DNA of 64,000 nucleotides from Erythrobacter litoralis (GTDB taxonomy: Bacteria > Pseudomonadota > Alphaproteobacteria > Sphingomonadales > Sphingomonadaceae), in assembly GCF_029760855.1 (NCBI RefSeq), contig NZ_SOSI01000005.1, positions 124,001 through 188,000 on the forward strand. The letters run 5' to 3'. The notes beneath the pieces are model-generated. The model was given only the letters and a program-made list of their open reading frames with translations. It made no database searches and was not told the DNA's origin. Positions 1 to 64,000 of the stretch are shown in pieces (the first letter of the stretch is position 1; every line of letters starts with the position of its first letter). Made by a program: the position numbers and the translations under genes.

Positions 1-54
1 AATGCGCGCCCAATAGCGAACGATGGTTTCATTCCGCAACTGAAAGGCCTGCCA

Positions 55-1017
55 ATGACCCTGCCCGCCCCGTTCGACAAATTGCGCCTGCCGGTGATCG
101 GCTCGCCGTTGTTCATCGTTTCGGGTCCGGAACTGGTCATCGCCCAATGCAAGGCCGGCATCGTCGGAAGTTTCCCTGCCTTGAACGCGCGTCCGCAAAG
201 CGAGCTGGACGAATGGCTGCACAGGATCACAGAAGAGCTGGCGCAGCATAATCGTGACAATCCCGAACGGCCCGCCGCGCCGTTCGCCGTCAATCAGATC
301 GTCCACCGCTCCAACGACCGGATCGAGGCGGATATGGCGACCTGCGCCAAATGGCAGGTGCCTTTGGTCATCACCTCGCTTGGTGCGCGCGAGGAAATCT
401 TCGATGCAGTGCGCGGCTGGGGCGGCATCACGATGCACGACGTCATCAACAACACGTTCGCTCACAAGGCGATCGAGAAAGGCGCCGACGGCCTTATCCC
501 GGTCGCGGCCGGGGCGGGAGGGCACGCGGGAACGCTCAGTCCATTCGCCCTGATGCAGGAAATCCGGGAATGGTTTGACGGACTGGTGGCGCTGTCCGGT
601 TCCATCGGCCACGGCCGCTCCATCCTCGCGGCGCAGGCACTCGGCGCGGACTTCGCCTATATCGGCTCCCCCTGGATCGCGACCGAGGAAGCCAATGCCG
701 CAGACGGATACAAGAACGGTATCGTAGAGGGGAATGCGGACGGGATCGTTTACTCCAACCTCTTTACCGGCGTGCACGGAAATTACCTACGCTCCAGCAT
801 CGAGAATGCCGGTCTCGATCCCGATAACCTGCCGCAAAGCGATCCAAGCAAGATGAACTTCGGTAGCGGCGGCAATACGAAGGCGAAGGCCTGGAAGGAC
901 ATCTGGGGTTCGGGCCAGGGCATCGGCACGGTGCGCGAGGTCGCTCCGGTGGAAGCGATGGTCGCGCGGCTCGAACAGGAATACGAAGCTGCGAAGGGTG
1001 CGCTTCGGGCGGCTTAA
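55..1017 (+). CDS. Nitronate monooxygenase (2-nitropropane dioxygenase family)
   Basis: The 320-residue product is a TIM-barrel flavoenzyme of the NMO family, which oxidises alkyl nitronates to carbonyl compounds and nitrite using FMN and oxygen. The N-terminus (LRLPVIGSPLFIVSGPELV) matches the family start, where the enzyme binds its substrate face. The GAGGHAG segment contains His157, at the position of the catalytic base of class I enzymes. The later GADFAYIGSPWIATEEA segment is the usual FMN phosphate-binding end of the barrel. It is soluble and cytoplasmic, with no signal peptide. It converges with the flavodoxin-like gene downstream. The physiological substrate cannot be read from the sequence; detoxification of propionate-3-nitronate-like compounds is the usual proposal for the family. 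Confidence 0.9.
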   Translation: MTLPAPFDKLRLPVIGSPLFIVSGPELVIAQCKAGIVGSFPALNARPQSELDEWLHRITEELAQHNRDNPERPAAPFAVNQIVHRSNDRIEADMATCAKWQVPLVITSLGAREEIFDAVRGWGGITMHDVINNTFAHKAIEKGADGLIPVAAGAGGHAGTLSPFALMQEIREWFDGLVALSGSIGHGRSILAAQALGADFAYIGSPWIATEEANAADGYKNGIVEGNADGIVYSNLFTGVHGNYLRSSIENAGLDPDNLPQSDPSKMNFGSGGNTKAKAWKDIWGSGQGIGTVREVAPVEAMVARLEQEYEAAKGALRAA

Positions 1018-1074
1018 GACTTTCGATCAACCTCTTTGTATGGGGGGCGGAGTTTGATCTGAGTCTCCGATGTT

Positions 1075-1560
1075 TTAGAAGATCCCGGCGCTCAACCCTT
1101 CCGCCAGAGCTTCGCCCAGTTTGCGCGCTTCGGCCAAGCGATCTTCGGGCACGGTCTTGTCGGCCAAAATCGCTTCCGGCGTCTGGGCTTGCGTGTTCAC
1201 GATCATCGGTTCCGCCACCCGCTTAAGGCGCCAACCCTTGGCGATCCGGTCGATTTGATTCTGAGCCCCCTCCCCGTCAGATCCGGCGGCTATGATCGTC
1301 GCATAGGCCCGACCTTCCAGCTTGCCGAGAACGGGGTAATAGCAGCGGTCGAACATCTCTTTCATCATCCCGCTCATCGTGGCGAGATTTTCTGGACAGA
1401 CGAACAGATAGCCCTGCGCGGCAAGCAAATCTCCGGGCGCGACCCGCTCGGCATCCAGCAGGCGGGCATGCTTGCCCGCACCTTGCGCGGCTGCGTCGGC
1501 AAGCGCCTGGGCAGTTCGGGTGCGGCTATGCCATGCGATCAGGAGGGGAGGATGGCCCAT
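1075..1560 (-). CDS. Flavodoxin-like / NAD(P)H-dependent FMN reductase family protein
   Basis: The product of about 161 residues has a flavodoxin fold: an N-terminal beta strand followed by a phosphate-binding loop (LLIAWHSRTRTAQALADAA) and a flavin-contacting segment (VCPENLATMSGMMKEMFDRCYYPV). I chose the ATG at 1560 because a GGAGGA lies seven bases before it. An upstream ATG at 1620 would add a 20-residue leader (MPRGKARHLTIDS...) that does not look like flavodoxin. The gene is divergent from recJ, whose start at 1641 is only 80 bases away. The electron donor and partner are unknown. Confidence 0.8.
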   Translation of the reverse strand: MGHPPLLIAWHSRTRTAQALADAAAQGAGKHARLLDAERVAPGDLLAAQGYLFVCPENLATMSGMMKEMFDRCYYPVLGKLEGRAYATIIAAGSDGEGAQNQIDRIAKGWRLKRVAEPMIVNTQAQTPEAILADKTVPEDRLAEARKLGEALAEGLSAGIF

Positions 1561-1640
1561 CCAGCCATCCTCCCCCGTCCGGCTGTCGATTGTCAAATGC
1601 CGCGCCTTTCCCCTCGGCATTTCAAAGGCTAAGAAAACCC

Positions 1641-3428
1641 ATGGCTTCCACCGCGCTCAATCACGTCTTCGGCGTCGCCCGTTCGCTCACCGGTAAGGCA
1701 TGGCGCTGGCGTGGGGGCAACATGGAACTAGGCGGCGGCTCGCTCGGCAATGGCGATGCGATCGTACGGCAATTGCTGCTGTCGCGCGGCGTGGCCGAAG
1801 CGGACCTTGCTCGCAATCTCGCGCCCACCCTGCGGGACTTCTTGCCCGATCCGAGCGAGTTCAACGATATGGACGCCGCCGCCGATCGGCTGGCGCAAGC
1901 CGTTCTCTCGCGAGAAAAGATCACGATCTACGGCGATTACGACGTCGACGGCGCGACCAGCAGCGCGCTTCTTATCCGTTTGCTGCGCGATCTCGGCGTG
2001 TCGGCCGACTATTACATCCCGGACCGTTTGCTGGAAGGCTACGGCCCAAGCGGCGAGGCTCTGGTTCGCTTGGCCGAACAGGGATGCAGTCTCATCGTCA
2101 CCGTCGATTGCGGTGCCATGGCACACGATGCCTTGAAGCAAGCGCGCGAGGCGGGCGTGGACGTCATCGTCGTCGATCACCACAAATGCGCGCCCGACCT
2201 TCCGGAAGCCGCCGCGCTGGTCAATCCGAATCGGCTGGACGAGAACGATCTTGCCGCTGCGCATGGCCATCTCGCAGCAGTGGGCGTCGCGTTCCTGCTC
2301 GCTATTGCTCTAGTACGCGTGCTCCGTCAGCGCGGCTACTTCACAGACCGGGAGGAGCCCAACCTGATGGTCTTGCTCGATCTGGTGGCGCTCGGGACGG
2401 TGGCCGACGTTGCCGCGCTGCACGGGTTGAACCGCGCGTTCGTGGCGCAGGGGCTCAAGGTGATGGCGCGGCGAGATAATATCGGCATGGCAGCCCTGAT
2501 CGATGCGAGCCGACTAAAGCGCGCTCCGATATGCTCGGATCTCGGTTTCGCGCTGGGTCCCCGGATCAATGCGGGCGGCCGCGTCGGCGAATCGACGCTC
2601 GGCGTGCGGTTGCTCACAACGCAGGATGCGGAAGAAGCGCGCGCCATCGCTGCGCAGCTTTCGACCCTCAACGAGGATCGCCGCGCAATCGAAGCGGAGG
2701 TTCAGGCGGCAGCGGAAGACCAGCTTGCAGGCCAGCACAACCGCGCCGTGCATGTCCTGGCGGGCAGCGGCTGGCATCCCGGCGTAATCGGAATCGTCGC
2801 GGGGCGCATCAAGGAAAAGACCGGTAAGCCCTCGCTTGTGGTCGCCCTCGATGCCGAAAGCGGACAGGGCAAGGGATCGGGCCGGTCGATCGCGGGCGTG
2901 GACCTTGGCGCAGCGATCATTCGTGCGCGGGAAGACGGAATGCTCGTTGCCGGCGGCGGGCACGCCATGGCGGCGGGCCTGACCGTTGCCGCCGACAAAC
3001 TGGAGGCGTTCGGCGACTGGCTCGACGCACATCTCGAAAGTCACGTGGCCCGCGCTTCCGCCAGCGCCGAGATGCTGCTCGATCTCGCGGTCGCACCGGG
3101 CGGCATGACCGCCGATCTCGTGTCCTCGCTGGATGGCGGAGGTCCTTACGGCATGGGCTGGCCCGGCCCACGCCTTGCGGTGGGACCGGTACGCCTCGTA
3201 AAGTGCGACGTCGTGGGAACCGACCATGTTCGCATCATAGCAGCAGGCGAAGATGGCCGCAGCTTCAAGGCGATCGCCTTTCGCGCGGCGGAGAGCGAAT
3301 TGGGCCAGACATTGCTCAACGCCTCGCGCGGCCGGCGGCTGTGGCTGGCGGGCCGGGTCAAGCTCGACGATTGGGGCCATACGCCTGCCGCAGAACTTCA
3401 TCTGGAAGATGCCGCCTTCGCCGACTGA
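1641..3428 (+). CDS. recJ: Single-stranded-DNA-specific 5'-3' exonuclease RecJ
   Basis: This is a 595-residue DHH-family exonuclease that degrades single-stranded DNA 5' to 3' in RecF-pathway recombination, mismatch repair and base excision repair. The metal-binding motifs of the DHH domain are visible: GDYDVDGATSSALL at about residues 98-111 and VDHH at about 177-180. The DHHA1 domain follows with GSGWHPGVIGIVAGRI and the GGGHAMAAG motif, then a C-terminal OB-like region. The length fits the family (about 570-620). The frame stays open upstream to 1533, but those residues overlap the divergent flavodoxin-like gene and look non-native, so the ATG at 1641 is preferred although its ribosome-binding site is weak (AAAGG then AAG). 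Confidence 0.95.
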   Translation: MASTALNHVFGVARSLTGKAWRWRGGNMELGGGSLGNGDAIVRQLLLSRGVAEADLARNLAPTLRDFLPDPSEFNDMDAAADRLAQAVLSREKITIYGDYDVDGATSSALLIRLLRDLGVSADYYIPDRLLEGYGPSGEALVRLAEQGCSLIVTVDCGAMAHDALKQAREAGVDVIVVDHHKCAPDLPEAAALVNPNRLDENDLAAAHGHLAAVGVAFLLAIALVRVLRQRGYFTDREEPNLMVLLDLVALGTVADVAALHGLNRAFVAQGLKVMARRDNIGMAALIDASRLKRAPICSDLGFALGPRINAGGRVGESTLGVRLLTTQDAEEARAIAAQLSTLNEDRRAIEAEVQAAAEDQLAGQHNRAVHVLAGSGWHPGVIGIVAGRIKEKTGKPSLVVALDAESGQGKGSGRSIAGVDLGAAIIRAREDGMLVAGGGHAMAAGLTVAADKLEAFGDWLDAHLESHVARASASAEMLLDLAVAPGGMTADLVSSLDGGGPYGMGWPGPRLAVGPVRLVKCDVVGTDHVRIIAAGEDGRSFKAIAFRAAESELGQTLLNASRGRRLWLAGRVKLDDWGHTPAAELHLEDAAFAD

Positions 3429-3521
3429 ACCTCGGGCGGCGTCTATCGGCAATTGCAGGGTTGACGCTTACCACGCCCCCGCCTAAGTGCCCGGCCACGC
3501 CACCGACCCGGCAACGGGACT

Positions 3522-3596
3522 GGCCCCTTCGTCTAGCGGTTAGGACGCGGCCCTTTCACGGCTGAAACACGGGTTCGATTCCCGTAGGGGTCACCA
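3522..3596 (+). tRNA. tRNA-Glu (anticodon TTC), CCA encoded
   Basis: A 75-base cloverleaf. The acceptor arms GGCCCCT and AGGGGTC pair with one G-T, the D-arm, a TTC anticodon loop (CCTTTCACG) and the T-loop GGTTCGATTCC are all present, and the CCA end is encoded. It is the first of two adjacent tRNA-Glu genes and lies 93 bases after recJ. Confidence 0.97.
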
Positions 3597-3634
3597 TCGG
3601 TGGCGTTTTTCCTTCCTTGCTGAACCACGGCAAC

Positions 3635-3709
3635 GGCCCCTTCGTCTAGCGGTCAGGACGCGGCCCTCTCACGGCTGAAACACGGGTTCGATTCCCGTAG
3701 GGGTCACCA
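3635..3709 (+). tRNA. tRNA-Glu (anticodon CTC), CCA encoded
   Basis: A second 75-base tRNA-Glu, 38 bases after the first. It differs from that copy at only two positions, T to C in the D-loop (GCGGTCAGG) and T to C at the first anticodon base, giving CTC. It therefore reads GAG, while the upstream gene reads GAA and, by wobble, GAG. It ends 43 bases before the preferred phoR start, so phoR may be reached by read-through from the tRNA promoter. Confidence 0.97.
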
Positions 3710-3752
3710 CTCCGCAAATTGCATGTCATGGATTTGCAACAAACCTGTCGCT

Positions 3753-4943
3753 ATGCGCGGCGAGGTGAACCGGTCTTCCTTTCCTCGCTATGCTTTCGGC
3801 TTCGCGCTGCTGACATGCTTGGGCATGGTGTTTCAGGGGGTCGGATGGGGCTTGGCTCTACTGGTGCTTTTGCTCTGGACCGTGACTCTCGTACTAGCGG
3901 CTATTCGCCCCCCACCTCCAATAGAACGCGTTGATCGCTCTGCCATGTCGCGAGACATGATGAGCGATCTTATCGAGCATTCGCAGACGCCGGTCGTCAT
4001 TACGGAGCGCGGACGGATAACGATTGCCAATCACGAAGCGCGCGATCTGCTTGGAACGCATATTGTCGGGCAAGATGCGCGCATGGCGTTGCGGCAACCG
4101 GAAGCAGTGCAGCTGCTCGAGAACGACGCGGATGGGGCAGCCGTCGTACGCGGCCTCGCACGGCGGCGCGATATTTGGCGCGTCAACCGTAAGCAGCTTG
4201 GCCCCGATATGGCGGTCATCGAATTCGTCAATCGGACCGCGGAAGCGGATATCTCGCGCGCGCACACGGATTTCGTTGCAAATGCCAGCCATGAATTGCG
4301 CACGCCTCTCGCGTCGATCCTGGGCTACGTCGAAACCCTGCGGGACGATGTCGATCACCTCGACCCGAAAGTCGCCGACAAGTTTCTCGGGACCATCCAG
4401 CGTGAGGCCAGACGCCTGCAGGATCTGGTAAGCGATCTGATGTCGCTTTCCCGTATCGAAGCGGAAAAGCACGATATGCCGAGTGACGAGATCGACTTTT
4501 CGGGTCTCGTCGAGCGGGCGGCGCGCGATGGCGCGGGCGCCGAAAGGGCGGAGCGTCTCGATCTCGATGTCGCGCCGAACTGCGTGGTACGCGGCGATGC
4601 GCAACAGCTCGAACAGTTGGTGCGCAATCTCGTCGACAATGCATTCAAGTACGGCTCGTCAAGCGAACCCGTAAGCGTGCGATTGGCCGCGAATGAAATG
4701 CGCAAAGTGTATCTCTGCGTTCAGGACCGCGGAGAAGGCATCTCTGCGGAGCATCTGCCTCATCTGACCCGCCGATTCTATCGCACCGATCCAAGCCGAA
4801 GCCGCGCTTCCGGCGGCACCGGTTTGGGCTTGGCGATCGTTAAACACATCGTCGAACGCCATCGCGGGAAGTTGGATATCGAAAGCGAACGAGGGATCGG
4901 CACGACGATCAAGGTGCGACTGCCTCTCGCGCTGAACGAGTGA
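3753..4943 (+). CDS. phoR: Phosphate-regulon sensor histidine kinase PhoR
   Basis: This membrane histidine kinase controls PhoB in response to phosphate limitation. Two hydrophobic stretches near the N-terminus (FALLTCLGMVF and LALLVLLLWTVTLVLAAI) form a membrane hairpin. A PAS-like domain follows (LIEHSQTPVVITERGRITIANHEARDLLG), then the H-box NASHELRTPLASILGYVE with the phosphorylated His at about residue 180, and the HATPase N, G1 and G2 boxes (VRNLVDNAFKYG, VQDRGEGIS, GGTGLGLAIVKHI). The start is uncertain: ATG at 3723, ATG at 3753 and GTG at 3765 are in frame and none has a clear Shine-Dalgarno; 3753 is chosen. The gene heads the pho-pst cluster. Its stop codon is the first unit of a 7-base tandem repeat. 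Confidence 0.9.
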   Translation: MRGEVNRSSFPRYAFGFALLTCLGMVFQGVGWGLALLVLLLWTVTLVLAAIRPPPPIERVDRSAMSRDMMSDLIEHSQTPVVITERGRITIANHEARDLLGTHIVGQDARMALRQPEAVQLLENDADGAAVVRGLARRRDIWRVNRKQLGPDMAVIEFVNRTAEADISRAHTDFVANASHELRTPLASILGYVETLRDDVDHLDPKVADKFLGTIQREARRLQDLVSDLMSLSRIEAEKHDMPSDEIDFSGLVERAARDGAGAERAERLDLDVAPNCVVRGDAQQLEQLVRNLVDNAFKYGSSSEPVSVRLAANEMRKVYLCVQDRGEGISAEHLPHLTRRFYRTDPSRSRASGGTGLGLAIVKHIVERHRGKLDIESERGIGTTIKVRLPLALNE

Positions 4944-4974
4944 ATGGTGAATGGTGAATGGTGAATGGTGAATG
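4941..4974 (+). repeat. Tandem 7-bp repeat (TGAATGG), about 4.9 copies
   Basis: Four perfect TGAATGG units and a fifth lacking its last base run from the phoR stop codon. The TGA of phoR is the first three bases of unit one, so changes in copy number would not alter PhoR but would change the distance to the porin promoter region. The repeat is directly visible; its role is unknown. Confidence 0.95.
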
Positions 4975-4986
4975 CGATCGCCGCGA

Positions 4987-5015
4987 CCGTCATTTAAATG
5001 CAATAAAAACGTCAT
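4987..5015 (+). promoter_or_regulatory. Candidate Pho box upstream of the porin gene
   Basis: Heptamers CCGTCAT (4987-4993) and ACGTCAT (5009-5015) are 22 bases apart, with a weaker match ATGCAAT at 4998-5004, so three half-sites fall on an 11-base periodicity. PhoB dimers bind direct CTGTCAT-like repeats spaced by 11 bases. The site lies 39 bases before the porin start codon. This is inferred from spacing and similarity to the sites before pstS and phoB. Confidence 0.5.
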
Positions 5016-5053
5016 ATCGCGCACCCTCTCGCCAACGGACGACTGGGCCCGAT

Positions 5054-6478
5054 ATGGTTCGCAAACGATTCGCCATCGGCGGGGCATTGCTACTTACAAC
5101 TTATCTTTCCACGCCTGCCTTCGCTCAGACACCGTCGGACAATAGCCCGACCTCTGATGAGATCGCGGAATTGAAGGCGCAACTCGAAGCGCTTTCTCAG
5201 CGCGTAGAGTCGTTGGAGAGCGAACTCGAAATGGCGCGGGTGGCGAGCAATGCCGAGACGGTTGTACCGTCGATCCCACTCGCAAATTCGGCCGGTCAGG
5301 GTCGAATCGCCCGGTCCCCTCCTTCGCTCACACAGGAACTCCGGCCTACCGCCACTGAGGTCGAAACTGTTACATTTAAAGGCGGTCCACTCATCGAAAA
5401 CCCCGGCGGTTGGAGTTTCAAACCGCGTGGTCGGCTGAACATCGACGCGGGAGCGGTAGCACTGCCCGATGGCGTTGCCGCGGAAGAAGGATTCAGCAGC
5501 GAAGTTCGCCGTGCACGTCTTGGTGCAGAAGGCACGATACCTGGCGGTTTCGGGTACAAGTTCGAAGTCGAGTTCGCTGGGAACAATCTCGAACTCACCG
5601 ATGCCTTGATGTTCTACTCCGACGGCGGTTTGTGGATCCTCGCTGGCCAGCACAATACGTTTCAGTCGCTCGAAGAATTGACCAGCGCTCGCTTTACCAG
5701 CTTTATCGAACGGGCTGCCTTTACGGACGCATTCAATTTCGAACGGCGGCTTGGGGTGAGTATTCAATACGAAAAAGGCGACCTGCTTTTCCAAGGCGGC
5801 GCGTTTAGCGACAATTCGGCAGATTTGCCGAGCAAAAATTACAGTTTCGATGGTCGCGCCGTTTGGATCCCGAAGTTTGGAGATACGCAGTTCCACCTTG
5901 GCGGCTCTCTCCATTTGACGGGTGTCGAAGGCGATGGGTCGGTGAGGTATCGTCAGCGTCCACTTGTGCGTTTCACGGCGACTCGACTAATCGATACGAA
6001 GGAAATCGAAGCGGAGCGCGAATTCGGTATCGGATTGGAGACGGCCCTGATTGCCGGACCTTTCCACGCGGCCGGCGAAACCCATTGGCAGACGGTGGAG
6101 CGTCCTGGTGAACTGACAGATCCGACCTTCTTCGGTGGGTATCTCGAAACGGGCTTGTTCCTCACGCCGAACGACACGCGCGGTTATAAAGAAGGATTAT
6201 TCGATCGGGTAAGACCGGTGAGAGAGATCGGTGAAGGGGGGATCGGCGCGGTGCAGGTTGCAGCGCGCTACGATTATCTCGACCTCAACGACTTGAACAT
6301 TTTCGGAGGCATCCAAAATGCCTACCAATTCTCCCTAATCTGGACTCCGACCGATTACACGCGCCTGTTGCTGACTTACGGGCGGACGGATTACACAGAT
6401 GCCGTGCTTCCGGATGAAAACGGTAATTCCGATTACGGCGTCGACAGCCTCGGTGTTCGCGCGCAGGTCGATTTCTAG
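5054..6478 (+). CDS. Phosphate-selective porin (OprP/OprO family)
   Basis: The 474-residue protein is an outer-membrane beta-barrel that probably admits phosphate or polyphosphate to the periplasm. Residues 1-24 are a signal peptide ending in PAFA before QTP. Residues about 30-60 form a short coiled coil (DEIAELKAQLEALSQRVESL), common at the N-terminus of this porin family, followed by alternating amphipathic strands and a C-terminal Phe (VRAQVDF) expected for BAM recognition. The ATG at 5054 is selected because it begins the signal peptide; the frame is open to 4958 but that part includes the tandem repeat. It sits between phoR and pstS, behind a Pho-box-like site, consistent with phosphate-starvation control. 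Confidence 0.88.
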   Translation: MVRKRFAIGGALLLTTYLSTPAFAQTPSDNSPTSDEIAELKAQLEALSQRVESLESELEMARVASNAETVVPSIPLANSAGQGRIARSPPSLTQELRPTATEVETVTFKGGPLIENPGGWSFKPRGRLNIDAGAVALPDGVAAEEGFSSEVRRARLGAEGTIPGGFGYKFEVEFAGNNLELTDALMFYSDGGLWILAGQHNTFQSLEELTSARFTSFIERAAFTDAFNFERRLGVSIQYEKGDLLFQGGAFSDNSADLPSKNYSFDGRAVWIPKFGDTQFHLGGSLHLTGVEGDGSVRYRQRPLVRFTATRLIDTKEIEAEREFGIGLETALIAGPFHAAGETHWQTVERPGELTDPTFFGGYLETGLFLTPNDTRGYKEGLFDRVRPVREIGEGGIGAVQVAARYDYLDLNDLNIFGGIQNAYQFSLIWTPTDYTRLLLTYGRTDYTDAVLPDENGNSDYGVDSLGVRAQVDF

Positions 6479-6500
6479 AGCTTCGTGACAAGCCTTTAAT

Positions 6501-6518
6501 CCGTAACAATCCAGTCAT
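6501..6518 (+). promoter_or_regulatory. Candidate Pho box upstream of pstS
   Basis: CCGTAAC (6501-6507) and CAGTCAT (6512-6518) are direct heptamers separated by four bases, the classical 11-base Pho box geometry (consensus CTGTCAT-N4-CTGTCAT). The site lies 32 bases before the pstS ATG. The same CCGTA-type first half occurs before phoB. This is an inference; no binding data can be read from sequence. Confidence 0.55.
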
Positions 6519-6550
6519 ACTGGCGCTCGCAGATGGAAGGGAAACTACAC

Positions 6551-7588
6551 ATGAAAGCGGTATTGAGCATTTCGCTTGTCGGCGCGGCAGCGCTAACTTT
6601 GGCGGCATGCGGCGACGGGTCGGGCTCGCGCGACTTCATCCGAGCCGTCGGGTCCTCGACCGTGTACCCCTTTGCCAAAGCGGTTTCGGAGAGTTTCAGC
6701 CGGGATTATCCCGAATTCAAATCTCCCGTGATCGAAGCGATCGGTTCGGGTGCGGGTATCGCCAGCTTCTGTGAAGGTCAGGGCCCGAATACGCCTGACA
6801 TTGCCAATGCCTCGCGTCGGATGAAGGCCAGCGAATTCGCCACCTGCCAGGCCAATGGCGTGAACGACATCGTGGAAATTCAGGTTGGCCTCGATGGGAT
6901 CGCGTTCGCAGCGGCGAATAACGGAATCTCCATGAACCTGACGCCGAAGATCGTATACGAAGCGCTTGCCGCCAACCCTTATGGCGAGCCTCAGACCGCC
7001 GAGAATTGGAGCGATGTCGACCCGTCGCTGCCGGACCTGCCCATTCTGGTTTACGGTCCGCCCTCGACCTCCGGTACACGCGACGCACTGAAGGAACTTG
7101 TGCTGGAGCCAGGCTGCGCCACCAATTCCGAAATGGAAGCGTTGGAGGCGTCTGACGAGGATCAGTACGATCGGGTCTGCACCGAAGTTCGTTCCGATGG
7201 CGCTTATGTCGATCAAGGCGAACAGGACAATCTTATCGTCCAGAAAATCGAGAGCAATCCGAACTCGGTCGGGATATTCGGTTATTCCTACCTCGAAGAA
7301 AATCTAGACCGGCTCAGCGGCTTGCGGATGAACGGCGTCGAGCCGACTTACGACAACATCGCGAGCTTCGAATATCCAGGTGCGCGTCCGCTTTACATGT
7401 ATGTGAAGAAAACGCACATCAACGCGATACCCGGCCTGAAGCAGTATCTCGCGCAATGGCCGAAGATGTGGGAAAAAGGCGGCCGCCTTGCCAGTATCGG
7501 CCTCGTTGCTTCCCCGCCCGAGGCGGCGGCGGCCAGCGCCGAGGCTGCCACGCAATATACCACGCTCGACGGTTCGCAGTTGCAGTAG
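6551..7588 (+). CDS. pstS: Phosphate ABC transporter substrate-binding lipoprotein PstS
   Basis: This 345-residue periplasmic protein captures phosphate for the PstCAB transporter. A lipoprotein signal (MKAVLSISLVGAAALTLAAC) ends in a lipobox with Cys20, so the mature protein is anchored rather than free as in E. coli. The phosphate-binding segments RAVGSSTVYPFA, GSGAGIASFC and PPSTSGTRDAL match the PstS ligand loops. The ATG at 6551 has a strong GGAAGGGAA ribosome-binding site; the open frame begins 18 bases earlier, but that would precede the signal peptide. It lies behind a candidate Pho box and is followed 21 bases later by pstC. Confidence 0.96.
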   Translation: MKAVLSISLVGAAALTLAACGDGSGSRDFIRAVGSSTVYPFAKAVSESFSRDYPEFKSPVIEAIGSGAGIASFCEGQGPNTPDIANASRRMKASEFATCQANGVNDIVEIQVGLDGIAFAAANNGISMNLTPKIVYEALAANPYGEPQTAENWSDVDPSLPDLPILVYGPPSTSGTRDALKELVLEPGCATNSEMEALEASDEDQYDRVCTEVRSDGAYVDQGEQDNLIVQKIESNPNSVGIFGYSYLEENLDRLSGLRMNGVEPTYDNIASFEYPGARPLYMYVKKTHINAIPGLKQYLAQWPKMWEKGGRLASIGLVASPPEAAAASAEAATQYTTLDGSQLQ

Positions 7589-7609
7589 GTTCCCTTTGCG
7601 GAACGCGCT

Positions 7610-8995
7610 ATGTCGGCCACGATACTTCTTCTACTTGCGCTCGGCCTGGGTTTGGCGGGCTGGCTTGCCGCCAGAGCCCGCGCCTGGGCCTTTCGGCGGC
7701 AGAGCGACGATGGCAGGCTTGGGAGCTTGCCGAATTACCACGCGTGGTATGTCGCGCTCTGGATAGTAATTCCGACCTTGGCGTTTGCGCTTGTTTGGAC
7801 AGCCATTGCTCCGGGACTGATCACCCAATCGGTCTTGGGAACGCCGGAGGCATCGAGCCTCCCCGCATTCGGCTTCGAGCGGACCAATATTCTGAATGAA
7901 GCCCGCGCCGTTGCCACGGGCAATGCCATGGGCGTTTTCAATCCCGCTGCCGAAGGTTTGGTCCAGCCCTATCGAAGTGCGATACAGCGCTATTCCATCA
8001 TCGGACTCATAGTCACTTTGTTGATCGCTTTTGCGGGCGGCGCCTTTGCGTTTCTTCGGTTGAAGCCCGATTTCGCCGCGCGCAATCGGGTAGAGCGGAT
8101 CGTGATGGCCATCCTTCTGGTGGCGTCGCTCGTAGCGATCCTCACTACCGTCGGAATATTCGCCAGCCTGATCTTCGAAACGGTTCGCTTCTTTGGCATG
8201 GTCAGTCCGCTGGACTTCCTGTTCGGAACGCACTGGTCGCCCGACCCGATGGCCAATCCGGACAATCCGCAAAGCGACCGCTACGGAGCAATTCCGCTCT
8301 TCTGGGGCACGATCTACATCGGTGCGATTATCGCAATGATCGTTGCAATCCCGCTCGGATTGATGAGCGCGATCTATCTGACGCAATACGCCAATCCGAA
8401 GCTGCGCGCATGGATCAAGCCTGCGCTCGAGGTACTCGCTGGTGTACCGACGGTCGTGTACGGCTATTTCGCAGCTTTGACGATCGCTCCTGCTATCCGG
8501 GATGCCGCGGCCGCTATGGGTGTTTCGAACCCCTCGAGCGAGAGCGCGTTAGCCGCGGGACTTGTAATGGGCGTGATGATCATCCCCTTCGTCTCTTCGA
8601 TGGCCGACGACTCCATCGCTGCCGTTCCCCAGGCGATGCGGGACGGCAGCCTGGCAATGGGCGCAACGACAAACGAAACGATCAGCCGCGTGCTCGTGCC
8701 GGCGGCCCTTCCCGGAATTGTAGCGGGCGTCATGCTCGCCATCAGCCGTGCGATTGGCGAAACGATGATCGTGGTCATGGCTGCATCGACTGCTGCCAAC
8801 CTGACAGGCAATCCCTTGGAATCGATGACGACCGTCACGGTGCAGATCGTCGCGATGCTCACCGGCGAAGGCAGCTTCGACCATCCTGCCACTCTGAGTG
8901 CCTTCGCGCTCGGTTTCGTCCTCTTTCTGGTAACGCTGGCGCTCAACTTCTTCGCCCTGCGCGTCGTGAAACGGTATCGCGAAGCTTATGAGTAA
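7610..8995 (+). CDS. pstC: Phosphate ABC transporter permease PstC
   Basis: A 461-residue inner-membrane permease, longer than the E. coli protein (319) because of an N-terminal extension with extra membrane helices, typical of the alphaproteobacterial form. The C-terminal half is the transport core, with several hydrophobic segments and the ATPase-coupling loop (AMRDGSLAMGATTNETISRVLVPAALPGIVAGVM) followed by ISRAIGETMIV. It pairs with PstA to form the channel energised by PstB. The stop overlaps the pstA start by eight bases, indicating translational coupling. Confidence 0.95.
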   Translation: MSATILLLLALGLGLAGWLAARARAWAFRRQSDDGRLGSLPNYHAWYVALWIVIPTLAFALVWTAIAPGLITQSVLGTPEASSLPAFGFERTNILNEARAVATGNAMGVFNPAAEGLVQPYRSAIQRYSIIGLIVTLLIAFAGGAFAFLRLKPDFAARNRVERIVMAILLVASLVAILTTVGIFASLIFETVRFFGMVSPLDFLFGTHWSPDPMANPDNPQSDRYGAIPLFWGTIYIGAIIAMIVAIPLGLMSAIYLTQYANPKLRAWIKPALEVLAGVPTVVYGYFAALTIAPAIRDAAAAMGVSNPSSESALAAGLVMGVMIIPFVSSMADDSIAAVPQAMRDGSLAMGATTNETISRVLVPAALPGIVAGVMLAISRAIGETMIVVMAASTAANLTGNPLESMTTVTVQIVAMLTGEGSFDHPATLSAFALGFVLFLVTLALNFFALRVVKRYREAYE

Positions 8996-10238
8996 CGCTC
9001 CCAACCAGATGCGCACGGCCGCGTTCGAGAAGCGCTTGGCGAAGCGGTATGCCGCAGAGAAACGGTTCAAGTTCCTCGGCATGGCGGCCATCGTTTTTTC
9101 GGTGGCGGTGCTGCTGTTCCTGCTCGGTACAATGTTGTCGAACGGGCTCGGCGGGTTCCAGCGCGCCGAAGTGCGCGTCCCGATCGATTTCACGCAAGCC
9201 GGGCTTTCCCTCGACCCGACCCTCCCAAGTGCTGCCGAGGCGACCCGCGCGCTCGAAGCGCAAGGCTTGCCTGCTACCGTGGAATACTTCGCAGGCGAGG
9301 CGTTAGGGCCTGATGCTGCGCGGGAGGTAAGCCAGCAAGCATGGCGCGACGTCGCAGCGGCGATCTATGCCGATCCGCAAATCCTGCGAGGTCAAGAAAC
9401 GTTCTGGTTGCCCGCCTCCGCCGACCTCGCTTCGGGCCTCAACGACGAGGGTTCGCAAGAAATGCGTGCGCTCGCGTCGGAACTCGAACAGAGCGGCGAT
9501 CTCTCGAAGCGCTTCGACGGCGGATTTCTCGCTCGTTCGGATGCGACTGACCCTGGACAGGTCGGCATTTGGAGTGCGTTGAAGGGCTCAATTCTTACGA
9601 TGGCCGTGACCCTCGCGCTCGCCTTTCCGATCGGCGTGTTAGCAGCTCTCTATCTCGAAGAGTACGCTCCCAAGAACCGCTGGACCGACATTATCGAAGT
9701 TTCGATCAATAACCTTGCTGCGGTCCCTTCGATTATTTTCGGGCTGTTGGGCCTTGCCGTATTCCTCGGCCTGTTTCCCAACCTGCGCTCCGCCCCCATC
9801 ATCGGTGGGTTGACGCTCGCCCTCATGACCATGCCGGTCATCGTCATCTCGGGCCGCAATGCGATCAAAGCGGTACCGCCCAGCATTCGCGATGGTGCGC
9901 TGGCGATCGGAGCCAGCCCGGTGCAAGTCGTATTCCACCACGTGCTTCCCTTGGCCTTGCCCGGCATTCTGACCGGCACCATCATCGGCATGGCTCGCGC
10001 GCTTGGCGAAACGGCTCCCTTGCTGATGATCGGCATGCGCGCCTTCGTGGCGACCCCGCCCGCCGATTTCACTTCGCCTGCAACCGTGCTACCGGTGCAA
10101 ATCTTCCTCTGGTCCGACGAGATCGATCGCGGTTTCGTCGAGCGGACCAGCGCCGCCATCATCGTGCTATTGATCTTCCTGCTGGTGATGAACGGCCTCG
10201 CAATTTACCTGCGCAACAAATTCGAGAAAAAGTGGTGA
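8988..10238 (+). CDS. pstA: Phosphate ABC transporter permease PstA
   Basis: This 416-residue permease is the second membrane subunit of the phosphate transporter. After a first membrane segment ([22 protein letters not shown]) comes a soluble domain of about 150 residues that E. coli PstA (296 residues) lacks; such an N-terminal domain is known for PstA in many alphaproteobacteria. The coupling loop is [32 protein letters not shown], followed by [14 protein letters not shown]. Start and stop overlap pstC and pstB respectively, so the three are read as one unit. Confidence 0.95.
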
Positions 10239-11023
10239 CCCTAGTTCACGACAATTTGGAACAGACCGACGCGAAAATGAGTGCGCGTGATGTCTCGGTC
10301 TATTACGGTTCGAAGAAAGCGATCGACGAAGTCTCGATCGACATTCCGACCGACTATGTGACCGCATTCATCGGCCCCTCCGGCTGCGGAAAATCGACGT
10401 TCTTGCGGACGATGAACCGCATGAACGATACGATCGCATCCGCCCGGGTCGAAGGAGAGATCGAACTTGACGGGCAGAATATCTACAATCCCAAACTCGA
10501 TGTCGTGCAATTGAGGGCACGTGTCGGCATGGTTTTCCAGAAGCCCAATCCTTTCCCGAAATCGATCTATGAGAACATCGCTTACGGTCCAAAGATTCAC
10601 GGTCTGGCAGATGGCAAGACCGAATTGGATGAGATCGTCGAGCGTTCGCTTACCCGGGCCGGGCTTTGGAACGAGGTGAAGGATCGGCTGGACGATAGCG
10701 GCACGGCGCTTTCGGGCGGGCAGCAACAGCGCTTGTGCATCGCGCGTGCCATCGCCGTCGATCCCGAAGTGATCCTGATGGACGAGCCCTGTTCCGCGCT
10801 CGATCCCATCGCGACGGCGAAGATCGAGGAACTCATCAGCGAGCTACACGGGCGCTACGCCATCGTGATCGTCACGCATTCGATGCAGCAGGCGGCCCGC
10901 GTCAGCCAGCGCACCGCGTTCTTCCATCTGGGAAAAATCGTGGAGTACGGAAGAACTTCGGATATCTTTACCAACCCGAAAGAGCAAAAGACGCAGGACT
11001 ACATTACGGGGCGGTACGGGTGA
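10232..11023 (+). CDS. pstB: Phosphate ABC transporter ATP-binding protein PstB
   Basis: A 263-residue ABC ATPase that powers phosphate import. Walker A (GPSGCGKST), the Q-loop ([10 protein letters not shown]), the signature [16 protein letters not shown], Walker B ([13 protein letters not shown]) and the switch His (VTHSMQQA) are all intact. Only non-ATG codons open the frame at its 5' end: GTG at 10232 or the adjacent GTG at 10235, which would give a GTGA overlap with the pstA stop; an internal ATG at 10277 is the other option. The stop overlaps the phoU ATG by one base. Confidence 0.96.
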
Positions 11024-11694
11024 TGCAGGAACATACTGTTAAAGCGTTCGACGAGGACATCACGCGCCTTCGCGGTTTGATCGCGGAAATGGGCGGATTG
11101 GCCGAAGTCGCAATTCAAGAAGCACTGGACGCTCTCGTTCGAGGCGACAACGCGCTCGCGAAAAAAGTCGTTAAGGCCGATAAGAAGATCGACGCCCTCG
11201 AAAGCGAGATCGACAAACTGGCGGTGCGGATCATCGCACTACGCGCCCCCATGGCGGACGACTTGCGTGAAGTCATCGCTGCTCTGAAGATCGCGGGTGT
11301 GGTCGAGCGGATCGGCGATTATTCGAAGAATATCGCCAAGGCGAGCCAGCAGATTGGCGACAACCGCAAACGCTTCGAACCGTTAACACTGCTTCCCGCC
11401 ATGGCGGAAGTTGCCAGTGAAATGGTGCACGATGTGCTTACGGCATATGCCGCACGTGATCCCGAGCTCGCACGAGAAGTCATTGCGACCGACGAGAAGG
11501 TCGATGCGTTCTACAATTCGATCTTCCGCAATCTCGTCAGCCACATGGTTGAAAATCCGGCTACCATTTCGAGTGCGGCACAGCTTTTGTTCGTCGCGCG
11601 TAATCTCGAGCGTATTGGCGACCACGCTACGAATGTCGCCGAAATGGTCCATTTTGCAGCGACCGGAAACTATCCCATCGACGAAGACGGCTGA
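11023..11694 (+). CDS. phoU: Phosphate transport system regulator PhoU
   Basis: The 223-residue protein is made of two three-helix PhoU repeats. The metal-cluster motifs are recognisable (EAIQEALDALVRGD, DKKIDALESEID in the first half; ATDEKVDAFYNSI in the second), as are the LKIAGVVERIGDYSKNIAK and ARNLERIGDHATNVAE segments. PhoU links PstSCAB transport status to PhoR and dampens PhoB activation when phosphate is plentiful. The ATG is taken at 11023, overlapping the pstB stop as TGATG; the frame is open far upstream within pstB but that portion is not PhoU. Confidence 0.96.
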   Translation: MQEHTVKAFDEDITRLRGLIAEMGGLAEVAIQEALDALVRGDNALAKKVVKADKKIDALESEIDKLAVRIIALRAPMADDLREVIAALKIAGVVERIGDYSKNIAKASQQIGDNRKRFEPLTLLPAMAEVASEMVHDVLTAYAARDPELAREVIATDEKVDAFYNSIFRNLVSHMVENPATISSAAQLLFVARNLERIGDHATNVAEMVHFAATGNYPIDEDG

Positions 11695-11701
11695 CACAAA
11701 A

Positions 11702-11719
11702 CCGTAGCCTAGTTGTCAT
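11702..11719 (+). promoter_or_regulatory. Candidate Pho box upstream of phoB
   Basis: CCGTAGC (11702-11708) and TTGTCAT (11713-11719) are heptamers four bases apart, the 11-base Pho box spacing. The site lies in the 67-base gap between phoU and phoB, 42 bases before the phoB GTG, and resembles the site before pstS. It would allow autoregulation of phoB independent of the upstream operon. Confidence 0.45.
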
Positions 11720-11761
11720 ACCAGTCGGAAATTACCTTCAGGGTAACAGAAAGGCGCACGC

Positions 11762-12451
11762 GTGAAGCCGGCTAAATTGCTTTTGGTAGAAGACGATCCG
11801 GCACTTGCCGAACTTCTCGAGTATCGGTTCGTCAACGAAGGCTATTCGGTTCGAACGACGCCGGACGGTGACGAAGCCTTGCTGTTCGCCAGCGAGGATA
11901 CGCCCGATCTCGTCATTCTCGACTGGATGATCGAAGGCACGAGCGGGATCGAAGTCTGCCGCCGTCTGCGCCGCGACAAGGCTACGGCCCACGTGCCGAT
12001 CATAATGCTAACGGCACGCGAAACCGAAGATGATCGAGTGCGCGGCTTGGAAACCGGTGCCGACGATTATCTGACCAAGCCATTCAGCCCGCGCGAACTC
12101 CTCGCCCGGGTCGCGGCGGTCATGCGACGCATCCGGCCGGTTCTCGCGGGCGAGACGATCGAGGTCGGCGATCTGTCGCTTGATCCCGTCGCCCACCGGG
12201 TCACGCGGCGCGGACAGACCATGCGGCTCGGCCCGACCGAGTACCGGATGCTCAAGTTTTTCATGGAAAGCCCCGGTCGGGTCTTCAGCCGCAACCAGTT
12301 GCTCGATGGTGTCTGGGGCACGGAAAGCGATATCGAGCTGCGTACGGTCGACGTTCATATCCGCCGGCTTCGCAAGGCGATCGAGATCAACGGGGCGGAC
12401 GATCCGATCCGCACCGTTCGCAGCGCGGGCTATTCGATCGAGCCTGCATAA
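11762..12451 (+). CDS. phoB: Phosphate regulon response regulator PhoB
   Basis: A 229-residue OmpR/PhoB-family regulator. The receiver domain shows the acidic pair (VEDDPA), phospho-acceptor Asp54 in VILDWMI, the Thr in MLTARE and Lys in LTKPFSPREL. The C-terminal winged helix contains GPTEYRMLKFFMESPGRVFSRNQLLDGVWG and VDVHIRRLRKAIE. Start is a GTG at 11762 after a purine-rich AGAAAGG. It is phosphorylated by PhoR and should activate the porin, pstS and its own promoter through the Pho-box-like sites. It is separated from phoR by the whole transport operon, an arrangement different from the adjacent phoBR of enterics. Confidence 0.96.
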   Translation: MKPAKLLLVEDDPALAELLEYRFVNEGYSVRTTPDGDEALLFASEDTPDLVILDWMIEGTSGIEVCRRLRRDKATAHVPIIMLTARETEDDRVRGLETGADDYLTKPFSPRELLARVAAVMRRIRPVLAGETIEVGDLSLDPVAHRVTRRGQTMRLGPTEYRMLKFFMESPGRVFSRNQLLDGVWGTESDIELRTVDVHIRRLRKAIEINGADDPIRTVRSAGYSIEPA

Positions 12452-12515
12452 TGTAGCTTCGAACAAGCCGCGTCATCGCGGCGATGCTTCCGGAGTAGGC
12501 GACATTTTCGGCAAA

Positions 12516-13109
12516 TTGTTTTCGGTTTGCCTTTCGCTGTTCTGCACGGCCCTTCTGGTCGCGGCCGTTGTGCTGACATCCGCCGGTGCCCTTCGGAAGG
12601 GAGGCCCGCCGGCACTTCCCGATCGCCCGGCAACCGGGTCAATCTTCGACGACCCGTCCTATCGCAAGCGTGCCGAACCGATCAGCGATGCGCCGCTATC
12701 GGTGGAGGATTATCTCGACGGTAATTGGCGCATGGTGGAGATCGCGAAGGACGGTGTCCAGCGGATCGTCGTGCGCAGCTTGAACGGAGTTCCGGGCGAT
12801 GTTACTTTCGGCAATGCGGTCGCAAGTTTCTCCGAATGTCCGCTATACGACTTTGCCTTCAGGGTGGACGAGGAAGGACGGTTGCGCAAACTGCGCGACG
12901 ACACCCTGCCGAATGCCTCGACCGGTTGCCCCGCCCTCCCCGGCATCTCTTATCCGTTGGAAACCGCGCCGGTCGAATGGGATGCCTTGCGCGTACTGCA
13001 CGGCGACCCTGAACTTTCGATCATCGGACTGAATACGCTGCTTCTCACGAACGGGCCTTTTATCCTCGTTCTTGAACGTACCAGCGAGCCTCCGCTCGCC
13101 GATCTTTAA
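12516..13109 (+). CDS. Membrane-anchored hypothetical protein, possibly META/HslJ-like
   Basis: The protein has a hydrophobic N-terminus (FSVCLSLFCTALLVAAVVLTSAGA) that looks like a signal anchor, followed by a Pro-rich linker and a domain beginning YLDGNWRMVEIAKDGVQ and ending in LLLTNGPFILVLERT. The pattern recalls META/HslJ-type beta domains, but the resemblance is weak and the function unknown. There is no ATG that keeps the hydrophobic segment: the best start is a TTG at 12516, and the in-frame ATG at 12734 would remove the membrane anchor. It follows phoB by 64 bases on the same strand. Its TAA shares bases with the stop of the convergent extensin-like gene through a TTAA tetramer. Confidence 0.6.
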   Translation: MFSVCLSLFCTALLVAAVVLTSAGALRKGGPPALPDRPATGSIFDDPSYRKRAEPISDAPLSVEDYLDGNWRMVEIAKDGVQRIVVRSLNGVPGDVTFGNAVASFSECPLYDFAFRVDEEGRLRKLRDDTLPNASTGCPALPGISYPLETAPVEWDALRVLHGDPELSIIGLNTLLLTNGPFILVLERTSEPPLADL

Positions 13110-13846
13110 CGGCAGACGCTCGACCAGCGACCATCCATGTCCAGGTGGAAATGGTCTGCATGGGCGGCGTTGTAATCGGGCGATAGCGTCGTGGCAAAGG
13201 CATCGCATGCTCCGTCGCGCGCCTCGCGAAGAAAACGGGCTTTGTCGCCCTCACCGTCCCAATCGCCGAGAACGTTGATGCTGGTTCCGTCCTCAAGGCG
13301 GAAACCGGCGATATCGATCGCATTGCCCGTGGCATGTTCGCTCCAGGCGCCGGATCCGCGGCCGTAGAGGCGGCGGCAGGAATAGACACCTAGATGCTGG
13401 ACCTCGGCGATGGCGCTGCCGAAGATCTCCTGCGCCAAGGGTTCGAGCGTGTCGCGCTGCCATAATTCGAGGCCGACTGCGACCGGGCAGGTCATCGGCG
13501 GACGCGACGGCGTGAGCGGGTAGTCGCCCAGCCGGAGGCGGTCAGGCCGGGCACACTCGCCTTCGCCCGCCGGATCGAGCGCGGTGAAGGCCACGCCGCT
13601 GCGCTCCAGCACGGCGCGGCATTCGGGCACGTCGTCTCGAAGGGACATGATCTTGGTTTGAGTTGCCCATCCTTTCGGATCGTTGAGATCGAGTGGGGCC
13701 GCAGGATTGTCTTCCGGGTGTTCGGCGACATAGGCACGCCCCGCCACAAACAGCGCGGCGAGGATTAGGATGACAATCACCCGCCGGTCCAGACTGAACC
13801 GGCCGATACGCTTCGATATACGGAAAATCCGGTCGTTCTTCGCCAT
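13106..13846 (-). CDS. Extensin-like family protein, membrane-anchored
   Basis: This 246-residue protein has an N-terminal membrane anchor (RRVIVILILAALFVAGRAYVA) and an extensin-like C-terminal domain. Recognisable segments are LGVYSCRRLYGRGSGAWSEHATGNAIDIAGF and HADHFHLDMDGRWSSVCR, whose His and Asp residues resemble the zinc ligands of D-Ala-D-Ala/LAS-type peptidases (inference). It probably acts on the cell wall. The ATG at 13846 lies two bases after the dnaE2 stop, so it appears co-transcribed as the last gene of the SOS-controlled operon, which is odd for an envelope protein. The frame is open further upstream, but only within dnaE2. Confidence 0.82.
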   Translation of the reverse strand: MAKNDRIFRISKRIGRFSLDRRVIVILILAALFVAGRAYVAEHPEDNPAAPLDLNDPKGWATQTKIMSLRDDVPECRAVLERSGVAFTALDPAGEGECARPDRLRLGDYPLTPSRPPMTCPVAVGLELWQRDTLEPLAQEIFGSAIAEVQHLGVYSCRRLYGRGSGAWSEHATGNAIDIAGFRLEDGTSINVLGDWDGEGDKARFLREARDGACDAFATTLSPDYNAAHADHFHLDMDGRWSSVCR

Positions 13847-13848
13847 CG

Positions 13849-16800
13849 CTAATGAAAGTCGCGCGACTTGGGAATGATCCTCACGTCGCGCGGATGGCCG
13901 CCATGCCACCCGCATTCCTTGCTGTGCGGCGAAGGCTCCTGCCACGGTTCGACCGGGCGATAGGGATCGTCCGCCCCCTCGCGCAGATCGTCACGCGGAT
14001 TGAACTTGTCGGGCAAGGGCGAAGTGACGTGGTCGGCTCTGGCTACAGGCGCTTTCAGCATCTCGTCCGAAAGCTTGTGCAGTTCCTGCGTCGCATCGGT
14101 CATGTGGTGGGCAATCACATGGATGACCTCGTCGTCGTACTCCACCCGTCCGCGCACTTCCATCAATCGGGCGCCCATCACCACCCGGCGCTGCTTTTCC
14201 TTCAGATCCGGCCAGACGACGAGATTGATGACGCCCGTCTCGTCTTCAAGCGTGATGAAGCACACGCCCTTGGCGCTGCCGGGCCGCTGCCGGATCAACA
14301 CCACGCCTGCAACGTGGACCATGCTGCGAAACTTCTTCGCGCGTAAGTCGCAAGCGCGGACGAAGCCCCGCTCGGCCAGATCGGCGCGCAGGAAGGCCAT
14401 CGGATGCGCCTTCAGGCTTAAGCGCGTTGTCTGGTAATCGGCGACAACCTCCTCGGAAAGCGGCATGTGCGGCAGGGCGGTGCGCGCCTTTTCCGCCCCC
14501 TCGTCCCGCGCGGCGGCATGGGCGAAAAGCGGCAGGTCCGGCCCGCCGACCAAGCTGCGCGCATCCCACAGCGCCTGCCTGCGGGAAAGGCCGATAGAAC
14601 CGAACGCATCCGCGCTGGCGAGCCGCTCGACATGCGCCGGCCCGATCCGCGCCCGGTCACGCAGGGCCCGCACATCACGATAAGGCCCGTTGGCATCGCG
14701 CTCTGCCAGAAGTTGTGCCGCGACCGCTTCGGGCATTCCGTCGATCTGCCGCAGGCCGAGACGCAGGGCGATATGCTTGTCGAGGCGGCCTGTATCTCTC
14801 TCCGGCGATTTGGCTTCGCCAACCTCCTCCAAAGTGCAATCCCATTGCGAGATGTTCACGTCCGGCGGCAGCACGGCGACCCCATGCTCTGCCGCATCAC
14901 GCACGATCTGCGCGGGCGCATAGAACCCCATGGGCTGCGAATTCAGCAGCGAGCAGCCGAACGCCGCCGGGAAATGGCATTTGAGCCAGCTCGAGACATA
15001 CACCAGATGCGCAAAACTGGCCGCATGGCTCTCGGGGAAACCGTATTCGCCGAAGCCGCGGATCTGGTTGAAGCAGCGCTGCGAGAACTCCCGGTCATAG
15101 CCTCGGCCGACCATCCGCTCCACCATCATGTCCTGTAATTCGTCGACCATGCCGCGGCTGCGGAAGGTCGCCATCGCCTTGCGCAACCGGTTCGCTTCCT
15201 TTGAGGAGAACTTCGCCGCATCGAGCGCGACCTTCATCGCCTGCTCCTGGAAGATCGGCACGCCCAGCGTCCGCCCGAGAATATTCGACAGCTCGTCGGG
15301 CGGGCCGTGTTCGGGACTGGGCGCAGGGATCACTACCTGCTCCGCGCCACGCCGGCGCTTGAGATAGGGGTGCACCATGTCGCCTTGGATCGGGCCGGGC
15401 CGCACGATCGCGACCTGGATCACGAGGTCGTAGAACTGGCGAGGGCGCAGGCGCGGCAGCATGTTCATCTGCGCGCGGCTTTCCACCTGGAACACGCCGA
15501 GCGAATCGCCGGTGCGCAGCATGGCGTAAGTTTCGGGATCCTCGCGCGGGACATTGGCGAGGGTCAGCGTGCGGCCATGATGCTCGTCCAGCAGGTCGAG
15601 GCATTTGCGGATGCAGGTGAGCATGCCGAGCGCCAGCACATCGACCTTGAGGATGCCCAGCGCCTCGATATCGTCCTTATCCCATTCGATGAAACTGCGT
15701 TCGGGCATGGCGCCGTTGCCGACCGGCACCGTCTCGGTCAGCGCACCCTCGGTGAGGATGAACCCGCCGACATGCTGGCTGAGGTGGCGCGGCATGCCGA
15801 TCATCTGCTCGGTCAGCTTGAGAACGCGGCGCAAGTGCGGGTCTTCCACATTCATGCCGGTTTCTGCGGCATGGCGCTCGCTGATTTCGCGGCCCCACCC
15901 GCCCCATACGGTTTTCGCGAGCGCGGCGGTGACGTCTTCGGTCAGCCCCATCGCCTTGCCCACTTCGCGGATCGCCATGCGCGGACGGTAATGGATCACC
16001 GTGGCGCACAGCCCGGCGCGGTGCCGGCCGTATTTGCGATAGAGATACTGGATCACCTCCTCGCGCCGCTCGTGCTCGAAGTCGACGTCGATATCGGGCG
16101 GCTCCTTGCGGTCTTCGGATATGAACCGGTCGAACAACAGCTGGTGCTGCGAGGGATCGACATTGGTGATGCCAAGGCAATAGCAGACCGCCGAATTGGC
16201 CGCGCTGCCCCGCCCCTGGCACAGGATCGGCGGTTCGACCTTGTGGCGCGCGAAATCGACGATGTCCTTGATGGTGAGGAAATAGCGCGCAAGGTCCATC
16301 TTGCCGATGAGCGAGAGTTCCTTGTGCAGGGTCTCGGTCACGCTATCGGGAACGCCCGCCGGATACCGCCACTCGGCGCCTTTCCACGTCTCGCTTTCCA
16401 GGAACTCCTGCGGCTCCATCCCGCCGGGGTAAAGCTCTTCGGGGTATTCGTATTTCAGCTCGTCGAGGCTGAAGTCGCAGGCATCGGCCACTTCGCGCGC
16501 GGCGGCGATGGCATGAGGCCAGCGCTCGAATAGCCGAACCATCGTCTCGGGCGGTTTCAGGTAACGCTCGGCATTGCCGTGAAGCAGATGACCGGCATGC
16601 GCGACGGTGGTCTTGTGTCGGATCGCCGTCATAACGTCCTGCAGCGGGCGCTTGTTCGGTGCGGCGTAATGCACGTCGTTGGTGGCGAGGATTGAGAAAC
16701 CGTTTTCGCGCGCGAGAGCGTCGAGCCGGGTGATCCGGGCAACGTCGCTATCGGTGTAGAGATAAGCGGCGGCGATGTGTTTGAGGGTGGGCAGTTGGGC

Positions 16801-17403
16801 GGTAAGTCGGGGGAGGATGGTCGCAACATCGCCAGTCAGTTCCAACTGTTCCTTAGCCGCATTCTCCTGATGCGAACCGTCAATGGCGACGACATTGCTC
16901 GGCACCGTGATGGTGAACTCCGTATCCAGGTCGCGCGGCGGGATCAGGATAAGCTGCACGCCTTTTGCATGACGCGCGAGCATGGCGAGGCTGATGTCAC
17001 ATTCGCCCTTCTCCTGCCACTTGCCGTCGAGATCGCGCATCCGCCCGGCCGAGATAAGCTTGCAGAGCCGGCCATAGGCGGCGCGGCTCTCCGGGTAGGC
17101 GAGGAAAGCCAGCCCCTCGACCGTCTCGATCCGGCAGCCGATGCAGGGTTTGAGCTTGAGCGTTTTCGCCTCGGTATGCACACGCACCACGCCGGCCATC
17201 GTGTTGGCGTCGGCAATACCCAACGCATCGTAGCCGAGCGCGCGCGCGGCCAGCACGAGGTCGACAGCATCGCTCGCCCCGCGCAGGAAACTGAAACAGC
17301 TGACGAGGCCGAGTTCGACGAAGGGCGCGCGGGGCGGCGCGTCGATCAGGTCTGGATCAAGCTCGATCCGCCGCTTGGGTATCTGAAGGTCGTTTTCAGG
17401 CAC
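13849..17403 (-). CDS. dnaE2: Error-prone DNA polymerase DnaE2 (ImuC)
   Basis: A 1184-residue C-family polymerase of the DnaE2 group, the catalytic subunit of the ImuA-ImuB-DnaE2 mutasome responsible for damage-induced mutagenesis in bacteria lacking Pol V. The N-terminal PHP domain starts LVSCFSFLRGASDAVDLVLAARALGYDALGIADANTMAG; the palm carries PDIDVDFEHERREE at about residues 435-448, including the catalytic Asp pair; a C-terminal OB fold (SMVHVAGVVLIRQRPGSAKGVCFITLEDETGVINLVVWP) is clear. The start is a GTG at 17403 without a good Shine-Dalgarno and cannot be extended beyond a TGA 18 bases upstream. A palindromic repeat separates it from the UdgX gene; the three genes otherwise share strand and a LexA box at 20207. 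Confidence 0.96.
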   Translation of the reverse strand: MPENDLQIPKRRIELDPDLIDAPPRAPFVELGLVSCFSFLRGASDAVDLVLAARALGYDALGIADANTMAGVVRVHTEAKTLKLKPCIGCRIETVEGLAFLAYPESRAAYGRLCKLISAGRMRDLDGKWQEKGECDISLAMLARHAKGVQLILIPPRDLDTEFTITVPSNVVAIDGSHQENAAKEQLELTGDVATILPRLTAQLPTLKHIAAAYLYTDSDVARITRLDALARENGFSILATNDVHYAAPNKRPLQDVMTAIRHKTTVAHAGHLLHGNAERYLKPPETMVRLFERWPHAIAAAREVADACDFSLDELKYEYPEELYPGGMEPQEFLESETWKGAEWRYPAGVPDSVTETLHKELSLIGKMDLARYFLTIKDIVDFARHKVEPPILCQGRGSAANSAVCYCLGITNVDPSQHQLLFDRFISEDRKEPPDIDVDFEHERREEVIQYLYRKYGRHRAGLCATVIHYRPRMAIREVGKAMGLTEDVTAALAKTVWGGWGREISERHAAETGMNVEDPHLRRVLKLTEQMIGMPRHLSQHVGGFILTEGALTETVPVGNGAMPERSFIEWDKDDIEALGILKVDVLALGMLTCIRKCLDLLDEHHGRTLTLANVPREDPETYAMLRTGDSLGVFQVESRAQMNMLPRLRPRQFYDLVIQVAIVRPGPIQGDMVHPYLKRRRGAEQVVIPAPSPEHGPPDELSNILGRTLGVPIFQEQAMKVALDAAKFSSKEANRLRKAMATFRSRGMVDELQDMMVERMVGRGYDREFSQRCFNQIRGFGEYGFPESHAASFAHLVYVSSWLKCHFPAAFGCSLLNSQPMGFYAPAQIVRDAAEHGVAVLPPDVNISQWDCTLEEVGEAKSPERDTGRLDKHIALRLGLRQIDGMPEAVAAQLLAERDANGPYRDVRALRDRARIGPAHVERLASADAFGSIGLSRRQALWDARSLVGGPDLPLFAHAAARDEGAEKARTALPHMPLSEEVVADYQTTRLSLKAHPMAFLRADLAERGFVRACDLRAKKFRSMVHVAGVVLIRQRPGSAKGVCFITLEDETGVINLVVWPDLKEKQRRVVMGARLMEVRGRVEYDDEVIHVIAHHMTDATQELHKLSDEMLKAPVARADHVTSPLPDKFNPRDDLREGADDPYRPVEPWQEPSPHSKECGWHGGHPRDVRIIPKSRDFH

Positions 17404-17416
17404 ACACGCACCATTG

Positions 17417-17497
17417 CGTCATTCCGGCGAAAGCTGAGATCTCGTGCAGCAATGTCCGGCATGGACGCACCGGATCCCTGCTTTCGCTGAGATGACG
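17417..17497. repeat. REP-like palindrome between the udgX-type gene and dnaE2
   Basis: CGTCATTCCGGCGAAAGC (from 17417) and the reverse complement of the right end, CGTCATCTCAGCGAAAGC, form an imperfect inverted repeat of about 26 bases per arm closing on GATC, with roughly 30 bases between. The sequence resembles the CGTCATTCCCGCGAAAGCGGG repeats widespread in alphaproteobacterial genomes. It fills almost all of the 98-base gap before dnaE2 and may attenuate or stabilise the operon mRNA. Confidence 0.75.
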
Positions 17498-17501
17498 ATA
17501 T

Positions 17502-18959
17502 TCATTGCGCCAACTCCTCCAACCGCTCCTTCACGGCGGAAAGGTCGGCGTCGAACAGGCGCGACTGTTCCTCGCGCGCGGCCCCGTCGAGGCGCAGGAG
17601 ATACGAGGGGTGCGCCGTCACCCATAGCTCGCTGCCATCCTCCAGCGCGATCGGCTCGCCGCGAACCTTCGAGATGCTCACCGTCTTGCCGAGCATGCCG
17701 CGCGCCGCACTCGCGCCCATGGCGAGGATCAGCTTGGGCTGCACAATTGCTCGCTCGCTTTCGATCCACCAGCGGCAGGTATCGATCTCCTTCGCGCCGG
17801 GCGACTGATGCAGTCGCCGCTTGCCGCGCTGGACATATTTGAAATGCTTGACCGTATTGGTGACGTAGGCGCTGCGCCGGTCGATCCCGACCTTTTCCAG
17901 ATGCGTATCGAGCAATTGCCCAGCCGGCCCCACGAACGGGCGGCCCTGCTGATCCTCCTGATCGCCCGGCTGTTCGCCCACTATCATGAGCGCGGCATCG
18001 CGCGGCCCCTCACCCATCACCGCCTGGTTGTCGAGCTCGCCGATGGGGCATTTGCGGCAGGCGTGGATCGCCTTGTCGATCGCCTCAAGCGTTTCCGGGC
18101 GTTCCTCGAATTCGAGCGTTCCTGCTTCGACCATTGCGCTCTCCCGCTTTTGCGCGCCCGCCACCAGCTCGGGAATGAGCGCGGCTTCGGGCATGTTCTT
18201 CCAGTATTTGCGGGGCATTTCCTTCAGCATCGCCCCGATCTTCAAACGCGCCGGGTTGAAGATGGATGCATAATAGCTGCGCCACAGCTCCTCCATCGGA
18301 TCGCCGCCGGGCGCGTCACTGCGCTGAGCAGGCGGGCCTTCACGCATAGTCTCGGTATCCCAATGTAGAGATCCGCGCGGCGTCAGGATCGACCAGTGCA
18401 TATTGGAAAAGCGCCGCATGAAGAAACCGGCATTGGCGCGCAGAATGTGATGCTCCGGCTCGAACCACGCGACGTACTGCTCCTGCGGCGCCTCATCATC
18501 GCCTTCCTCCGGTTCGACGAGCCGGAAGCGGACGAAGGCGTGCATCTTGTGACTGTCGCGGCGGACGTTCTTGTCCAGTTCCTCGATCCTGCGTACATCG
18601 GGATCGGCCTTGTCCTCCATCATCCGCGGGTTCGACTGGATGCGCCACAGCAGACGATAGAGCAGCGCGAACCGGTCGGGATCGGAATGCAGCGCTGCGT
18701 TCTTGGCCAAGGACATGAAGCGCTTGTTCGCCCGCACCTCGCGCGCGTCGGGCGGCGGCACGGGAGCGCGGCGCTCACCGTGCGCGAACAGGTCGCCATT
18801 ACCGCCGGGTTCGACCCAAGCGACCCGGTCGGGCGGAACCTCGCATTGTACCAGCGCCCGCGCCCGCTCGCGCCAGAAGCCGAAATCGTCCGGCTCGGGC
18901 AGTTGCACGACGTAATAGGTACCGAGCTTCACGTTCTGGAGCGTGCGCGCTTCCCTCAT
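17502..18959 (-). CDS. DUF4130 - UdgX family uracil-DNA-binding/glycosylase fusion
   Basis: A 485-residue two-domain protein. The N-terminal half (about residues 1-240) corresponds to the DUF4130 'probable DNA metabolism' domain (NKRFMSLAKNAALHSDPDRFALLYRLLWRI, HKMHAFVRFR, PRGSLHWD). The C-terminal half (about 270-485) is a UdgX-type uracil-DNA glycosylase with four Cys suited to a 4Fe-4S cluster (CRKCPIGE plus later Cys), motif GEQPGDQEDQQGRPFVGPAGQLLD near residue 330 and HPSYLLRLDG near the end. The UdgX-specific loop reads KRRLHQ near residue 380; in Mycobacterium smegmatis UdgX (KRRIH) that His forms a covalent bond to the abasic sugar after uracil release. Start ATG overlaps the radical SAM stop as ATGA. 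Confidence 0.92.
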   Translation of the reverse strand: MREARTLQNVKLGTYYVVQLPEPDDFGFWRERARALVQCEVPPDRVAWVEPGGNGDLFAHGERRAPVPPPDAREVRANKRFMSLAKNAALHSDPDRFALLYRLLWRIQSNPRMMEDKADPDVRRIEELDKNVRRDSHKMHAFVRFRLVEPEEGDDEAPQEQYVAWFEPEHHILRANAGFFMRRFSNMHWSILTPRGSLHWDTETMREGPPAQRSDAPGGDPMEELWRSYYASIFNPARLKIGAMLKEMPRKYWKNMPEAALIPELVAGAQKRESAMVEAGTLEFEERPETLEAIDKAIHACRKCPIGELDNQAVMGEGPRDAALMIVGEQPGDQEDQQGRPFVGPAGQLLDTHLEKVGIDRRSAYVTNTVKHFKYVQRGKRRLHQSPGAKEIDTCRWWIESERAIVQPKLILAMGASAARGMLGKTVSISKVRGEPIALEDGSELWVTAHPSYLLRLDGAAREEQSRLFDADLSAVKERLEELAQ

Positions 18960-20203
18960 GCCGCGAACAGTTCCAGTTGCTCGGTTTTGGGTGCGAGCAT
19001 GGTGCGCAGATCGGCGCGGTCGGTGAGGAGAACAGGTCGCCAGTCGGTCGTCACGATGAACGGGCGAACCTTGGTAATCGACAGCGTCAGCTTTGCTACA
19101 TCGTCGAGCCGCAAGGTGCGATGCCGCCGGCTCGCGAGGATCTTCTGCACCGCCTTCACCCCAAGCCCCGGAACGCGGAGCAATTGCTCTTTCGTCGCGC
19201 GGTTCACGTCGATCGGAAACTGCTCACGAAACTTCAGCGCCCACGCAAGCTTGGGATCGATGTCGAGCGGCAGATTGCCGTCCGCCTCGGTCGCCTGCAT
19301 CACTTCGCCCGGCTTGTACCCATAGAAGCGCATCAGCCAGTCGGACTGGTAGAGCCGGTGCTCGCGGATGAGCGGCGGGCGTTTGAGGGGCAGCACCGCG
19401 CTTGCATCGGGGATCGGCGAGAAGGCGCTGTAATAAACGCGGCGCAAGCGGAAATTGTCATACAAGCGGCTGGCCTTGCCAACGATGTCCGCATCGGTGG
19501 CGGCATCGGCGCCAACAATCATTTGCGTCGACTGTCCGGCGGGCGCAAACCGCGGCGCATGGCGAAAGCGCTTCTTCGCATCCTTCGCTTCAGAAAGATC
19601 GTCCTTCACCTTGCCCATTGCACCTTCAATCTGGCGCGCATCCTTGTCAGGCGCGAGACGTGTCAGCCCGGCATCGGTCGGCAGTTCAACATTGATCGAA
19701 ACCCGGTCGGCGTAGAGTCCTGCCTGATGCACGATCTCGGCATCGGCTTCTGGAATAGTCTTCAAATGTATGTAGCCACGAAAATCGTGCTCTTCGCGCA
19801 GGATACGCGCGACCTCGACGATCTGCTCCATCGTGTGGTTCGAGCTTTTGACGATGCCCGAAGAGAGAAACAGCCCCTCGATATAATTGCGGCGATAGAA
19901 GGCAAGCGTGAGGTCGACCACCTCCTGCGGCGTGAACCGGGCGCGTTGCACGTTCGAGCTCTTGCGGTTCACGCAGTAGTGGCAATCGAAAATGCAATGA
20001 TTGGTCAGCAAGATTTTTAGAAGCGAGATGCATCGACCATCCGGAGCATAGGCGTGGCAGATGCCCATTCCTTCGGTTGAACCGATGCCCTTTTCCGACC
20101 CCAGCGAACTTTTCTTCGACGTGCCGGACGACGCACAGGATGCATCATATTTCGCCGCGTCCGCGAGAATTTCCAGCTTTTGAAGAACGGTCTGCGAAGC
20201 CAT
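18956..20203 (-). CDS. Putative DNA modification/repair radical SAM protein
   Basis: The 415-residue protein carries the radical SAM cluster motif CIFDCHYC (Cys-x3-Cys-x2-Cys) in LLTNHCIFDCHYCVNRKSSN, near residue 70, preceded by the family start KLEILADAAKYDASCASSG. Near the C-terminus is a helix-hairpin-helix-like DNA-binding motif (DVNRATKEQLLRVPGLGVKAVQKIL). This family is regularly paired with the DUF4130/UdgX family and is assumed to act on DNA; the reaction is unknown. The gene is the first of an operon with the UdgX fusion (4-base overlap) and dnaE2. A LexA box begins three bases upstream of the ATG, so no normal Shine-Dalgarno is present. Confidence 0.92.
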   Translation of the reverse strand: MASQTVLQKLEILADAAKYDASCASSGTSKKSSLGSEKGIGSTEGMGICHAYAPDGRCISLLKILLTNHCIFDCHYCVNRKSSNVQRARFTPQEVVDLTLAFYRRNYIEGLFLSSGIVKSSNHTMEQIVEVARILREEHDFRGYIHLKTIPEADAEIVHQAGLYADRVSINVELPTDAGLTRLAPDKDARQIEGAMGKVKDDLSEAKDAKKRFRHAPRFAPAGQSTQMIVGADAATDADIVGKASRLYDNFRLRRVYYSAFSPIPDASAVLPLKRPPLIREHRLYQSDWLMRFYGYKPGEVMQATEADGNLPLDIDPKLAWALKFREQFPIDVNRATKEQLLRVPGLGVKAVQKILASRRHRTLRLDDVAKLTLSITKVRPFIVTTDWRPVLLTDRADLRTMLAPKTEQLELFAA

Positions 20204-20206
20204 TCG

Positions 20207-20221
20207 TTCGATATATGTTCT
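20207..20221. promoter_or_regulatory. LexA box (GTTC-N7-GTTC) at the start of the radical SAM-udgX-dnaE2 operon
   Basis: GTTC at 20207-20210 and GTTC at 20218-20221 are separated by exactly seven bases (GATATAT), matching the direct-repeat LexA operator of alphaproteobacteria. It ends three bases from the ATG of the radical SAM gene at 20203. The AT-rich centre (CATATA on the coding strand) could also be the -10 element. It places the operon under SOS control and suggests a very short or leaderless transcript. Confidence 0.85.
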
Positions 20222-20361
20222 CTAGTCGGATTTGCCTAGGACTTTCCTCGCGCTGTCGTCTCCGTCCACCTCGTTTAACGAGCAAGATCCTTTGAAAGGG
20301 GAACATAACCGGATGTTTTGCGGTTGGAGAAATGAAACTAAACAATAATTTAGGAGCTTCA

Positions 20362-21189
20362 ATGTCGTATTTCGAAACGCGCGACGGGACCAATATTCGT
20401 TACAAGGAACTCGGCGAAGGCCGCCCGGTCATCCTCATTCATGGCTGGCCGTTGTCGAGCGATAGTTGGGACTCTGTGATGATGGCGCTGGCCGATAAGG
20501 GCATGCGCGCCATTGCCTACGATCGTCGCGGGTTCGGCCGGTCCGACCATGCGAAGACGGGTTACGATTACGATACATTCAGCGATGATCTTGCCGACCT
20601 CATCTCCCATCTCGACTTGGCCGACAATATCGGCCTCGCCGGCTTTTCGATGGGCGGCGGTGAAATCGCGCGCTACCTCAATCGGCATGGCGGCAAAGGC
20701 GTGAATGCAGTCGCATTGGTAAGCTCGGTCGTGCCCTATATGCTCAAGACCGACGATAATCCCGATGGCGTGCCGCAATCGACTTTCGACGAAATGACCG
20801 AAGGCATGAAGCACGATTACCGCCACTTCTTCACCGGCTTCTTCCAGGATTTCTACGGCGACGGCTGGATCAAGGACAAGGTCACCGACGAGGAAAAGGA
20901 TTGGGCATGGATGACCACGATGATGAGTGCGAAATGGGCGACGATGAAATCCGCCCAAGCGTTCGCGACTACCGATTTCCGCCCAGACTTGCCCAGCTTC
21001 ACGGTACCCACGCTGGTCATCCACGGTACGCAGGACAAGACGGTCCCGATCGACGCGACCGGTAGAGCCGTGGCGAAAGCCGTCCCGGCGGCGAAACTGA
21101 TCGAATATGACGGCGAGCCCCACGCGGTCTTTGCCACGCAAACCGAGCGGTTGGCTGACGACTTGGTAAAGTTCTTCTCGGCGAACTGA
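20362..21189 (+). CDS. Alpha/beta hydrolase, non-haem chloroperoxidase/perhydrolase type
   Basis: A 275-residue cytoplasmic hydrolase. It shows the oxyanion segment HGWPLSSDSWD, the sequence YDRRGFGRSD, the nucleophile elbow GFSMGGGE (catalytic Ser), the Asp in VIHGTQDKTVPID and the His in YDGEPHAVF. This fits the cofactor-free bromo/chloroperoxidase-esterase group. The ATG at 20362 is preferred because TTAGGAG lies eight bases before it; an ATG at 20332 would add ten residues. It is divergent from the radical SAM operon, with no LexA box of its own other than the one near that operon. Natural substrate is unknown. Confidence 0.88.
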   Translation: MSYFETRDGTNIRYKELGEGRPVILIHGWPLSSDSWDSVMMALADKGMRAIAYDRRGFGRSDHAKTGYDYDTFSDDLADLISHLDLADNIGLAGFSMGGGEIARYLNRHGGKGVNAVALVSSVVPYMLKTDDNPDGVPQSTFDEMTEGMKHDYRHFFTGFFQDFYGDGWIKDKVTDEEKDWAWMTTMMSAKWATMKSAQAFATTDFRPDLPSFTVPTLVIHGTQDKTVPIDATGRAVAKAVPAAKLIEYDGEPHAVFATQTERLADDLVKFFSAN

Positions 21190-21325
21190 CCCGAGCGTAC
21201 GGAATGGAGCGGCGGGGTTTGGGACCCCGCCTCTTACTCATATCGCGAGATCGCGATTAACTTTGTTCCTTTAGGCCAAATTAAGCAGAAGACATCGATC
21301 CTGCCTTCCCAAAAGGAGGGCAAGC

Positions 21326-21730
21326 GTGGCGCTTTTTCGCAGAAAGACGGCAGTGGTCGACATGCCCGAACGGCGTATGGCCAAGCGCCGCAGCGTAGAT
21401 TGCCCCGCCCGGCTCAAGATGCTTGGCGGCGACAAGCACGGCAGACTGACCGACCTTTCGGAAGCGGGTGCCCGCTTCGATACGACAGATCCGCCATGCG
21501 AAGGCGTCTCCGGCCTTCTCGAATGGAACAATCACGAATATTTCGGCAAGATCGTATGGGCGAACGAACACGGCTGCGGCGTGGTGTTCGAACGGCCCAT
21601 TCCCCATTCCGTAGTCGATAAAACCGTTGGCGCCGCAGCCGCCGACCCGCCGCAGGGGCCGGTCGCGAACTTCGGAAAGATTCCGATGGGGCAGAAACGC
21701 GGGCGGCGGACCGTGTTCGTGCCTGAGTGA
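21326..21730 (+). CDS. PilZ domain protein
   Basis: A 134-residue soluble protein with a PilZ-like domain: the arginine-rich ERRMAKRRSVDCPARL segment matches the RxxxR c-di-GMP-binding motif and LTDLSEAGARF matches (D/N)xSxxG. It therefore probably senses cyclic di-GMP. The C-terminal 35 residues are basic and look disordered. The start is a GTG at 21326 with an excellent AAAAGGAGGG ribosome-binding site. No partner is adjacent; the upstream hydrolase is 136 bases away. Confidence 0.85.
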   Translation: MALFRRKTAVVDMPERRMAKRRSVDCPARLKMLGGDKHGRLTDLSEAGARFDTTDPPCEGVSGLLEWNNHEYFGKIVWANEHGCGVVFERPIPHSVVDKTVGAAAADPPQGPVANFGKIPMGQKRGRRTVFVPE

Positions 21731-21733
21731 TGT

Positions 21734-21840
21734 TTATTCGGCTGCTGCCTGCTTGAGATGTTCTCCGAAAAAAGGCGAGCGTCGCAGGCCAGATCACAGC
21801 TTGCGCGGCAAGATGGCCTAGGAGTAGCGGAAGGTACCGG
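21734..21840 (-). pseudogene. Possible decayed C-terminal remnant of an esterase/peptidase-type gene
   Basis: On the minus strand one frame encodes VIWPATLAFFR and, after a shift at the A6 run near 21768-21773, another encodes EHLKQAAAE followed by TAA at 21734. Together they resemble the W-x-x-x-L-x-F-F-x-x-H-L end seen in dienelactone hydrolase and prolyl oligopeptidase-like enzymes. No matching upstream coding sequence survives. The call is tentative. Confidence 0.3.
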
Positions 21841-22110
21841 TTTTGAGCTGCGTCCCGGTGCCCAACAAGGCATGATCCACGTCGGGAAAGATCAAGCTTA
21901 TGGTAGGCAGGCTCGCGGCATAGCAGTGTTCGGCGAGAGGAATGCGCCGGGCAGTTCTGTGCTCAGGGGTTGCTCCGTCGCGGTGGTAGGTGGACCGGAT
22001 TGTGCCAATACCGGCGCTGCAAAAGTCTTGGCTCCTGCCGTGATTGGGGTGTGAATGTAGCTTATTGGACGAGACTATGTGGGAGCTGGGAAATTGTCGA
22101 GTTTTGCCGC
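21841..22110. other. Intergenic segment with no recognisable gene
   Basis: Together with the preceding remnant this makes a gap of about 380 bases between the PilZ gene and the end of imuB. Short open frames exist on both strands, but none has a family-like sequence or a convincing start. I see no clear terminator. Confidence 0.6.
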
Positions 22111-23697
22111 TTATGCGCACAGGCCCTGCAGATACCAGTCGGGCATGCCGCCGCGCCCGTCGCCCACGATGCCGAGGCGGTAGATCCAGTAGCGGCGACC
22201 GGTATCGTCCTCGATCCGGTAATAGTCGCGCAGGCGGGCACTGCCGCGCTCACGCCACCATTCGGGCGCGATCCGCTCCGGCCCCTCGACCCGCGCGACT
22301 TCGTGTACCTGCCCGCGCCAACGGAAGCGCTTGGGATAGCCGTCGGGCGTGGCATAGAGCACTGCGATCTTCTCGGCCGTATCCAGCAGTTTGAGCGGGC
22401 GCTTATGAAAGGGGAGGTCGCCCTGGCTCGCCGGTTCGGGATCGAGCGGGCGCTGCCATCGTTGCGCGCGCTCGGGAATGTGGCTGGCGAAGGGGACCGG
22501 GCGGCTCACCGCCTTTTCGCCGAGGCGCACCGTCAGCCGGTCGATACAGGCGGCAAGGCTGGTACCGTGCGCTTCCGCCGCAGCTTCGATATCGCCCTGC
22601 TCCAGCGCGAGCGGTTCGGCCCAGCTGGCGCGCAGGCGCACCATTTCTATCCCGAAGCCCGCGTCGACATCGTCGAGCTTGGCGGCGAACAACCGGCAGA
22701 TATGCGCCGCCTCGCGCGTGGCGGCGGCGAGTTCCAAGCGGCGGACGATGACCTCGCCATCGACGCGCCACAGGCCGATCTCGAGCCGCCGCGCGCCCTC
22801 GCCCCGCCCTTCGAGCTCGCGCGCCATATCGGCGGCGAGATCGCCCAGCACCTGATCGAGCAGTGGGCGGTGGCGGATCGGCTCCATCAGCCGGCGCTGG
22901 ACCAGCGGCATGTCCTGCTGCACCACCGGGAGCAGCGGTTCGGGCACCCGGCCGAGCAATTGGTCCATCCGGATGAGTGGATTGGCGGCGGGCGATTTCC
23001 TGTTGCGGAACCGCCGCTGGATCGCGTCACGCCCGATCGTGCCAAGTTCGCCCAGACGTTTGAGGCCGAGGCGGCGCAGTACGGTCAACACGTCCTGGTC
23101 GAGGCGCAAGGCGGCGACCGGCAGGTCGGACAAGGCGCGGGCGATGTCGTCCTCGGCACTCGATCCTGTCCCACCGACAATAGCGTCCGGCGGGCCGTAA
23201 TGCGAAAGCGCCCAGGCTGCCCCCGCCGTAGGCGCGATGGCGGCACGTACTGCGAGTTTACGCCGGGCGAAAGCGCGTGCGACATCGGCGAGCAGGGACT
23301 GCTCCCCGCCATAAAGATGCGGTACCGCCGTAACGTCGATCAGCAGGCCGTCGGGCGCATCCATCGCCGACCACGGACCCCAGCGCCGCCCCCACAGCGC
23401 CAGCTTTTCGAGGAAGGCGAGGTCCGCCGCAGGGTCTGCCGGGGCGGTGGCGATGGCGGGACAAAGCGTGCGTGCATCGGCAAGCATCGTGCCGCGCCGC
23501 GCACCCGCCTCCAGCGCGATGCGGTTGAGCGCCTCGATTCGGGGGCCGTGCGCGGTATCGGCGATCAGCACCAGCGGGCCGGCATCGAGCGCCGAGCCCG
23601 CCTCGCCCATGGCAAGCCGCCAGCGATCCATCGCCAGCGCGGGCAGCCAGAGGGAGAGGATGCGGCGGCCCGAGACCGATGGAGCCGGGGAAGACAA
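22111..23697 (-). CDS. imuB: ImuB, inactive Y-family DNA polymerase-like mutasome hub
   Basis: A 528-residue Y-family-like protein. The N-terminal region aligns to the palm (RILSLWLPALAMDRW) but has LWLPALAMD where active polymerases have the metal-binding D-x-D pattern, and the later acidic motif is replaced (GLLIDVTAVPHLYGG), consistent with ImuB being a non-catalytic adaptor. A helix-hairpin region (LRRLGLKRLGELGTI) and little-finger region follow. QGDLPF near residue 430 fits a beta-clamp-binding motif. ImuB bridges the clamp, ImuA and DnaE2. The start is a TTG at 23697, seven bases after the imuA stop, with GGGGA as ribosome-binding site at the edge of a palindromic repeat. Confidence 0.94.
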   Translation of the reverse strand: MSSPAPSVSGRRILSLWLPALAMDRWRLAMGEAGSALDAGPLVLIADTAHGPRIEALNRIALEAGARRGTMLADARTLCPAIATAPADPAADLAFLEKLALWGRRWGPWSAMDAPDGLLIDVTAVPHLYGGEQSLLADVARAFARRKLAVRAAIAPTAGAAWALSHYGPPDAIVGGTGSSAEDDIARALSDLPVAALRLDQDVLTVLRRLGLKRLGELGTIGRDAIQRRFRNRKSPAANPLIRMDQLLGRVPEPLLPVVQQDMPLVQRRLMEPIRHRPLLDQVLGDLAADMARELEGRGEGARRLEIGLWRVDGEVIVRRLELAAATREAAHICRLFAAKLDDVDAGFGIEMVRLRASWAEPLALEQGDIEAAAEAHGTSLAACIDRLTVRLGEKAVSRPVPFASHIPERAQRWQRPLDPEPASQGDLPFHKRPLKLLDTAEKIAVLYATPDGYPKRFRWRGQVHEVARVEGPERIAPEWWRERGSARLRDYYRIEDDTGRRYWIYRLGIVGDGRGGMPDWYLQGLCA

Positions 23698-23703
23698 CGC
23701 AAT

Positions 23704-24543
23704 TCATCCCCGTTCGCCCTGAGCCTGTCGAAGGGTTGGTCTTCTTTCCATCCTTGAAACGGAGGAAAAAAGCAGTCCTTCGACAGGCTCAGGACGAACG
23801 GAATTGGAAGCGTCTTGCCGGGTCGATGAATGAGCCACCAGCATCCCGCCCCCATCGCCCAGCACCCATGTACCCGGCCGGTGCCCGCGTGCGCGGAACA
23901 GCTCCGCATGCCATGCCGGATCGCCGGGCGCCTGCGTATTCCAGCGGGGTGCGGGCGACGGCGCGCTTGCTACTTCCCACCGCATCCGGGCCGAAGACAG
24001 ATCGCGCCCCGCATCGAGCCGTACGAGAAACAGGGGCACGCCATGCTTTTGAGATACCAACGTCAATCGCCGCGAAGCGGTGAAATCGAGCGCCTTGGGA
24101 TTGCCCGACATCTCGCCGATAACGAACGCCAGATCGCGGCAGCGCAGCCCTTCTTCCAGCGCGAACAAGGCATCTTCCGGCTTGTCAGCCAGCACATGGA
24201 TCACCCGGTGACGCACATCTTCGGGCAGTCCTGCGCGGTAGGGCCGCCCCGACAGGCGGGCCGCCTCGCGCGTCTGCACCCACAGGATGCCGCGCCGGTC
24301 CTCCGCCTCATCGGTTTCGCCTCGCGGTGTGGTGCGCCAATCGTCGAGCGCCAGGGCCAGCGCCGCGCCCGCCCCCGCCCCCTCGCGTGAAGAGGCAAAC
24401 ACTTCGTTGTGGAACGCCTTGCCTTCTTCCGCCGCCAATCCCGGGCGCCACCGCGCGCTACGCCGGACACACAGCGCCGCGACGTCTTCGCCGATCGCGT
24501 GCAGAGCCTCTTCGGGCAGGGAGGAAAGGTCGGGTTGGGTCAT
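23704..24543 (-). CDS. imuA: ImuA, RecA-like mutasome accessory protein, with repeat-encoded C-terminus
   Basis: The 279-residue protein is the alphaproteobacterial ImuA type, a RecA-fold relative needed with ImuB and DnaE2 for damage-induced mutagenesis. Visible segments include AFHNEVFASSREGAGAGAALALALDDW, GILWVQTREAARLSGRPY and RRLTLVSQKHGVPLFLVRL. No intact Walker A is seen. The last 33 residues or so (from NSVRPEPVEG to LRQAQGERG) are translated from a palindromic repeat at 23710-23801, so the native C-terminus has been replaced or extended. A LexA box lies 18 bases upstream of the ATG at 24543. It is the first gene of an imuA-imuB operon; dnaE2 is in a separate operon 5 kb downstream. 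Confidence 0.9.
   Translation of the reverse strand: MTQPDLSSLPEEALHAIGEDVAALCVRRSARWRPGLAAEEGKAFHNEVFASSREGAGAGAALALALDDWRTTPRGETDEAEDRRGILWVQTREAARLSGRPYRAGLPEDVRHRVIHVLADKPEDALFALEEGLRCRDLAFVIGEMSGNPKALDFTASRRLTLVSQKHGVPLFLVRLDAGRDLSSARMRWEVASAPSPAPRWNTQAPGDPAWHAELFRARGHRPGTWVLGDGGGMLVAHSSTRQDASNSVRPEPVEGLLFSSVSRMERRPTLRQAQGERG
23710..23801. repeat. Palindromic repeat at the imuA-imuB junction
   Basis: Two 25-base arms (ending CTGTCGAAGG on the left, beginning CCTTCGACAG on the right) are inverted copies with a single mismatch, separated by 42 bases. On the minus strand it is translated as the C-terminus of ImuA, and its edge abuts the ribosome-binding site of imuB. Other members lie at 51276 and 58287. 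Confidence 0.9.
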
Positions 24544-24560
24544 GCGGGAACGACTCGTTT

Positions 24561-24575
24561 GTTCCTCTTATGTTC
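24561..24575. promoter_or_regulatory. LexA box (GTTC-N7-GTTC) upstream of imuA
   Basis: GTTC at 24561-24564 and GTTC at 24572-24575 flank seven bases (CTCTTAT). On the minus strand a promoter-like TTGCGA, 17 bases, CATAAG can be drawn in which the -10 hexamer lies inside the box, so bound LexA would block RNA polymerase. This supports SOS control of imuA-imuB. Confidence 0.88.
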
Positions 24576-24682
24576 CAACGGTAAAGGATTCGCAATCGGC
24601 CTTCCGGGTTATCCGCAGCCCCGTCGGGACCGAACGGCGCGTTCGGCCATTGATAGGACGAATTCAAAGGAGACGCTTTCAC

Positions 24683-25168
24683 ATGAAATATGCCGAAGGA
24701 AATGCCGACAAGCTGAAAACCAAAATGTGGAAGGCGATGGCCGATTCGTCCTTCGTGTTCCTCGAACTCGACGGTCGGCCCGGTACCGCTGTGCCGATGA
24801 CTGCACAGCTCGACAAGGATGCCAACAGCGCGATCTGGTTTTTCAGCCACATCCACAGCGATTTCACCGATCTCGGCCCGGCAACCGTCACCTTCGCCGG
24901 CAAGGATCACGAGATGTTCGCGCGCATCAGTGGCACGTTGGTGAAAGAAGAAAGCCGCGAGCGGTTCGACCACTTCTGGAATAACTTCGTTGCCGCATGG
25001 TATGACGAGGGCAAGGACGATCCTGAGATCTTCTTCATGCGCATGGATCTGGGCGATGCCGAGATCTGGAACGGCGACATGGGTCTGCTCAATGTCGCCA
25101 AAATGGCGCTGGGCATGGACGTTCACGAAGATGCCGAGGAACAGCACGCCAAGCACGTCGACCTGTAA
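24683..25168 (+). CDS. Pyridoxamine 5'-phosphate oxidase-like (general stress FMN-binding split-barrel) protein
   Basis: A 161-residue split-barrel protein resembling the general-stress-protein group of the PNPOx-like superfamily (WKAMADSSFVFLELDGRPGTAVPMTAQLD, AIWFFSHIHSDFTDLG, FFMRMDLGDAEIW). Members bind FMN or F420 and their substrates are mostly unknown; it is not the biosynthetic PdxH. The ATG at 24683 has AAAGGAG eleven bases ahead. It is divergent from imuA, so the LexA box between them could also affect it, though it is 108 bases from this start. A rho-independent terminator follows. Confidence 0.85.
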   Translation: MKYAEGNADKLKTKMWKAMADSSFVFLELDGRPGTAVPMTAQLDKDANSAIWFFSHIHSDFTDLGPATVTFAGKDHEMFARISGTLVKEESRERFDHFWNNFVAAWYDEGKDDPEIFFMRMDLGDAEIWNGDMGLLNVAKMALGMDVHEDAEEQHAKHVDL

Positions 25169-25189
25169 GGCGCGACGCATTCGAACAAA

Positions 25190-25216
25190 GGCCGCTCCGT
25201 CCGGGGCGGTCTTTTT
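25190..25216. terminator. Rho-independent terminator
   Basis: A nine-base-pair stem GGCCGCTCC/GGGGCGGTC with a four-base loop is followed by TTTTT. It ends the PNPOx-like gene and stands three bases before the stop of the convergent permease gene. Confidence 0.85.
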
Positions 25217-25219
25217 CGT

Positions 25220-26788
25220 TCAGTCCGCCATCGGTATGGCCGCCTCGTCCCCTTCCACATCGTCGACCACGCTGACGATACCGCGGCCCAGATGGCTGCG
25301 CTTGCGGCTGTAGAGGACGTAGACCACCATCCCGAGCGCGCCCCATAGCGGCAACACCAGGATCGCGATCAGCGGCAGGTTCACATACAGGAATAGGCAG
25401 CCCGCCAAGGTAAGCGGCGCGACGATCCACACCGCCGGCATACGGAAACTGCGTTCGCGATCCGGCTCACGCTTGCGCAGCACCATCACCGCTACCGCGA
25501 CCATGAAGAAGGCATAGAGCGTACCCGCATTGGCATAATCCGCCAGCAGCCCTACCGGGAGGAACGCAGCGCCCAAAGCCACGATCAGACCCGTCATTAT
25601 GGTGACGACATGCGGCGTCTTGAAACGAGGATGCACCTTGCTGAGCCGCTCCGGCAGCAAACCATCTCGGCTCATTACGAAGAAGATGCGGGTCTGCGCG
25701 AAGATCAGCACGAGGATGACCGACGGCAGTGCCAGGAAGGCCGCGATACCGAGCGCATTGCCGATGCCCGAGAAACCGATCTGGCGCAGGACATGGGCAA
25801 GCGCCTCGTCGGAGCAAACCAGCGCCGAAGCATATTGGGGCAGTGCACATTGCCGTGCCAGTTCTTCCGATCCGGCGGGAAACGGAATGCCACCCGGCCC
25901 CATCAGCGGCTGTCCGCCGATCGTACCGATCGCGCCGGCGGCAACCAGAATGTAGAACACCGTGCACACCAGCAGCGAGCCGATCAGACCGAAGGGCACG
26001 TTCCGCTGCGGATCCTTGGTCTCTTCTGCCGCGGTGGAAACGGCATCGAAGCCGACATAGGCGAAGAAGATCGTTGCCGCCGCCCCCACTGCGCCAAGGC
26101 CGGTCCCGAACCCGCCGAACACCCCGGCCGGAAGGAAGGGATTGAACCGCGCCGTGTCGAATTCGGGACTGGTCAGCGTGAGCACGATAAAGGCGGTCAA
26201 TGCCGTCACCTTGATCGCGACGAGCACCGCATTGACCTTCGCGCTTTCACTGGTGCCGACGACCAGCAAAGCCGTTACGAGTAGCGCGATAATAAGCGCC
26301 GGGAGGTTGATAAAACCGCCCGGCGCGCCGCCGAGATAAAGCGGACCGGCCGCGAGCCAGGCGGGCAATTGAATGCCAAGAAATTCGTTGAGAATCGTAC
26401 CCGAGAAATATCCCGACCAGCCGACCGAAACAGCACTCGCCGCCACGGCATATTCGAGAATAAGCGCCCAACCGACAGTCCACGCGAGGATCTCGCCGAC
26501 CGAGGCGTAGCTATAGGTATAGGCAGATCCCGCAACGGGAATCATGGCAGCGACCTCGGCGTAGCAGAGCGCGGCCACGATACACACCGCACCGGCGATG
26601 GCGAAAGCGAGCATCAGGCCCGGCCCCGCCTTTTGCGCGCCGGCGGCGGTCAGGACGAAGATACCCGTCCCGATGATGCAGCCGATACCGAACAGCATGA
26701 GCTGGACACCGCCCAGCGTGCGGACGAGAGCTTTCTTGTTGGCGACTTCTAGGATGGCATCGAGAGGCTTTACGCGGTCGAGAATCAT
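25220..26788 (-). CDS. APC-family amino acid permease (cationic amino acid transporter type)
   Basis: A 522-residue inner-membrane transporter with twelve or more hydrophobic segments. The first helix carries the APC substrate motif GIGCIIGTGIFVLTAAGA, and FFAYVGFDAVSTAAEETKDPQRNVPFGL is the conserved loop of the CAT/YfnA subgroup. It most likely imports amino acids by proton symport; specificity cannot be assigned. The ATG at 26788 was chosen over one at 26821 because MILDRVKPLDAILEV matches the cytosolic N-terminus of the family and GGGGA lies upstream. It is convergent with the PNPOx-like gene. Confidence 0.9.
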   Translation of the reverse strand: MILDRVKPLDAILEVANKKALVRTLGGVQLMLFGIGCIIGTGIFVLTAAGAQKAGPGLMLAFAIAGAVCIVAALCYAEVAAMIPVAGSAYTYSYASVGEILAWTVGWALILEYAVAASAVSVGWSGYFSGTILNEFLGIQLPAWLAAGPLYLGGAPGGFINLPALIIALLVTALLVVGTSESAKVNAVLVAIKVTALTAFIVLTLTSPEFDTARFNPFLPAGVFGGFGTGLGAVGAAATIFFAYVGFDAVSTAAEETKDPQRNVPFGLIGSLLVCTVFYILVAAGAIGTIGGQPLMGPGGIPFPAGSEELARQCALPQYASALVCSDEALAHVLRQIGFSGIGNALGIAAFLALPSVILVLIFAQTRIFFVMSRDGLLPERLSKVHPRFKTPHVVTIMTGLIVALGAAFLPVGLLADYANAGTLYAFFMVAVAVMVLRKREPDRERSFRMPAVWIVAPLTLAGCLFLYVNLPLIAILVLPLWGALGMVVYVLYSRKRSHLGRGIVSVVDDVEGDEAAIPMAD

Positions 26789-26883
26789 GCGCGCTTGAAC
26801 TCCCCGGCCCCTTGCGGACAATCCGTTCGGCAGGCCGGAGGCATTCGCTTACACTGTCACAATTTCGTCGGAAAGCAGGAAAA

Positions 26884-28314
26884 TTACGCGCCGAGGATGG
26901 AAGGAAACAATCCCGTTACCAGAATGATGATTACCGCCAGCGGACAGAGCCATGCAATCAGGAACCGGAACAGGCCGAAGCTCAGCGGAGACAGCCCTGT
27001 CGTCGTCTGCAAGAGGCGTTTGTCGGCCTTCCATCCGATGAAAAGGGACGTGAGCAACGCGCCCAAGGGCAGCATGATCTTACCCGTAAACCCGTCGACG
27101 GTATCGAGGATATCGGTTTCGGCGAACAGCGACCAGAAGCCGAGCGGTCGCACGTCCGACCAGACATTGTAGCCGAGCAGGCAGAATATCCCGATGACAA
27201 AGGCGCCGATACCGAAGATCAGCGCCGATTTCGGGCGCCTCCAGCCCCGTTCGCCGATGCCCCAGGCGGTCGGCACCTCAAGCAAGGAGATCGAACTGGT
27301 GACCGCGGCAACGAGGATCAGGACGAAGAAGAGGAAGCCGAACAAGGCACCGCCCGGCATGGTCTGGAAGGCGAAGGGCAGCGTCTGAAACACCAGCGTT
27401 GGGCCCGCGGCGGGATCGAGCCCGACCGCGAACACAATCGGGAAGATCATCAGGCCGGCCAGCAGGGCCACGCAGGTGTCGGCGATTGCAATCATGGCAG
27501 ATGTCGAGCCGAGCCCGCTGCCTTCCTTGATATAGGAACCGTAGGTGATCAGTCCGGCGACGCCGAGCGACAGCGAGAACAACGCCTGCCCCAAAGCGGA
27601 ATTCATCACCGGCGGCGTCAGTTTCGACCAGTCGGGCGTGAACAGAAAGGTCAGCGCCTCGCCCATTTCCCCTTCGACTGCGCCGTAAATCACGAGGCCC
27701 AAGAGCAGCACGAAGAAGATCGGCATCAGATAGGTCGCCGCCTTCTCGATCCCGGAGGAGACGCCGCGCGCCACGATGAAAAGCGTCAGCCCCATGAAGC
27801 CCAAATGCATGACCAGGAGCAGCATCGGGCTGGCAAACATGTCGGAAAGCCGCTGCTGGATCTGGTCGCGGCTTTCTCCGGCCAGCGCACCGCGAAGGGG
27901 GTCGCCGGACAGGATGGCCTGGATGAAATCCGCGCCCATCGTGCCCGCGTAGTACAGCACCCAACCGGCAACGACCGAATAGAAGGACAGGATTAAAAAG
28001 GCCGCGATAGCTCCGATACCGCCGAAGATGGACCAAGCGGGAGAGGCATTCGATTGACCAGCAACCCGCCGGATGGACCCCACAGCGTCGGTCTGGCCGA
28101 CGCGGCCGATGAAAATCTCTGAAAGCACCAGCGGCAGCCCGAGGAGGAATACGCAGGCAATGTAAAATATGACGAAGGCGCCGCCGCCGCTTTCGCCGGC
28201 CAGCGTGGGGAAACGCCAGATGTTTCCAAGCCCTACCGCTGCGCCGACCGCCGCCAGAATGAATGCGGAGCGCGAGGACCAGCCCTCACCCGTGTTCTTC
28301 GCCGTAGCGACCAT
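26884..28314 (-). CDS. Sodium-dependent transporter (NSS/SNF family)
   Basis: A 476-residue transporter of the neurotransmitter:sodium symporter family (LeuT-like, which couples amino acid or amine uptake to sodium). The unwound first helix is clear ([49 protein letters not shown]), and helices 6-8 ([18 protein letters not shown]) also fit. The ATG at 28314 is preceded by GGGAGGG. It follows the same orientation as the APC permease, 95 bases upstream of it, so the two may form an amino-acid uptake pair. Confidence 0.92.
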
Positions 28315-28445
28315 TACCAATATCCCTCCCGGACCGATGCGACGAATTCCCGCCCTCACTATACTGCGCGCTCCCTAAGCAGAGCGAGCGCCCTTGTCCA
28401 AGGGTTAGCTTCCCCTCTCCGCCCACCCTTGCTAGGGCGAACGCC

Positions 28446-29318
28446 ATGTCGACGACATTTCAACTCGATACCTCGACCAGCCGGGCCAATCCCACCCCGC
28501 AGCCGATGAAGCGGCTGACCGTGCCGAAAATCCGCGCACGTAAAACGGACGGACAAAGCGGTGAACCGCTGGTCATGCTGACCGCCTATACCGCGCGGCA
28601 GGCGCAGTTGCTGGACGAGCATTGCGATCTCCTGCTGGTCGGCGACTCCTTGGGCCAGGTCATTTACGGCCTGCCTTCAACCATTCCCGTCACGCTCGAC
28701 ATGATGGCCAATCATGCAGCGGCCGTTGTACGCGGAAGCTATCATGCGGTGGTCGTGGTCGATATGCCGTTCGGATCCTACGAAGCCTCGAAGGAACAAG
28801 CATTCGAAAGCGCGGCGCGCTTGCTCAAAGAGAGCAACGCCGCAGCGGTAAAGCTGGAAGGCGGCGAGGCGATGGCCGAGACGGTCGCGTTCCTGTCGGG
28901 ACGCGGCATCCCGGTGATGGGTCATGTCGGACTGACGCCGCAAGCGGTCAATTCACTGGGCGGATACGGCGCACGCGGCCGTAGCGATGCCGAGGCCGAA
29001 AAGATCGTCGGCGATGCGAAGGCGCTCGATGAGGCCGGTGCTTTTGCCGTGGTTGTCGAAGGAGTGGTCGAACCGATCGCCATCGAAGTCACGAACGCAA
29101 TTTCCTGTCCGACTATCGGTATTGGTGCATCGGCGAAGTGCGACGGACAAGTCCTCGTGACCGAGGATATGCTGGGCATGTTCGAACGAGTGCCACGCTT
29201 CGTCAAACGCTACGAAAACATCGCCAAGACGATATCGCAGACCGTCGCGCGGTATGCCGACGAAGTGCGTTCGCGCAGCTTCCCCTCATCCGATCAAACC
29301 TATCAGCCGAAGAGCTGA
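28446..29318 (+). CDS. panB: 3-methyl-2-oxobutanoate hydroxymethyltransferase PanB
   Basis: This 290-residue enzyme transfers a hydroxymethyl group from 5,10-methylene-THF to 2-oxoisovalerate, giving ketopantoate for pantothenate and CoA. The metal- and substrate-binding segments are present: [71 protein letters not shown], and the [17 protein letters not shown] loop. It has a 20-residue unconserved N-terminal extension. PanC and PanE are not in the window. Possibly co-transcribed with the downstream TerC-like gene 16 bases away. Confidence 0.95.
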
Positions 29319-29334
29319 CGAGAGACCAACTCCC

Positions 29335-30396
29335 ATGGCAACCTTGCTGCGTTTCTATGCGTTTTCGCTGTTCTTCACTGCTGCCTGTCTCGTACTCGCG
29401 GCTTGGTACGGCTATGCGAGCACCGGCACGGTGGAAGGCTTGCTCTCGATCCTGTGGATCGTCGTCGTCTTGTCGATCCTCGAAGTCTCACTCAGCTTCG
29501 ACAACGCCGTGGTCAATGCCACCGTCCTGCGCGAAATGGACCCGGTCTGGCAGCGCCGCTTTCTGACATGGGGGATTCTGATCGCGGTGTTCGGCATGCG
29601 GATCGTTTTCCCCGTCGCCATTGTCGCCATCGCGGCGGGTCTGGGACCGGTCGAGGCAGTCAGGTTGTCGCTCAACGATCCAGTCGAGTACGAGCGTATC
29701 GTCACAGGCGCCCATGTCGCCATTGCCGGCTTCGGGGGCGCGTTCCTCGCCATGGTCGGCCTGTCGTTCTTTTTCGATGCCGATAAGGAAGTGCATTGGA
29801 TTGCAGCGGTGGAGCGGCATATCGCTCGCTTTTCCAGCATTCCCGCCATCGAACTCGGCATCGTGCTCCTGCTGATCTGGGTTGTCTCCTTGCTTCTTCC
29901 CGATGCCGACGCCTTGAGCTTCGTGACGGCCGGTGTGCTCGGGCTGGTGACCTACATCGCAGTAAACGGAATCGCTGCGGTCATCGAACAGCGGGAAGCG
30001 GCAAAAAAAGCGGCCGGCGAACTGGTGCGCTCGGGCCTCGGCGGGTTCCTCTATCTTGAAGTTCTCGACGCATCCTTCAGCTTCGATGGCGTCGTCGGCG
30101 CTTTCGCCCTGTCGAACAACATGATCGTCATTGCACTTGGCCTGTCGGTCGGCGCGATGTTCGTGCGCTCGATCACCATTCATCTGGTTAAACAAGGTAC
30201 GTTGACCCAATACCGCTTTCTCGAGCACGGCGCCTTCTGGGCGATCATCGTACTCGGGGTTATCCTGCTGTTCAGCGCGCGCTACCATATCCCCGAAACC
30301 ATCACCGGCCTGATCGGCGCGGTGCTGATCGGGATCAGCTTCTGGTGGTCCCTTCGTTATAACCGGCGGCATCCGGATGCCTCGCCAGACGAGTAG
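29335..30396 (+). CDS. TerC/YkoY-like integral membrane protein (DUF475)
   Basis: A 353-residue multi-spanning protein of the DUF475 branch of the TerC family. The signature repeats LEVSLSFDNAVVNATVLR and LEVLDASFSFDGVVGAFALSNN place acidic residues within membrane helices, as in metal-ion exporters (known TerC relatives move manganese or calcium). The ATG at 29335 opens the first hydrophobic segment; the frame extends upstream into panB but without support. Its last 62 bases overlap the convergent SLC10-type gene, an unusually long tail-to-tail overlap. Confidence 0.88.
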   Translation: MATLLRFYAFSLFFTAACLVLAAWYGYASTGTVEGLLSILWIVVVLSILEVSLSFDNAVVNATVLREMDPVWQRRFLTWGILIAVFGMRIVFPVAIVAIAAGLGPVEAVRLSLNDPVEYERIVTGAHVAIAGFGGAFLAMVGLSFFFDADKEVHWIAAVERHIARFSSIPAIELGIVLLLIWVVSLLLPDADALSFVTAGVLGLVTYIAVNGIAAVIEQREAAKKAAGELVRSGLGGFLYLEVLDASFSFDGVVGAFALSNNMIVIALGLSVGAMFVRSITIHLVKQGTLTQYRFLEHGAFWAIIVLGVILLFSARYHIPETITGLIGAVLIGISFWWSLRYNRRHPDASPDE

Positions 30397-31330
30397 ACAA
30401 CGGAGCAGCCAGCACCAGCTGGAACAGGTGATAGAGCAGCAGCGGTACGACGACGAACCCGGCGACGTCCGGCGGGAACAGAACGGCGGCGAGCGGCACA
30501 CCGATAGCCGCCGATTTCTGCGCGCCCGCAAAGAGGAACGATACGCGGTCCGGCCGGCGAAGGGCAAGCGCCCCGCCCGCCAACCACGCGCCGCAATGGG
30601 CCAGTGCCAACATTAGGGCGACAAGCGCTACGATGACTGCCCAATCGGCCGCGCCGACCTTCGTCCAGATTCCCTGCGTCACCGCACCGGAGAACGCGAC
30701 GTAAACGGCGATTGCGATCACGAGCCGATCCATCCAGACGATCTTCGGCTTGTGTTTCGCAATGAAGCCGGTCGTGCGGGTCTGCACGATCTGGCCGATC
30801 GCGAAAGGCAGGATCAGCACGAGCAGGATCTTGATGATCGCCCCGCTGCCGACCGCCCCCTCTCCGCTTCCGCCGAATATCAGGAACAAAGGCACGGATA
30901 CGAAGACACCGAGAATGTTCAACAAGGCAGCGGCTATCACGGACAGCGCAATATTGCCCCCGCCCAACGTGCTGTAAGACGTGGCCGACTGGACCGTCGA
31001 AGGCAGAACACCGAGATAAAGAAAACCGGTCGCAATGAGCGGCGGCATCAGAAGCGCTGCGACGAGGTTCGCGCCGAACCCCATTACCGCCAGCGATCCG
31101 AATACCCAGAGGATAAGCGGGAGGAAAAAACGCCAGTTGGCGAAGCCCGCCCGCATGTCTTTACGCGCGATGCGCATGCCGTTCAGCAGAAACAGCAGGA
31201 AGATCGCGACATCGGCGACCGATTGCGCGACCTCGCGACTGGCCCCGCTCACAGGAAGGAAGGCGGCAAGAAGGATGGCGCCGACCAGCATGCGCAGCAT
31301 TGGGTCGGCAAACAGAATGCGTAAAATCAT
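30335..31330 (-). CDS. Bile acid:sodium symporter family (SLC10A7-like) transporter
   Basis: A 331-residue membrane protein with about ten hydrophobic segments and the family motifs LLFLLNGMRIARKDMRAGFANW, SATSYSTLGGGNIALSV and LFAGAQKSAAIGVPLAAVLFP. This SLC10A7-like clade is widespread in bacteria, and its substrate is not firmly known. The ATG at 31330 is preceded by AGGGCGG. It lies 46 bases downstream of prsR on the same strand and overlaps the DUF475 gene at its 3' end. Confidence 0.88.
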   Translation of the reverse strand: MILRILFADPMLRMLVGAILLAAFLPVSGASREVAQSVADVAIFLLFLLNGMRIARKDMRAGFANWRFFLPLILWVFGSLAVMGFGANLVAALLMPPLIATGFLYLGVLPSTVQSATSYSTLGGGNIALSVIAAALLNILGVFVSVPLFLIFGGSGEGAVGSGAIIKILLVLILPFAIGQIVQTRTTGFIAKHKPKIVWMDRLVIAIAVYVAFSGAVTQGIWTKVGAADWAVIVALVALMLALAHCGAWLAGGALALRRPDRVSFLFAGAQKSAAIGVPLAAVLFPPDVAGFVVVPLLLYHLFQLVLAAPLSTRLARHPDAAGYNEGTTRS

Positions 31331-31376
31331 GGCGCCGCCCTGCGTTCCGCATGCCGCCTTGTCCAGCGACCCGGCG

Positions 31377-32744
31377 TCAGGATTGCATGTCGTATTGTTT
31401 GAGGAGATCGTACAAAGTCGGACGGCTGACGCCGAGCAACCGGGCCGTACCCGAAATGTTGCCGTCCGCCCTAGCTAATGCACTGCGGATCATTCGACGG
31501 TCGGCAGCCTCGCGCGCCTGTTTCAGATTGAGCGCGCCTTCCGCCCCGTCGCTATCGCCGAGGTCGAGATCCTCGGCGTTCACGAGCTTGCTGTCGGCCA
31601 TGATGACCGCCCGCTTTACCCGATTTTCCAGTTCGCGGACGTTGCCCGGCCATGGCCATTCGTCGATCGCCCTCAGCGCGTCGGGGGCGAAGCCAGATAC
31701 TTGCGGGTTCATTTCCGCTGCGAACCGGGTGAGGAAATGTTTGGCGAGTAGAACCGCATCGCCGGGCCGTTCGGCGAGCGTCGGCACTTTCACCACGATC
31801 TCCGCTAGACGATAGAATAGGTCTTCGCGAAACCGCCCATCCGCGATCATCTCGTCAAGATTCTGATGGGTCGCGCAGACGATACGGACGTCGACCGGGA
31901 TCGCCTTGCGCCCGCCCACCCGCTCGATCACCCGCTCCTGCAGAAAACGCAGCAATTTGACTTGCAACGGCAGCGGAATGTCGCCGACCTCGTCTAGGAA
32001 CAGCGTACCGCCATCGGCCAGTTCTACCTTGCCTTCGCTGGTGCGCACGGCGCCGGTGAATGCGCCCTTCTCATGACCGAACAGCTCGCTTTCGAGCAGT
32101 GTTTCGGGGATAGCCGCGCAATTGATGGCGATGAAGGGTCCGTGGCGCCGGTCGCTGGTGTCGTGAAGCCCGCGGGCAAGGAGTTCCTTCCCGGTCCCGC
32201 TCGCACCCAGCAGCATGACCGAGACGCTCGTCGGTGCTACCCGCTCTATCGTCCGAGCGACCTTGCTCATTTCCGGTGCTGCCGTGATCATCGTGCCGAG
32301 CACCCGGCGATCCTCACCGACCTTTTCAGACAGTTTACGATTTTCGTCCTCGATCCGGTGCAGGCCGAACGCGCGGCTGACGATCAGACCCAACTCGTCG
32401 ATATCGACTGGCTTCTTGTAGAAATCATAAGCCCCACGTTCGATTGCGGTGAGGGCGCTCTCTCGCGCACCGTGCCCGGAAGCGACAACAACCTTGGTAT
32501 CGGGCTTCAACTGCATGATCGCATCGAGCACTGCAAAACCCTCGCTCGTTCCGTCGGCGTCCGGCGGCAGGCCCAGATCGAGCGTCACGACCGCGGGCTC
32601 TTCGGAACGCAGCAAGGCGAGCGCCTGCTCGCGATTGCCGGCGCTGAGCACTTCGTAGTCCTCGTATGCCCACCGCAATTGGGCCTGCAACCCCTCGTCG
32701 TCCTCGACGACCAGCAATTTCGGTTTTGCGTCCGCTCGTGCCAT
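31377..32744 (-). CDS. prsR: PEP-CTERM-box response regulator PrsR (sigma-54-dependent)
   Basis: A 455-residue NtrC-type activator. The receiver domain has VEDDEG, the phospho-acceptor Asp in VTLDLGLPPDADG and the Lys in YKKPVDIDEL. The AAA+ domain shows Walker A GASGTGKE, the sigma-54 contact GAFTGA, Walker B GGTLFLDEVGD and the arginine finger region FREDLFYRL. The C-terminal Fis-type helix-turn-helix is NISGTARLLGVSRPTLYDLLKQY. The composition matches PrsR, which controls exopolysaccharide/PEP-CTERM genes. The ATG overlaps the prsK stop as TAATG, so the pair is translated together. Confidence 0.93.
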   Translation of the reverse strand: MARADAKPKLLVVEDDEGLQAQLRWAYEDYEVLSAGNREQALALLRSEEPAVVTLDLGLPPDADGTSEGFAVLDAIMQLKPDTKVVVASGHGARESALTAIERGAYDFYKKPVDIDELGLIVSRAFGLHRIEDENRKLSEKVGEDRRVLGTMITAAPEMSKVARTIERVAPTSVSVMLLGASGTGKELLARGLHDTSDRRHGPFIAINCAAIPETLLESELFGHEKGAFTGAVRTSEGKVELADGGTLFLDEVGDIPLPLQVKLLRFLQERVIERVGGRKAIPVDVRIVCATHQNLDEMIADGRFREDLFYRLAEIVVKVPTLAERPGDAVLLAKHFLTRFAAEMNPQVSGFAPDALRAIDEWPWPGNVRELENRVKRAVIMADSKLVNAEDLDLGDSDGAEGALNLKQAREAADRRMIRSALARADGNISGTARLLGVSRPTLYDLLKQYDMQS

Positions 32745-34852
32745 TACGCCGCCTCGCGCGCCTTATCTTCATCAATTTCCAGCATCGGACGTGCAGATTC
32801 CAGCGGCAGGCTGATCGTAAAGCGCGTGCCGAGACCTTCGCGGGAATCGACATCGAGTTGCCCGCCCATTGCCCGGATCGTCTCCCGCGCTTCGAACGCC
32901 CCGATGCCGAACCCGCCGTCCTTGGTCGAGACGAAGGGCTTGAAAAGACCTTCCCGCAGGAATGCCGGGCTCATGCCGACGCCGCTATCGATGACGCAAA
33001 TCCGACCATACAACCCGTCGCTGAACGTCTCGATGGCGACCGCGCTTTCCGCATCACTGGCATCGATCGCATTCTGGACGAGATGGGTCAGCGCCTGCTC
33101 CAATCCCTCGATCTGACCGCACACCTTCGCTTCCTCGGATCGGATCAGCGTCAGGGGATGAATGCCAGCCAGTCGCGTGGTCACGGCGACGACCGGACCA
33201 CGCATATCGAATGCTTCGCTTGAGCGGGTGGCAGTCGTTCCATAGCGACCGAGGCGCGCCAGCAAGGTGTTCAGCTTGTCGGCACTGTTACGCACGGTAA
33301 GCATCATGTCGCGGCGGAATTCGGGATTGTCCGCATGCTTTTCTGCATTGCGGGTGAGCAGCGACATTTGGCTGGCGAGGTTCTTGATGTCATGCATGAC
33401 GAACGCCATCCGACGATTGAATTCGTCGAACCGGCTCGCTTCGAGAAGCGCCGCCTGACCGGCCTGCTCGGCGAGGTAGCTGGCGAGTTGGCGACCGACG
33501 ATCTTCATGATGTCGAAGTCCTCCCAGTCGAGCCGGTGATCGTGCGCCGGCATGGCCAGGACGATCACGCCGACAAGCCGGTCGAAATGGATCAGTGGCA
33601 CCGCCGCCCAAGCAGAGTCGCAGTTAATAAGCCAGTCTGGGCAGAACGCATCGCAGCCCACCGATCTGGCTCCTTTGCGTAGCCCCGGAAGATCGATTAC
33701 CCTGCCATCGCGTTCCATCGCGGATATCAAGGGTGCGGGCAAAGTCCGGGGCAAGACGTTCTGATCGCCCCAATTGCGCGATGCGATGCGAGAGAACCCC
33801 TGGTCCTCGCTATGCATAAAAAGCAGCCCTCCTGGGCTCCCCGTCAGATCGGCGAGCGCTTCGATCGCGCGTTCCGGCAAGGCGTCGCTCGACCCATCCT
33901 TTCCGCGTGCAATAGTTTGTGTGAACCGAAGCCATTCAGCACGATAATCGTAACGGTGTTCGAACAGGTGCTTGAGCGCCGTCACCCGGAGCCAGGCACG
34001 TGCGCGGCGCGAGGGCATCCAGATCAGCAGGAGTGAGGCGGCAATTACCATTGTGCCAACCTGCAACATCCGCGCGGTGTCCGCAGAGGCAGCATCGAGC
34101 CATCGTGCGGTAAGCGCCAAAGCAAACGCGTAACTGACGATGAGCAACAGCGAGAGAAAATGGAACGTCGCGGTGCGCGAAGGGCGGAACTGTAGGCTGG
34201 ACGTAGAGCGCCGGAAACCGACCGCACTGACCAGGCTCGCTATAGCGATGGTCAGGGCATAGAATGGCTCGAGGGTTTGCGGAGTCGTTCCAGTGAGCCA
34301 CGCCAGCAAATGAAAGTTGAGCGAAAAAGCCCAAATGGCAAGCAGGCCGCCCGCACTCCACCGCAGCAGGATACGCGTTTGCCGCTCGGCTCCGAGATGG
34401 AGGTTGTGAACCAGGACCAGTGCGCCGACCGCAACGAGAACGCGAAGGATTGATGACGTTTCGAAAACCAGGGTTTCCGAAATCCCGCCATCAGGCTGGG
34501 CGGGGACGAACAGAAGCGCAAATTGCAGGGTCTCGACCAACGCAATCGCTACGATGGCAGGCCGGACCAAAACGAGGTTTTCGTCCCGTCCATCATTCGC
34601 GAACAGGCGGAACAATGCGTAAATCCAACCGAGATTGGCAAGAATTTCTGTGGCTTCGGCAAGATGGTGCCCCATACCGAACGCCGCCGAACTTACGAAC
34701 CACGATGCAGATGCGAGGAACGCAGCTATGGCAGCAGCGCGGTCAAGTCGGCTTACGCCTCCCGGTCGCCCAACCCAGATAGCCGAGAGTATACAGGCAA
34801 TCCCGGCAGCACCGTAAAACACGAAAGCCGAGGCGGAAATCCACCCCTGCAC
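32744..34852 (-). CDS. prsK: XrtA/PEP-CTERM system histidine kinase PrsK
   Basis: The 702-residue kinase has an N-terminal membrane module of about ten helices (residues 1-280), a GAF-like sensor region (FMHSEDQGFSRIASRNWG...WAAVPLIHFDRLVGVIVLAMP), a divergent H-box (RRMAFVMHDIKNLASQMSLLTRNAEKH, with the His in MHDIKN) and an HATPase domain (HLVQNAIDAS, VIDSGVGMSPAFL, GGFGIGAFEARETI). The HDIKN box and G2 sequence are characteristic of PrsK. It phosphorylates PrsR. The exosortase and EPS genes that normally accompany it are not in this window. Confidence 0.93.
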   Translation of the reverse strand: MQGWISASAFVFYGAAGIACILSAIWVGRPGGVSRLDRAAAIAAFLASASWFVSSAAFGMGHHLAEATEILANLGWIYALFRLFANDGRDENLVLVRPAIVAIALVETLQFALLFVPAQPDGGISETLVFETSSILRVLVAVGALVLVHNLHLGAERQTRILLRWSAGGLLAIWAFSLNFHLLAWLTGTTPQTLEPFYALTIAIASLVSAVGFRRSTSSLQFRPSRTATFHFLSLLLIVSYAFALALTARWLDAASADTARMLQVGTMVIAASLLLIWMPSRRARAWLRVTALKHLFEHRYDYRAEWLRFTQTIARGKDGSSDALPERAIEALADLTGSPGGLLFMHSEDQGFSRIASRNWGDQNVLPRTLPAPLISAMERDGRVIDLPGLRKGARSVGCDAFCPDWLINCDSAWAAVPLIHFDRLVGVIVLAMPAHDHRLDWEDFDIMKIVGRQLASYLAEQAGQAALLEASRFDEFNRRMAFVMHDIKNLASQMSLLTRNAEKHADNPEFRRDMMLTVRNSADKLNTLLARLGRYGTTATRSSEAFDMRGPVVAVTTRLAGIHPLTLIRSEEAKVCGQIEGLEQALTHLVQNAIDASDAESAVAIETFSDGLYGRICVIDSGVGMSPAFLREGLFKPFVSTKDGGFGIGAFEARETIRAMGGQLDVDSREGLGTRFTISLPLESARPMLEIDEDKAREAA

Positions 34853-35045
34853 TATGCTAACGCCCAGAAAGCACTGCGCCCATCACCGGCTGGCAAATGC
34901 CGGTGTCGTAATGGCAGTGTAGAAGAGATGTCCCGGCAAATCGACATTGCCGAGACAGCTATCGCAGGATGGTGAATTCCGAGTAAATGCGACCGTGCGG
35001 AAGGATGCGAAATCGCTTGCGAACCCTCCGCCCGTCGATCGCTGC

Positions 35046-35345
35046 TTATTCGGTCACGCTGTCCTGCACCGCTTCGCCGGCGCTTTGTGCGGCATCGCCG
35101 ACCTGACCGGCCGCTTCGCCGACGGAATTGGCAGCATCGGTCACGGCGTTGTCCTTGGCGACCTCTGCCCCGCTCATCTGGCTGAAAATCACGATGGCGG
35201 CGATCACGGCGACGGCAAGAATGATGACGAGGCCCCACTTAGCCCCTCCTCCCGACGAACGATGTCCGTCGTCGGTCACGACGGTGTGCGTGGTATGAGT
35301 ATTGCCCGAGGGTGTCCGGGTTTCGGTTATGCGCTCTTCCGACAT
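35046..35345 (-). CDS. Small single-pass membrane protein, hypothetical
   Basis: A 99-residue protein with a polar N-terminus rich in Thr (TETRTPSGNTHTTHTVV), one membrane segment (WGLVIILAVAVIAAIVIFSQM) and a C-terminal Ala/Gly-rich amphipathic region (DAANSVGEAAGQVGDAAQSAGEAVQDS) with repeated heptad-like spacing, resembling YtxH- or CsbD-like stress proteins. No family can be named with confidence. It stands alone between prsK and the ScfR-type regulator; the 193 bases to prsK hold nothing I recognise. Confidence 0.7.
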   Translation of the reverse strand: MSEERITETRTPSGNTHTTHTVVTDDGHRSSGGGAKWGLVIILAVAVIAAIVIFSQMSGAEVAKDNAVTDAANSVGEAAGQVGDAAQSAGEAVQDSVTE

Positions 35346-35413
35346 TTGAGAGTCCTTCCCAAGTTGATCGCCTCCAAACGACCGCTAGGACGAGACAGTT
35401 CCGCGATGAATGG

Positions 35414-36793
35414 TTAATGCGTTTCGAATTCGAACGGCGTCGCGCCCCGGCGCATTTCGGTAAATTGCAGGCGGCGGTTCAGCGGCGGCAGGGAACGCTG
35501 CGGACACGCCTCGCGCAGGCAACGGCGGCAGCCCGGTCCGATCGGCTGCGCATCGGCAGGACGCAGGGAAAGGCCACGGGCCTGCGCCAGGTCGGTAGCC
35601 AATACGGCTTCGATGCCGAGCGCCACGACGAAGCGCGCCGCCCCGGGCAAGCCGCCGGTATCCTTGCTGCGCGACAGGGTCAGCCATCCGGCCGTCTCGC
35701 TTTCATCTTCGAGCGCGACGAATTGCGGAACGATGGTCCCCGCCCTCTCGAACGCTTCGTGGACGTTCCATAGCGGGCAGCTTTCCGCCTCGCCCACGAA
35801 GCGCGCCGAACTTGCGCCAATGAAACGCTTGGAAAATTGCCCTGCCCGGTCCACCCGGATCATGAAGAACGGCAAGCCGCGCTGGCCGACGCGCTGTAGC
35901 GTCGTGAGCCGGTGGGCGAGCTGCTCGAAGCTAACGCCGAACCGCCTTTGCAGGATCGGCAAATCGTAACCCGTACTCTCGCACGCCCGCAGGAAGCGCC
36001 CGTACGGCATAAGCAATGCAGCTGCGAAATACCCATCGAGATGGCGCTTGAACAAGTTGCGGGCGGTCTCGTCGGAGAATTTCGCCCCTTGCGCCAAGGT
36101 GCGGATCGCGTCCCGCTGCTCCAGCTGCGCAATCTGCACGGCCAGCTGGAAATTACGTGAGGCCGGGCTCATCATCTCGGAAAGCTGGATCTGGCGCGCA
36201 TGAAGATCGAGCCGGGAAATCGTATCGCGCAAAACATCCGCCGGAAGGATGCGAACGGATAGTTGGTGCCGTTCGCGCAGCCTTTCGGTGAGGGCGAAAC
36301 CGATATCGCCCCGTGATAGGCGTATAGCGTCGGCCAATTCCTCCGCTGCATGATCAAGATCGGCGAAGTGGTTGCGCCAGCGTTCGATCTCCATGCGCGA
36401 GGCGGCCAGCACGTCGTCCTGCGGTTCGGCCCCTCGCCCCGCGCGGTCGTAAAGCCGTGCGAAGGCCGCCGCCGCATTCGGCGCGTTGGCGATGAACTCC
36501 GCCATCTCCTCGCGGTCGATCGCGAAATCGGAAAATCGCTCGTCGGCAAAACGGCGGGCGAGACCGTCGATCCCGCCAATGGCCTCGTCTTCCTTGAGCG
36601 CCGACGGGTCGAAATCGAATTCGTCGACCAGCGCCATGACGACGCGAGCACTTAAAGGTCGTTGCCCACGTTCGATGAGATTGAGGTAACTCGGAGAGAT
36701 CGACAGGCGTGCTGCCATCGCGGCTTGCGTGAGATCGGAGCGCTTCCGAAGCTTGCGGATCTGAGGACCGGCGAAGAGAGCCACATCGGCCAT
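35414..36793 (-). CDS. ScfR/RamB-type XRE family transcriptional regulator
   Basis: A 459-residue regulator with an N-terminal Cro/CI helix-turn-helix (IRKLRKRSDLTQAAMAARLSISPSYLNLIERGQRPLSARVVMALV), an IrrE/ImmA-like middle domain, and the C-terminal short-chain fatty-acyl regulator domain with a Cys cluster (GPGCRRCLREACPQRS). Relatives such as RamB and PrpR/ScfR sense acetyl- or propionyl-CoA status and control isocitrate lyase or the methylcitrate cycle. Here it is divergent from aceA, 145 bases away, and an 11-mer repeat in that gap includes the regulator's own start codon, suggesting autoregulation. Confidence 0.9.
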   Translation of the reverse strand: MADVALFAGPQIRKLRKRSDLTQAAMAARLSISPSYLNLIERGQRPLSARVVMALVDEFDFDPSALKEDEAIGGIDGLARRFADERFSDFAIDREEMAEFIANAPNAAAAFARLYDRAGRGAEPQDDVLAASRMEIERWRNHFADLDHAAEELADAIRLSRGDIGFALTERLRERHQLSVRILPADVLRDTISRLDLHARQIQLSEMMSPASRNFQLAVQIAQLEQRDAIRTLAQGAKFSDETARNLFKRHLDGYFAAALLMPYGRFLRACESTGYDLPILQRRFGVSFEQLAHRLTTLQRVGQRGLPFFMIRVDRAGQFSKRFIGASSARFVGEAESCPLWNVHEAFERAGTIVPQFVALEDESETAGWLTLSRSKDTGGLPGAARFVVALGIEAVLATDLAQARGLSLRPADAQPIGPGCRRCLREACPQRSLPPLNRRLQFTEMRRGATPFEFETH

Positions 36794-36866
36794 TTGTAAA
36801 TTTCCTTACAGCATTACATCGTTCAGGGAACGATTAATGGGTATCCTACAACTAAATTTGTAAATT
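36792..36866. promoter_or_regulatory. Candidate operator pair between the ScfR-type gene and aceA
   Basis: The 11-mer ATTTGTAAATT occurs twice in the same orientation, at 36792-36802 and 36856-36866. Each lies in a dyad of six-base spacing: TGTAA-N6-TTACA (36795-36810) and TACAA-N6-TTGTA (36847-36862). The first overlaps the regulator's start codon; the second lies 73 bases before the aceA ATG. Role as the binding site of the adjacent regulator is inferred. Confidence 0.6.
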
Positions 36867-36938
36867 ATCATGTTCCGAATGCGAAATCTGTGAAACGAAA
36901 GCTTCGAGGCGAGACGCTATTACGGACAGGAGCATACG

Positions 36939-38537
36939 ATGACCTACCAGACCAATATCACGCAAATGCAGGAGTTCATTCAGCAGGGCGGCGCCCCGTG
37001 GAACGGCATCGATGCGGCCAGCGCGGCCCGCATGGCGGTGCAGAACCGCTTCCGCACCGGGCTCGACATCGCGAAGTACACTGCAAAGATCATGCGCGAA
37101 GACATGAACGCCTACGATGCGGATCCCGCGAACTACACGCAGTCTCTCGGTTGCTGGCATGGTTTCATCGCGCAGCAGAAGATGATCTCGATCAAGAAGC
37201 ACTTCGGCAGCACCAAGCGCCGGTACCTCTATCTCTCCGGCTGGATGGTCGCCGCGTTGCGCAGCGAGTTCGGCCCCCTGCCCGATCAGTCGATGCACGA
37301 GAAGACCGGCGTGCCCGCGCTGATCGAGGAGCTCTACACATTCCTCAAGCAGGCCGACGCCCGCGAACTGGGCGGTCTGTTCCGCGAGCTCGATGCCGCG
37401 CAGGATGCCGGCGACGAAGTCAAGGCACGCGACATTCAGAACAAGATCGACAACTACGAAACGCATGTGGTGCCGATCATCGCCGATATCGATGCGGGTT
37501 TCGGTAACGCAGAGGCGACGTACCTGCTCGCCAAGAAGATGATCGAGGCGGGTGCCTGTGCCTTGCAGATCGAGAACCAGGTTTCCGACGAGAAGCAATG
37601 CGGCCACCAGGACGGCAAAGTCACCGTGCCGCACGAGGACTTCCTCCAGAAGATCCGCGCCATTCGCTACGCTTTCCTCGAACTCGGCGTGGAAGACGGC
37701 ATTATCGTTGCCCGTACCGATTCGCTTGGAGCCGGCCTGACCAAGCAAATCGCTTACAGCACCGAACCGGGCGACCTCGGCGATAAATACAACAGCTTCC
37801 TCGATTGCGACGAAGTCGATCCGGCCAACATCTCCAATGGTCAGGTCTTCATCAGCCGCGACGGCAAGCTGATGAGCCCGAAGCGCCTGCCTAGCAATCT
37901 CTTCCAGTTCCGCTCCGGCACCGGGGAAGATCGCTGCGTCCTCGATTGCATCACCGCCCTCCAGAACGGCGCCGACCTTCTTTGGATCGAGACCGAGAAG
38001 CCGCATGTCGAGCAGATCGCCGGTATGGTGGACCGGATCCGCGAGGAAGTGCCCAATGCCAAGCTCGTCTATAACAACTCCCCGAGCTTCAACTGGACGC
38101 TAAATTTCCGCCAGCAGGTGTTCGATGCATGGGAGAAGGACGGAAAGGACGTCTCCTCCTTCGATCGCGATCGGCTGATGAGCGTCGATTACGACGGTAC
38201 CGATCTCGCCGCCGAAGCCGATGAGCGCATCCGCACCTTCCAGGCCGATGCGGCCAAGCGGGCAGGCATCTTCCATCACCTCATCACCCTGCCGACCTAC
38301 CACACCGCGGCACTCAGCACCGACAATCTCGCCCGCGAGTATTTCGGCGAACAGGGCATGCTCGGCTACGTCAAGAACGTGCAGCGCGAGGAAATCCGGC
38401 AGGGTATCGCTTGCGTTAAGCATCAGAATATGGCCGGGTCCGACATGGGCGACGACCACAAGGAATACTTTGCCGGCGAAGCGGCCCTGAAGGCTGGCGG
38501 CAAGGACAACACCATGAACCAGTTCGCAGCCGCCTGA
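36939..38537 (+). CDS. aceA: Isocitrate lyase AceA (long form)
   Basis: A 532-residue isocitrate lyase, the first glyoxylate-shunt enzyme, splitting isocitrate into succinate and glyoxylate during growth on acetate or fatty acids. The catalytic loop reads DEKQCGHQDGK at about residues 216-226, with Lys-Gln-Cys-Gly-His in place of the more common KKCGH. Metal-binding segments IIADIDAGFGNAEATYLLAKKMIEAGA and the C-terminal VYNNSPSFNW are present. It is about 100 residues longer than E. coli AceA (434), like the long form of many alphaproteobacteria. Start ATG at 36939 has ACAGGAG eight bases upstream. Malate synthase is not in the window. Confidence 0.95.
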   Translation: MTYQTNITQMQEFIQQGGAPWNGIDAASAARMAVQNRFRTGLDIAKYTAKIMREDMNAYDADPANYTQSLGCWHGFIAQQKMISIKKHFGSTKRRYLYLSGWMVAALRSEFGPLPDQSMHEKTGVPALIEELYTFLKQADARELGGLFRELDAAQDAGDEVKARDIQNKIDNYETHVVPIIADIDAGFGNAEATYLLAKKMIEAGACALQIENQVSDEKQCGHQDGKVTVPHEDFLQKIRAIRYAFLELGVEDGIIVARTDSLGAGLTKQIAYSTEPGDLGDKYNSFLDCDEVDPANISNGQVFISRDGKLMSPKRLPSNLFQFRSGTGEDRCVLDCITALQNGADLLWIETEKPHVEQIAGMVDRIREEVPNAKLVYNNSPSFNWTLNFRQQVFDAWEKDGKDVSSFDRDRLMSVDYDGTDLAAEADERIRTFQADAAKRAGIFHHLITLPTYHTAALSTDNLAREYFGEQGMLGYVKNVQREEIRQGIACVKHQNMAGSDMGDDHKEYFAGEAALKAGGKDNTMNQFAAA

Positions 38538-38557
38538 GGAGAGGAAAGGTGACCACG

Positions 38558-38746
38558 ATGACCGAAGAAAACCCCGCCGCCGCCAAGGAACCCGGCCGCG
38601 CCCGCGCCCTGTTTTCGACCGCGGATTTCCGGATGCTGCGCACTGCGCTGATGCATTACGCCCGCCAGACGGACGACCGCGAGGAACTCGCCCGCATCAA
38701 CGCCCTGCACCACCGGCTTGGAACCTACGTCCCTTCGGAGGACTGA
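38558..38746 (+). CDS. Small hypothetical protein downstream of aceA
   Basis: A 62-residue soluble, charged protein (MTEENPAAAKEPGRARALFSTADFRMLRTALMHYARQTDDREELARINALHHRLGTYVPSED, described here by its ends MTEENPAAAK and GTYVPSED) that is mostly helical. The ATG at 38558 is preceded by AGGAAAGG eight bases away; an in-frame GTG at 38549 is an alternative. It follows aceA by 20 bases and is probably co-transcribed. No family recognised. Confidence 0.7.
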   Translation: MTEENPAAAKEPGRARALFSTADFRMLRTALMHYARQTDDREELARINALHHRLGTYVPSED

Positions 38747-38782
38747 GCCGCACCCTTTCAACAGTTCTCCTGGGGAGGAGAA

Positions 38783-38820
38783 ACGGCCGTCGGAGCAACC
38801 CCCATAGCTCCGGCGGCCGT
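38783..38820. terminator. Bidirectional hairpin, likely terminator
   Basis: ACGGCCGTCGGAGC and GCTCCGGCGGCCGT form a 14-base stem with one mismatch around a ten-base loop. It lies between the convergent aceA transcription unit and the M20 amidohydrolase gene. No strong T-run follows on either strand, so termination efficiency is uncertain. Confidence 0.65.
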
Positions 38821-38833
38821 CATATATTTGGGC

Positions 38834-40165
38834 TTAGCCGCCGCTGCGCGGCATCAGTTCCAGCGCCGCGCTGGCCAAGGCTTCCGCTCCGGTCGCCACG
38901 ACTTTCTCGGCATCGGGTGCCCAGAACGGCGAGTGGAGCGAAGGCAGCGGTTTGCCTTCCTCTTCCAGCGCCGTGAGCATGTCTTCCGGCGTCCCGCTGA
39001 TCCAGAAGATAAGAGATTTCACATCGTCCGGCGCGGCGCGGCGGAACTGGCTGAAATCCTCGCCGCCCATCACCGCGGGCCATTCCATCACCCGGTCCTC
39101 GCCGAAACGCTGGGTGAACTCGGCCGCAATCTCGGTCGCGAATTCGGGATCGTTATAGGTCGACGGCGTGTACGGGTCCTCCACTGTCACCACAGGCATC
39201 AGTTCATCCGGCAGGCCGGCGGCAATCGCTTCGCCGCGCGCAACACGCTTGATCCCTTCGAGCAGCAGGTTCCGGCTCTCGTCGGAATAGCTGCGCACGG
39301 TCAGCTGCAACTTTGCCTCGTCCGAGATGATGTTGTGCTTCGCGCCCGCGTGGAAGCTGCCCACTGTGATGACCGCAGGATCGAGCGGTGAGGATTCGCG
39401 GCTGACGATGGTCTGCAATTTCATCACGATCGCACTCGCCAGCACGACGGGATCGCGCGTCGTATGCGGATAAGCGCCATGCCCGCCCACGCCCTTCACT
39501 GTGATGTCCACACTGTCGACATTGGCAAGCGCATAGCCCGGTGTGAACCCGATCGTGCCCGCCGGTGCCGGGGCGGCGGCATCGTGGAAGGCGACGGCGT
39601 AATCGGGCTTCGGAAAGCGTTGGTACAGCCCGTCTTCCAGCATGGCGAGGGCGCCAAGGCCAAGCTCTTCGGCCGGTTGCAGGATCATGACCAGCGTGCC
39701 CTGCCATTCGTCCTTGCGCTCGGCCAGAAGCTGTGCCGCACCGATGAAGCCTGCCATGTGCGTATCGTGCCCGCATGCGTGCATGACGCCGGTGGTCACG
39801 CCGCTCGCAGGGGTGGCGGTCTCCGTTGAGGCGTATGGCAGCCCCGTCTGCTCGACCACCGGAAGCCCGTCCATGTCGGCGCGAAGCATCACTGTCGGCC
39901 CTTCGCCGTTCTTCATTACGGAGACGACGCCGGTGCGTCCGACCTTCTCCGTCACCTCGAAGCCCAGATCGCGCATCCGTTTCGCAAGCTTGGCGGCAGT
40001 TTCGGTTTCCTCGAAACTCAGTTCGGGATGGGCGTGGAGATCACGGTATAGCTCCATCAGCTCCGGCATGTCTTCGGCGAGGCTGGCGCGAAGATCCTGC
40101 GCGGCGGCAGGCGTGGCGACGGCGAGCGCCAGCAGGGCAGCGGCTGTTGGACGAATGATGGACAT
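38834..40165 (-). CDS. M20D family amidohydrolase, secreted
   Basis: A 443-residue metallopeptidase-like hydrolase of the HipO/AbgB group. Residues 1-23 are a signal peptide (MSIIRPTAAALLALAVATPAAAQ), so it acts in the periplasm, unlike most family members. Zinc-ligand motifs are visible: LHAHPELSFEET, VMLRADMDGLPV, MHACGHDTHMA, QPAEELGLGA (the E-E pair) and GGEDFSQF. Substrates are probably N-acyl amino acids or amino-acid conjugates. The ATG at 40165 was chosen because it begins the signal peptide; the frame runs open upstream within the SLC13 gene. Confidence 0.9.
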   Translation of the reverse strand: MSIIRPTAAALLALAVATPAAAQDLRASLAEDMPELMELYRDLHAHPELSFEETETAAKLAKRMRDLGFEVTEKVGRTGVVSVMKNGEGPTVMLRADMDGLPVVEQTGLPYASTETATPASGVTTGVMHACGHDTHMAGFIGAAQLLAERKDEWQGTLVMILQPAEELGLGALAMLEDGLYQRFPKPDYAVAFHDAAAPAPAGTIGFTPGYALANVDSVDITVKGVGGHGAYPHTTRDPVVLASAIVMKLQTIVSRESSPLDPAVITVGSFHAGAKHNIISDEAKLQLTVRSYSDESRNLLLEGIKRVARGEAIAAGLPDELMPVVTVEDPYTPSTYNDPEFATEIAAEFTQRFGEDRVMEWPAVMGGEDFSQFRRAAPDDVKSLIFWISGTPEDMLTALEEEGKPLPSLHSPFWAPDAEKVVATGAEALASAALELMPRSGG

Positions 40166-40287
40166 GGCGTGTGTTTTCCCTTCCCGATGGAACACATGGA
40201 ACACGGTCCTGACCGGGAAATTGCCTTCCCCTTCCAGCACCTGTGTGCGCGCCACGTGTGCCAGAGCACCGCCGCGTAGGGAAGAAC

Positions 40288-42087
40288 CTAAAGCCCGTAA
40301 GTTATGACAAGCCCCGCCGAGAGGGTCATGACCATGATAAGCACGAGCGGCACACCGGTGCGGATATAGTCGCCGAAAGTGTAGGAGCCCTCGCCCATGA
40401 TGAGCATGTTCGTCTGGTAGGCGATGGGTGTCGCATAGCACAGGTTCGAGCCGAACAGTACGGCCAGCACCAGCGGTTCCGCGGGCATGCCCAGTTGCGC
40501 CGCGATGGCGAAGGCGATGGGCGTGCCGACCGTGGCCGCCGTGGCGTTCGAGGCAAAATTGGTAAGGAAGGTCATCACCAGCATGATGGTGGCGATCGCC
40601 GCGGCAGGGGTAAGATATTGCAGGCCGGTCGCCATGACGAGGCCGATCCAGTCCGCCGCCCCGCTGTCGAGGATGATGCGACCGATGGCAATGCTGGCCG
40701 CAATCAGGACGATTACGGAGGCCGATAGGGCACGACCCACACGGTCGAACCGCACGCAACCGGTCACGAACATCAGGATCGCACCTGCGAGCGCGGAAAT
40801 AGCGATTGGCAGCAGGCCGATCGAAGCGAGCGCGATGGTCCCGAACATAATGCCCGCCGCCAGCGTCGCGCGCGACCGGCGTGGCAACTCGCGCATTCCT
40901 TCGAGGATGAGCAGGCTATCGGTCCGCGCGAAATGTTCGAGATCGTCCGGCAGACCCATTACCAGCAGCACGTCGCCTTCGGCAAAACGAGTATCGCCTC
41001 CTTCGGAGGTGCGGGACTTTTCGCCCAGCAGCCGGTCGGGCCGGTGGGTGCCGATCACGGCAACTTCGTAGAGGTCGGCGATCCCGGAACTCGGGAGGGT
41101 GCGACCGATAAGGCGCGAATCCGCCGTTACCGTCATCTCGACTACGGCGATATCGGTGTGCGTATCGTGACTGCGGCGGCGGATTCGATCAATTACCCAG
41201 CTCGGCGCGGCATCCCCGCGCAGGACGGACATCGCCTCTTCGATCGCCTCGTGCGTGCCAGTGATGCGCAGACGCTGCTGCGGGCGAAGCAAGCCGGGCG
41301 GCACGTCGTGGAACTGAATGCCCCCCGGCAGGCGGGACGCGATTTCCTTGAGTTCGCGCCCGTTGAGAATCGAATCCTCGGTGACGCGCAGGCGGGATTC
41401 GAACTGGCGCAGGGCGTGTTGCTGCTCGATCCGGTTGTCCGACAACATGCGCGGCATGACGAGCCAGATATAGGGCAGCGCCACCAGCGCGGCGATCAGG
41501 ACGAGCGGCGTGAAATGGAACACGTCCATCCGCTCCATGCCGAGATCGACCGCGATCGAGACGACGAGGATGTTGGTGGACGTCCCGATGGTCGTCGCCA
41601 CACCGCCGAGCAGGGATGCAGCATTGAGCGGGATCAGCGCTTTCGACGCCGGCATCAGCCCGCGCGCGGCAAGGCTCACGAAAATAGGGATCAGCAGCAC
41701 CAGCACCGGCGTGTTGTTGACGAACATCGACAGCACGAAACACACGACGAGGCTGAACAGCAGGCCAAGCTGCAGGTTGAACTTGAACATCCGCTCAAGA
41801 AAGCGAGCCGCCGGATCGAGTGCGCCGGTCACGACCAGCCCCCGCCCCATGATCATCAGCGCGCAAATGGTGATGAGCGCGTAATGCCCGAAACCGCCGA
41901 ATGCGAGCGCCAGGCCGTCGGTTGGCCGGTCTCCCTCCAGCGGGAAGAAATACAGGCCCACTGCGATCACCGCGATGGTGAGCAGCGAGACGATCTCGAT
42001 GGACAGCCGCCCGCGTGCGAAGGCGACGAACATGATGGCCGTCAGGACCATGGCGGCGATGGCGTGAGGAGATGGTGCAGGGATCAT
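40288..42087 (-). CDS. SLC13/DASS family permease with central TrkA-C domains
   Basis: A 599-residue membrane transporter of the divalent-anion:sodium symporter/ArsB-NhaD superfamily. It has two blocks of membrane helices, with repeated NTPVLVLLIPI and SNATAATVGTPIAFAIAAQLGMP segments matching the Ser-Asn-Thr motifs of the family. Between them lie two cytoplasmic TrkA-C regulatory domains (about residues 210-380). Substrate (sulfate, dicarboxylate or other) is not predictable. ATG at 42087 is supported by GGCGGGG; a longer start at 42123 is less likely. Same strand as the amidohydrolase, 122 bases upstream of it. Confidence 0.88.
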   Translation of the reverse strand: MIPAPSPHAIAAMVLTAIMFVAFARGRLSIEIVSLLTIAVIAVGLYFFPLEGDRPTDGLALAFGGFGHYALITICALMIMGRGLVVTGALDPAARFLERMFKFNLQLGLLFSLVVCFVLSMFVNNTPVLVLLIPIFVSLAARGLMPASKALIPLNAASLLGGVATTIGTSTNILVVSIAVDLGMERMDVFHFTPLVLIAALVALPYIWLVMPRMLSDNRIEQQHALRQFESRLRVTEDSILNGRELKEIASRLPGGIQFHDVPPGLLRPQQRLRITGTHEAIEEAMSVLRGDAAPSWVIDRIRRRSHDTHTDIAVVEMTVTADSRLIGRTLPSSGIADLYEVAVIGTHRPDRLLGEKSRTSEGGDTRFAEGDVLLVMGLPDDLEHFARTDSLLILEGMRELPRRSRATLAAGIMFGTIALASIGLLPIAISALAGAILMFVTGCVRFDRVGRALSASVIVLIAASIAIGRIILDSGAADWIGLVMATGLQYLTPAAAIATIMLVMTFLTNFASNATAATVGTPIAFAIAAQLGMPAEPLVLAVLFGSNLCYATPIAYQTNMLIMGEGSYTFGDYIRTGVPLVLIMVMTLSAGLVITYGL

Positions 42088-42169
42088 GTCGATGCCCCGC
42101 CAATTCAGCCGAGAAACCAACAAACCTCAAGCAAATTACGAGGACGTGGCGGCTGCAAGGCAAGAAAAA

Positions 42170-42254
42170 TGGTGCCCCTGGCCCGACTCGAACGGGCACT
42201 CCGTAAGGAACTCGATTTTGAGTCGAGCGCGTCTACCAATTCCACCACAGGGGC
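42170..42254 (-). tRNA. tRNA-Leu (anticodon CAA), CCA encoded
   Basis: An 85-base class II tRNA. The acceptor arms GCCCCTG/CAGGGGC pair fully, the anticodon stem CTCGA/TCGAG encloses a loop CTCAAAA with anticodon CAA, a long variable arm follows, and the CCA end is encoded at 42170-42172. It reads UUG codons. Confidence 0.97.
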
Positions 42255-42343
42255 ACTGCGGTCCGCGCCGATTAGCGGCACCGGGCGGCAGGTTCAAGCG
42301 CCGATCACGACCGACACCTAATCTGCTCCCGCAGACCTCAGCT

Positions 42344-43165
42344 TCAGGCCTTGAGGGCCCCGACCAGCATCTTGTGCAGTTTGGAGTGCAGCGTGTCGTT
42401 CGCCGCGAGGACCTGCGCCGCATGGATCGGCTGTGAGCGGCCGCGGAAATCGGAGACGAAGCCCCCGGCCTCGCGCACGATCAGGCAGCCGGCCGCCGTG
42501 TCCCAATCGTTGAGGCCGCTTTCCCAGAACCCGTCGAACCGCCCCGCCGCAAGCCATGCGAGATCGAGCGAGGCTGCGCCGTAGCGGCGGATGCCTGCCA
42601 CGTTCGGGCCGATGGCCGCGAATATTTTCGACCACTCAGAAAAGTCGCCATGCCCCTGAAACGGGATACCGGTCGCGATCAGCGCTTCGGAAGGATTGCG
42701 CCGCGCCGAAACGCGCAGGCGGCCATCGTGCAGCCAAGCGCCGCGTGTCTTCTCCGCCCAGAACGTTTCGTCGGTGACGGGATTGTAGACGACTGCCGCC
42801 GTCACATCGCCCCAGCCCCCGCCGCCGAGCTTCGGTTCCTGGCAGGCAATGCTGACCGCGAAATGCGGTATGCCGTGGAGGAAATTGCTCGTCCCGTCGA
42901 GCGGATCGATAATCCAGCGCGGCTTGTTCTCATCGCCTTCGATCACGCCGGCTTCTTCGAGCACGAAGCCCCAATCGGGCCGCGCATGCAGCAATTCGTC
43001 GTAGATCGTGCGCTCTGCGATGCGATCGGCCTTGGAGACGAAATCCGCCGGTCCCTTGCGGCTGACCTGCAGGTGCTCGACCTCGCCGAAGTCTCGGCGC
43101 AAGCGGCCACCCGCCTTGCGCGCGGCCTTTTCCATGACGCGGATTATTCCGGATAAAGCGGCCAT
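42344..43165 (-). CDS. Inositol monophosphatase family protein (SuhB-like)
   Basis: A 273-residue lithium-sensitive-type phosphatase. The metal-binding motif EEAGVIEGDENKPRWIIDPLDGTSNFLHGIPHFAVSIA and the second motif GLNDWDTAAGCLIVREAGG are intact. It probably hydrolyses inositol-1-phosphate or a related sugar phosphate; SuhB relatives also act on rRNA antitermination. ATG at 43165 starts eight bases after the efp stop (43173), so the two appear co-transcribed, efp first. The frame is open upstream to 43210 but that overlaps efp. Confidence 0.92.
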   Translation of the reverse strand: MAALSGIIRVMEKAARKAGGRLRRDFGEVEHLQVSRKGPADFVSKADRIAERTIYDELLHARPDWGFVLEEAGVIEGDENKPRWIIDPLDGTSNFLHGIPHFAVSIACQEPKLGGGGWGDVTAAVVYNPVTDETFWAEKTRGAWLHDGRLRVSARRNPSEALIATGIPFQGHGDFSEWSKIFAAIGPNVAGIRRYGAASLDLAWLAAGRFDGFWESGLNDWDTAAGCLIVREAGGFVSDFRGRSQPIHAAQVLAANDTLHSKLHKMLVGALKA

Positions 43166-43172
43166 GTGGGTC

Positions 43173-43736
43173 TCAGCTCGCCTTACCGACGTAGCTTTGC
43201 TCGTAAACATCGACCACGATCCGCGTGCCGCTCTCGATATGCGGCGGCACCATGATGCGCACGCCGTTGTCGAGCACGGCAGGCTTGTAGCTAGAGGAGG
43301 CGGTCTGCCCCTTCACCACCGCATCGGCCTCGACGATCTCGGCCTCGATCTGCGCGGGCAGTTCCACCGAAATGGGCTTTTCCTCCCACAGTTCGAGCTG
43401 CACCTGCATGCCGTCCTGAAGGAACGGACGAGCATCGCCCAAAAGATCGCTCGGCAGATGGATCTGTTCGTACGTGTCGGTGTCCATGAACACCAACATG
43501 TCGCCGTCTTCGTAGAGGAACTGGTATTCCTTGGTGTCGAGCCGCACCTTTTCGACCGTGTCGGCGCTGCGGAAGCGGACGTTCGTCTTGCGACCGTCCT
43601 GCAGGTTCTTCATCTCGACCTGCATGTAGGCGCCGCCCTTGCCCGGCTGGGTATGCTGGATCTTGGCGACCTTCCAGATGCCGTTTTCATACTCGATGAT
43701 GTTGCCGGGACGGATGTCCACGCCGCTGATCTTCAT
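43173..43736 (-). CDS. efp: Elongation factor P
   Basis: A 187-residue EF-P, which enters the ribosomal E-site to rescue stalling at consecutive prolines. The three domains are visible: KOW-like N-terminus ([45 protein letters not shown]), central OB ([23 protein letters not shown]) and C-terminal OB ([32 protein letters not shown]). The tip residue is Lys33 in QPGKGG, which is compatible with beta-lysylation by EpmA. It precedes the inositol monophosphatase gene. Confidence 0.96.
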
Positions 43737-43877
43737 GGGATTACCTTCGATAGGAAAGAGCGCCCGCCGGCGAAGCGTCAGGCCATTGGCCGCGCGCCTT
43801 ACAGAACCGCGCCCCGCGGGGCAAGCGGGTGGCGCATCGCGGCGCGCTCCGGTATGGCGGCGGCGGAGGACAGGACA

Positions 43878-44243
43878 ATGCTTCGCACCATCGGATCAGC
43901 CGCGGCGCTCGCCTTAACAGCGGTGCCCGCGCCATCGCAGGCGCAGGGCCGCCTGGTCTTGCTACCCGCTGGCGAGTACACCTGCGCCCTTCCCGGAAAC
44001 GCCGCCGGTCGTGCCTGGATTACGCAACCTTCACGCAGCTTCGCGATCCTGCGCGCCTCGCGCTATCGCACCGCCGAAGGGTCGGGCACTTACCTGATGA
44101 AGGGGAAACGCGTGCGATTTACGCGTGGGCCGATGCGGGGCATGGAGATGATGCAGGTCTCGTCCGGCATGCTGCGAATTGTCGAGGACGACGGCAAGCT
44201 TGGGCGGCTCCGCTGCAATCGCTCGGGGCCGGCCACCGACTAA
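43878..44243 (+). CDS. Secreted hypothetical protein
   Basis: A 121-residue protein with a signal peptide ([24 protein letters not shown], cleavage near AQA or SQA) and a small mature domain containing two Cys (YTCALPG and LRCNRSG), likely a disulfide. The ATG at 43878 has GGAGGA nine bases ahead. It lies divergent from efp and its stop overlaps the stop region of the convergent M23 peptidase. Family unknown. Confidence 0.75.
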
Positions 44244-44938
44244 TTCGAGCTCTCTCCCGCAAGCAGCGGAAAGGGATTGAGGGCATTGGCCGGCTCCCAC
44301 CATTCCGCATCCGGAGTCGTCTGCAATATCGCGAAATGGAGGTGCGGCGCTTCTTCCGAGGCATTGCCGCTGCTGCCCACCGTGCCGATCCGCTGACCGC
44401 GGCGGACCTGCTGTCCTTCCTTCAGGCCTTCGGCATATTTGTCGAGATGGGCATAGTAGTAGATCGTCTCACCGTCCTTGCTGCGCACATAGATCGTCCT
44501 CCCGCCGGCTTTGGACTGGAACAGTTTTTCCACCCGTCCGGGCGCAGCCGAAAGCACGGTGGTACCCGTCGGTGCCATGATGTCGATCGCCTCGTGCAGC
44601 CGCGTGCCATTGCCGCGCGCATCGCTGTAAGTGTCGGTCAGATCATCGGGCCGGACATTCAGCACCGGAACGACGAGTTCGTTCGGAGCCGCCATTGAAG
44701 GCGCTGCAGCGCTTGCGTCGTCCAGCCCGCCGGAATTGACCGCTGCATCCGAACGGGCCGCGACCCCGGGTGCGCTCTCGTTGGACGAGGGGCTGGGCAA
44801 GGCATCGGCCGGGCGGGTCGAGCCGCGCTGGCTATCGGCCGTTGCATTCTCGATGAGCGAGCCGCCGGCGACGATCCAGATCAGGCTGGTGATCGTGGCG
44901 GTGACGACGATGGTCAGGATGCGGTCGATGAGCGGCAT
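44240..44938 (-). CDS. M23 family metallopeptidase (LytM-like)
   Basis: A 232-residue peptidoglycan endopeptidase with an N-terminal membrane anchor (ILTIVVTATITSLIWIVAGG), a low-complexity periplasmic linker and a C-terminal LytM domain. Zinc ligands are seen in LHEAIDIMAPTGTTVLSA (His and Asp) and HLHFAI (H-x-H), and YYYAHLDKYAEGLKEGQQVRRGQRIGTVG fits the core beta sheet. All four catalytic-site residues expected of active M23 enzymes appear present. It lies beside the L,D-transpeptidase on the same strand, suggesting a shared role in wall remodelling. Confidence 0.9.
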   Translation of the reverse strand: MPLIDRILTIVVTATITSLIWIVAGGSLIENATADSQRGSTRPADALPSPSSNESAPGVAARSDAAVNSGGLDDASAAAPSMAAPNELVVPVLNVRPDDLTDTYSDARGNGTRLHEAIDIMAPTGTTVLSAAPGRVEKLFQSKAGGRTIYVRSKDGETIYYYAHLDKYAEGLKEGQQVRRGQRIGTVGSSGNASEEAPHLHFAILQTTPDAEWWEPANALNPFPLLAGESSN

Positions 44939-44955
44939 AGGTGAAGTCTATCCCG

Positions 44956-46224
44956 TTACGCTTCGAAAATCACCTGTGTCGATTGCGATACCATCTGGGC
45001 CAGCCGCGCGGCATCCCAATTGGTCAGGCGGACGCAGCCATGGCTCTGCGCGCGGCCGATGGTCGAAGGATCGGGCGTGCCGTGAATACCGTAGTGTTCC
45101 TTGCTCAGATCGATCCAGACCACGCCCACCGGCCCGTTCGGTCCCGGAGGCAGATCGTAGCTTTCGCCCGATTTCTGGCCACCTGTGAGGACTTCCGGAC
45201 TATAGGCATAGGTTGGGTTGTGTGCGATGCCGACGATATCCCATTCACCGAGCGGCAAGGGGAATTCGCTCGAACCACTGCTGACGGTGAAGAGCGCGAC
45301 CAGCGTGTCGCCTTGGTAGGCCTTTAAAGTCTTGCCCGCCTTGCTGACAACGATGCGATCGACTTCGGGCTGCTCGCTACCCACGCCGAGCGTGGCAAGC
45401 GTCTGCTGCCAGGAAAGGTCCTTGACGGCGCCTGGCGCGATGCGGTCGCCGCCGATATTCGGCACGCGAAGCTGCTGCCCCGCCTGGAAATAGCTTTTCG
45501 GCCCCGGCTGCGGTGTGAAGCCCGTGCCGCTTGCCGAAGGGGTCGGCGAAGGCGAGCCGCTGGCCGTGGCGGACGGCGTCGGACTAGGCGATGCGCTCGC
45601 GGGACCCTTCATGCCCGCCGGCCTGCCATTGGGATTGAGCTGCTTCAGCACATCGACGGTGGTATGAAACCGTTCGGCCAGTTTCTCGTCGAGCGAACTG
45701 TAGCCCAGTCGCTGCATCTTCGCCTGGTCCTCGGCATCGTCCGGCGTTTTGTAGTAGGTCGGGCTGCCCCAATTCGGCGGGACGGTGACCACGCGGGTCG
45801 CCGGGATCTGCTCCCATTCCGCAAGCGCCTGTTTGGTGGCCTCGTCCAGTTCGCCGGTCACTTCGAGATTGTTGGCGGTCTGGAAACCATTGAGCGCGTT
45901 TTCGGTGCTCATGCCCATTTTGCCATCGATCACGCCCGGGCCGAAGCCTTCCCGGTCGAGCACGACCTGTGCCTGCATGATGGGCCGGTCCTCTGGATCG
46001 GGGATCGCATCGTCGGCTCCGGCCATCGCATCGCCCTTGCCCGCGGCATCGTCGTTCGACGCCATGGTGTCGGCAAGATTGTCGCCGCTGTAGGTGTCGT
46101 AGCCGTAATCGTTGGACGATGCCTGCGCGCCCGTATCGTCCTGCGCGGTTTCATTGTCCTTGCCCTGCAATCCGCAGGCGGCGAGAGCCAGCGACGAAGC
46201 GGCAGCAACGAGGAATGTGCGCAT
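44956..46224 (-). CDS. L,D-transpeptidase with peptidoglycan-binding domain (lipoprotein)
   Basis: A 422-residue YkuD-type enzyme that forms 3-3 crosslinks in peptidoglycan or attaches proteins to it. The N-terminus is a lipoprotein signal (MRTFLVAAASSLALAACG, Cys17). Residues about 60-150 contain a peptidoglycan-binding domain (AQVVLDREGFGPGVIDGKMGMSTENALNGFQ). A Pro/Ser/Thr-rich linker (SPSPTPSATASGSPSPTPS) precedes the catalytic domain, which ends with YGIHGTPDPSTIGRAQSHGCVRLTNWDA; the Cys in SHGCVRL is the nucleophile. The ATG at 46224 has GGGAG upstream. Confidence 0.93.
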   Translation of the reverse strand: MRTFLVAAASSLALAACGLQGKDNETAQDDTGAQASSNDYGYDTYSGDNLADTMASNDDAAGKGDAMAGADDAIPDPEDRPIMQAQVVLDREGFGPGVIDGKMGMSTENALNGFQTANNLEVTGELDEATKQALAEWEQIPATRVVTVPPNWGSPTYYKTPDDAEDQAKMQRLGYSSLDEKLAERFHTTVDVLKQLNPNGRPAGMKGPASASPSPTPSATASGSPSPTPSASGTGFTPQPGPKSYFQAGQQLRVPNIGGDRIAPGAVKDLSWQQTLATLGVGSEQPEVDRIVVSKAGKTLKAYQGDTLVALFTVSSGSSEFPLPLGEWDIVGIAHNPTYAYSPEVLTGGQKSGESYDLPPGPNGPVGVVWIDLSKEHYGIHGTPDPSTIGRAQSHGCVRLTNWDAARLAQMVSQSTQVIFEA

Positions 46225-46274
46225 TGAAATCTCCCGAACCCGGAGCGCGACTGGCCCCGTTCGGAAAAGATAAC

Positions 46275-46904
46275 TTACGAAGCGGACATTTGCTCCGCGA
46301 ACGCCTTCACCGCCTCGGTTTCGTCGCCCGACCAGATTGCGCCGGACACGGCAAGGAAATCGGCACCGGCCTCGACCAGCGGGCGACAGTTCGCGGGCGT
46401 GATCCCGCCTATCGCCACGCAGGGTATCTCGACCATTTCGTGCCACCATTCGAGCAGTTCGAGTTCGGGGCGATGCTCGCTCGCTTTCGTTTCGCTAGGG
46501 TAGAAGGCACCGAAGGCGACGTAATCCGCGCCTGCCTCGCCAGCTTCGATCGCCAAGTGGCGCGAAGCGTGACAGGTTACCCCGATCTGCGCATCACGGC
46601 CGAGTTCGTCGCGCGCTTCCCGCGGGTCTCCGTCGCGTTGGCCGAGATGGACGCCGTCCGCGCCGAGCCTTTTCGCGAGTGCAATCGAATCGTTCACGAT
46701 GAAGGCGACGTCGCGCGTCCGGCAAATTTCGAGCAACGGCTCGGCCAGGGTGGCAGCTTCGTGCTGGTCGACGTCCTTCACGCGGAACTGGAACGCTGTG
46801 ACGAGGCCGGGCGCAGCATCGATCGCACGGGCGAGGCGTTCGGGAAAAGCGCCGCCGACTTGGAGCGGCGAAATCAGGTAAAGCTGGCAGGCGGGCTGGG
46901 TCAT
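46275..46904 (-). CDS. thiE: Thiamine phosphate synthase
   Basis: A 209-residue TIM-barrel enzyme joining HMP diphosphate and thiazole phosphate to give thiamine phosphate. Recognisable elements are FQFRVKD, FIVNDSIALAKRLGADGVHLGQRD, GVTCHASRHLAIEAGEAGADYVAFGAFYPSETK and IGGITPANCRPLVEAGADFLAVSGAIW. The first is FQFRVKD rather than the usual QxRxK spacing and the GVHLGQxD loop is intact. ATG at 46904 is preferred over one at 46940. No thiamine riboswitch was seen upstream. No other thi genes are in the window. Confidence 0.9.
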   Translation of the reverse strand: MTQPACQLYLISPLQVGGAFPERLARAIDAAPGLVTAFQFRVKDVDQHEAATLAEPLLEICRTRDVAFIVNDSIALAKRLGADGVHLGQRDGDPREARDELGRDAQIGVTCHASRHLAIEAGEAGADYVAFGAFYPSETKASEHRPELELLEWWHEMVEIPCVAIGGITPANCRPLVEAGADFLAVSGAIWSGDETEAVKAFAEQMSAS

Positions 46905-46983
46905 CGCGCGGCCTCTAACCCCTCCCGGGCAGGTGGCCAAGCGTTCGGGCGGCGTTCATCGAAAATAGCAGACGTTTGCGGAC

Positions 46984-47361
46984 ATGAAACGCACGCTTGC
47001 CTTGTTCGCTCTCCCCCTTATCGCCGCCGCGCCGCTTGGCGGGGAAGTCGCTTTGGGTGAAGCACAGGCGTTTGGCACGGATGTTTCCGTTACGCCCAAT
47101 GCCGTAATCGAAGACAGCCGCTGCCCGCCCGACGTCATGTGCATCCAGGCGGGCAGGCTCGTCGTCGCGGCGACCTTCCGTAATGGCGGCACGGCGCAGG
47201 CTGCCGATCTCGAACTCGGCGGCACGATGCGGGTCAAGGGCGGGATGCTGACGCTCGCAAGCGCGACACCGCCAGCCCCTGCCAATACTGAGGGCGACGA
47301 CGAAGCGGAGCCTACCCCGCTTCGCGTTACCTATACGTTCGCACCCGATACGATGGAGTGA
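46984..47361 (+). CDS. Secreted hypothetical protein
   Basis: A 125-residue protein with a short signal peptide (MKRTLALFALPLIAAAPLGG) and an all-beta-looking domain with two Cys close together (SRCPPDVMCIQAGRLVVAATF), a pattern seen in small periplasmic proteins that bind or sense metals, but no family can be named. It is divergent from thiE and ends four bases before the stop of the convergent aldolase gene. Confidence 0.75.
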   Translation: MKRTLALFALPLIAAAPLGGEVALGEAQAFGTDVSVTPNAVIEDSRCPPDVMCIQAGRLVVAATFRNGGTAQAADLELGGTMRVKGGMLTLASATPPAPANTEGDDEAEPTPLRVTYTFAPDTME

Positions 47362-47365
47362 CGCC

Positions 47366-48265
47366 TCAGGCGGCCTGCTCCACACTGGCGCAGGCGATTT
47401 CGTCGATCGCATTGCCGAGCGCTTGATCAAACTGCTGGTCGTCCATCTTCGCTTGGAGCACTTCGAGCAAGGCGCGGCTGAAGCTCGCGATCATGCCGTC
47501 GTTCTTCGCCAGCTCGCGGCAGGCTTCCTCGCGGCTGTAACCGCCCGAAAGCGCCACCACGCGCAGCACCTGCGGATGGTCGATCAACGGCTTGTAAAGG
47601 TTCGGCTCGCTTGGAATGGTGAGCTTCCACATTACCTGCTTGCCTTCGGGCACACGCTCCATCTGATCGAGTGCGGCAGACAGCAGCAACGCCTCGGCCT
47701 GCGCACGGCTCTCGCTTTTCAGGCTGACTTCCGGCTCAAGGATCGGACAAAGCCCTGCGTCGAGGATCTGCAAGCCGAAATCCATCTGCTGCCGGATATT
47801 CTCCTTGATGCCCTGCTCGTCCGCTTCGTGAATGACCGAGCGCATCTTGGTGCCAAACACGCCGAGCGACTTGGCGCGCGCGCATTGCTCGTTCAGGCCG
47901 GGCATGTCCTTCATGAGCTGCACGCCGTTCGCCGTATCGTGCATGCCCTTGTCTACTTTGAGGAACGGCACCACGCCGCGGCGGCTGAGCAGTTCGGGTA
48001 TGGGCGAGCCTTCCGAATTGCAGCCTTCCATGGTTTTTTCGAACAGGATCGCACCGATCACCTTGCCACTGGTGAAGCTGGGCGAATCCACGATGCGGCA
48101 GCGCATTTCGTGAATCTTGGCGAACATCTCGTCCTCGCCGTCCCATTCGCTGTCGTCCACGCCGTAAGCCTGTAGCGCCTTGGGTGTCGATCCGCCCGAC
48201 TGGTCGAGTGCCGCGATAAAGCCCTGTCCGTCGCGCATCTGCGCCGTCATTTCGTCGAAGTTCAT
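47366..48265 (-). CDS. fda: Class I fructose-bisphosphate aldolase
   Basis: A 299-residue Schiff-base aldolase of the type found in Staphylococcus (Fda), not the zinc-dependent class II form. It cleaves fructose 1,6-bisphosphate in glycolysis and runs in reverse in gluconeogenesis. Family segments are clear: GFIAALDQSGGSTPKAL, GAILFEKTM, VVPFLKVDKGMHD, ILEPEVSLKS and LSGGYSREEA. The Schiff-base Lys is about residue 214 in WKLTIPSEPN. It is separated from the tkt-gap-pgk cluster by the MFS gene but functions in the same pathway. Confidence 0.94.
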   Translation of the reverse strand: MNFDEMTAQMRDGQGFIAALDQSGGSTPKALQAYGVDDSEWDGEDEMFAKIHEMRCRIVDSPSFTSGKVIGAILFEKTMEGCNSEGSPIPELLSRRGVVPFLKVDKGMHDTANGVQLMKDMPGLNEQCARAKSLGVFGTKMRSVIHEADEQGIKENIRQQMDFGLQILDAGLCPILEPEVSLKSESRAQAEALLLSAALDQMERVPEGKQVMWKLTIPSEPNLYKPLIDHPQVLRVVALSGGYSREEACRELAKNDGMIASFSRALLEVLQAKMDDQQFDQALGNAIDEIACASVEQAA

Positions 48266-48285
48266 GAAAAACTACCTCGTGTGCA

Positions 48286-49629
48286 TTGATGGTGCATTCG
48301 TATGCGCGGGCTGTAGAGACCGCTTTGTGCAATCGCAACATGGCCGCGCGAACTTATCTCGTTGTGAGACGTAACCTGATTGGCAATCCGGATTTTCCCG
48401 TATTGTATCCTTGGAGACCACATATCGCCGATCAGGATACCAGCGAGCTTCGCGGGAAAGGCGGATGGCTCGGCGCCGCGGCGCTCGCCTTCGTGCTGTT
48501 CGTCGCACTTTCCGGCGCGACGCAGCTGACGCCGCTGTTCCCGACCTATGTCGAACGCGAGATCCTCAGCTCCTTCACCACGACCCTGGTGTTCGCGATT
48601 TATGTCGCCGGCGCGCTCGGCATGATGTGGGTGGGGGGATCGCTGTCGCGCAAATACGGCCGCAAGGCCCTGCTCGGCGCGGCGCTTGCCTCCATTTTGC
48701 TCGCCGACATCGCCTTCTATTTCGCGAGCGGGTTGCCGCTGCTCCTGCTGGGGCGGTTCCTGTCGGGTGCCGGCGTGGGCGTGTTCGTCGCGATCGGCTC
48801 ACTCGCCGTGATCGACCAACTGGACGAGAAGTACTCGGAAGGCGGGGCCTTGTTGGCGGCCTGCGCCAATGTGGGCGGTTTGGCCGTAGGGTCGATCTTC
48901 GCCGGATTCGTTGCCGAACTGACCCCCCGCCCGCTGCATACACCGTTTCTAGTCCATCTGGCCCTGATCGTAGTCGCTTTCGGAGCCTTGATGCTGTCAG
49001 CGAAAACCCTCGCCAACGATACGGACTCGGAAATCGACTACTCGCTCCCCCAGATCCCCGGTGAGGCGCGCGGAGTATTCATTCCCTCCGCCATAGCCGC
49101 TTTCGCCGCGTTCTCGGTGGGCGGTTTCTTCGGTGCCTTCGTCCCATCCTTCGCCAGCGAGGAACTGGGCTTCACCAGCGCCCTTACGATCGGAATTGTC
49201 TCCTCGCTGGCCTTCGCGGCGACGATCTTCGGCAATATCGCGGCGACCGTACTTCCCGAACGCTACGCCCCGCTCATCGGCGCGGTCGTGCTTCTCGTTG
49301 GTGCATGCACGCTTGGCACGGGGCTTGCCGTGGTGTCTCTCGCCTTGCTCGCGAGCGGGGCGCTGATTGCCGGTACGGGCAACGGCATCGCGTTGCAATC
49401 CGGGCTAAACGCGATCAAACGGGAATCAGACGAAGAGAACGAGACCGAAGCCGTCACGCTGTTCTTCATGATCGCCTACAGTGCGCTTGCTTTGCCGATC
49501 CTGCTGGCGGGCGTGGTGCAGCAATTCTTCAGCCTGAAGACGACTGCGGTCGGCTTCGCCGTCGGCATAGCGCTGATGGTGGCGGTAGCGATCGTACTGC
49601 TGTGGCGCCAGCTCAGGAGCGACGCGTAA
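48286..49629 (+). CDS. MFS transporter
   Basis: A membrane protein of up to 447 residues with twelve likely helices in two halves. The loop between helices 2 and 3 (GGSLSRKYGRKALLGAA) is the MFS A-motif, and the second half opens at VFIPSAIAAFAAFSVGGFFGAF. Substrate unknown. The start is uncertain: ATG at 48286 is the longest and an ATG at 48340 another, neither with a Shine-Dalgarno, and a possible promoter (TTGGCA...TATTGT, 48379-48406) lies inside the first part, so the true start may be further downstream. Divergent from fda. The last 17 bases overlap the thioesterase gene. Confidence 0.82.
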   Translation: MMVHSYARAVETALCNRNMAARTYLVVRRNLIGNPDFPVLYPWRPHIADQDTSELRGKGGWLGAAALAFVLFVALSGATQLTPLFPTYVEREILSSFTTTLVFAIYVAGALGMMWVGGSLSRKYGRKALLGAALASILLADIAFYFASGLPLLLLGRFLSGAGVGVFVAIGSLAVIDQLDEKYSEGGALLAACANVGGLAVGSIFAGFVAELTPRPLHTPFLVHLALIVVAFGALMLSAKTLANDTDSEIDYSLPQIPGEARGVFIPSAIAAFAAFSVGGFFGAFVPSFASEELGFTSALTIGIVSSLAFAATIFGNIAATVLPERYAPLIGAVVLLVGACTLGTGLAVVSLALLASGALIAGTGNGIALQSGLNAIKRESDEENETEAVTLFFMIAYSALALPILLAGVVQQFFSLKTTAVGFAVGIALMVAVAIVLLWRQLRSDA

Positions 49630-50071
49630 TCTTGCGGATGATGCCGGTGAAGCTCAGCACCGGCTTGTCATCTGCCGAAATTATGCCGCGAACGTAGATC
49701 GTCTTACCGCCCGCCCGGGTAACTTCGCCGCGCGCCACCATCATCTGACCGGTTTCGGCCGCATCGAGGAAGTCGGCGGAGAGGTTCATCGTCACTCCGT
49801 GCGAAGAGCCTAGCGCATCGCCTGCAATGGTGAAGATCGCGCTGTCGGCGAACGTCATCAGACAGCCGCCATGCATGAAACCCGCGCCGTTCATATGGCG
49901 AGGTTCGGCGCGAAAGGCGGAGATACGATCGCCGTTTTCGTCGACCTTCTCGTAAAACGGGCCCGCGCGCTGCTCGAAAGCGTCGCTTTTCCACGTCGAC
50001 CATCCGGCCCATTCGCCTTCGGTGACCGGCTGTAGCCCGCCACTCGACCCGACCGCTTCGTTCTCGCTCAC
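49613..50071 (-). CDS. PaaI-family (hotdog) thioesterase
   Basis: A 152-residue hotdog-fold acyl-CoA thioesterase candidate. The core motif is [21 protein letters not shown] (the HGG-x-L-x-x-x-x-D loop), followed by [38 protein letters not shown]. The start is a GTG at 50071 overlapping the pgk stop as GTGA, which indicates translational coupling to pgk. It also overlaps the convergent MFS gene by 17 bases. Physiological substrate unknown. Confidence 0.88.
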
Positions 50072-51267
50072 GCCGTCAGCGCCGCGACGCCAGGAAGATC
50101 CTTGCCTTCCATCCATTCGAGAAAGGCCCCGCCCGCGGTCGAAACGAAGGTAAAATCGTCTTTCACGCCCGCATGGGCGAGCGCTGCGACGGTATCGCCG
50201 CCGCCCGCGACGCTGGTAAGCGAACCGCCTTCGGTAAGCGCAGCCGCCGTCTTCGCCAGCGCAACGGTCGCCGTATCGAAGGGTTCGATCTCGAATGCGC
50301 CCAGCGGTCCGTTCCACACCAACGTGCGGCAGGTCTTGAGCACATCGCCGAGGGCTTCGACAGCTTGCGGGCCGACATCGAGGATCATCTCGTCCTCGGC
50401 GACTTCGTGCACGTTGCAGGTGCGCACGCTCGGCGGATTGGCTGCAAATTCCTTCGCCACGATGACATCATAGGGCAGATGCACCGTGCAGCCCGCATGA
50501 TCGGCGCTGTCCATGATGCGGTTGGCGGTATCCGTCAGGTCGTGCTCGCACAGCGACTTGCCGACATCGACCCCGCGTGCGGCAAGGAAGGTGTTGGCCA
50601 TGCCGCCACCGATGATGAGGTGCTGTACCTTGCCGACGAGGTTTTCCAGCACGTCGAGCTTGGTGGAAACCTTCGCCCCGCCGACTACGGCCGCGACCGG
50701 TTGCTCCGGATTGCCGAGCGCCGCGTCGAGCGCTTTCAGTTCGATTTCCATCGCGCGCCCGGCATAAGCGGGCAGAAGGCGCGCCAGTCCTTCCGTGCTG
50801 GCATGGGCGCGGTGCGCGGCGGAAAAGGCGTCGTTGACGTAGAAATCGCCGTGCGCGGCAATGGCCTTGGCGAATTCGGGATCGTTCGCTTCTTCGCCCG
50901 GCCAGAACCGGACATTGTCGAGCAGGCCAATATCGCCATTGCGCAGGATGCCGATCGATTGTTCGACCACCGGGCCGCTGACCTCGGAGATGTACATGAC
51001 CTCTTTACCGAGCACGTCCTCCACATCGTCCTGCACGTAGCTGGTCGACATCGTCGAGTTGCGCTGCCCCTTCGGCCTCCCGAAATGCGCGAACAGCAAG
51101 ATCTTCGCGCCCTTGTCCGCCAGTTCGAGGATGGTCGGCTTGACCGCCTCGACCCGCGTAACATCGGAGGCGCGCCCTCCCTGCATCGGTAGATTGAGAT
51201 CCACCCGCACAAGCGCGACCTTGCCGGCGATATCGCCGAGATCGTCGAGGGTTTTGAAATTCGGCAT
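50068..51267 (-). CDS. pgk: Phosphoglycerate kinase
   Basis: A 399-residue glycolytic enzyme converting 1,3-bisphosphoglycerate and ADP to 3-phosphoglycerate and ATP. Substrate-binding segments are [41 protein letters not shown] and the ATP-binding region [41 protein letters not shown], with the C-terminal [16 protein letters not shown]. It lies downstream of gap with a 129-base gap containing a palindromic repeat, and overlaps the thioesterase gene. Confidence 0.97.
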
Positions 51268-51275
51268 TCTGAATT

Positions 51276-51390
51276 CCGTTCATCCTGAGCCTGTCGAAGG
51301 ATCGTTCTTCACTTCGAGCGCGGCGCTGAAAGTAAGTACAGCCGTTGACCCGCGGTCGGCTTCGCTCCCGATAAGCTCAGGGCGAACGGC
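51276..51390. repeat. Palindromic repeat between gap and pgk
   Basis: The left arm (CCGTTCATCCTGAGCCTGTCG from 51276) closely resembles the repeat at 23710; the right end (AAGCTCAGGGCGAACGG, to 51390) is a shortened and more divergent inverted copy. It occupies most of the gap between gap and pgk and could act in mRNA processing or partial termination. Confidence 0.8.
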
Positions 51391-51396
51391 TGCTCG

Positions 51397-52404
51397 TTAA
51401 AGCAGCCTCGCCATGACGCCGGTCGTGTCGATCATGCGGTTGGAAAAACCCCACTCGTTATCGTACCAGCTCACCACGCGGGCAAGCTTGCCTTCGAGCA
51501 CGGCGGTCTCGAGGCTGTCGACCGTCGAGCTGGCCGGATAATGGTTGAAGTCGCTCGAAACCAGCGGCTGGTCGGTGAAAGCGAGTACGCCCTTCATTGC
51601 CCCTTCCGATGCAGCCTTCAGCGCATCGTTCAATTCGTCGGCGCTGGTGTCGCGGCCCGGCACGAAGGTCAGGTCGACCAGGCTGACATTGGGCGTTGGC
51701 ACGCGCACGCTCGATCCATCGAGCTTGCCCTTCAGTTCGGGCAGCACCAGACCGACCGCGCGGGCCGCGCCGGTGGTGGTGGGAATCATGTTCTGCGCCC
51801 CGCCGCGCGCCCGGCGCATGTCCTTGTGCATCTGGTCGAGCATGCGCTGATCGTTGGTGTAGGAGTGGATCGTGGTCATGAAACCGCGTTCGATTCCGAC
51901 CGTGTCGTGGCAGACCTTGGCGATCGGCGCGAGGCAGTTGGTCGTGCAGCTGGCATTGGAGACGATATCGTCTTCGGCCGTCAGCGTATCCTGATTGACG
52001 CCGAACACGATGGTCTTGGAAACGCCGGTCGCGGGGGCGGAGATCAGCACGCGCTTGGCCCCGGCTTCGAGATGCGGGCGGGCCGCCTCGTCCGACTGGA
52101 AGAAGCCGGTGCATTCCAGCACGATGTCGATGCCCATGTCCTTGTGCGGCAGCTTGCCCGGTTCGCGCTCGGACGTGACCTTGATGGTCTTGCCGTTGAC
52201 AATCAGTTCGTTGTCGCCGGTTTCCACCGTGCCGGGGAAGCGGCCATGCGTGCTGTCGTACTGGAACAGGATGGCGTTGGCTTCGGTGTCGGCCAGGTCG
52301 TTGATCGCGATAAGCTCGAGATCGTGGTCGTCCCTTTCCAGCAGTGCGCGCGCCACGAGGCGGCCGATACGTCCGAAACCGTTGATTGCAACCTTGGTCG
52401 CCAT
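51397..52404 (-). CDS. gap: Glyceraldehyde-3-phosphate dehydrogenase (type I)
   Basis: A 335-residue NAD(P)-dependent dehydrogenase forming 1,3-bisphosphoglycerate. The Rossmann start is VAINGFGRIGRLVARAL, and the residue after strand 2 is Asp in AINDLADT, favouring NAD. The catalytic Cys153 lies in SNASCTTNCLAPIAK, and YDNEWGFSNRM ends the protein. ATG at 52404 with GGAGC upstream; the frame is open further into tkt but that part is not GapDH. It follows tkt by 14 bases. Confidence 0.97.
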   Translation of the reverse strand: MATKVAINGFGRIGRLVARALLERDDHDLELIAINDLADTEANAILFQYDSTHGRFPGTVETGDNELIVNGKTIKVTSEREPGKLPHKDMGIDIVLECTGFFQSDEAARPHLEAGAKRVLISAPATGVSKTIVFGVNQDTLTAEDDIVSNASCTTNCLAPIAKVCHDTVGIERGFMTTIHSYTNDQRMLDQMHKDMRRARGGAQNMIPTTTGAARAVGLVLPELKGKLDGSSVRVPTPNVSLVDLTFVPGRDTSADELNDALKAASEGAMKGVLAFTDQPLVSSDFNHYPASSTVDSLETAVLEGKLARVVSWYDNEWGFSNRMIDTTGVMARLL

Positions 52405-52418
52405 GATAAAGCTCCTGC

Positions 52419-54410
52419 TTAGCCGTTCAGTTTGTTCATGATTTGCGGAACGATCGCGTCCGCCGTGAAGCCGAATTTCTCGAACAGGTCGCCCGCCGGG
52501 GCCGAAGCGCCGAACCGGTCGATCCCGATATTGAGGCCGTTCGCCATGGTATAGCGCTCCCAACCGAAAGTAGTGCCCGCCTCGATGCTGACGCGCAGTA
52601 CGGTCTCTGGCGCGACGTTGGGGAGTAGCTCTTCCTTGTAGGCCGCATCCTGCTCGTCGAACAGTTCGGTGCAGACCATAGAGACGACGTCCGCGCCAAT
52701 GCCGTCCTGCTCCAACCGTGCGGCGCATTCGAGTGCGACGTGGACTTCGGAACCGGTGGCGATAAGGATCACCTTGCGCTCCGCCTCCGCCGCTTTCAGG
52801 CGATATGCACCCTTCTCGCTCGAGCCCTTCGCATGGTCGTCGGTGCGGACCTGCGGCAGGTTCTGGCGGGTCAGCGCGAGAACGGTCGGCCGGTCCTTCT
52901 GGCGCAGCGCGATGTCCCAGCATTCCGCCGTTTCCACCGCATCCGCCGGGCGCATGACGAGGAGGTTCGGCATCATGCGAAGGCTCTGCACATGCTCGAT
53001 CGGCTGGTGGGTCGGTCCGTCTTCGCCCAGCCCGATGCTGTCATGCGTCATCACGTAAATCACGCGCGCCTGCTGCAGCGCAGACAAGCGGATCGCGCCG
53101 CGGCAATAGTCGGTGAAGACGAGGAAGGTGCCGCCATAGGGGATAACGCCGCCATGCAGCGCCAAGCCGTTCATCGCTGCGGCCATCCCGAATTCGCGGA
53201 TGCCGTAATAGACGTAGCGGCCCGAGTAATCGTCCGCCGTCAGCGCCGCGATGCCGCCCGCCTTGGTGTTGTTCGACCCGGTCAGATCGGCGCTACCGCC
53301 AATGGTTTCGGTGAGCTGCCCATTGATTTGGCCTAGCGCCATTTCGCTCGCCTTGCGGGTGGCGACCTTCTGGGGTTCGGCGATCAAGTCGGCGATGTAA
53401 TCGTCGAGACTGAAAGCGTCCGGCAAATCGCCCGCCATGCGCCGCTCGAATTCATCGCGCTGGCCATCGTTCAATGCGCGGTCCTGCCATTCGCGCCGGG
53501 CCTGTGCTCCGCGGCTTGCACTTTCGTGCCAGTCGGATGCGACGTCTTCCGGTATCTCGAAGGGCTTCGCATTCCAGCCAAGCTGTTCGCGCGCCGCCAA
53601 GATTTCATCGTCGCCGAGAGGCGCGCCGTGCGTAGCGCTGGTGCCCTGCTTATTGGGCGCGCCCTTGCCGATCACCGTCTTGCAGGCGATCAACGACGGT
53701 CGCTCGCTCGCCACCGCCTCGTCGAGCGCGCGGCGGATGTCGTCGAAATCGTGGCCGTTGCAGCTTACCACGTGCCAACCGGTCGCCTCGTACCGCGCCT
53801 TGATGTCCTCGCTGGTCGAGAGATCGGTCGACCCATCGATGGTGATGTTGTTATCGTCCCACAACACGTTCATCCGGCCGAGCTTCAAGTGGCCGGCCAG
53901 GCCGATCGCCTCGTGGTTGATGCCTTCCATCAGGCATCCGTCGCCCGCGACAACCCAGGTGCGGTGATTGACCAGACCGTCGCCGAATGTTGCATTCAAA
54001 TGCCGTTCGGCGATCGCCATGCCCACCGCCATCGCCAACCCTTGCCCGAGCGGACCTGTAGTGCACTCCACGCCCTCGATCAGGAAATTCTCGGGATGGC
54101 CCGCACACACGCTGCCGAGCGAGCGAAAATTGCGGATGTCGTCCATCGTCGGCTTCGCATAGCCGGATAAGTGGAGCAGGCTATAAATCAGCATCGAACC
54201 GTGCCCGGCAGACAGCACGAAGCGATCGCGGTCGGCCCACGTCGGGGCGGCCGGATCGTGCTTCAGATATTCGGTCCACAGGATCGTCGCCGCATCGGCC
54301 ATGCCCATGGGCATTCCGGGATGTCCTGAATTCGCCGCCTGTACCGCATCCATGCTGAGCGCCCGGACGGCATTCGCCATCGAAGAAAGGCGGGCGGGAT
54401 CGAGGCTCAT
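52419..54410 (-). CDS. tkt: Transketolase
   Basis: A 663-residue thiamine-diphosphate enzyme exchanging two-carbon units in the pentose phosphate pathway. The TPP motif GDGCLMEGINHEAIGLAGHLKLGRMNVLWDDN (GDG to NN-type) is present, as are the active-site His residues in SGHPGMPMG and AGHGSMLIYSLLHLSGY and the pyrimidine-domain segment VIYVMTHDSIGLGEDGPTHQPIEH. It heads the tkt-gap-pgk-thioesterase gene cluster. Confidence 0.97.
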   Translation of the reverse strand: MSLDPARLSSMANAVRALSMDAVQAANSGHPGMPMGMADAATILWTEYLKHDPAAPTWADRDRFVLSAGHGSMLIYSLLHLSGYAKPTMDDIRNFRSLGSVCAGHPENFLIEGVECTTGPLGQGLAMAVGMAIAERHLNATFGDGLVNHRTWVVAGDGCLMEGINHEAIGLAGHLKLGRMNVLWDDNNITIDGSTDLSTSEDIKARYEATGWHVVSCNGHDFDDIRRALDEAVASERPSLIACKTVIGKGAPNKQGTSATHGAPLGDDEILAAREQLGWNAKPFEIPEDVASDWHESASRGAQARREWQDRALNDGQRDEFERRMAGDLPDAFSLDDYIADLIAEPQKVATRKASEMALGQINGQLTETIGGSADLTGSNNTKAGGIAALTADDYSGRYVYYGIREFGMAAAMNGLALHGGVIPYGGTFLVFTDYCRGAIRLSALQQARVIYVMTHDSIGLGEDGPTHQPIEHVQSLRMMPNLLVMRPADAVETAECWDIALRQKDRPTVLALTRQNLPQVRTDDHAKGSSEKGAYRLKAAEAERKVILIATGSEVHVALECAARLEQDGIGADVVSMVCTELFDEQDAAYKEELLPNVAPETVLRVSIEAGTTFGWERYTMANGLNIGIDRFGASAPAGDLFEKFGFTADAIVPQIMNKLNG

Positions 54411-54575
54411 GCGGGATGTCTCCGGTTGGAATTGAGGCGATTCGACGCGGGCGAAGCCATTGCGGAGGGCCGATGCGAGGTCAACCCGCCCCGCATACGT
54501 ACCTCACTTGCGACGATTGCGGAAACATCGCCGCCAACTCTTTGCGTTCCGTATCGAACTTGGTAACCGGCGGCC

Positions 54576-54782
54576 ATGAGCGAGAGCCGGACAGATACCG
54601 CCTTCGCCAGGATCGATAGCGCCCTGGCCCGAATCGAGACACAGACTGCCCTGCTTGCGAGCGGCGCTAAGTCCGGTGGGGCGGAACTCGCCGACCTACG
54701 GCAGCGACACGAGGACCTGCGCGCCGCGGTTGGCGGCAGCCTGTCGGAACTCGACGCGCTGATCGCGGAGATGGAACGATGA
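54576..54782 (+). CDS. Small coiled-coil protein upstream of zapA
   Basis: A 68-residue helical protein (FARIDSALARIETQTALL and LADLRQRHEDLRAAVGGSLSELDALIAEME) that looks like a single coiled coil. Its TGA overlaps the zapA ATG by four bases (ATGA), so they are translated together. A partner role in septum placement is a guess. The 165 bases upstream, back to tkt, hold nothing I recognise. Confidence 0.75.
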   Translation: MSESRTDTAFARIDSALARIETQTALLASGAKSGGAELADLRQRHEDLRAAVGGSLSELDALIAEMER

Positions 54783-55093
54783 GCGACGTCCGACTGAAAG
54801 TCGGAGGGCGGTATTACACCGTGGCCTGCGCCGATGGCGAAGAGGATCGACTACGCGGTCTCGCCGCCCAGGTGGACGAGAAGGTCGCCTCGCTCGGCGC
54901 GGCCGCCTCGGCCAACGAAGGCAAGAACCTGCTGTTTGCCGCCATTTTCCTCGCCGACGAGCTGGACGAAGCGAAACGAAGCGCGAAACCGGCAGCGGCG
55001 GATGATAGCGCCATGACGCAGCGGTTGGAGCGGATCGCCGATGCGCTCGAAAAGACGGCGGATGCTCTTGAGGCGGCGGGCCAGCGCGCCTAG
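54779..55093 (+). CDS. zapA: Cell division protein ZapA
   Basis: A 104-residue ZapA, which binds FtsZ and stabilises the Z-ring. The N-terminal sequence VRLKVGGRYYTVACADGEEDRLRGLAAQVDEKVASLG matches the family globular head and is followed by a coiled coil. It overlaps the small gene before it and is followed by 6S RNA, the usual zapA-ssrS-ygfA arrangement. Confidence 0.9.
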   Translation: MSDVRLKVGGRYYTVACADGEEDRLRGLAAQVDEKVASLGAAASANEGKNLLFAAIFLADELDEAKRSAKPAAADDSAMTQRLERIADALEKTADALEAAGQRA

Positions 55094-55104
55094 ATAGAAC
55101 ATGG

Positions 55105-55259
55105 CGGGACTGCCCGGCACGAGCCGACAGAATATCCCTGAGGCTATAAGCAATCCACGGGAGCTGTCCCTGCTCTGGGGATCGGGTTCGTCCCGAGAAC
55201 CGGGGCATACGGCCCCCACCTGACGTACTTGGCGTCGGCGGATTTCAAGGCAACGACCC
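55105..55259 (+). ncRNA. ssrS: 6S RNA
   Basis: Between zapA and the 5-formyl-THF cyclo-ligase gene lies a GC-rich non-coding stretch in the position conserved for 6S RNA in alpha- and gammaproteobacteria. A closing stem GCCGAC (55123-55128) / GTCGGC (55235-55240) and several internal complementary runs are visible around a central region, fitting the elongated 6S hairpin that mimics an open promoter and holds sigma-70 RNA polymerase. Ends are approximate and assigned from context. Confidence 0.75.
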
Positions 55260-55334
55260 ATGGTGGTTCCGCCACTTCTTTATTGGCCTCGAGCTTCGGC
55301 GCTCGCGTGCGCTCGCTTGGCTGACCTCGCTCAC

Positions 55335-55350
55335 GCGACCTTGCGGTCGC
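55335..55350 (+). other. Short perfect hairpin between 6S RNA and the cyclo-ligase gene
   Basis: GCGACC-TTGC-GGTCGC is a six-base-pair stem with a tetraloop, in a stretch of skewed, low-complexity sequence (GCTCGC and TCGCT repeats, about 55300-55400). It has no T-run, so it is not a classical terminator; a processing or pausing role is possible. Confidence 0.5.
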
Positions 55351-55412
55351 ATCGCTGCAGGCGGGCGGTCGCCCTAACGGCCTTTCGGTCCGGAAATGGA
55401 TTTCACTATACG

Positions 55413-55985
55413 ATGGACAAAGCAGCGCTCAGAAAACAGCTCAGGCAGAAACGCCGCGACCATGTCGCCGCGCTGCCCGACGCCATGCGCGCATTGGTAT
55501 TTCACCGTCCTCCGGCGACCTTGCTCGAATTGGTACCGGAAGGCGCAACCATCGGTCTTTATCGCGCTGGTCCGACCGAAGCGCCCGCAGCGGCTTACGC
55601 GAAATTCTTCCGGGAACACGGCTACGTCCTCGCCCTTCCCCGCTTCGCCTCGCGCAACGCCGCGATGGAATTCGCCGCCTTCGCCGATCCGTTCGACGAG
55701 ACCGATCTCGAAATCGGACCATTCGGAATACTGCAACCGCAAGGTGAGGCAGACGCCTTGATGCCGGATGTCCTTTTCGTGCCTCTGCTCGGCTTTACCG
55801 AGAACGGCCACCGGCTCGGCCAGGGCGGCGGGCATTACGACCGGTGGTTCGCCTCCAATCCGGAAGCGCGCGCAATCGGGCTAGGCTGGGATTGCCAATT
55901 GGTGGACAATCTGCCGATCAAGGCGCACGATCATCCCATGGACGCTATCGTCACGCCTACCCGCATCTACGGGCCTTTTGAATGA
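55413..55985 (+). CDS. 5-formyltetrahydrofolate cyclo-ligase
   Basis: A 190-residue enzyme (often called Fau or YgfA) that converts 5-formyl-THF to 5,10-methenyl-THF using ATP. The family start MDKAALRKQLRQKRRDHVAAL, the substrate segment LGFTENGHRLGQGGGHYDRWF and GLGWDCQLVDNLPIKAHDHPMDAIVTP are all present. The ATG at 55413 is selected because earlier in-frame residues (from 55260) lie in the 6S RNA flank and are low complexity. Its stop overlaps the DUF2842 gene by four bases. Confidence 0.93.
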   Translation: MDKAALRKQLRQKRRDHVAALPDAMRALVFHRPPATLLELVPEGATIGLYRAGPTEAPAAAYAKFFREHGYVLALPRFASRNAAMEFAAFADPFDETDLEIGPFGILQPQGEADALMPDVLFVPLLGFTENGHRLGQGGGHYDRWFASNPEARAIGLGWDCQLVDNLPIKAHDHPMDAIVTPTRIYGPFE

Positions 55986-56197
55986 GGACCGAACCGACAT
56001 GGCGCATTCCGGTCGGGCTGTTCCTGATGCTGGTCGCCCTGCTGGCATATGGGATCGTCGTGGCGCGATATGTGCCTAATCTAATCGGGACCTGGCCAGG
56101 CCTGGCGCAAGCCGCGGTCTATCTCGTCCTTGGCCTGATCTGGCTCCTGCCGCTTGGCGGTTTTCTGAAGTGGATGGAGACCGGTAGCTGGCGTTGA
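55982..56197 (+). CDS. DUF2842 family small membrane protein
   Basis: A 71-residue protein with two membrane segments (IPVGLFLMLVALLAYGIVVARY and AAVYLVLGLIWLLPLGGFLKWME), matching the alphaproteobacterial DUF2842 family of unknown function. Its ATG overlaps the preceding stop (ATGA), and an Fpg-like glycosylase gene follows 34 bases later. Confidence 0.85.
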   Translation: MRTEPTWRIPVGLFLMLVALLAYGIVVARYVPNLIGTWPGLAQAAVYLVLGLIWLLPLGGFLKWMETGSWR

Positions 56198-56231
56198 GGA
56201 ACCCCAGCCTTCGCGCTGCCGTTTCTCTGCC

Positions 56232-57020
56232 ATGCCGGAACTTCCAGAAAACGAAGCGCAGCGCCTGACGCTGGAGCGTGAATGCCTCAACCGCACGATA
56301 GAAAAGGCGGAACTGGGCGACGATGTCAGCTATATCGAACTGCCCGGCAGTAACGAGCTTGGCCGGCTGAAGGGCCGCCAGTTCACCGAGACGTGGCGGC
56401 ACGGGAAGAACGTGTTCGCCGGTTCCAAGAGCGGTCCATGGATCACCGTGCATCTGGGCATGACCGGTTGGCTGATCCCGTTCGACGCGCCGGACGATAC
56501 GCCGGACCATACCAAACTCCTCATCACGTTCGAAGGCGACCGCCGCCTTGCCTTCCGCTGTCCGCGCAAGCTCGGGCATGTCCGCGTGATCGACGATCCT
56601 GGTGCCTATATCGGGGAGCAGGGCTTCGGCCCCGATGCGCTGGATATTGCAAAAGATGCCTTCTGTAAGGTCGTCGGCAGTACGCGCGGCGCGATCAAGT
56701 CGGCGCTGATGAGTCAGGATAAACTCGCCGGAATCGGTAACCTATGGTCCGACGAAATCCTGTTTCGCATAGGCGTTGGGCCGGAGAGGCGGGCGAACGA
56801 ATTGAGCGACGACGAACTCGAAGACACTTTCGACACGATGCGCGAGTTGCTGAAGAAAGGCGTCGATGTGGAAGCGGACTATGCGAAACTTCCCGATACG
56901 TGGTTGATCCGCAAGCGCGACGAAGGCGGCGGCTGTCCAAGGCGCGGCTGCGGCGGGACGATCCGGCGCACCAAAGTCGGCGGTCGCTCCGCCTACCACT
57001 GCGACACGCATCAATCGTGA
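56232..57020 (+). CDS. Fpg/Nei-family DNA glycosylase with atypical motifs
   Basis: A 262-residue base-excision glycosylase/AP lyase. The mature N-terminus is PELPENE, with the catalytic Pro2 and Glu3 kept but Asn where Fpg usually has Val. The conserved Lys of the N-domain appears in HGKNVFA, and LGMTGWLIP and KLAGIGNLWSDEILFRIGV (the H2TH region) are intact. The C-terminal zinc finger reads CPRRGC...YHCDTH, with four bases of spacing in the first Cys pair and His in place of the last Cys. It may excise oxidised pyrimidines or purines; the exact substrate is uncertain. Same strand as the folate gene and DUF2842. Confidence 0.88.
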   Translation: MPELPENEAQRLTLERECLNRTIEKAELGDDVSYIELPGSNELGRLKGRQFTETWRHGKNVFAGSKSGPWITVHLGMTGWLIPFDAPDDTPDHTKLLITFEGDRRLAFRCPRKLGHVRVIDDPGAYIGEQGFGPDALDIAKDAFCKVVGSTRGAIKSALMSQDKLAGIGNLWSDEILFRIGVGPERRANELSDDELEDTFDTMRELLKKGVDVEADYAKLPDTWLIRKRDEGGGCPRRGCGGTIRRTKVGGRSAYHCDTHQS

Positions 57021-57053
57021 TGCGGTCGCCAATCTAAAGCGTAAGGTCCCAAG

Positions 57054-57130
57054 TGGCGCGAGTGACGGGACTTGAACCCGCGACCCTCGGCGTGACAGGC
57101 CGATACTCTAACCAACTGAGCTACACCCGC
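57054..57130 (-). tRNA. tRNA-Asp (anticodon GTC), CCA encoded
   Basis: A 77-base cloverleaf on the minus strand. Acceptor arms GCGGGTG and CACTCGC pair with one G-T, the D-arm AGCTCAGTTGGTTAGAG, anticodon loop CCTGTCACG and T-loop GGTTCAAGTCC are clear, and CCA is encoded. Confidence 0.97.
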
Positions 57131-57309
57131 GCATTCGCGCGTCAGCGCCTCTTGGGAGCCGCGCGTCTAGGCGGCGCTCCGATTCCTGTCAATGGCGATA
57201 TGGCGGCTTTTTCGCCCGAACCGACAAACAGCGAAAATTAACCGAACCGAAAGGAAAAGCGCGAACATTCGCTCCCCCAATTTCCGTGCGGGAAACGGGA
57301 GGTTCGCCG

Positions 57310-57432
57310 ATGATGAGACTGACATTGCTGACGATCTCGCTTGCCATGCTCGGGGCGGGCACGATGATCGCGCGCTCCGCCCTCGCCATGCAGGATGCCG
57401 CCTACGAAAAGGCGATCAGTCTACCAAGATAA
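57310..57432 (+). CDS. Short secreted peptide, possibly a truncated gene
   Basis: A 40-residue open frame with a strong GGGAGG ribosome-binding site and a clean signal peptide (MMRLTLLTISLAMLGAGTMIARSALA, cleavage near ALA) followed by only MQDAAYEKAISLPR before the TAA. Its 3' end overlaps the convergent E2 gene by 17 bases. It looks like the 5' end of a secreted-protein gene whose rest is gone, but a genuine small peptide cannot be excluded. Confidence 0.5.
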   Translation: MMRLTLLTISLAMLGAGTMIARSALAMQDAAYEKAISLPR

Positions 57433-58768
57433 GCGCCGGCGCTTCGAGAAGATACTTGAGCGCCTGTACGAAACTCGCCGCATCCCAGCCGTCGACCACG
57501 CGGTGATCGCAACTGATCGAGATGTTCATCAGCTTGCGCTTCTCGATCCGCTCGCCGCCCATGCCGTCGCTTACGAACATGGGGCGTTCGATGATGCGGT
57601 TGGGTCCGATGATCGCCACTTCCGGACGGTTGATAACCGGCGTGGTCGCCACGCCGCCGAGCGGCCCGAGCGAGGTCACGGTCAGCGTGCCGCCTTCCAT
57701 GTCTTCCTTTTTCGCGGTGCCGTTCCGCGCATCGTCAGCCAGCCGCGAAATTTCGCGAGCAAGCTGCCAGGGGTTCATGGCCTGAGCGTTCCTAATTACC
57801 GGCACCATCAGGCCGGCATCGGTCTGCGCCGCCATGCCCATGTTCACAGCGCCATGCCGGGTGACGATGCCCGCCTCGTCGTCGTAACGGGCATTGATCA
57901 TCGGAAAATCGGGCAGCGTCTTGCAGATCGCGCTGATCAGCAGCGGCAGGATCGTCAGCTTGGGTTTGTCGCCCCGGTTCTCGTTCAACTGCGCGCGCAG
58001 GATTTCAAGATCGGTGACGTCGCATTCCTCGACATAAGAGAAATGCGGAATGTTGCGTTTGGAGGCGGCCATGTTCTCGGCGATGCGGCGGCGCATTCCG
58101 ATGACCTTCTTTTGCTCGTCCTCGCGGCGCGGAGCGGCGCCGGTGAAGCGGGCATTATAGGACAGGAACTGGTCGAGATCGCCGTGGCGGATACGCCCGC
58201 CCTCGGCCGGCTTCACCTCGCCGAGATCGAGCCCGAGTTCCCTCGCCCGCTGGCGCACCGCGGGAGATGCAAGGACCTTCGCGTCAGTCTGCACTGAGCT
58301 TGTCGGAGGGCTGTCCTTCCCTTCCGAAGTGTTGGACGAAGAGGAAGACGGTGCCTCGACAGACTCTGCGCGAGCGGTTTCCTGCTTCGAAGCCGCTATC
58401 GCATCGTCGGCATCGCTCGGATCGGGGTTCTCCACCTCGATCCGCTCTTCGACCTCGTCATCCTTCGGACCGGGCGCAGCTTCGTTCGCCGCGTCGTTTT
58501 CCTCAGCGACCTCGTCGGGGATTTCGCCTTCGACTTCTATCACGACCAGCATCGATCCGATCGAGACCATGTCGCCCTCCTCGCCGGCAATCTCGAGGAT
58601 CTTGCCGTTGACCGGGCTTTCCATCGGCACGGTGGCCTTGTCGGTCATCATGTCGACAAATTCCTCGTCCTCCTGGACGGTGTCGCCGACTTTCTTGTGC
58701 CACTGCACGATTTCCGCCTCGGCGATGCCTTCGCCGATATCGGGCATGTTGAAGGTGAATTTGGTCAT
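57416..58768 (-). CDS. bkdB: Branched-chain 2-oxoacid dehydrogenase E2 (dihydrolipoyl acyltransferase)
   Basis: A 450-residue E2 core subunit. The lipoyl domain (MPDIGEGIAEAEIVQWHKKVGDTV) carries Lys44 in MMTDKATVP as the lipoate attachment site. A Ser/Glu-rich linker follows, part of which (about residues 133-161) is encoded by a palindromic-repeat-like sequence at 58287-58370. The E3-binding domain is ASPAVRQRARELGLDLGEVKPAEGGRIRHGDL and the catalytic domain ends with ISCDHRVVDGWDAASFVQ (His active site). Start ATG overlaps the E1beta stop (ATGA). The DMMTDKA lipoyl context fits the BCKDH rather than the pyruvate enzyme. Confidence 0.92.
   Translation of the reverse strand: MTKFTFNMPDIGEGIAEAEIVQWHKKVGDTVQEDEEFVDMMTDKATVPMESPVNGKILEIAGEEGDMVSIGSMLVVIEVEGEIPDEVAEENDAANEAAPGPKDDEVEERIEVENPDPSDADDAIAASKQETARAESVEAPSSSSSNTSEGKDSPPTSSVQTDAKVLASPAVRQRARELGLDLGEVKPAEGGRIRHGDLDQFLSYNARFTGAAPRREDEQKKVIGMRRRIAENMAASKRNIPHFSYVEECDVTDLEILRAQLNENRGDKPKLTILPLLISAICKTLPDFPMINARYDDEAGIVTRHGAVNMGMAAQTDAGLMVPVIRNAQAMNPWQLAREISRLADDARNGTAKKEDMEGGTLTVTSLGPLGGVATTPVINRPEVAIIGPNRIIERPMFVSDGMGGERIEKRKLMNISISCDHRVVDGWDAASFVQALKYLLEAPALILVD
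58287..58370. repeat. Palindromic-repeat-like element inside the E2 linker
   Basis: The left part (GTCTGCACTGAGCTTGTCGG from 58287) matches the repeat arm at 23712 at 19 of 24 positions, and the right end is a diverged inverted copy (CTCGACAGACTC). It is in frame and codes a Ser-rich part of the linker. Identity is by similarity only, since the arms are more diverged than at 23710. Confidence 0.5.
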
Positions 58769-59847
58769 CGCTTGAGGTCCTGCAAATTCTTGTCCAGCGC
58801 TTCGCCGATGCGGATCGGGCCGGGGAAGTAAGCCCATTCGAGGCTGTGGGGATAGGGCGTGTCGAAGCCGGTCACGCGTTCCACGGGCGCTTCCAGATGA
58901 TAGAAGCAGCGTTCGGTGACGAGCGCCGACAATTCGGCGCCGAAGCCCGCTGTGCGCGTTGCCTCGTGGACGATCAGGCAGCGACCGGTCTTCTTAACCG
59001 ATGCTTCGATCGCCTCGATATCGAGCGGGACGATCGTGCGAAGATCGAGCACGTCGGCCTCGATCCCCTTTTCCTTACACACCGCCTCGACCACATGGAC
59101 CATTGTCCCATAGGCGAGGATCGTGACCTGATCGCCCTCGGTGGCGAGCCGCGCCTTGCCGAGCGGGATCTTGTAGTAGCCTTCGGGAACGATGCTCTGT
59201 TCGAATTTCTTCCACGGCTGCACCGGCTTGTCGTAATACCCGGAGAACGGGCCGTTATAGATGCGTTTGGGCTCGAAGAAGATAACCGGATCGTTATCTT
59301 CGATCGCGCTAATCAAGAGGCCCTTGGCATCGTAGGGCGTGGCTGGGATGACGGTTTTTAGGCCCGAAACGTGGGCGAAGATCGCCTCGGGGCTCTGGCT
59401 GTGGGTCTGCCCACCGAAGATACCGCCGCCGAAAGGGCTGCGTACGGTCATCGGCGCTATGTATTCGCCAGCCGAGCGGTAGCGCAGACGCGCCGCTTCG
59501 CTAATCAGCTGGTCGAGGCCAGGATAGATATAATCGGCGAACTGGATTTCCGGCACGGGCCGAAGTCCATAAGCCCCCATCCCGACGGCGATGCCGATGA
59601 TGCCGCATTCGGAGATCGGCGTATCAAATACGCGGGACTTGCCGTATTTGTCCTGCAAACCGGCCGTGCAGCGGAAAACACCGCCGAAATAACCCACATC
59701 CTCGCCCATGACGACTATATCGTCGTCGCGCGCCATCGAGACATCCAGCGCCTCGTTGATCGCCTCGATCATGTTGAGGCGGCGCTCGCCGTTTTCATCC
59801 ACGCCCTTCGACTTGGCGGGGCCGGGTTTGGTCTGGGTGTCGCTCAT
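58765..59847 (-). CDS. bkdA2: Branched-chain 2-oxoacid dehydrogenase E1 subunit beta
   Basis: A 360-residue transketolase-like pyrimidine-binding subunit. Typical segments are NMIEAINEALDVSMARDDDIVVMGEDVGYFGGVFRCTAGL, the RSPFGGGIFGGQTHSQSPEA loop, and VLDLRTIVPLDIEAIEASVKKTGRCLIVHEA. With E1alpha it decarboxylates 2-oxoisovalerate and related acids from Val, Leu and Ile using thiamine diphosphate. The ATG at 59847 overlaps the E1alpha stop (ATGA); the frame is open upstream inside E1alpha. Confidence 0.94.
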   Translation of the reverse strand: MSDTQTKPGPAKSKGVDENGERRLNMIEAINEALDVSMARDDDIVVMGEDVGYFGGVFRCTAGLQDKYGKSRVFDTPISECGIIGIAVGMGAYGLRPVPEIQFADYIYPGLDQLISEAARLRYRSAGEYIAPMTVRSPFGGGIFGGQTHSQSPEAIFAHVSGLKTVIPATPYDAKGLLISAIEDNDPVIFFEPKRIYNGPFSGYYDKPVQPWKKFEQSIVPEGYYKIPLGKARLATEGDQVTILAYGTMVHVVEAVCKEKGIEADVLDLRTIVPLDIEAIEASVKKTGRCLIVHEATRTAGFGAELSALVTERCFYHLEAPVERVTGFDTPYPHSLEWAYFPGPIRIGEALDKNLQDLKR

Positions 59848-61160
59848 GCGCCCTTCCCCTCGTTCGGCAGGCCTTCGGGAAACTTGGTCTTGCGTTCGTG
59901 GATCGCCTGCTCGGCCTGTTCCTTGAGATGCCAGGGCAGTTCTTCGAACACATCCTCGAACATGGTGCGGAAGGGATGGTGCAGGCCGTGTCCGAGGATG
60001 CCGTTGGCCTCCGCCTCCTTGGTGACCTTCTTCACATGTTCGGCAGCTTCGAGATCCATTTTCTCCTGTCGCTCCTCGTCCCATTCGCCGAGTTCGATGA
60101 GGTGGCGCTTCAGGCGCATCACGGGATCGCCGAGCGGCCATTCCTCGCGTTCGGTCGCACTGCGATAGCCGCTGGGATCGTCGGAAGTGGAATGCCCCTC
60201 GGCGCGATAGGTGAAGAACTCGATCAGCGTCGGCCCGGCATTGGCGCGGGCGCGGTTCGCGGCCCACTGTTCCGCGGCATAGCAGGCGAGCGGATCGTTG
60301 CCGTCGACCCGCAGACCGGCAAGGCCGTAACCAAGTGCGCGGGCCGCAAAAGTTGTACGCTCGGCGCCAGCGAATCCGCTGAAGCTGGAGATTGCCCACT
60401 GGTTGTTGATAACGTTGAGGATAACCGGTGCATTATAAACCGTTGCAAAGGTGCAGGCGGAATGGAAGTCGCCCTCCGCCGTGCTGCCCTCGCCTACCCA
60501 GGTGGCGGCGATCCGGCTGTCGCCCTTGATCGCGCTCGCCATCGACCAGCCTACAGCCTGCGGCGTCTGCGTGGCGAGATTACCGCTGATCGAGAAGAAG
60601 CTGTGTTCGCGGCTCGAATACATGATCGGCAGCTGGCGGCCTTTCAGCTTGTCGCCCTTGTTCGAGTAGATCTGGTTGATCATCTCGATCAGGGGATAGC
60701 CGCGCTGGATAAGGATGCCCTGCTGGCGATAGCTGGGAAACACCATGTCGTCGCCCGCCAGCGCCATCGAGGCGGCGACGCTGGTCGCCTCCTCGCCGGT
60801 GCATTTCATGTAGAAGCTGGTCTTACCCTGCCGTTGGCCGCGGAACATCCGCTCGTCGAAAGCGCGGGTCATGGCCATATGGCCGAGCATGGTGCGCAGC
60901 GTTTCGGGATCGAGCTTAGGGTCCCACGCGCCGTGCGCCTGGTTGTCATCGCCAAGAACGCGCACAAGCCCGAAAGCGAGATCGTGCATCTCCTTCGGAT
61001 CGCAGGCTTCGTCCGGCCGTGGCTGCGAGCCCGCTTCCGGCACCGCGATATGGGAGAAATCGACCGTATCGCCAGGGCGGAACTTCGGTTCGGGCACATG
61101 GAGCGACAGGGAGGGTCGATTATCGCCCGCCTGCCCTCGTCCTTCGGGCCTGTCGGCCAT
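59844..61160 (-). CDS. bkdA1: Branched-chain 2-oxoacid dehydrogenase E1 subunit alpha
   Basis: A 438-residue TPP-binding subunit. The TPP motif is GEGSTAEGDFHSACTFATVYNAPVILNVINNQWAIS, and the phosphorylation-loop-like YRAEGHSTSDDPSGYRSA matches BCKDH E1alpha more closely than pyruvate dehydrogenase. An N-terminal extension of about 60 residues is typical of this type. It is the first gene of the E1alpha-E1beta-E2 operon; the E3 (lpd) gene is not in the window. Confidence 0.94.
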   Translation of the reverse strand: MADRPEGRGQAGDNRPSLSLHVPEPKFRPGDTVDFSHIAVPEAGSQPRPDEACDPKEMHDLAFGLVRVLGDDNQAHGAWDPKLDPETLRTMLGHMAMTRAFDERMFRGQRQGKTSFYMKCTGEEATSVAASMALAGDDMVFPSYRQQGILIQRGYPLIEMINQIYSNKGDKLKGRQLPIMYSSREHSFFSISGNLATQTPQAVGWSMASAIKGDSRIAATWVGEGSTAEGDFHSACTFATVYNAPVILNVINNQWAISSFSGFAGAERTTFAARALGYGLAGLRVDGNDPLACYAAEQWAANRARANAGPTLIEFFTYRAEGHSTSDDPSGYRSATEREEWPLGDPVMRLKRHLIELGEWDEERQEKMDLEAAEHVKKVTKEAEANGILGHGLHHPFRTMFEDVFEELPWHLKEQAEQAIHERKTKFPEGLPNEGKGA

Positions 61161-61236
61161 AACTCTCTCTCCAGACGCAATCTTACGTTTGCGCGTTATT
61201 TTATTTCACGTGACCGTCGCGGTCAAGCGGCGTCCG

Positions 61237-62163
61237 TCACACCGCTACCGGCGCCTTGAGCGGCCCGTGCGGCGCGTAGTCGTGAACCGCAAAATCCTCA
61301 ATCGCATAGTCGAAGATCGACGGTGGACGCCGCAGGATTTCAAGTCTTGGCTGTCCTACCGGTTCCCGCGAAAGCTGCTCGGCGATAAGATCGGCATGGT
61401 TGAGATAGAGGTGCGTATCGCCCCCCATCCATACCAGTTCACCCGGTTCTAAATTGGTCTGATGGGCCATCATCCGCACCAGCAGCGCCGCCGACCATAG
61501 GTTGAACGGTAGGCCGAGCGCGACATCGCAGCTGCGTTGGTAAAGCAGTCCGTTCAACCGCCCGTTCGCGACATGGAACTGATAGGTCTTGTGGCACGGC
61601 GGAAGCGCCATCCGGTCGAGCTCGGCGACGTTCCAGCCCTCGACGATATGCCGCCGGCTGCCGGGATTGGCGCGCAGGCTTTCCACTACCTCGGCGACCT
61701 GATTGATTCCCTCGCCCGGCTCGTACAGCCCGTCCGCGCGATAGCGATAGGTGGGCCAGTCGACCCATTGCTTGCCATAGACGGGCCCGAGATCGCCCCA
61801 GCGCACTGCGAATTCGGCATCTTCCGCGATCCGCTGAACGAAGGCGTCGAGCGCAATGTCGTCCCCGGTTTCCTTTACGTAGCGCGCATGGGGCCATTCG
61901 TTCCAGATCTTTACACCCTGCAACACGAGCGGGCGAATGTTCGTCTCGCCGGTAAGGAACCACAAAAGCTCGCGCGTCGCGGTTTTCCAATAGACCCGCT
62001 TGGTGGTGATCAGCGGCATCGCGCCGTCAGCCAGATCGAACCGCAGAGTCGTCCCGAACACGGAGCGCGTGCCGATGCCGGTGCGGTCCACCCGCTCGTC
62101 GCCCTCGTTCCAGATGCGCCGCATAAGGTCGAGATATTGCTGTTCGTAATGCTCTGTCGCCAC
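61237..62163 (-). CDS. thyA: Thymidylate synthase ThyA
   Basis: A 308-residue enzyme converting dUMP and methylene-THF to dTMP. The catalytic Cys is in LPPCHKTYQFHV, where the usual motif is PCH, and RRHIVEGWNVAELDRMAL and the C-terminal PV-type end are present, with NLWSAALLVRMMAHQTNLEPGELVWMGGDTHLYLNH the dUMP-binding region. Start is GTG at 62163, with AAGGGG six bases upstream. It is on the same strand as, and 76 bases before, the BCKDH genes. Its presence implies a ThyA-type rather than ThyX folate cycle. Confidence 0.96.
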   Translation of the reverse strand: MATEHYEQQYLDLMRRIWNEGDERVDRTGIGTRSVFGTTLRFDLADGAMPLITTKRVYWKTATRELLWFLTGETNIRPLVLQGVKIWNEWPHARYVKETGDDIALDAFVQRIAEDAEFAVRWGDLGPVYGKQWVDWPTYRYRADGLYEPGEGINQVAEVVESLRANPGSRRHIVEGWNVAELDRMALPPCHKTYQFHVANGRLNGLLYQRSCDVALGLPFNLWSAALLVRMMAHQTNLEPGELVWMGGDTHLYLNHADLIAEQLSREPVGQPRLEILRRPPSIFDYAIEDFAVHDYAPHGPLKAPVAV

Positions 62164-62282
62164 GCCCGCCCCTTATCCCGCTTTGCCACGAAATGCCCGC
62201 TTGCACGTATAGCAATCCACACCTATAGGCCGCCCCTGCCTCGCACCCGCAGGCTTGTTTTCAAGCAGCGGGCCGATCCGGT

Positions 62283-62359
62283 CGGGGAGTAGCTCAGCCT
62301 GGTAGAGCACTGTCTTCGGGAGGCAGGGGCCGGAGGTTCGAATCCTCTCTCCCCGACCA
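62283..62359 (+). tRNA. tRNA-Pro (anticodon CGG), CCA encoded
   Basis: A 77-base cloverleaf. Acceptor arms CGGGGAG/CTCCCCG pair perfectly, anticodon stem CTGTC/GGCAG encloses TTCGGGA with anticodon CGG, T-loop GGTTCGAATCC is standard, and CCA is encoded. It reads CCG codons. Confidence 0.97.
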
Positions 62360-62411
62360 ATACTTTTACGCATATCCGTCATCACGGCGATCGGCGCTTC
62401 CCCCCGAAGCG

Positions 62412-63617
62412 TCAGATCGCGGTCGTGTCTGGCGTCAATTTGGCGAAGCGCAGGACGAGGTAGCCGGCGATTGCCGCGACCACCGAGCCGGCGAGCACGC
62501 CGACGCGCACCAGATCGAGCGTGGCGGGATCGGGAAAGGCAAGGCCGCCGATGAACAGGCTCATGGTGAAACCGATGCCGCACAGCAGCGACAGGCCGTA
62601 AATGTGCATCCAGTTCGCATTCTCCGGCAGCGGCGCGAGGCCGCCCTTCACCGCGGCGTAGATTGCCCCAAAAATGCCGATCTGCTTCCCGACTACCAAG
62701 CCGAGCGCGATGCCTAAAGGAAGCGGCGAGACCAGCGCGGCGGGACTCATCCCGCCGAGCGCCACACCTGCATTGAAGAACCCGAACAGCGGGATCACGC
62801 CGAACGCGATCCACGGGTGCAGCCCATGCTCAAGGCGATGCAGCGGCGAGGAATGCTCAGCCTCGCCCTCACCCAAACGCTTCGCATTCGCCAGCGGTAT
62901 CGTCAGCGCCACGGCGACGCCTGCCAGCGTCGCGTGGACGCCCGACAGCAGCACCGCGACCCATACGCCAAGGCCGATTGCCGCGTAGATCCAAAGATTG
63001 CGAATGCCCATCAGGTTGAGCGTGACCAGCACCACCACGCCCGCCACGCCGATGCCGAGCGGCAGCAGGGCAAGGTCCGCCGTGTAGAAGATCGCGATGA
63101 TCGCCACGGCCACCAGATCGTCGATCACCGCAATGGCCGTCAGCAGCACCTTCAAGGAAAGCGGGGCACGGCTGCCCAAGAGCGCCAGGATGCCTAGCGC
63201 GAAGGCGATGTCCGTCGCTGCAGGGATGGCCCAGCCGCGCGCCAGTTCCGGATCGCTGCCCGCCACCAGCATGAACACGATTGCCGGAACCGCAACGCCG
63301 CCGCCGGCCGCGAGCGCGGGAAGGATACGCGAGGCCGCGGTAGAGAGCTGGCCTTCCAGAAACTCGCGCTTGATCTCGAGCCCCACCAGCAGGAAGAACA
63401 GCGCCATCAGCCCGTCATTGATCCAGTACGACAGGGTGAGCGGCCCGATATAACTGGCCTTTGCAGCAAAATATCCATCGGCAAACGGCGAGTTCGCCAC
63501 CACCAAAGCGGCCACAGCCGCCGCCATCAGCAGGATGCCGCCCGCCGCCTCGATCTTCACGAACTCGCGCAGCGCATCGCGGACAGGGGCGGGAACAAGT
63601 CTCTTGATGGGGCTCAT
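62412..63617 (-). CDS. nhaA: Na+/H+ antiporter NhaA
   Basis: A 401-residue inner-membrane antiporter exchanging sodium for protons. The conserved helix-4 and helix-5 regions are visible, including WAIPAATDIAFALGILALLG and LLTAIAVIDDLVAVAIIAIFYT with the adjacent Asp pair (IDDL) that binds sodium, and the C-terminal GIGFTMSLFIGGLAF. Length fits the family (380-430). It is typical for organisms exposed to sodium or alkaline conditions such as marine sphingomonads. Confidence 0.95.
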   Translation of the reverse strand: MSPIKRLVPAPVRDALREFVKIEAAGGILLMAAAVAALVVANSPFADGYFAAKASYIGPLTLSYWINDGLMALFFLLVGLEIKREFLEGQLSTAASRILPALAAGGGVAVPAIVFMLVAGSDPELARGWAIPAATDIAFALGILALLGSRAPLSLKVLLTAIAVIDDLVAVAIIAIFYTADLALLPLGIGVAGVVVLVTLNLMGIRNLWIYAAIGLGVWVAVLLSGVHATLAGVAVALTIPLANAKRLGEGEAEHSSPLHRLEHGLHPWIAFGVIPLFGFFNAGVALGGMSPAALVSPLPLGIALGLVVGKQIGIFGAIYAAVKGGLAPLPENANWMHIYGLSLLCGIGFTMSLFIGGLAFPDPATLDLVRVGVLAGSVVAAIAGYLVLRFAKLTPDTTAI

Positions 63618-63940
63618 GCGGTCCTTCGGGTTTATGCCCCGGCTAACTCGCCGAAGCTCTCAAGCGGTGAGTGAATACTGCGCTAACGATTTGCCGCAAC
63701 CATCGCAGGCGTACAAATTTCGAAATCGAATTTCATGAACCGCGATGGGATTAACGAACTTTCGCACATTTCGGTTTGCCGAATTTTATACGCAGAGATA
63801 CCTATGACGATCTTAGCAAATTCGCACGGCGACACCTCGCCGAGGCTGACTTCCTAACATCTTTGCAAGGAACTCGATCAAAGAGTTTAATCCTCAGAAA
63901 ACCTTGCTCATCTTCGCCTGATTCGCGTGCAAGTTGGTTA
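63618..63940. other. AT-richer intergenic region, no recognisable gene
   Basis: About 320 bases with visibly lower GC than its surroundings (for example AAATTTCGAAATCGAATTTC near 63714). I find no gene, clear promoter or terminator. Confidence 0.6.
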
Positions 63941-64000
63941 TTAATTTCGGAACAGGTTCCCGGTCCGCCACCGAAAAAGCTTCTCGATCAGACGGTTCCG
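63941..64000 (-). other. Possible C-terminal fragment of a truncated gene at the window edge
   Basis: On the minus strand the last bases read RNRLIEKLFRWRTGNLFRN followed by TAA at 63941. The basic, aromatic character with an NRLIEKLF start recalls the C-terminal region of IS5-type transposases, but too little is visible to decide; it may be non-coding. Confidence 0.2.

Follow-up and report, generated by a model that had tools for sequence, protein, structure and literature searches.

The imuA-imuB-dnaE2 cassette, controlled by LexA, is a known gene arrangement and one of the closest described counterparts of the locus considered here. The LexA box has the form GTTC-N7-GTTC in alphaproteobacteria and CTGT-N8-ACAG in gamma- and betaproteobacteria. 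A second described system is the pair of a radical SAM protein (TIGR03916) and a DUF4130 protein with or without a UdgX domain (TIGR03915 and TIGR03914), for which the NCBIfam lines matched by these proteins name neither a regulator nor a polymerase partner. Both systems meet in the 64,000-nucleotide stretch of Erythrobacter litoralis DNA that was analysed (the window).

All three cassette genes lie within 11 kb of one another in the window, with a LexA-type box before imuA, but dnaE2 is detached from the other two and stands third behind a radical SAM gene (rSAM) and udgX, which have a LexA-type box of their own. Gene calls and family profiles give the order of transcription on the minus strand as box, rSAM (18956..20203, 415 aa, TIGR03916), a DUF4130-UdgX fusion (17502..18959, 485 aa, matching TIGR03915 and TIGR03914 as well as PF13566 and PF03167), and the error-prone polymerase gene dnaE2, also called imuC (13849..17403, 1184 aa, GTG start, NF004225). 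The stop codon of rSAM and the start codon of the fusion overlap as ATGA; the pair is adjacent here, as in the described system, and differs from it in carrying a LexA-type box in front and dnaE2 behind. The first-pass annotation had named these three proteins from the sequence, and all three score above the NCBIfam cut-offs for those names. On the same strand, 2 kb upstream of rSAM, are imuB (22111..23697), a Y-family-like gene recognized by its IMS domain, and imuA (23704..24543), whose match to NF033429 is weak (23.3 bits, below the cut-off of 150) and which is named by position; both are syntenic in relatives. Since imuA-imuB have their own box at 24561-24575, the window contains a whole, split mutasome cassette and not dnaE2 alone. 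The contiguity of the classical cassette behind one box is not found: udgX, rSAM and a divergent alpha/beta hydrolase gene (20332..21189, plus strand, from gene call and family match) intervene, and there are two boxes. The hydrolase gene shares its intergenic region with rSAM, turned up in 11 of the loci that were scored for boxes, and probably lies outside the module. The reading that we regard as probable is an SOS operon of rSAM, DUF4130-UdgX and dnaE2, in which an old rSAM and DUF4130 core captured dnaE2 once and the products serve a joint damage response.

The putative operator of this operon, a perfect GTTC-N7-GTTC match when read on the plus strand, lies at 20206..20220 (GTTCGATATATGTTC; GAACATATATCGAAC on the coding, minus strand) and is separated by 2 nt from the ATG of rSAM, so that a LexA-type box does abut the first of three same-strand genes, as had been proposed. 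The second box, GAACATAAGAGGAAC on the minus strand at 24561..24575, precedes imuA, and such a box was present at imuA in all 52 loci tested. Pattern counts alone say little: GTTC-N7-GTTC occurs four times in the window against 1.96 expected, a number reached in 15 of 100 shuffles. A tighter motif, GAACNTANNNNGAAC, has 12 sites in the 2.97-Mb genome against one for the reversed control, and the rSAM box is one of the 12. Judged by eye, the genes behind some of these sites are RNR-like, RmuC-like and LexA/S24-like, and several sites precede frames without a name. In the same genome, lexA and recA also have the GTTC-N7-GTTC box upstream, as rSAM does.

Comparison across genomes brings much more to bear. 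In 154 of 159 alphaproteobacterial loci the box falls within -150 to +30 relative to the start of rSAM, and 5 lack it; with repeats removed the count is 149 of 153 distinct loci. Among sub-samples, the named loci have it in 78 of 80 cases, the genus-level loci of the family in 59 of 61, those from other alphaproteobacterial families in 13 of 14 and those from the genus itself in 4 of 4. The named set comprises the best 80 among 588 confirmed stretches, which weights it towards close relatives, and it shares loci with the genus-level set. Two partial loci (L018 and L019) were left out of one count of boxes in relatives, L186 (a region centred on dnaE2) and L229 (a 200-base placeholder) were not counted, and the genus-level set excludes G313 and G325. 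A further 31 alphaproteobacterial loci all have the box within 250 nt of rSAM. No box was found at the starts of udgX (0/154), dnaE2 (0/57), the downstream gene (0/57) or imuB (0/54) in the alphaproteobacterial loci. Chance occurrence of the rSAM box, which the count in the window would not by itself exclude, is ruled out by this conservation across loci. By motif, by conservation across species and by its match to the lexA and recA boxes, the rSAM box is a candidate member of the alphaproteobacterial LexA regulon, and what is weak evidence by pattern count becomes strong once genomes are compared, supporting a predicted, conserved LexA-type operator at the first gene of the operon. Lists of the alphaproteobacterial SOS regulon (Caulobacter, RegPrecise) may already include members of the rSAM/DUF4130 pair.

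The pair extends to other classes of the phylum. In 29 loci from genomes of the same phylum but another class, which we take to be beta- and gammaproteobacteria, the alphaproteobacterial box is absent at rSAM (0/29). Strict CTGT-N8-ACAG lies within 250 nt of rSAM in 19 of them and a one-mismatch form at -22/-24 in 5, with neither type of box in the remaining five (L264-L268); elsewhere in the 352 kb covered by these loci the strict motif has 6 sites. Because the box is kept in alphaproteobacteria and exchanged for CTGT-N8-ACAG outside them, the radical SAM-DUF4130(-UdgX) genes appear to form an SOS operon found throughout the phylum.

The rSAM protein is a clear member of its family, scoring 578.3 bits against TIGR03916 (cut-off 343.5) over residues 7-406. 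Its CxxxCxxC cluster motif (C70/C74/C77) is invariant in 44 aligned rows, as are C23, C49 and C58. The protein occurs in 84 of 398 genomes drawn from the phylum. No sequence relative was found in the PDB at E 0.01. The radical SAM structures of LipA, HydE and biotin synthase share its fold at 11-18% identity, with no function implied, and it is set apart from them by a C-terminal helix-hairpin-helix part (HHH_3, 24.6 bits, below the Pfam cut-off of 27). Spore photoproduct lyase, an instance of radical SAM DNA repair, is not among the structure matches listed, an absence that excludes nothing. A viral origin was considered and set aside: the rSAM family does occur in 10 phage-labelled records, but the one examined, an 'Acinetobacter phage' contig, looks chromosomal because glyS/glyQ are nearby. 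An anti-phage role for the three proteins was considered and rejected, as PADLOC models gave no family for rSAM, DUF4130-UdgX or DnaE2 at E 0.001.

The association with dnaE2 is far narrower than the pair itself. DnaE2 of the window scores 1369 bits against NF004225 (cut-off 939) and branches with DnaE2 of imuAB-dnaE2 cassettes. In a tree of 70 DnaE2 rows, from which linked rows that were shorter than 1100 aa or duplicate had been left out, a branch with SH-aLRT 100 separates the 51 rows linked to rSAM-UdgX from the 19 unlinked rows. Among the unlinked loci, imuA-imuB-dnaE2 are contiguous in 18 of 19 (imuA was not detected in L226), and a box precedes the cassette in 18 of 19 (all except L212). 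On the rSAM tree, loci that lack dnaE2 fall within groups of linked loci, which argues that the link is easily lost; this is a quick tree with 50 open forks among 149 inner branches. Together these patterns fit a single origin of the linkage followed by repeated loss. The expectation that the triple would recur as an operon among relatives thus holds within one clade and fails as a general rule: dnaE2 is adjacent in 16 of 61 genus-level family loci, in none of 14 from other alphaproteobacterial families and in none of the 29 non-alphaproteobacterial loci, counts that are lower bounds because some loci are cut by contig ends. A different arrangement was found in another alphaproteobacterial family (f161), where in 7 of 8 genomes with rSAM a single box lies between rSAM-UdgX and a divergently transcribed imuA-imuB, and dnaE2 follows imuB in the 4 genomes with longer flanks. 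This is a second, independent link of the pair to the mutasome cassette, and it suggests that rSAM and DUF4130/UdgX are general damage-response genes joined to mutagenic polymerase machinery more than once.

The same distribution allows another account, in which rSAM-UdgX and dnaE2 are neighbours by virtue of a shared LexA switch and nothing else, deal with different lesions and are functionally unlinked. In its favour, dnaE2 is repeatedly lost from the cluster while rSAM-UdgX is retained, the adjacency occurs in none of the sampled loci from other alphaproteobacterial families and other classes, and each gene occurs without the other. Among 249 genomes of the family, 8 with rSAM give no match to DnaE2 at E 1e-200 (half of these 8 being drafts, 70-95% complete), and 75 of the 220 with DnaE2 lack an rSAM above cut-off. 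Against it stand the tight spacing of udgX and dnaE2 in most linked species (45 of 53 distinct loci have at most 30 nt between them, and 30 of 53 at most 1 nt), the independent link in f161, and a correlation in presence, with rSAM in 145 of 220 DnaE2-positive and 8 of 29 DnaE2-negative family genomes (Fisher p = 1.5e-4, kinship ignored). We consider it a serious contender, at somewhat under an even chance.

The fusion protein bears on a more specific scheme. Its DUF4130 domain covers residues 94-258 approximately and its UDG domain about 316-466, and it scores 323.7 bits against TIGR03914 (cut-off 189.95). Solved chains of Mycobacterium smegmatis UdgX (6ail, 6ajo, 6l6s; 206-229 aa) align with the UDG part alone, whereas the window form is fused behind DUF4130 and encoded beside a radical SAM protein. 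The predicted structure is confident over most of the DUF4130 region; in both structure searches with the fusion the matches listed were all to the UDG domain, which swamped DUF4130. The KRRLH loop pointed out in the first-pass annotation is present at residues 380-384 (17808..17822, minus strand). Among 147 aligned rows of at least 400 aa, GEQPG, which the window protein also has, is found in 145 and the final histidine of the loop in 144. This residue, H384, aligns with H109 of M. smegmatis UdgX, which we take to be the histidine of its covalent chemistry.

The scheme first put forward from the sequence was a chain, in which UdgX, or else what rSAM produces, marks uracil or a modified base, and DnaE2 must then copy past the adduct. 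The intact catalytic loop and the shared operon would suit it. Most alphaproteobacterial DUF4130 proteins include a UdgX domain, but 17 of the 29 non-alphaproteobacterial loci encode one without it, and a strict SOS-type box is nevertheless present in 11 of these 17 (L290, at 374 aa, is unclassified, and the ORF lengths at L172 and L270 reflect a frame artefact and were disregarded). On these counts uracil binding is unlikely to be the core job of the rSAM/DUF4130 pair. With the rSAM-UdgX pair also kept in some genomes that have no detected DnaE2, the obligate chain appears unlikely.

That dnaE2 shares the operator of rSAM in one operon, as had been claimed, agrees with the spacing in relatives: 47 of 56 linked loci have no more than 30 nt between udgX and dnaE2, and the median is 1 nt. 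The window departs from this, with a gap of 98 nt that contains an inserted palindromic repeat (17417..17497). The 100-nt stretch around the insert folds at -41.6 kcal/mol and has no T run. The arms of the repeat occur at that site only within the window, and the repeat is not multicopy, since at E 0.001 it matches nothing else in the genome. That this strong hairpin cuts off transcription, leaving dnaE2 to a promoter of its own, is improbable: although 9 of 56 linked relatives likewise have gaps above 100 nt, several with palindromes, the gap in the window has neither a T run nor a terminator-like site, a sigma-70-like scan that covers alphaproteobacterial promoters in part gave no promoter-like site there, and the LexA-type box stands before dnaE2 in none of 57 loci.

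For the favoured SOS operon with captured dnaE2, the following course may be envisaged. The rSAM and DUF4130 pair behind a LexA-type box would be the old core across Pseudomonadota. In an ancestor of Erythrobacteraceae and some Novosphingobium, dnaE2 would have left the usual imuA-imuB-dnaE2 cassette once to become the third gene of the rSAM-UdgX operon, and imuA-imuB would have remained close by, which still allows joint induction of the two parts. The operon in the window would accordingly be LexA-repressed, 2 kb from a LexA-box-controlled imuA-imuB, and RecA-stimulated self-cleavage of LexA would presumably trigger its induction. We infer that rSAM and DUF4130 use 5'-deoxyadenosyl-radical chemistry on a damaged DNA base, while rSAM grips the DNA through its helix-hairpin-helix part. 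The UdgX domain may then use its histidine to capture, in a covalent bond, uracil or the abasic site that results, and ImuB-DnaE2 may copy past what remains. The two sets of proteins would act in the same damage response, partly in parallel and with no obligate chain between them.

A bolder version, to which we give tentative and rather doubtful credence, makes rSAM and DUF4130 an SOS-induced enzyme that processes DNA lesions throughout Pseudomonadota, UdgX an alphaproteobacterial trapping add-on and DnaE2-ImuAB the downstream step, all in one pathway wired at least twice. If true, rSAM and DUF4130 would join spore photoproduct lyase as another type of radical SAM DNA repair, and 'repair or trap, then mutagenic bypass' would be one regulated pathway.

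The rSAM/DUF4130 pair is common, and its family names offer only a putative role in DNA modification or repair. A pair that sits behind whichever LexA-type box its lineage uses, and that appears to have been joined twice to a polymerase cassette, would belong in the DNA-damage response, and its phenotype should be sought under SOS induction with DnaE2-ImuAB as partner. In Erythrobacteraceae, deletion of one promoter should remove all three proteins, and the natural losses of dnaE2 from the cluster offer ready comparisons.

The three genes lie on the minus strand of the window, and each exceeds its NCBIfam cut-off: a radical SAM gene (rSAM, TIGR03916; 20203-18956), a DUF4130-UdgX fusion (TIGR03915 and TIGR03914; 18959-17502) and dnaE2 (NF004225; 17403-13849). 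An ATGA overlap joins the first two reading frames, and the 98-nt gap between udgX and dnaE2 contains a palindromic insert. The LexA-type box that the first-pass annotation had placed at the first ATG of these genes, GAACATATATCGAAC, does stop 2 nt 5' of the rSAM ATG. Two kb further upstream, beyond a divergent hydrolase gene, imuA (identified by where it lies, since its family match falls short of the cut-off) and imuB lie on the same strand, with a second LexA-type box at 24561-24575. REP-like palindromic repeats of differing look were seen by eye at the udgX-dnaE2 junction both here (17417-17497) and in the linked loci L039, L048, L056, L083, L118 and L144, as if varied palindromes had been inserted repeatedly at one spot.

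Counted in the window alone, the alphaproteobacterial box pattern GTTC-N7-GTTC is not above chance (4 matches against 1.96 expected); it is conservation across loci that sets the rSAM box above chance. A search before rSAM in alphaproteobacterial loci, as proposed earlier, found the box between -150 and +30 of the start in 154 of 159 (149/153 with genomes present twice counted once). By sample, it was present in 78 of 80 named loci (the best 80 of 588 confirmed stretches), 59 of 61 one-per-genus family loci, 13 of 14 loci from other alphaproteobacterial families and 4 of 4 from the same genus; in a phylum-wide draw, all 31 further alphaproteobacterial loci had it within 250 nt upstream. Over the same -150 to +30 span in the set of 159 loci, the box occurs at every imuA start (52/52) and every start of the divergent hydrolase (11/11), whose upstream region is common to rSAM, and at none of the starts of udgX (0/154), dnaE2 (0/57), imuB (0/54) or an extensin-like gene (0/57). 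A tighter motif, GAACNTANNNNGAAC, has 12 sites in the 2.97-Mb, 10-contig assembly versus 1 for the reversed control. Two of these are the boxes of rSAM and imuA, and some of the others precede frames recognised by eye as RNR-like, RmuC-like, LexA/S24-like and SplB-like radical SAM; lexA and recA of this genome both have GTTC-N7-GTTC upstream. Comparison across loci thus shows a conserved LexA-type operator at rSAM, and we infer LexA binding, SOS induction and co-transcription of rSAM, udgX and dnaE2.

Elsewhere in the genome, another LexA-type box (L191, G000:C3:171647-171661) stands at the start of a different radical SAM frame, by eye of the SplB-related PA0069 type, so that this genome may have a second radical SAM gene tied to the SOS response. 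Two more, 241 bases apart (L196/L197, G000:C7:101632-101887), precede small reading frames that resemble, by eye, the start of a conjugation pilin operon.

The phylum draw found rSAM in 84 of 398 genomes. Within 250 nt upstream of rSAM, none of 29 non-alphaproteobacterial genomes has the alphaproteobacterial box. The E. coli-type LexA box, CTGT-N8-ACAG, is present there in strict form in 19 of the 29, usually between -35 and 0 relative to the start, and with one mismatch in the same place in 5 more; the strict form occurs elsewhere in these loci at 6 sites in 352 kb. Because the LexA box of another lineage replaces the site at the same gene, this apparent swap of operators argues for LexA control of rSAM and would be hard to explain otherwise. 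The remaining five loci (L264-L268) have neither form, nor the alphaproteobacterial box, upstream of rSAM; three (L266-L268) have in common the palindrome GGTCTCATCCAATGAGACC, exact or slightly varied, some 12-31 nt ahead of the aligned start, and may use a different operator.

A UdgX domain is missing from the DUF4130 gene in 17 of the 29 non-alphaproteobacterial loci, as judged from the length of the reading frame and how far the match extends; this count includes L264, with its weak partial match. Of the 17, 11 carry the strict box. The SOS-type pair would thus be rSAM plus DUF4130, to which UdgX is, on this comparison, an addition. In five sphingomonad loci (L093, L130, L135, L139, L157), a gene of about 160 aa, hemerythrin-like by eye, lies between rSAM and udgX. 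On a Phaeobacter inhibens plasmid (L208, NZ_CP081222.1), 4-5 kb separate the rSAM-UdgX pair from a paired ATP-dependent DNA ligase and exonuclease, whose annotation is (cisplatin) damage response. A record labelled Acinetobacter phage (L207, CAKLQH020000003.1 85422-100567) has rSAM with a stand-alone "probable DNA metabolism protein"; its neighbours are glyS/glyQ and other ordinary chromosomal genes, and the phage label looks doubtful.

Where dnaE2 is linked to the pair it follows udgX closely, with a gap of at most 30 nt in 47 of 56 loci (median 1 nt); among 53 distinct loci the gap is at most 30 nt in 45 and at most 1 nt in 30. The 19 unlinked loci have the order imuA-imuB-dnaE2 in 18 (L226 showed imuB and dnaE2 only), with a box ahead of this cassette in 18 and none at L212. 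In a quick DnaE2 tree of 70 rows, with several long branches among unlinked rows, a branch with SH-aLRT 100 parts the 51 linked rows from all the others, which fits a single origin of the link. Loci with rSAM, UdgX and the extensin-like gene and no dnaE2 are scattered among linked ones on the rSAM tree, where many forks are unsupported; this suggests that the cluster has lost dnaE2 more than once while retaining rSAM-UdgX and the box. Six genomes with unlinked loci (L031, L038, L041, L042, L067, L082) have DnaE2 elsewhere in five cases, that of L082 giving none at E 1e-200. What the first-pass annotation had treated as a triple to be sought in relatives therefore holds as a putative operon arrangement of one clade, and does not hold throughout, dnaE2 having apparently left the cluster later and unlinked loci existing.

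Among 249 genomes of the family, rSAM is over cut-off in 153 and DnaE2 is found at E 1e-200 in 220; rSAM occurs in 145/220 genomes with DnaE2 versus 8/29 without (Fisher p = 1.5e-4, with no adjustment for kinship). The eight, read by eye from two listings, comprise four genomes of 99-100% completeness (G319, G393, G454, G487) and four drafts, 70-95% complete, in at least 180 contigs (G409, G461, G475, G516).

Comparison also shows a second, independent link. In f161, another family of the same class, 7 of 8 genomes with rSAM have imuA-imuB divergent from rSAM-UdgX, with a single GTTCATGATATGTTC in the intervening stretch, some 90 nt away from where rSAM starts. Wherever the flanks reach far enough (four loci: L293, L318-L320), imuB is followed by dnaE2. 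In the remaining genome (G618, L301), neither imuA nor imuB was seen next to rSAM-UdgX. That the pair was joined to this cassette on two separate occasions, among the modest number of lineages compared, would speak for a working relation between them. The strict chain of the first-pass annotation, in which uracil is bound and then bypassed by DnaE2, has a low probability. The reading to which we commit is that rSAM-UdgX and DnaE2 would belong to a common damage response, in which their action may be partly parallel.
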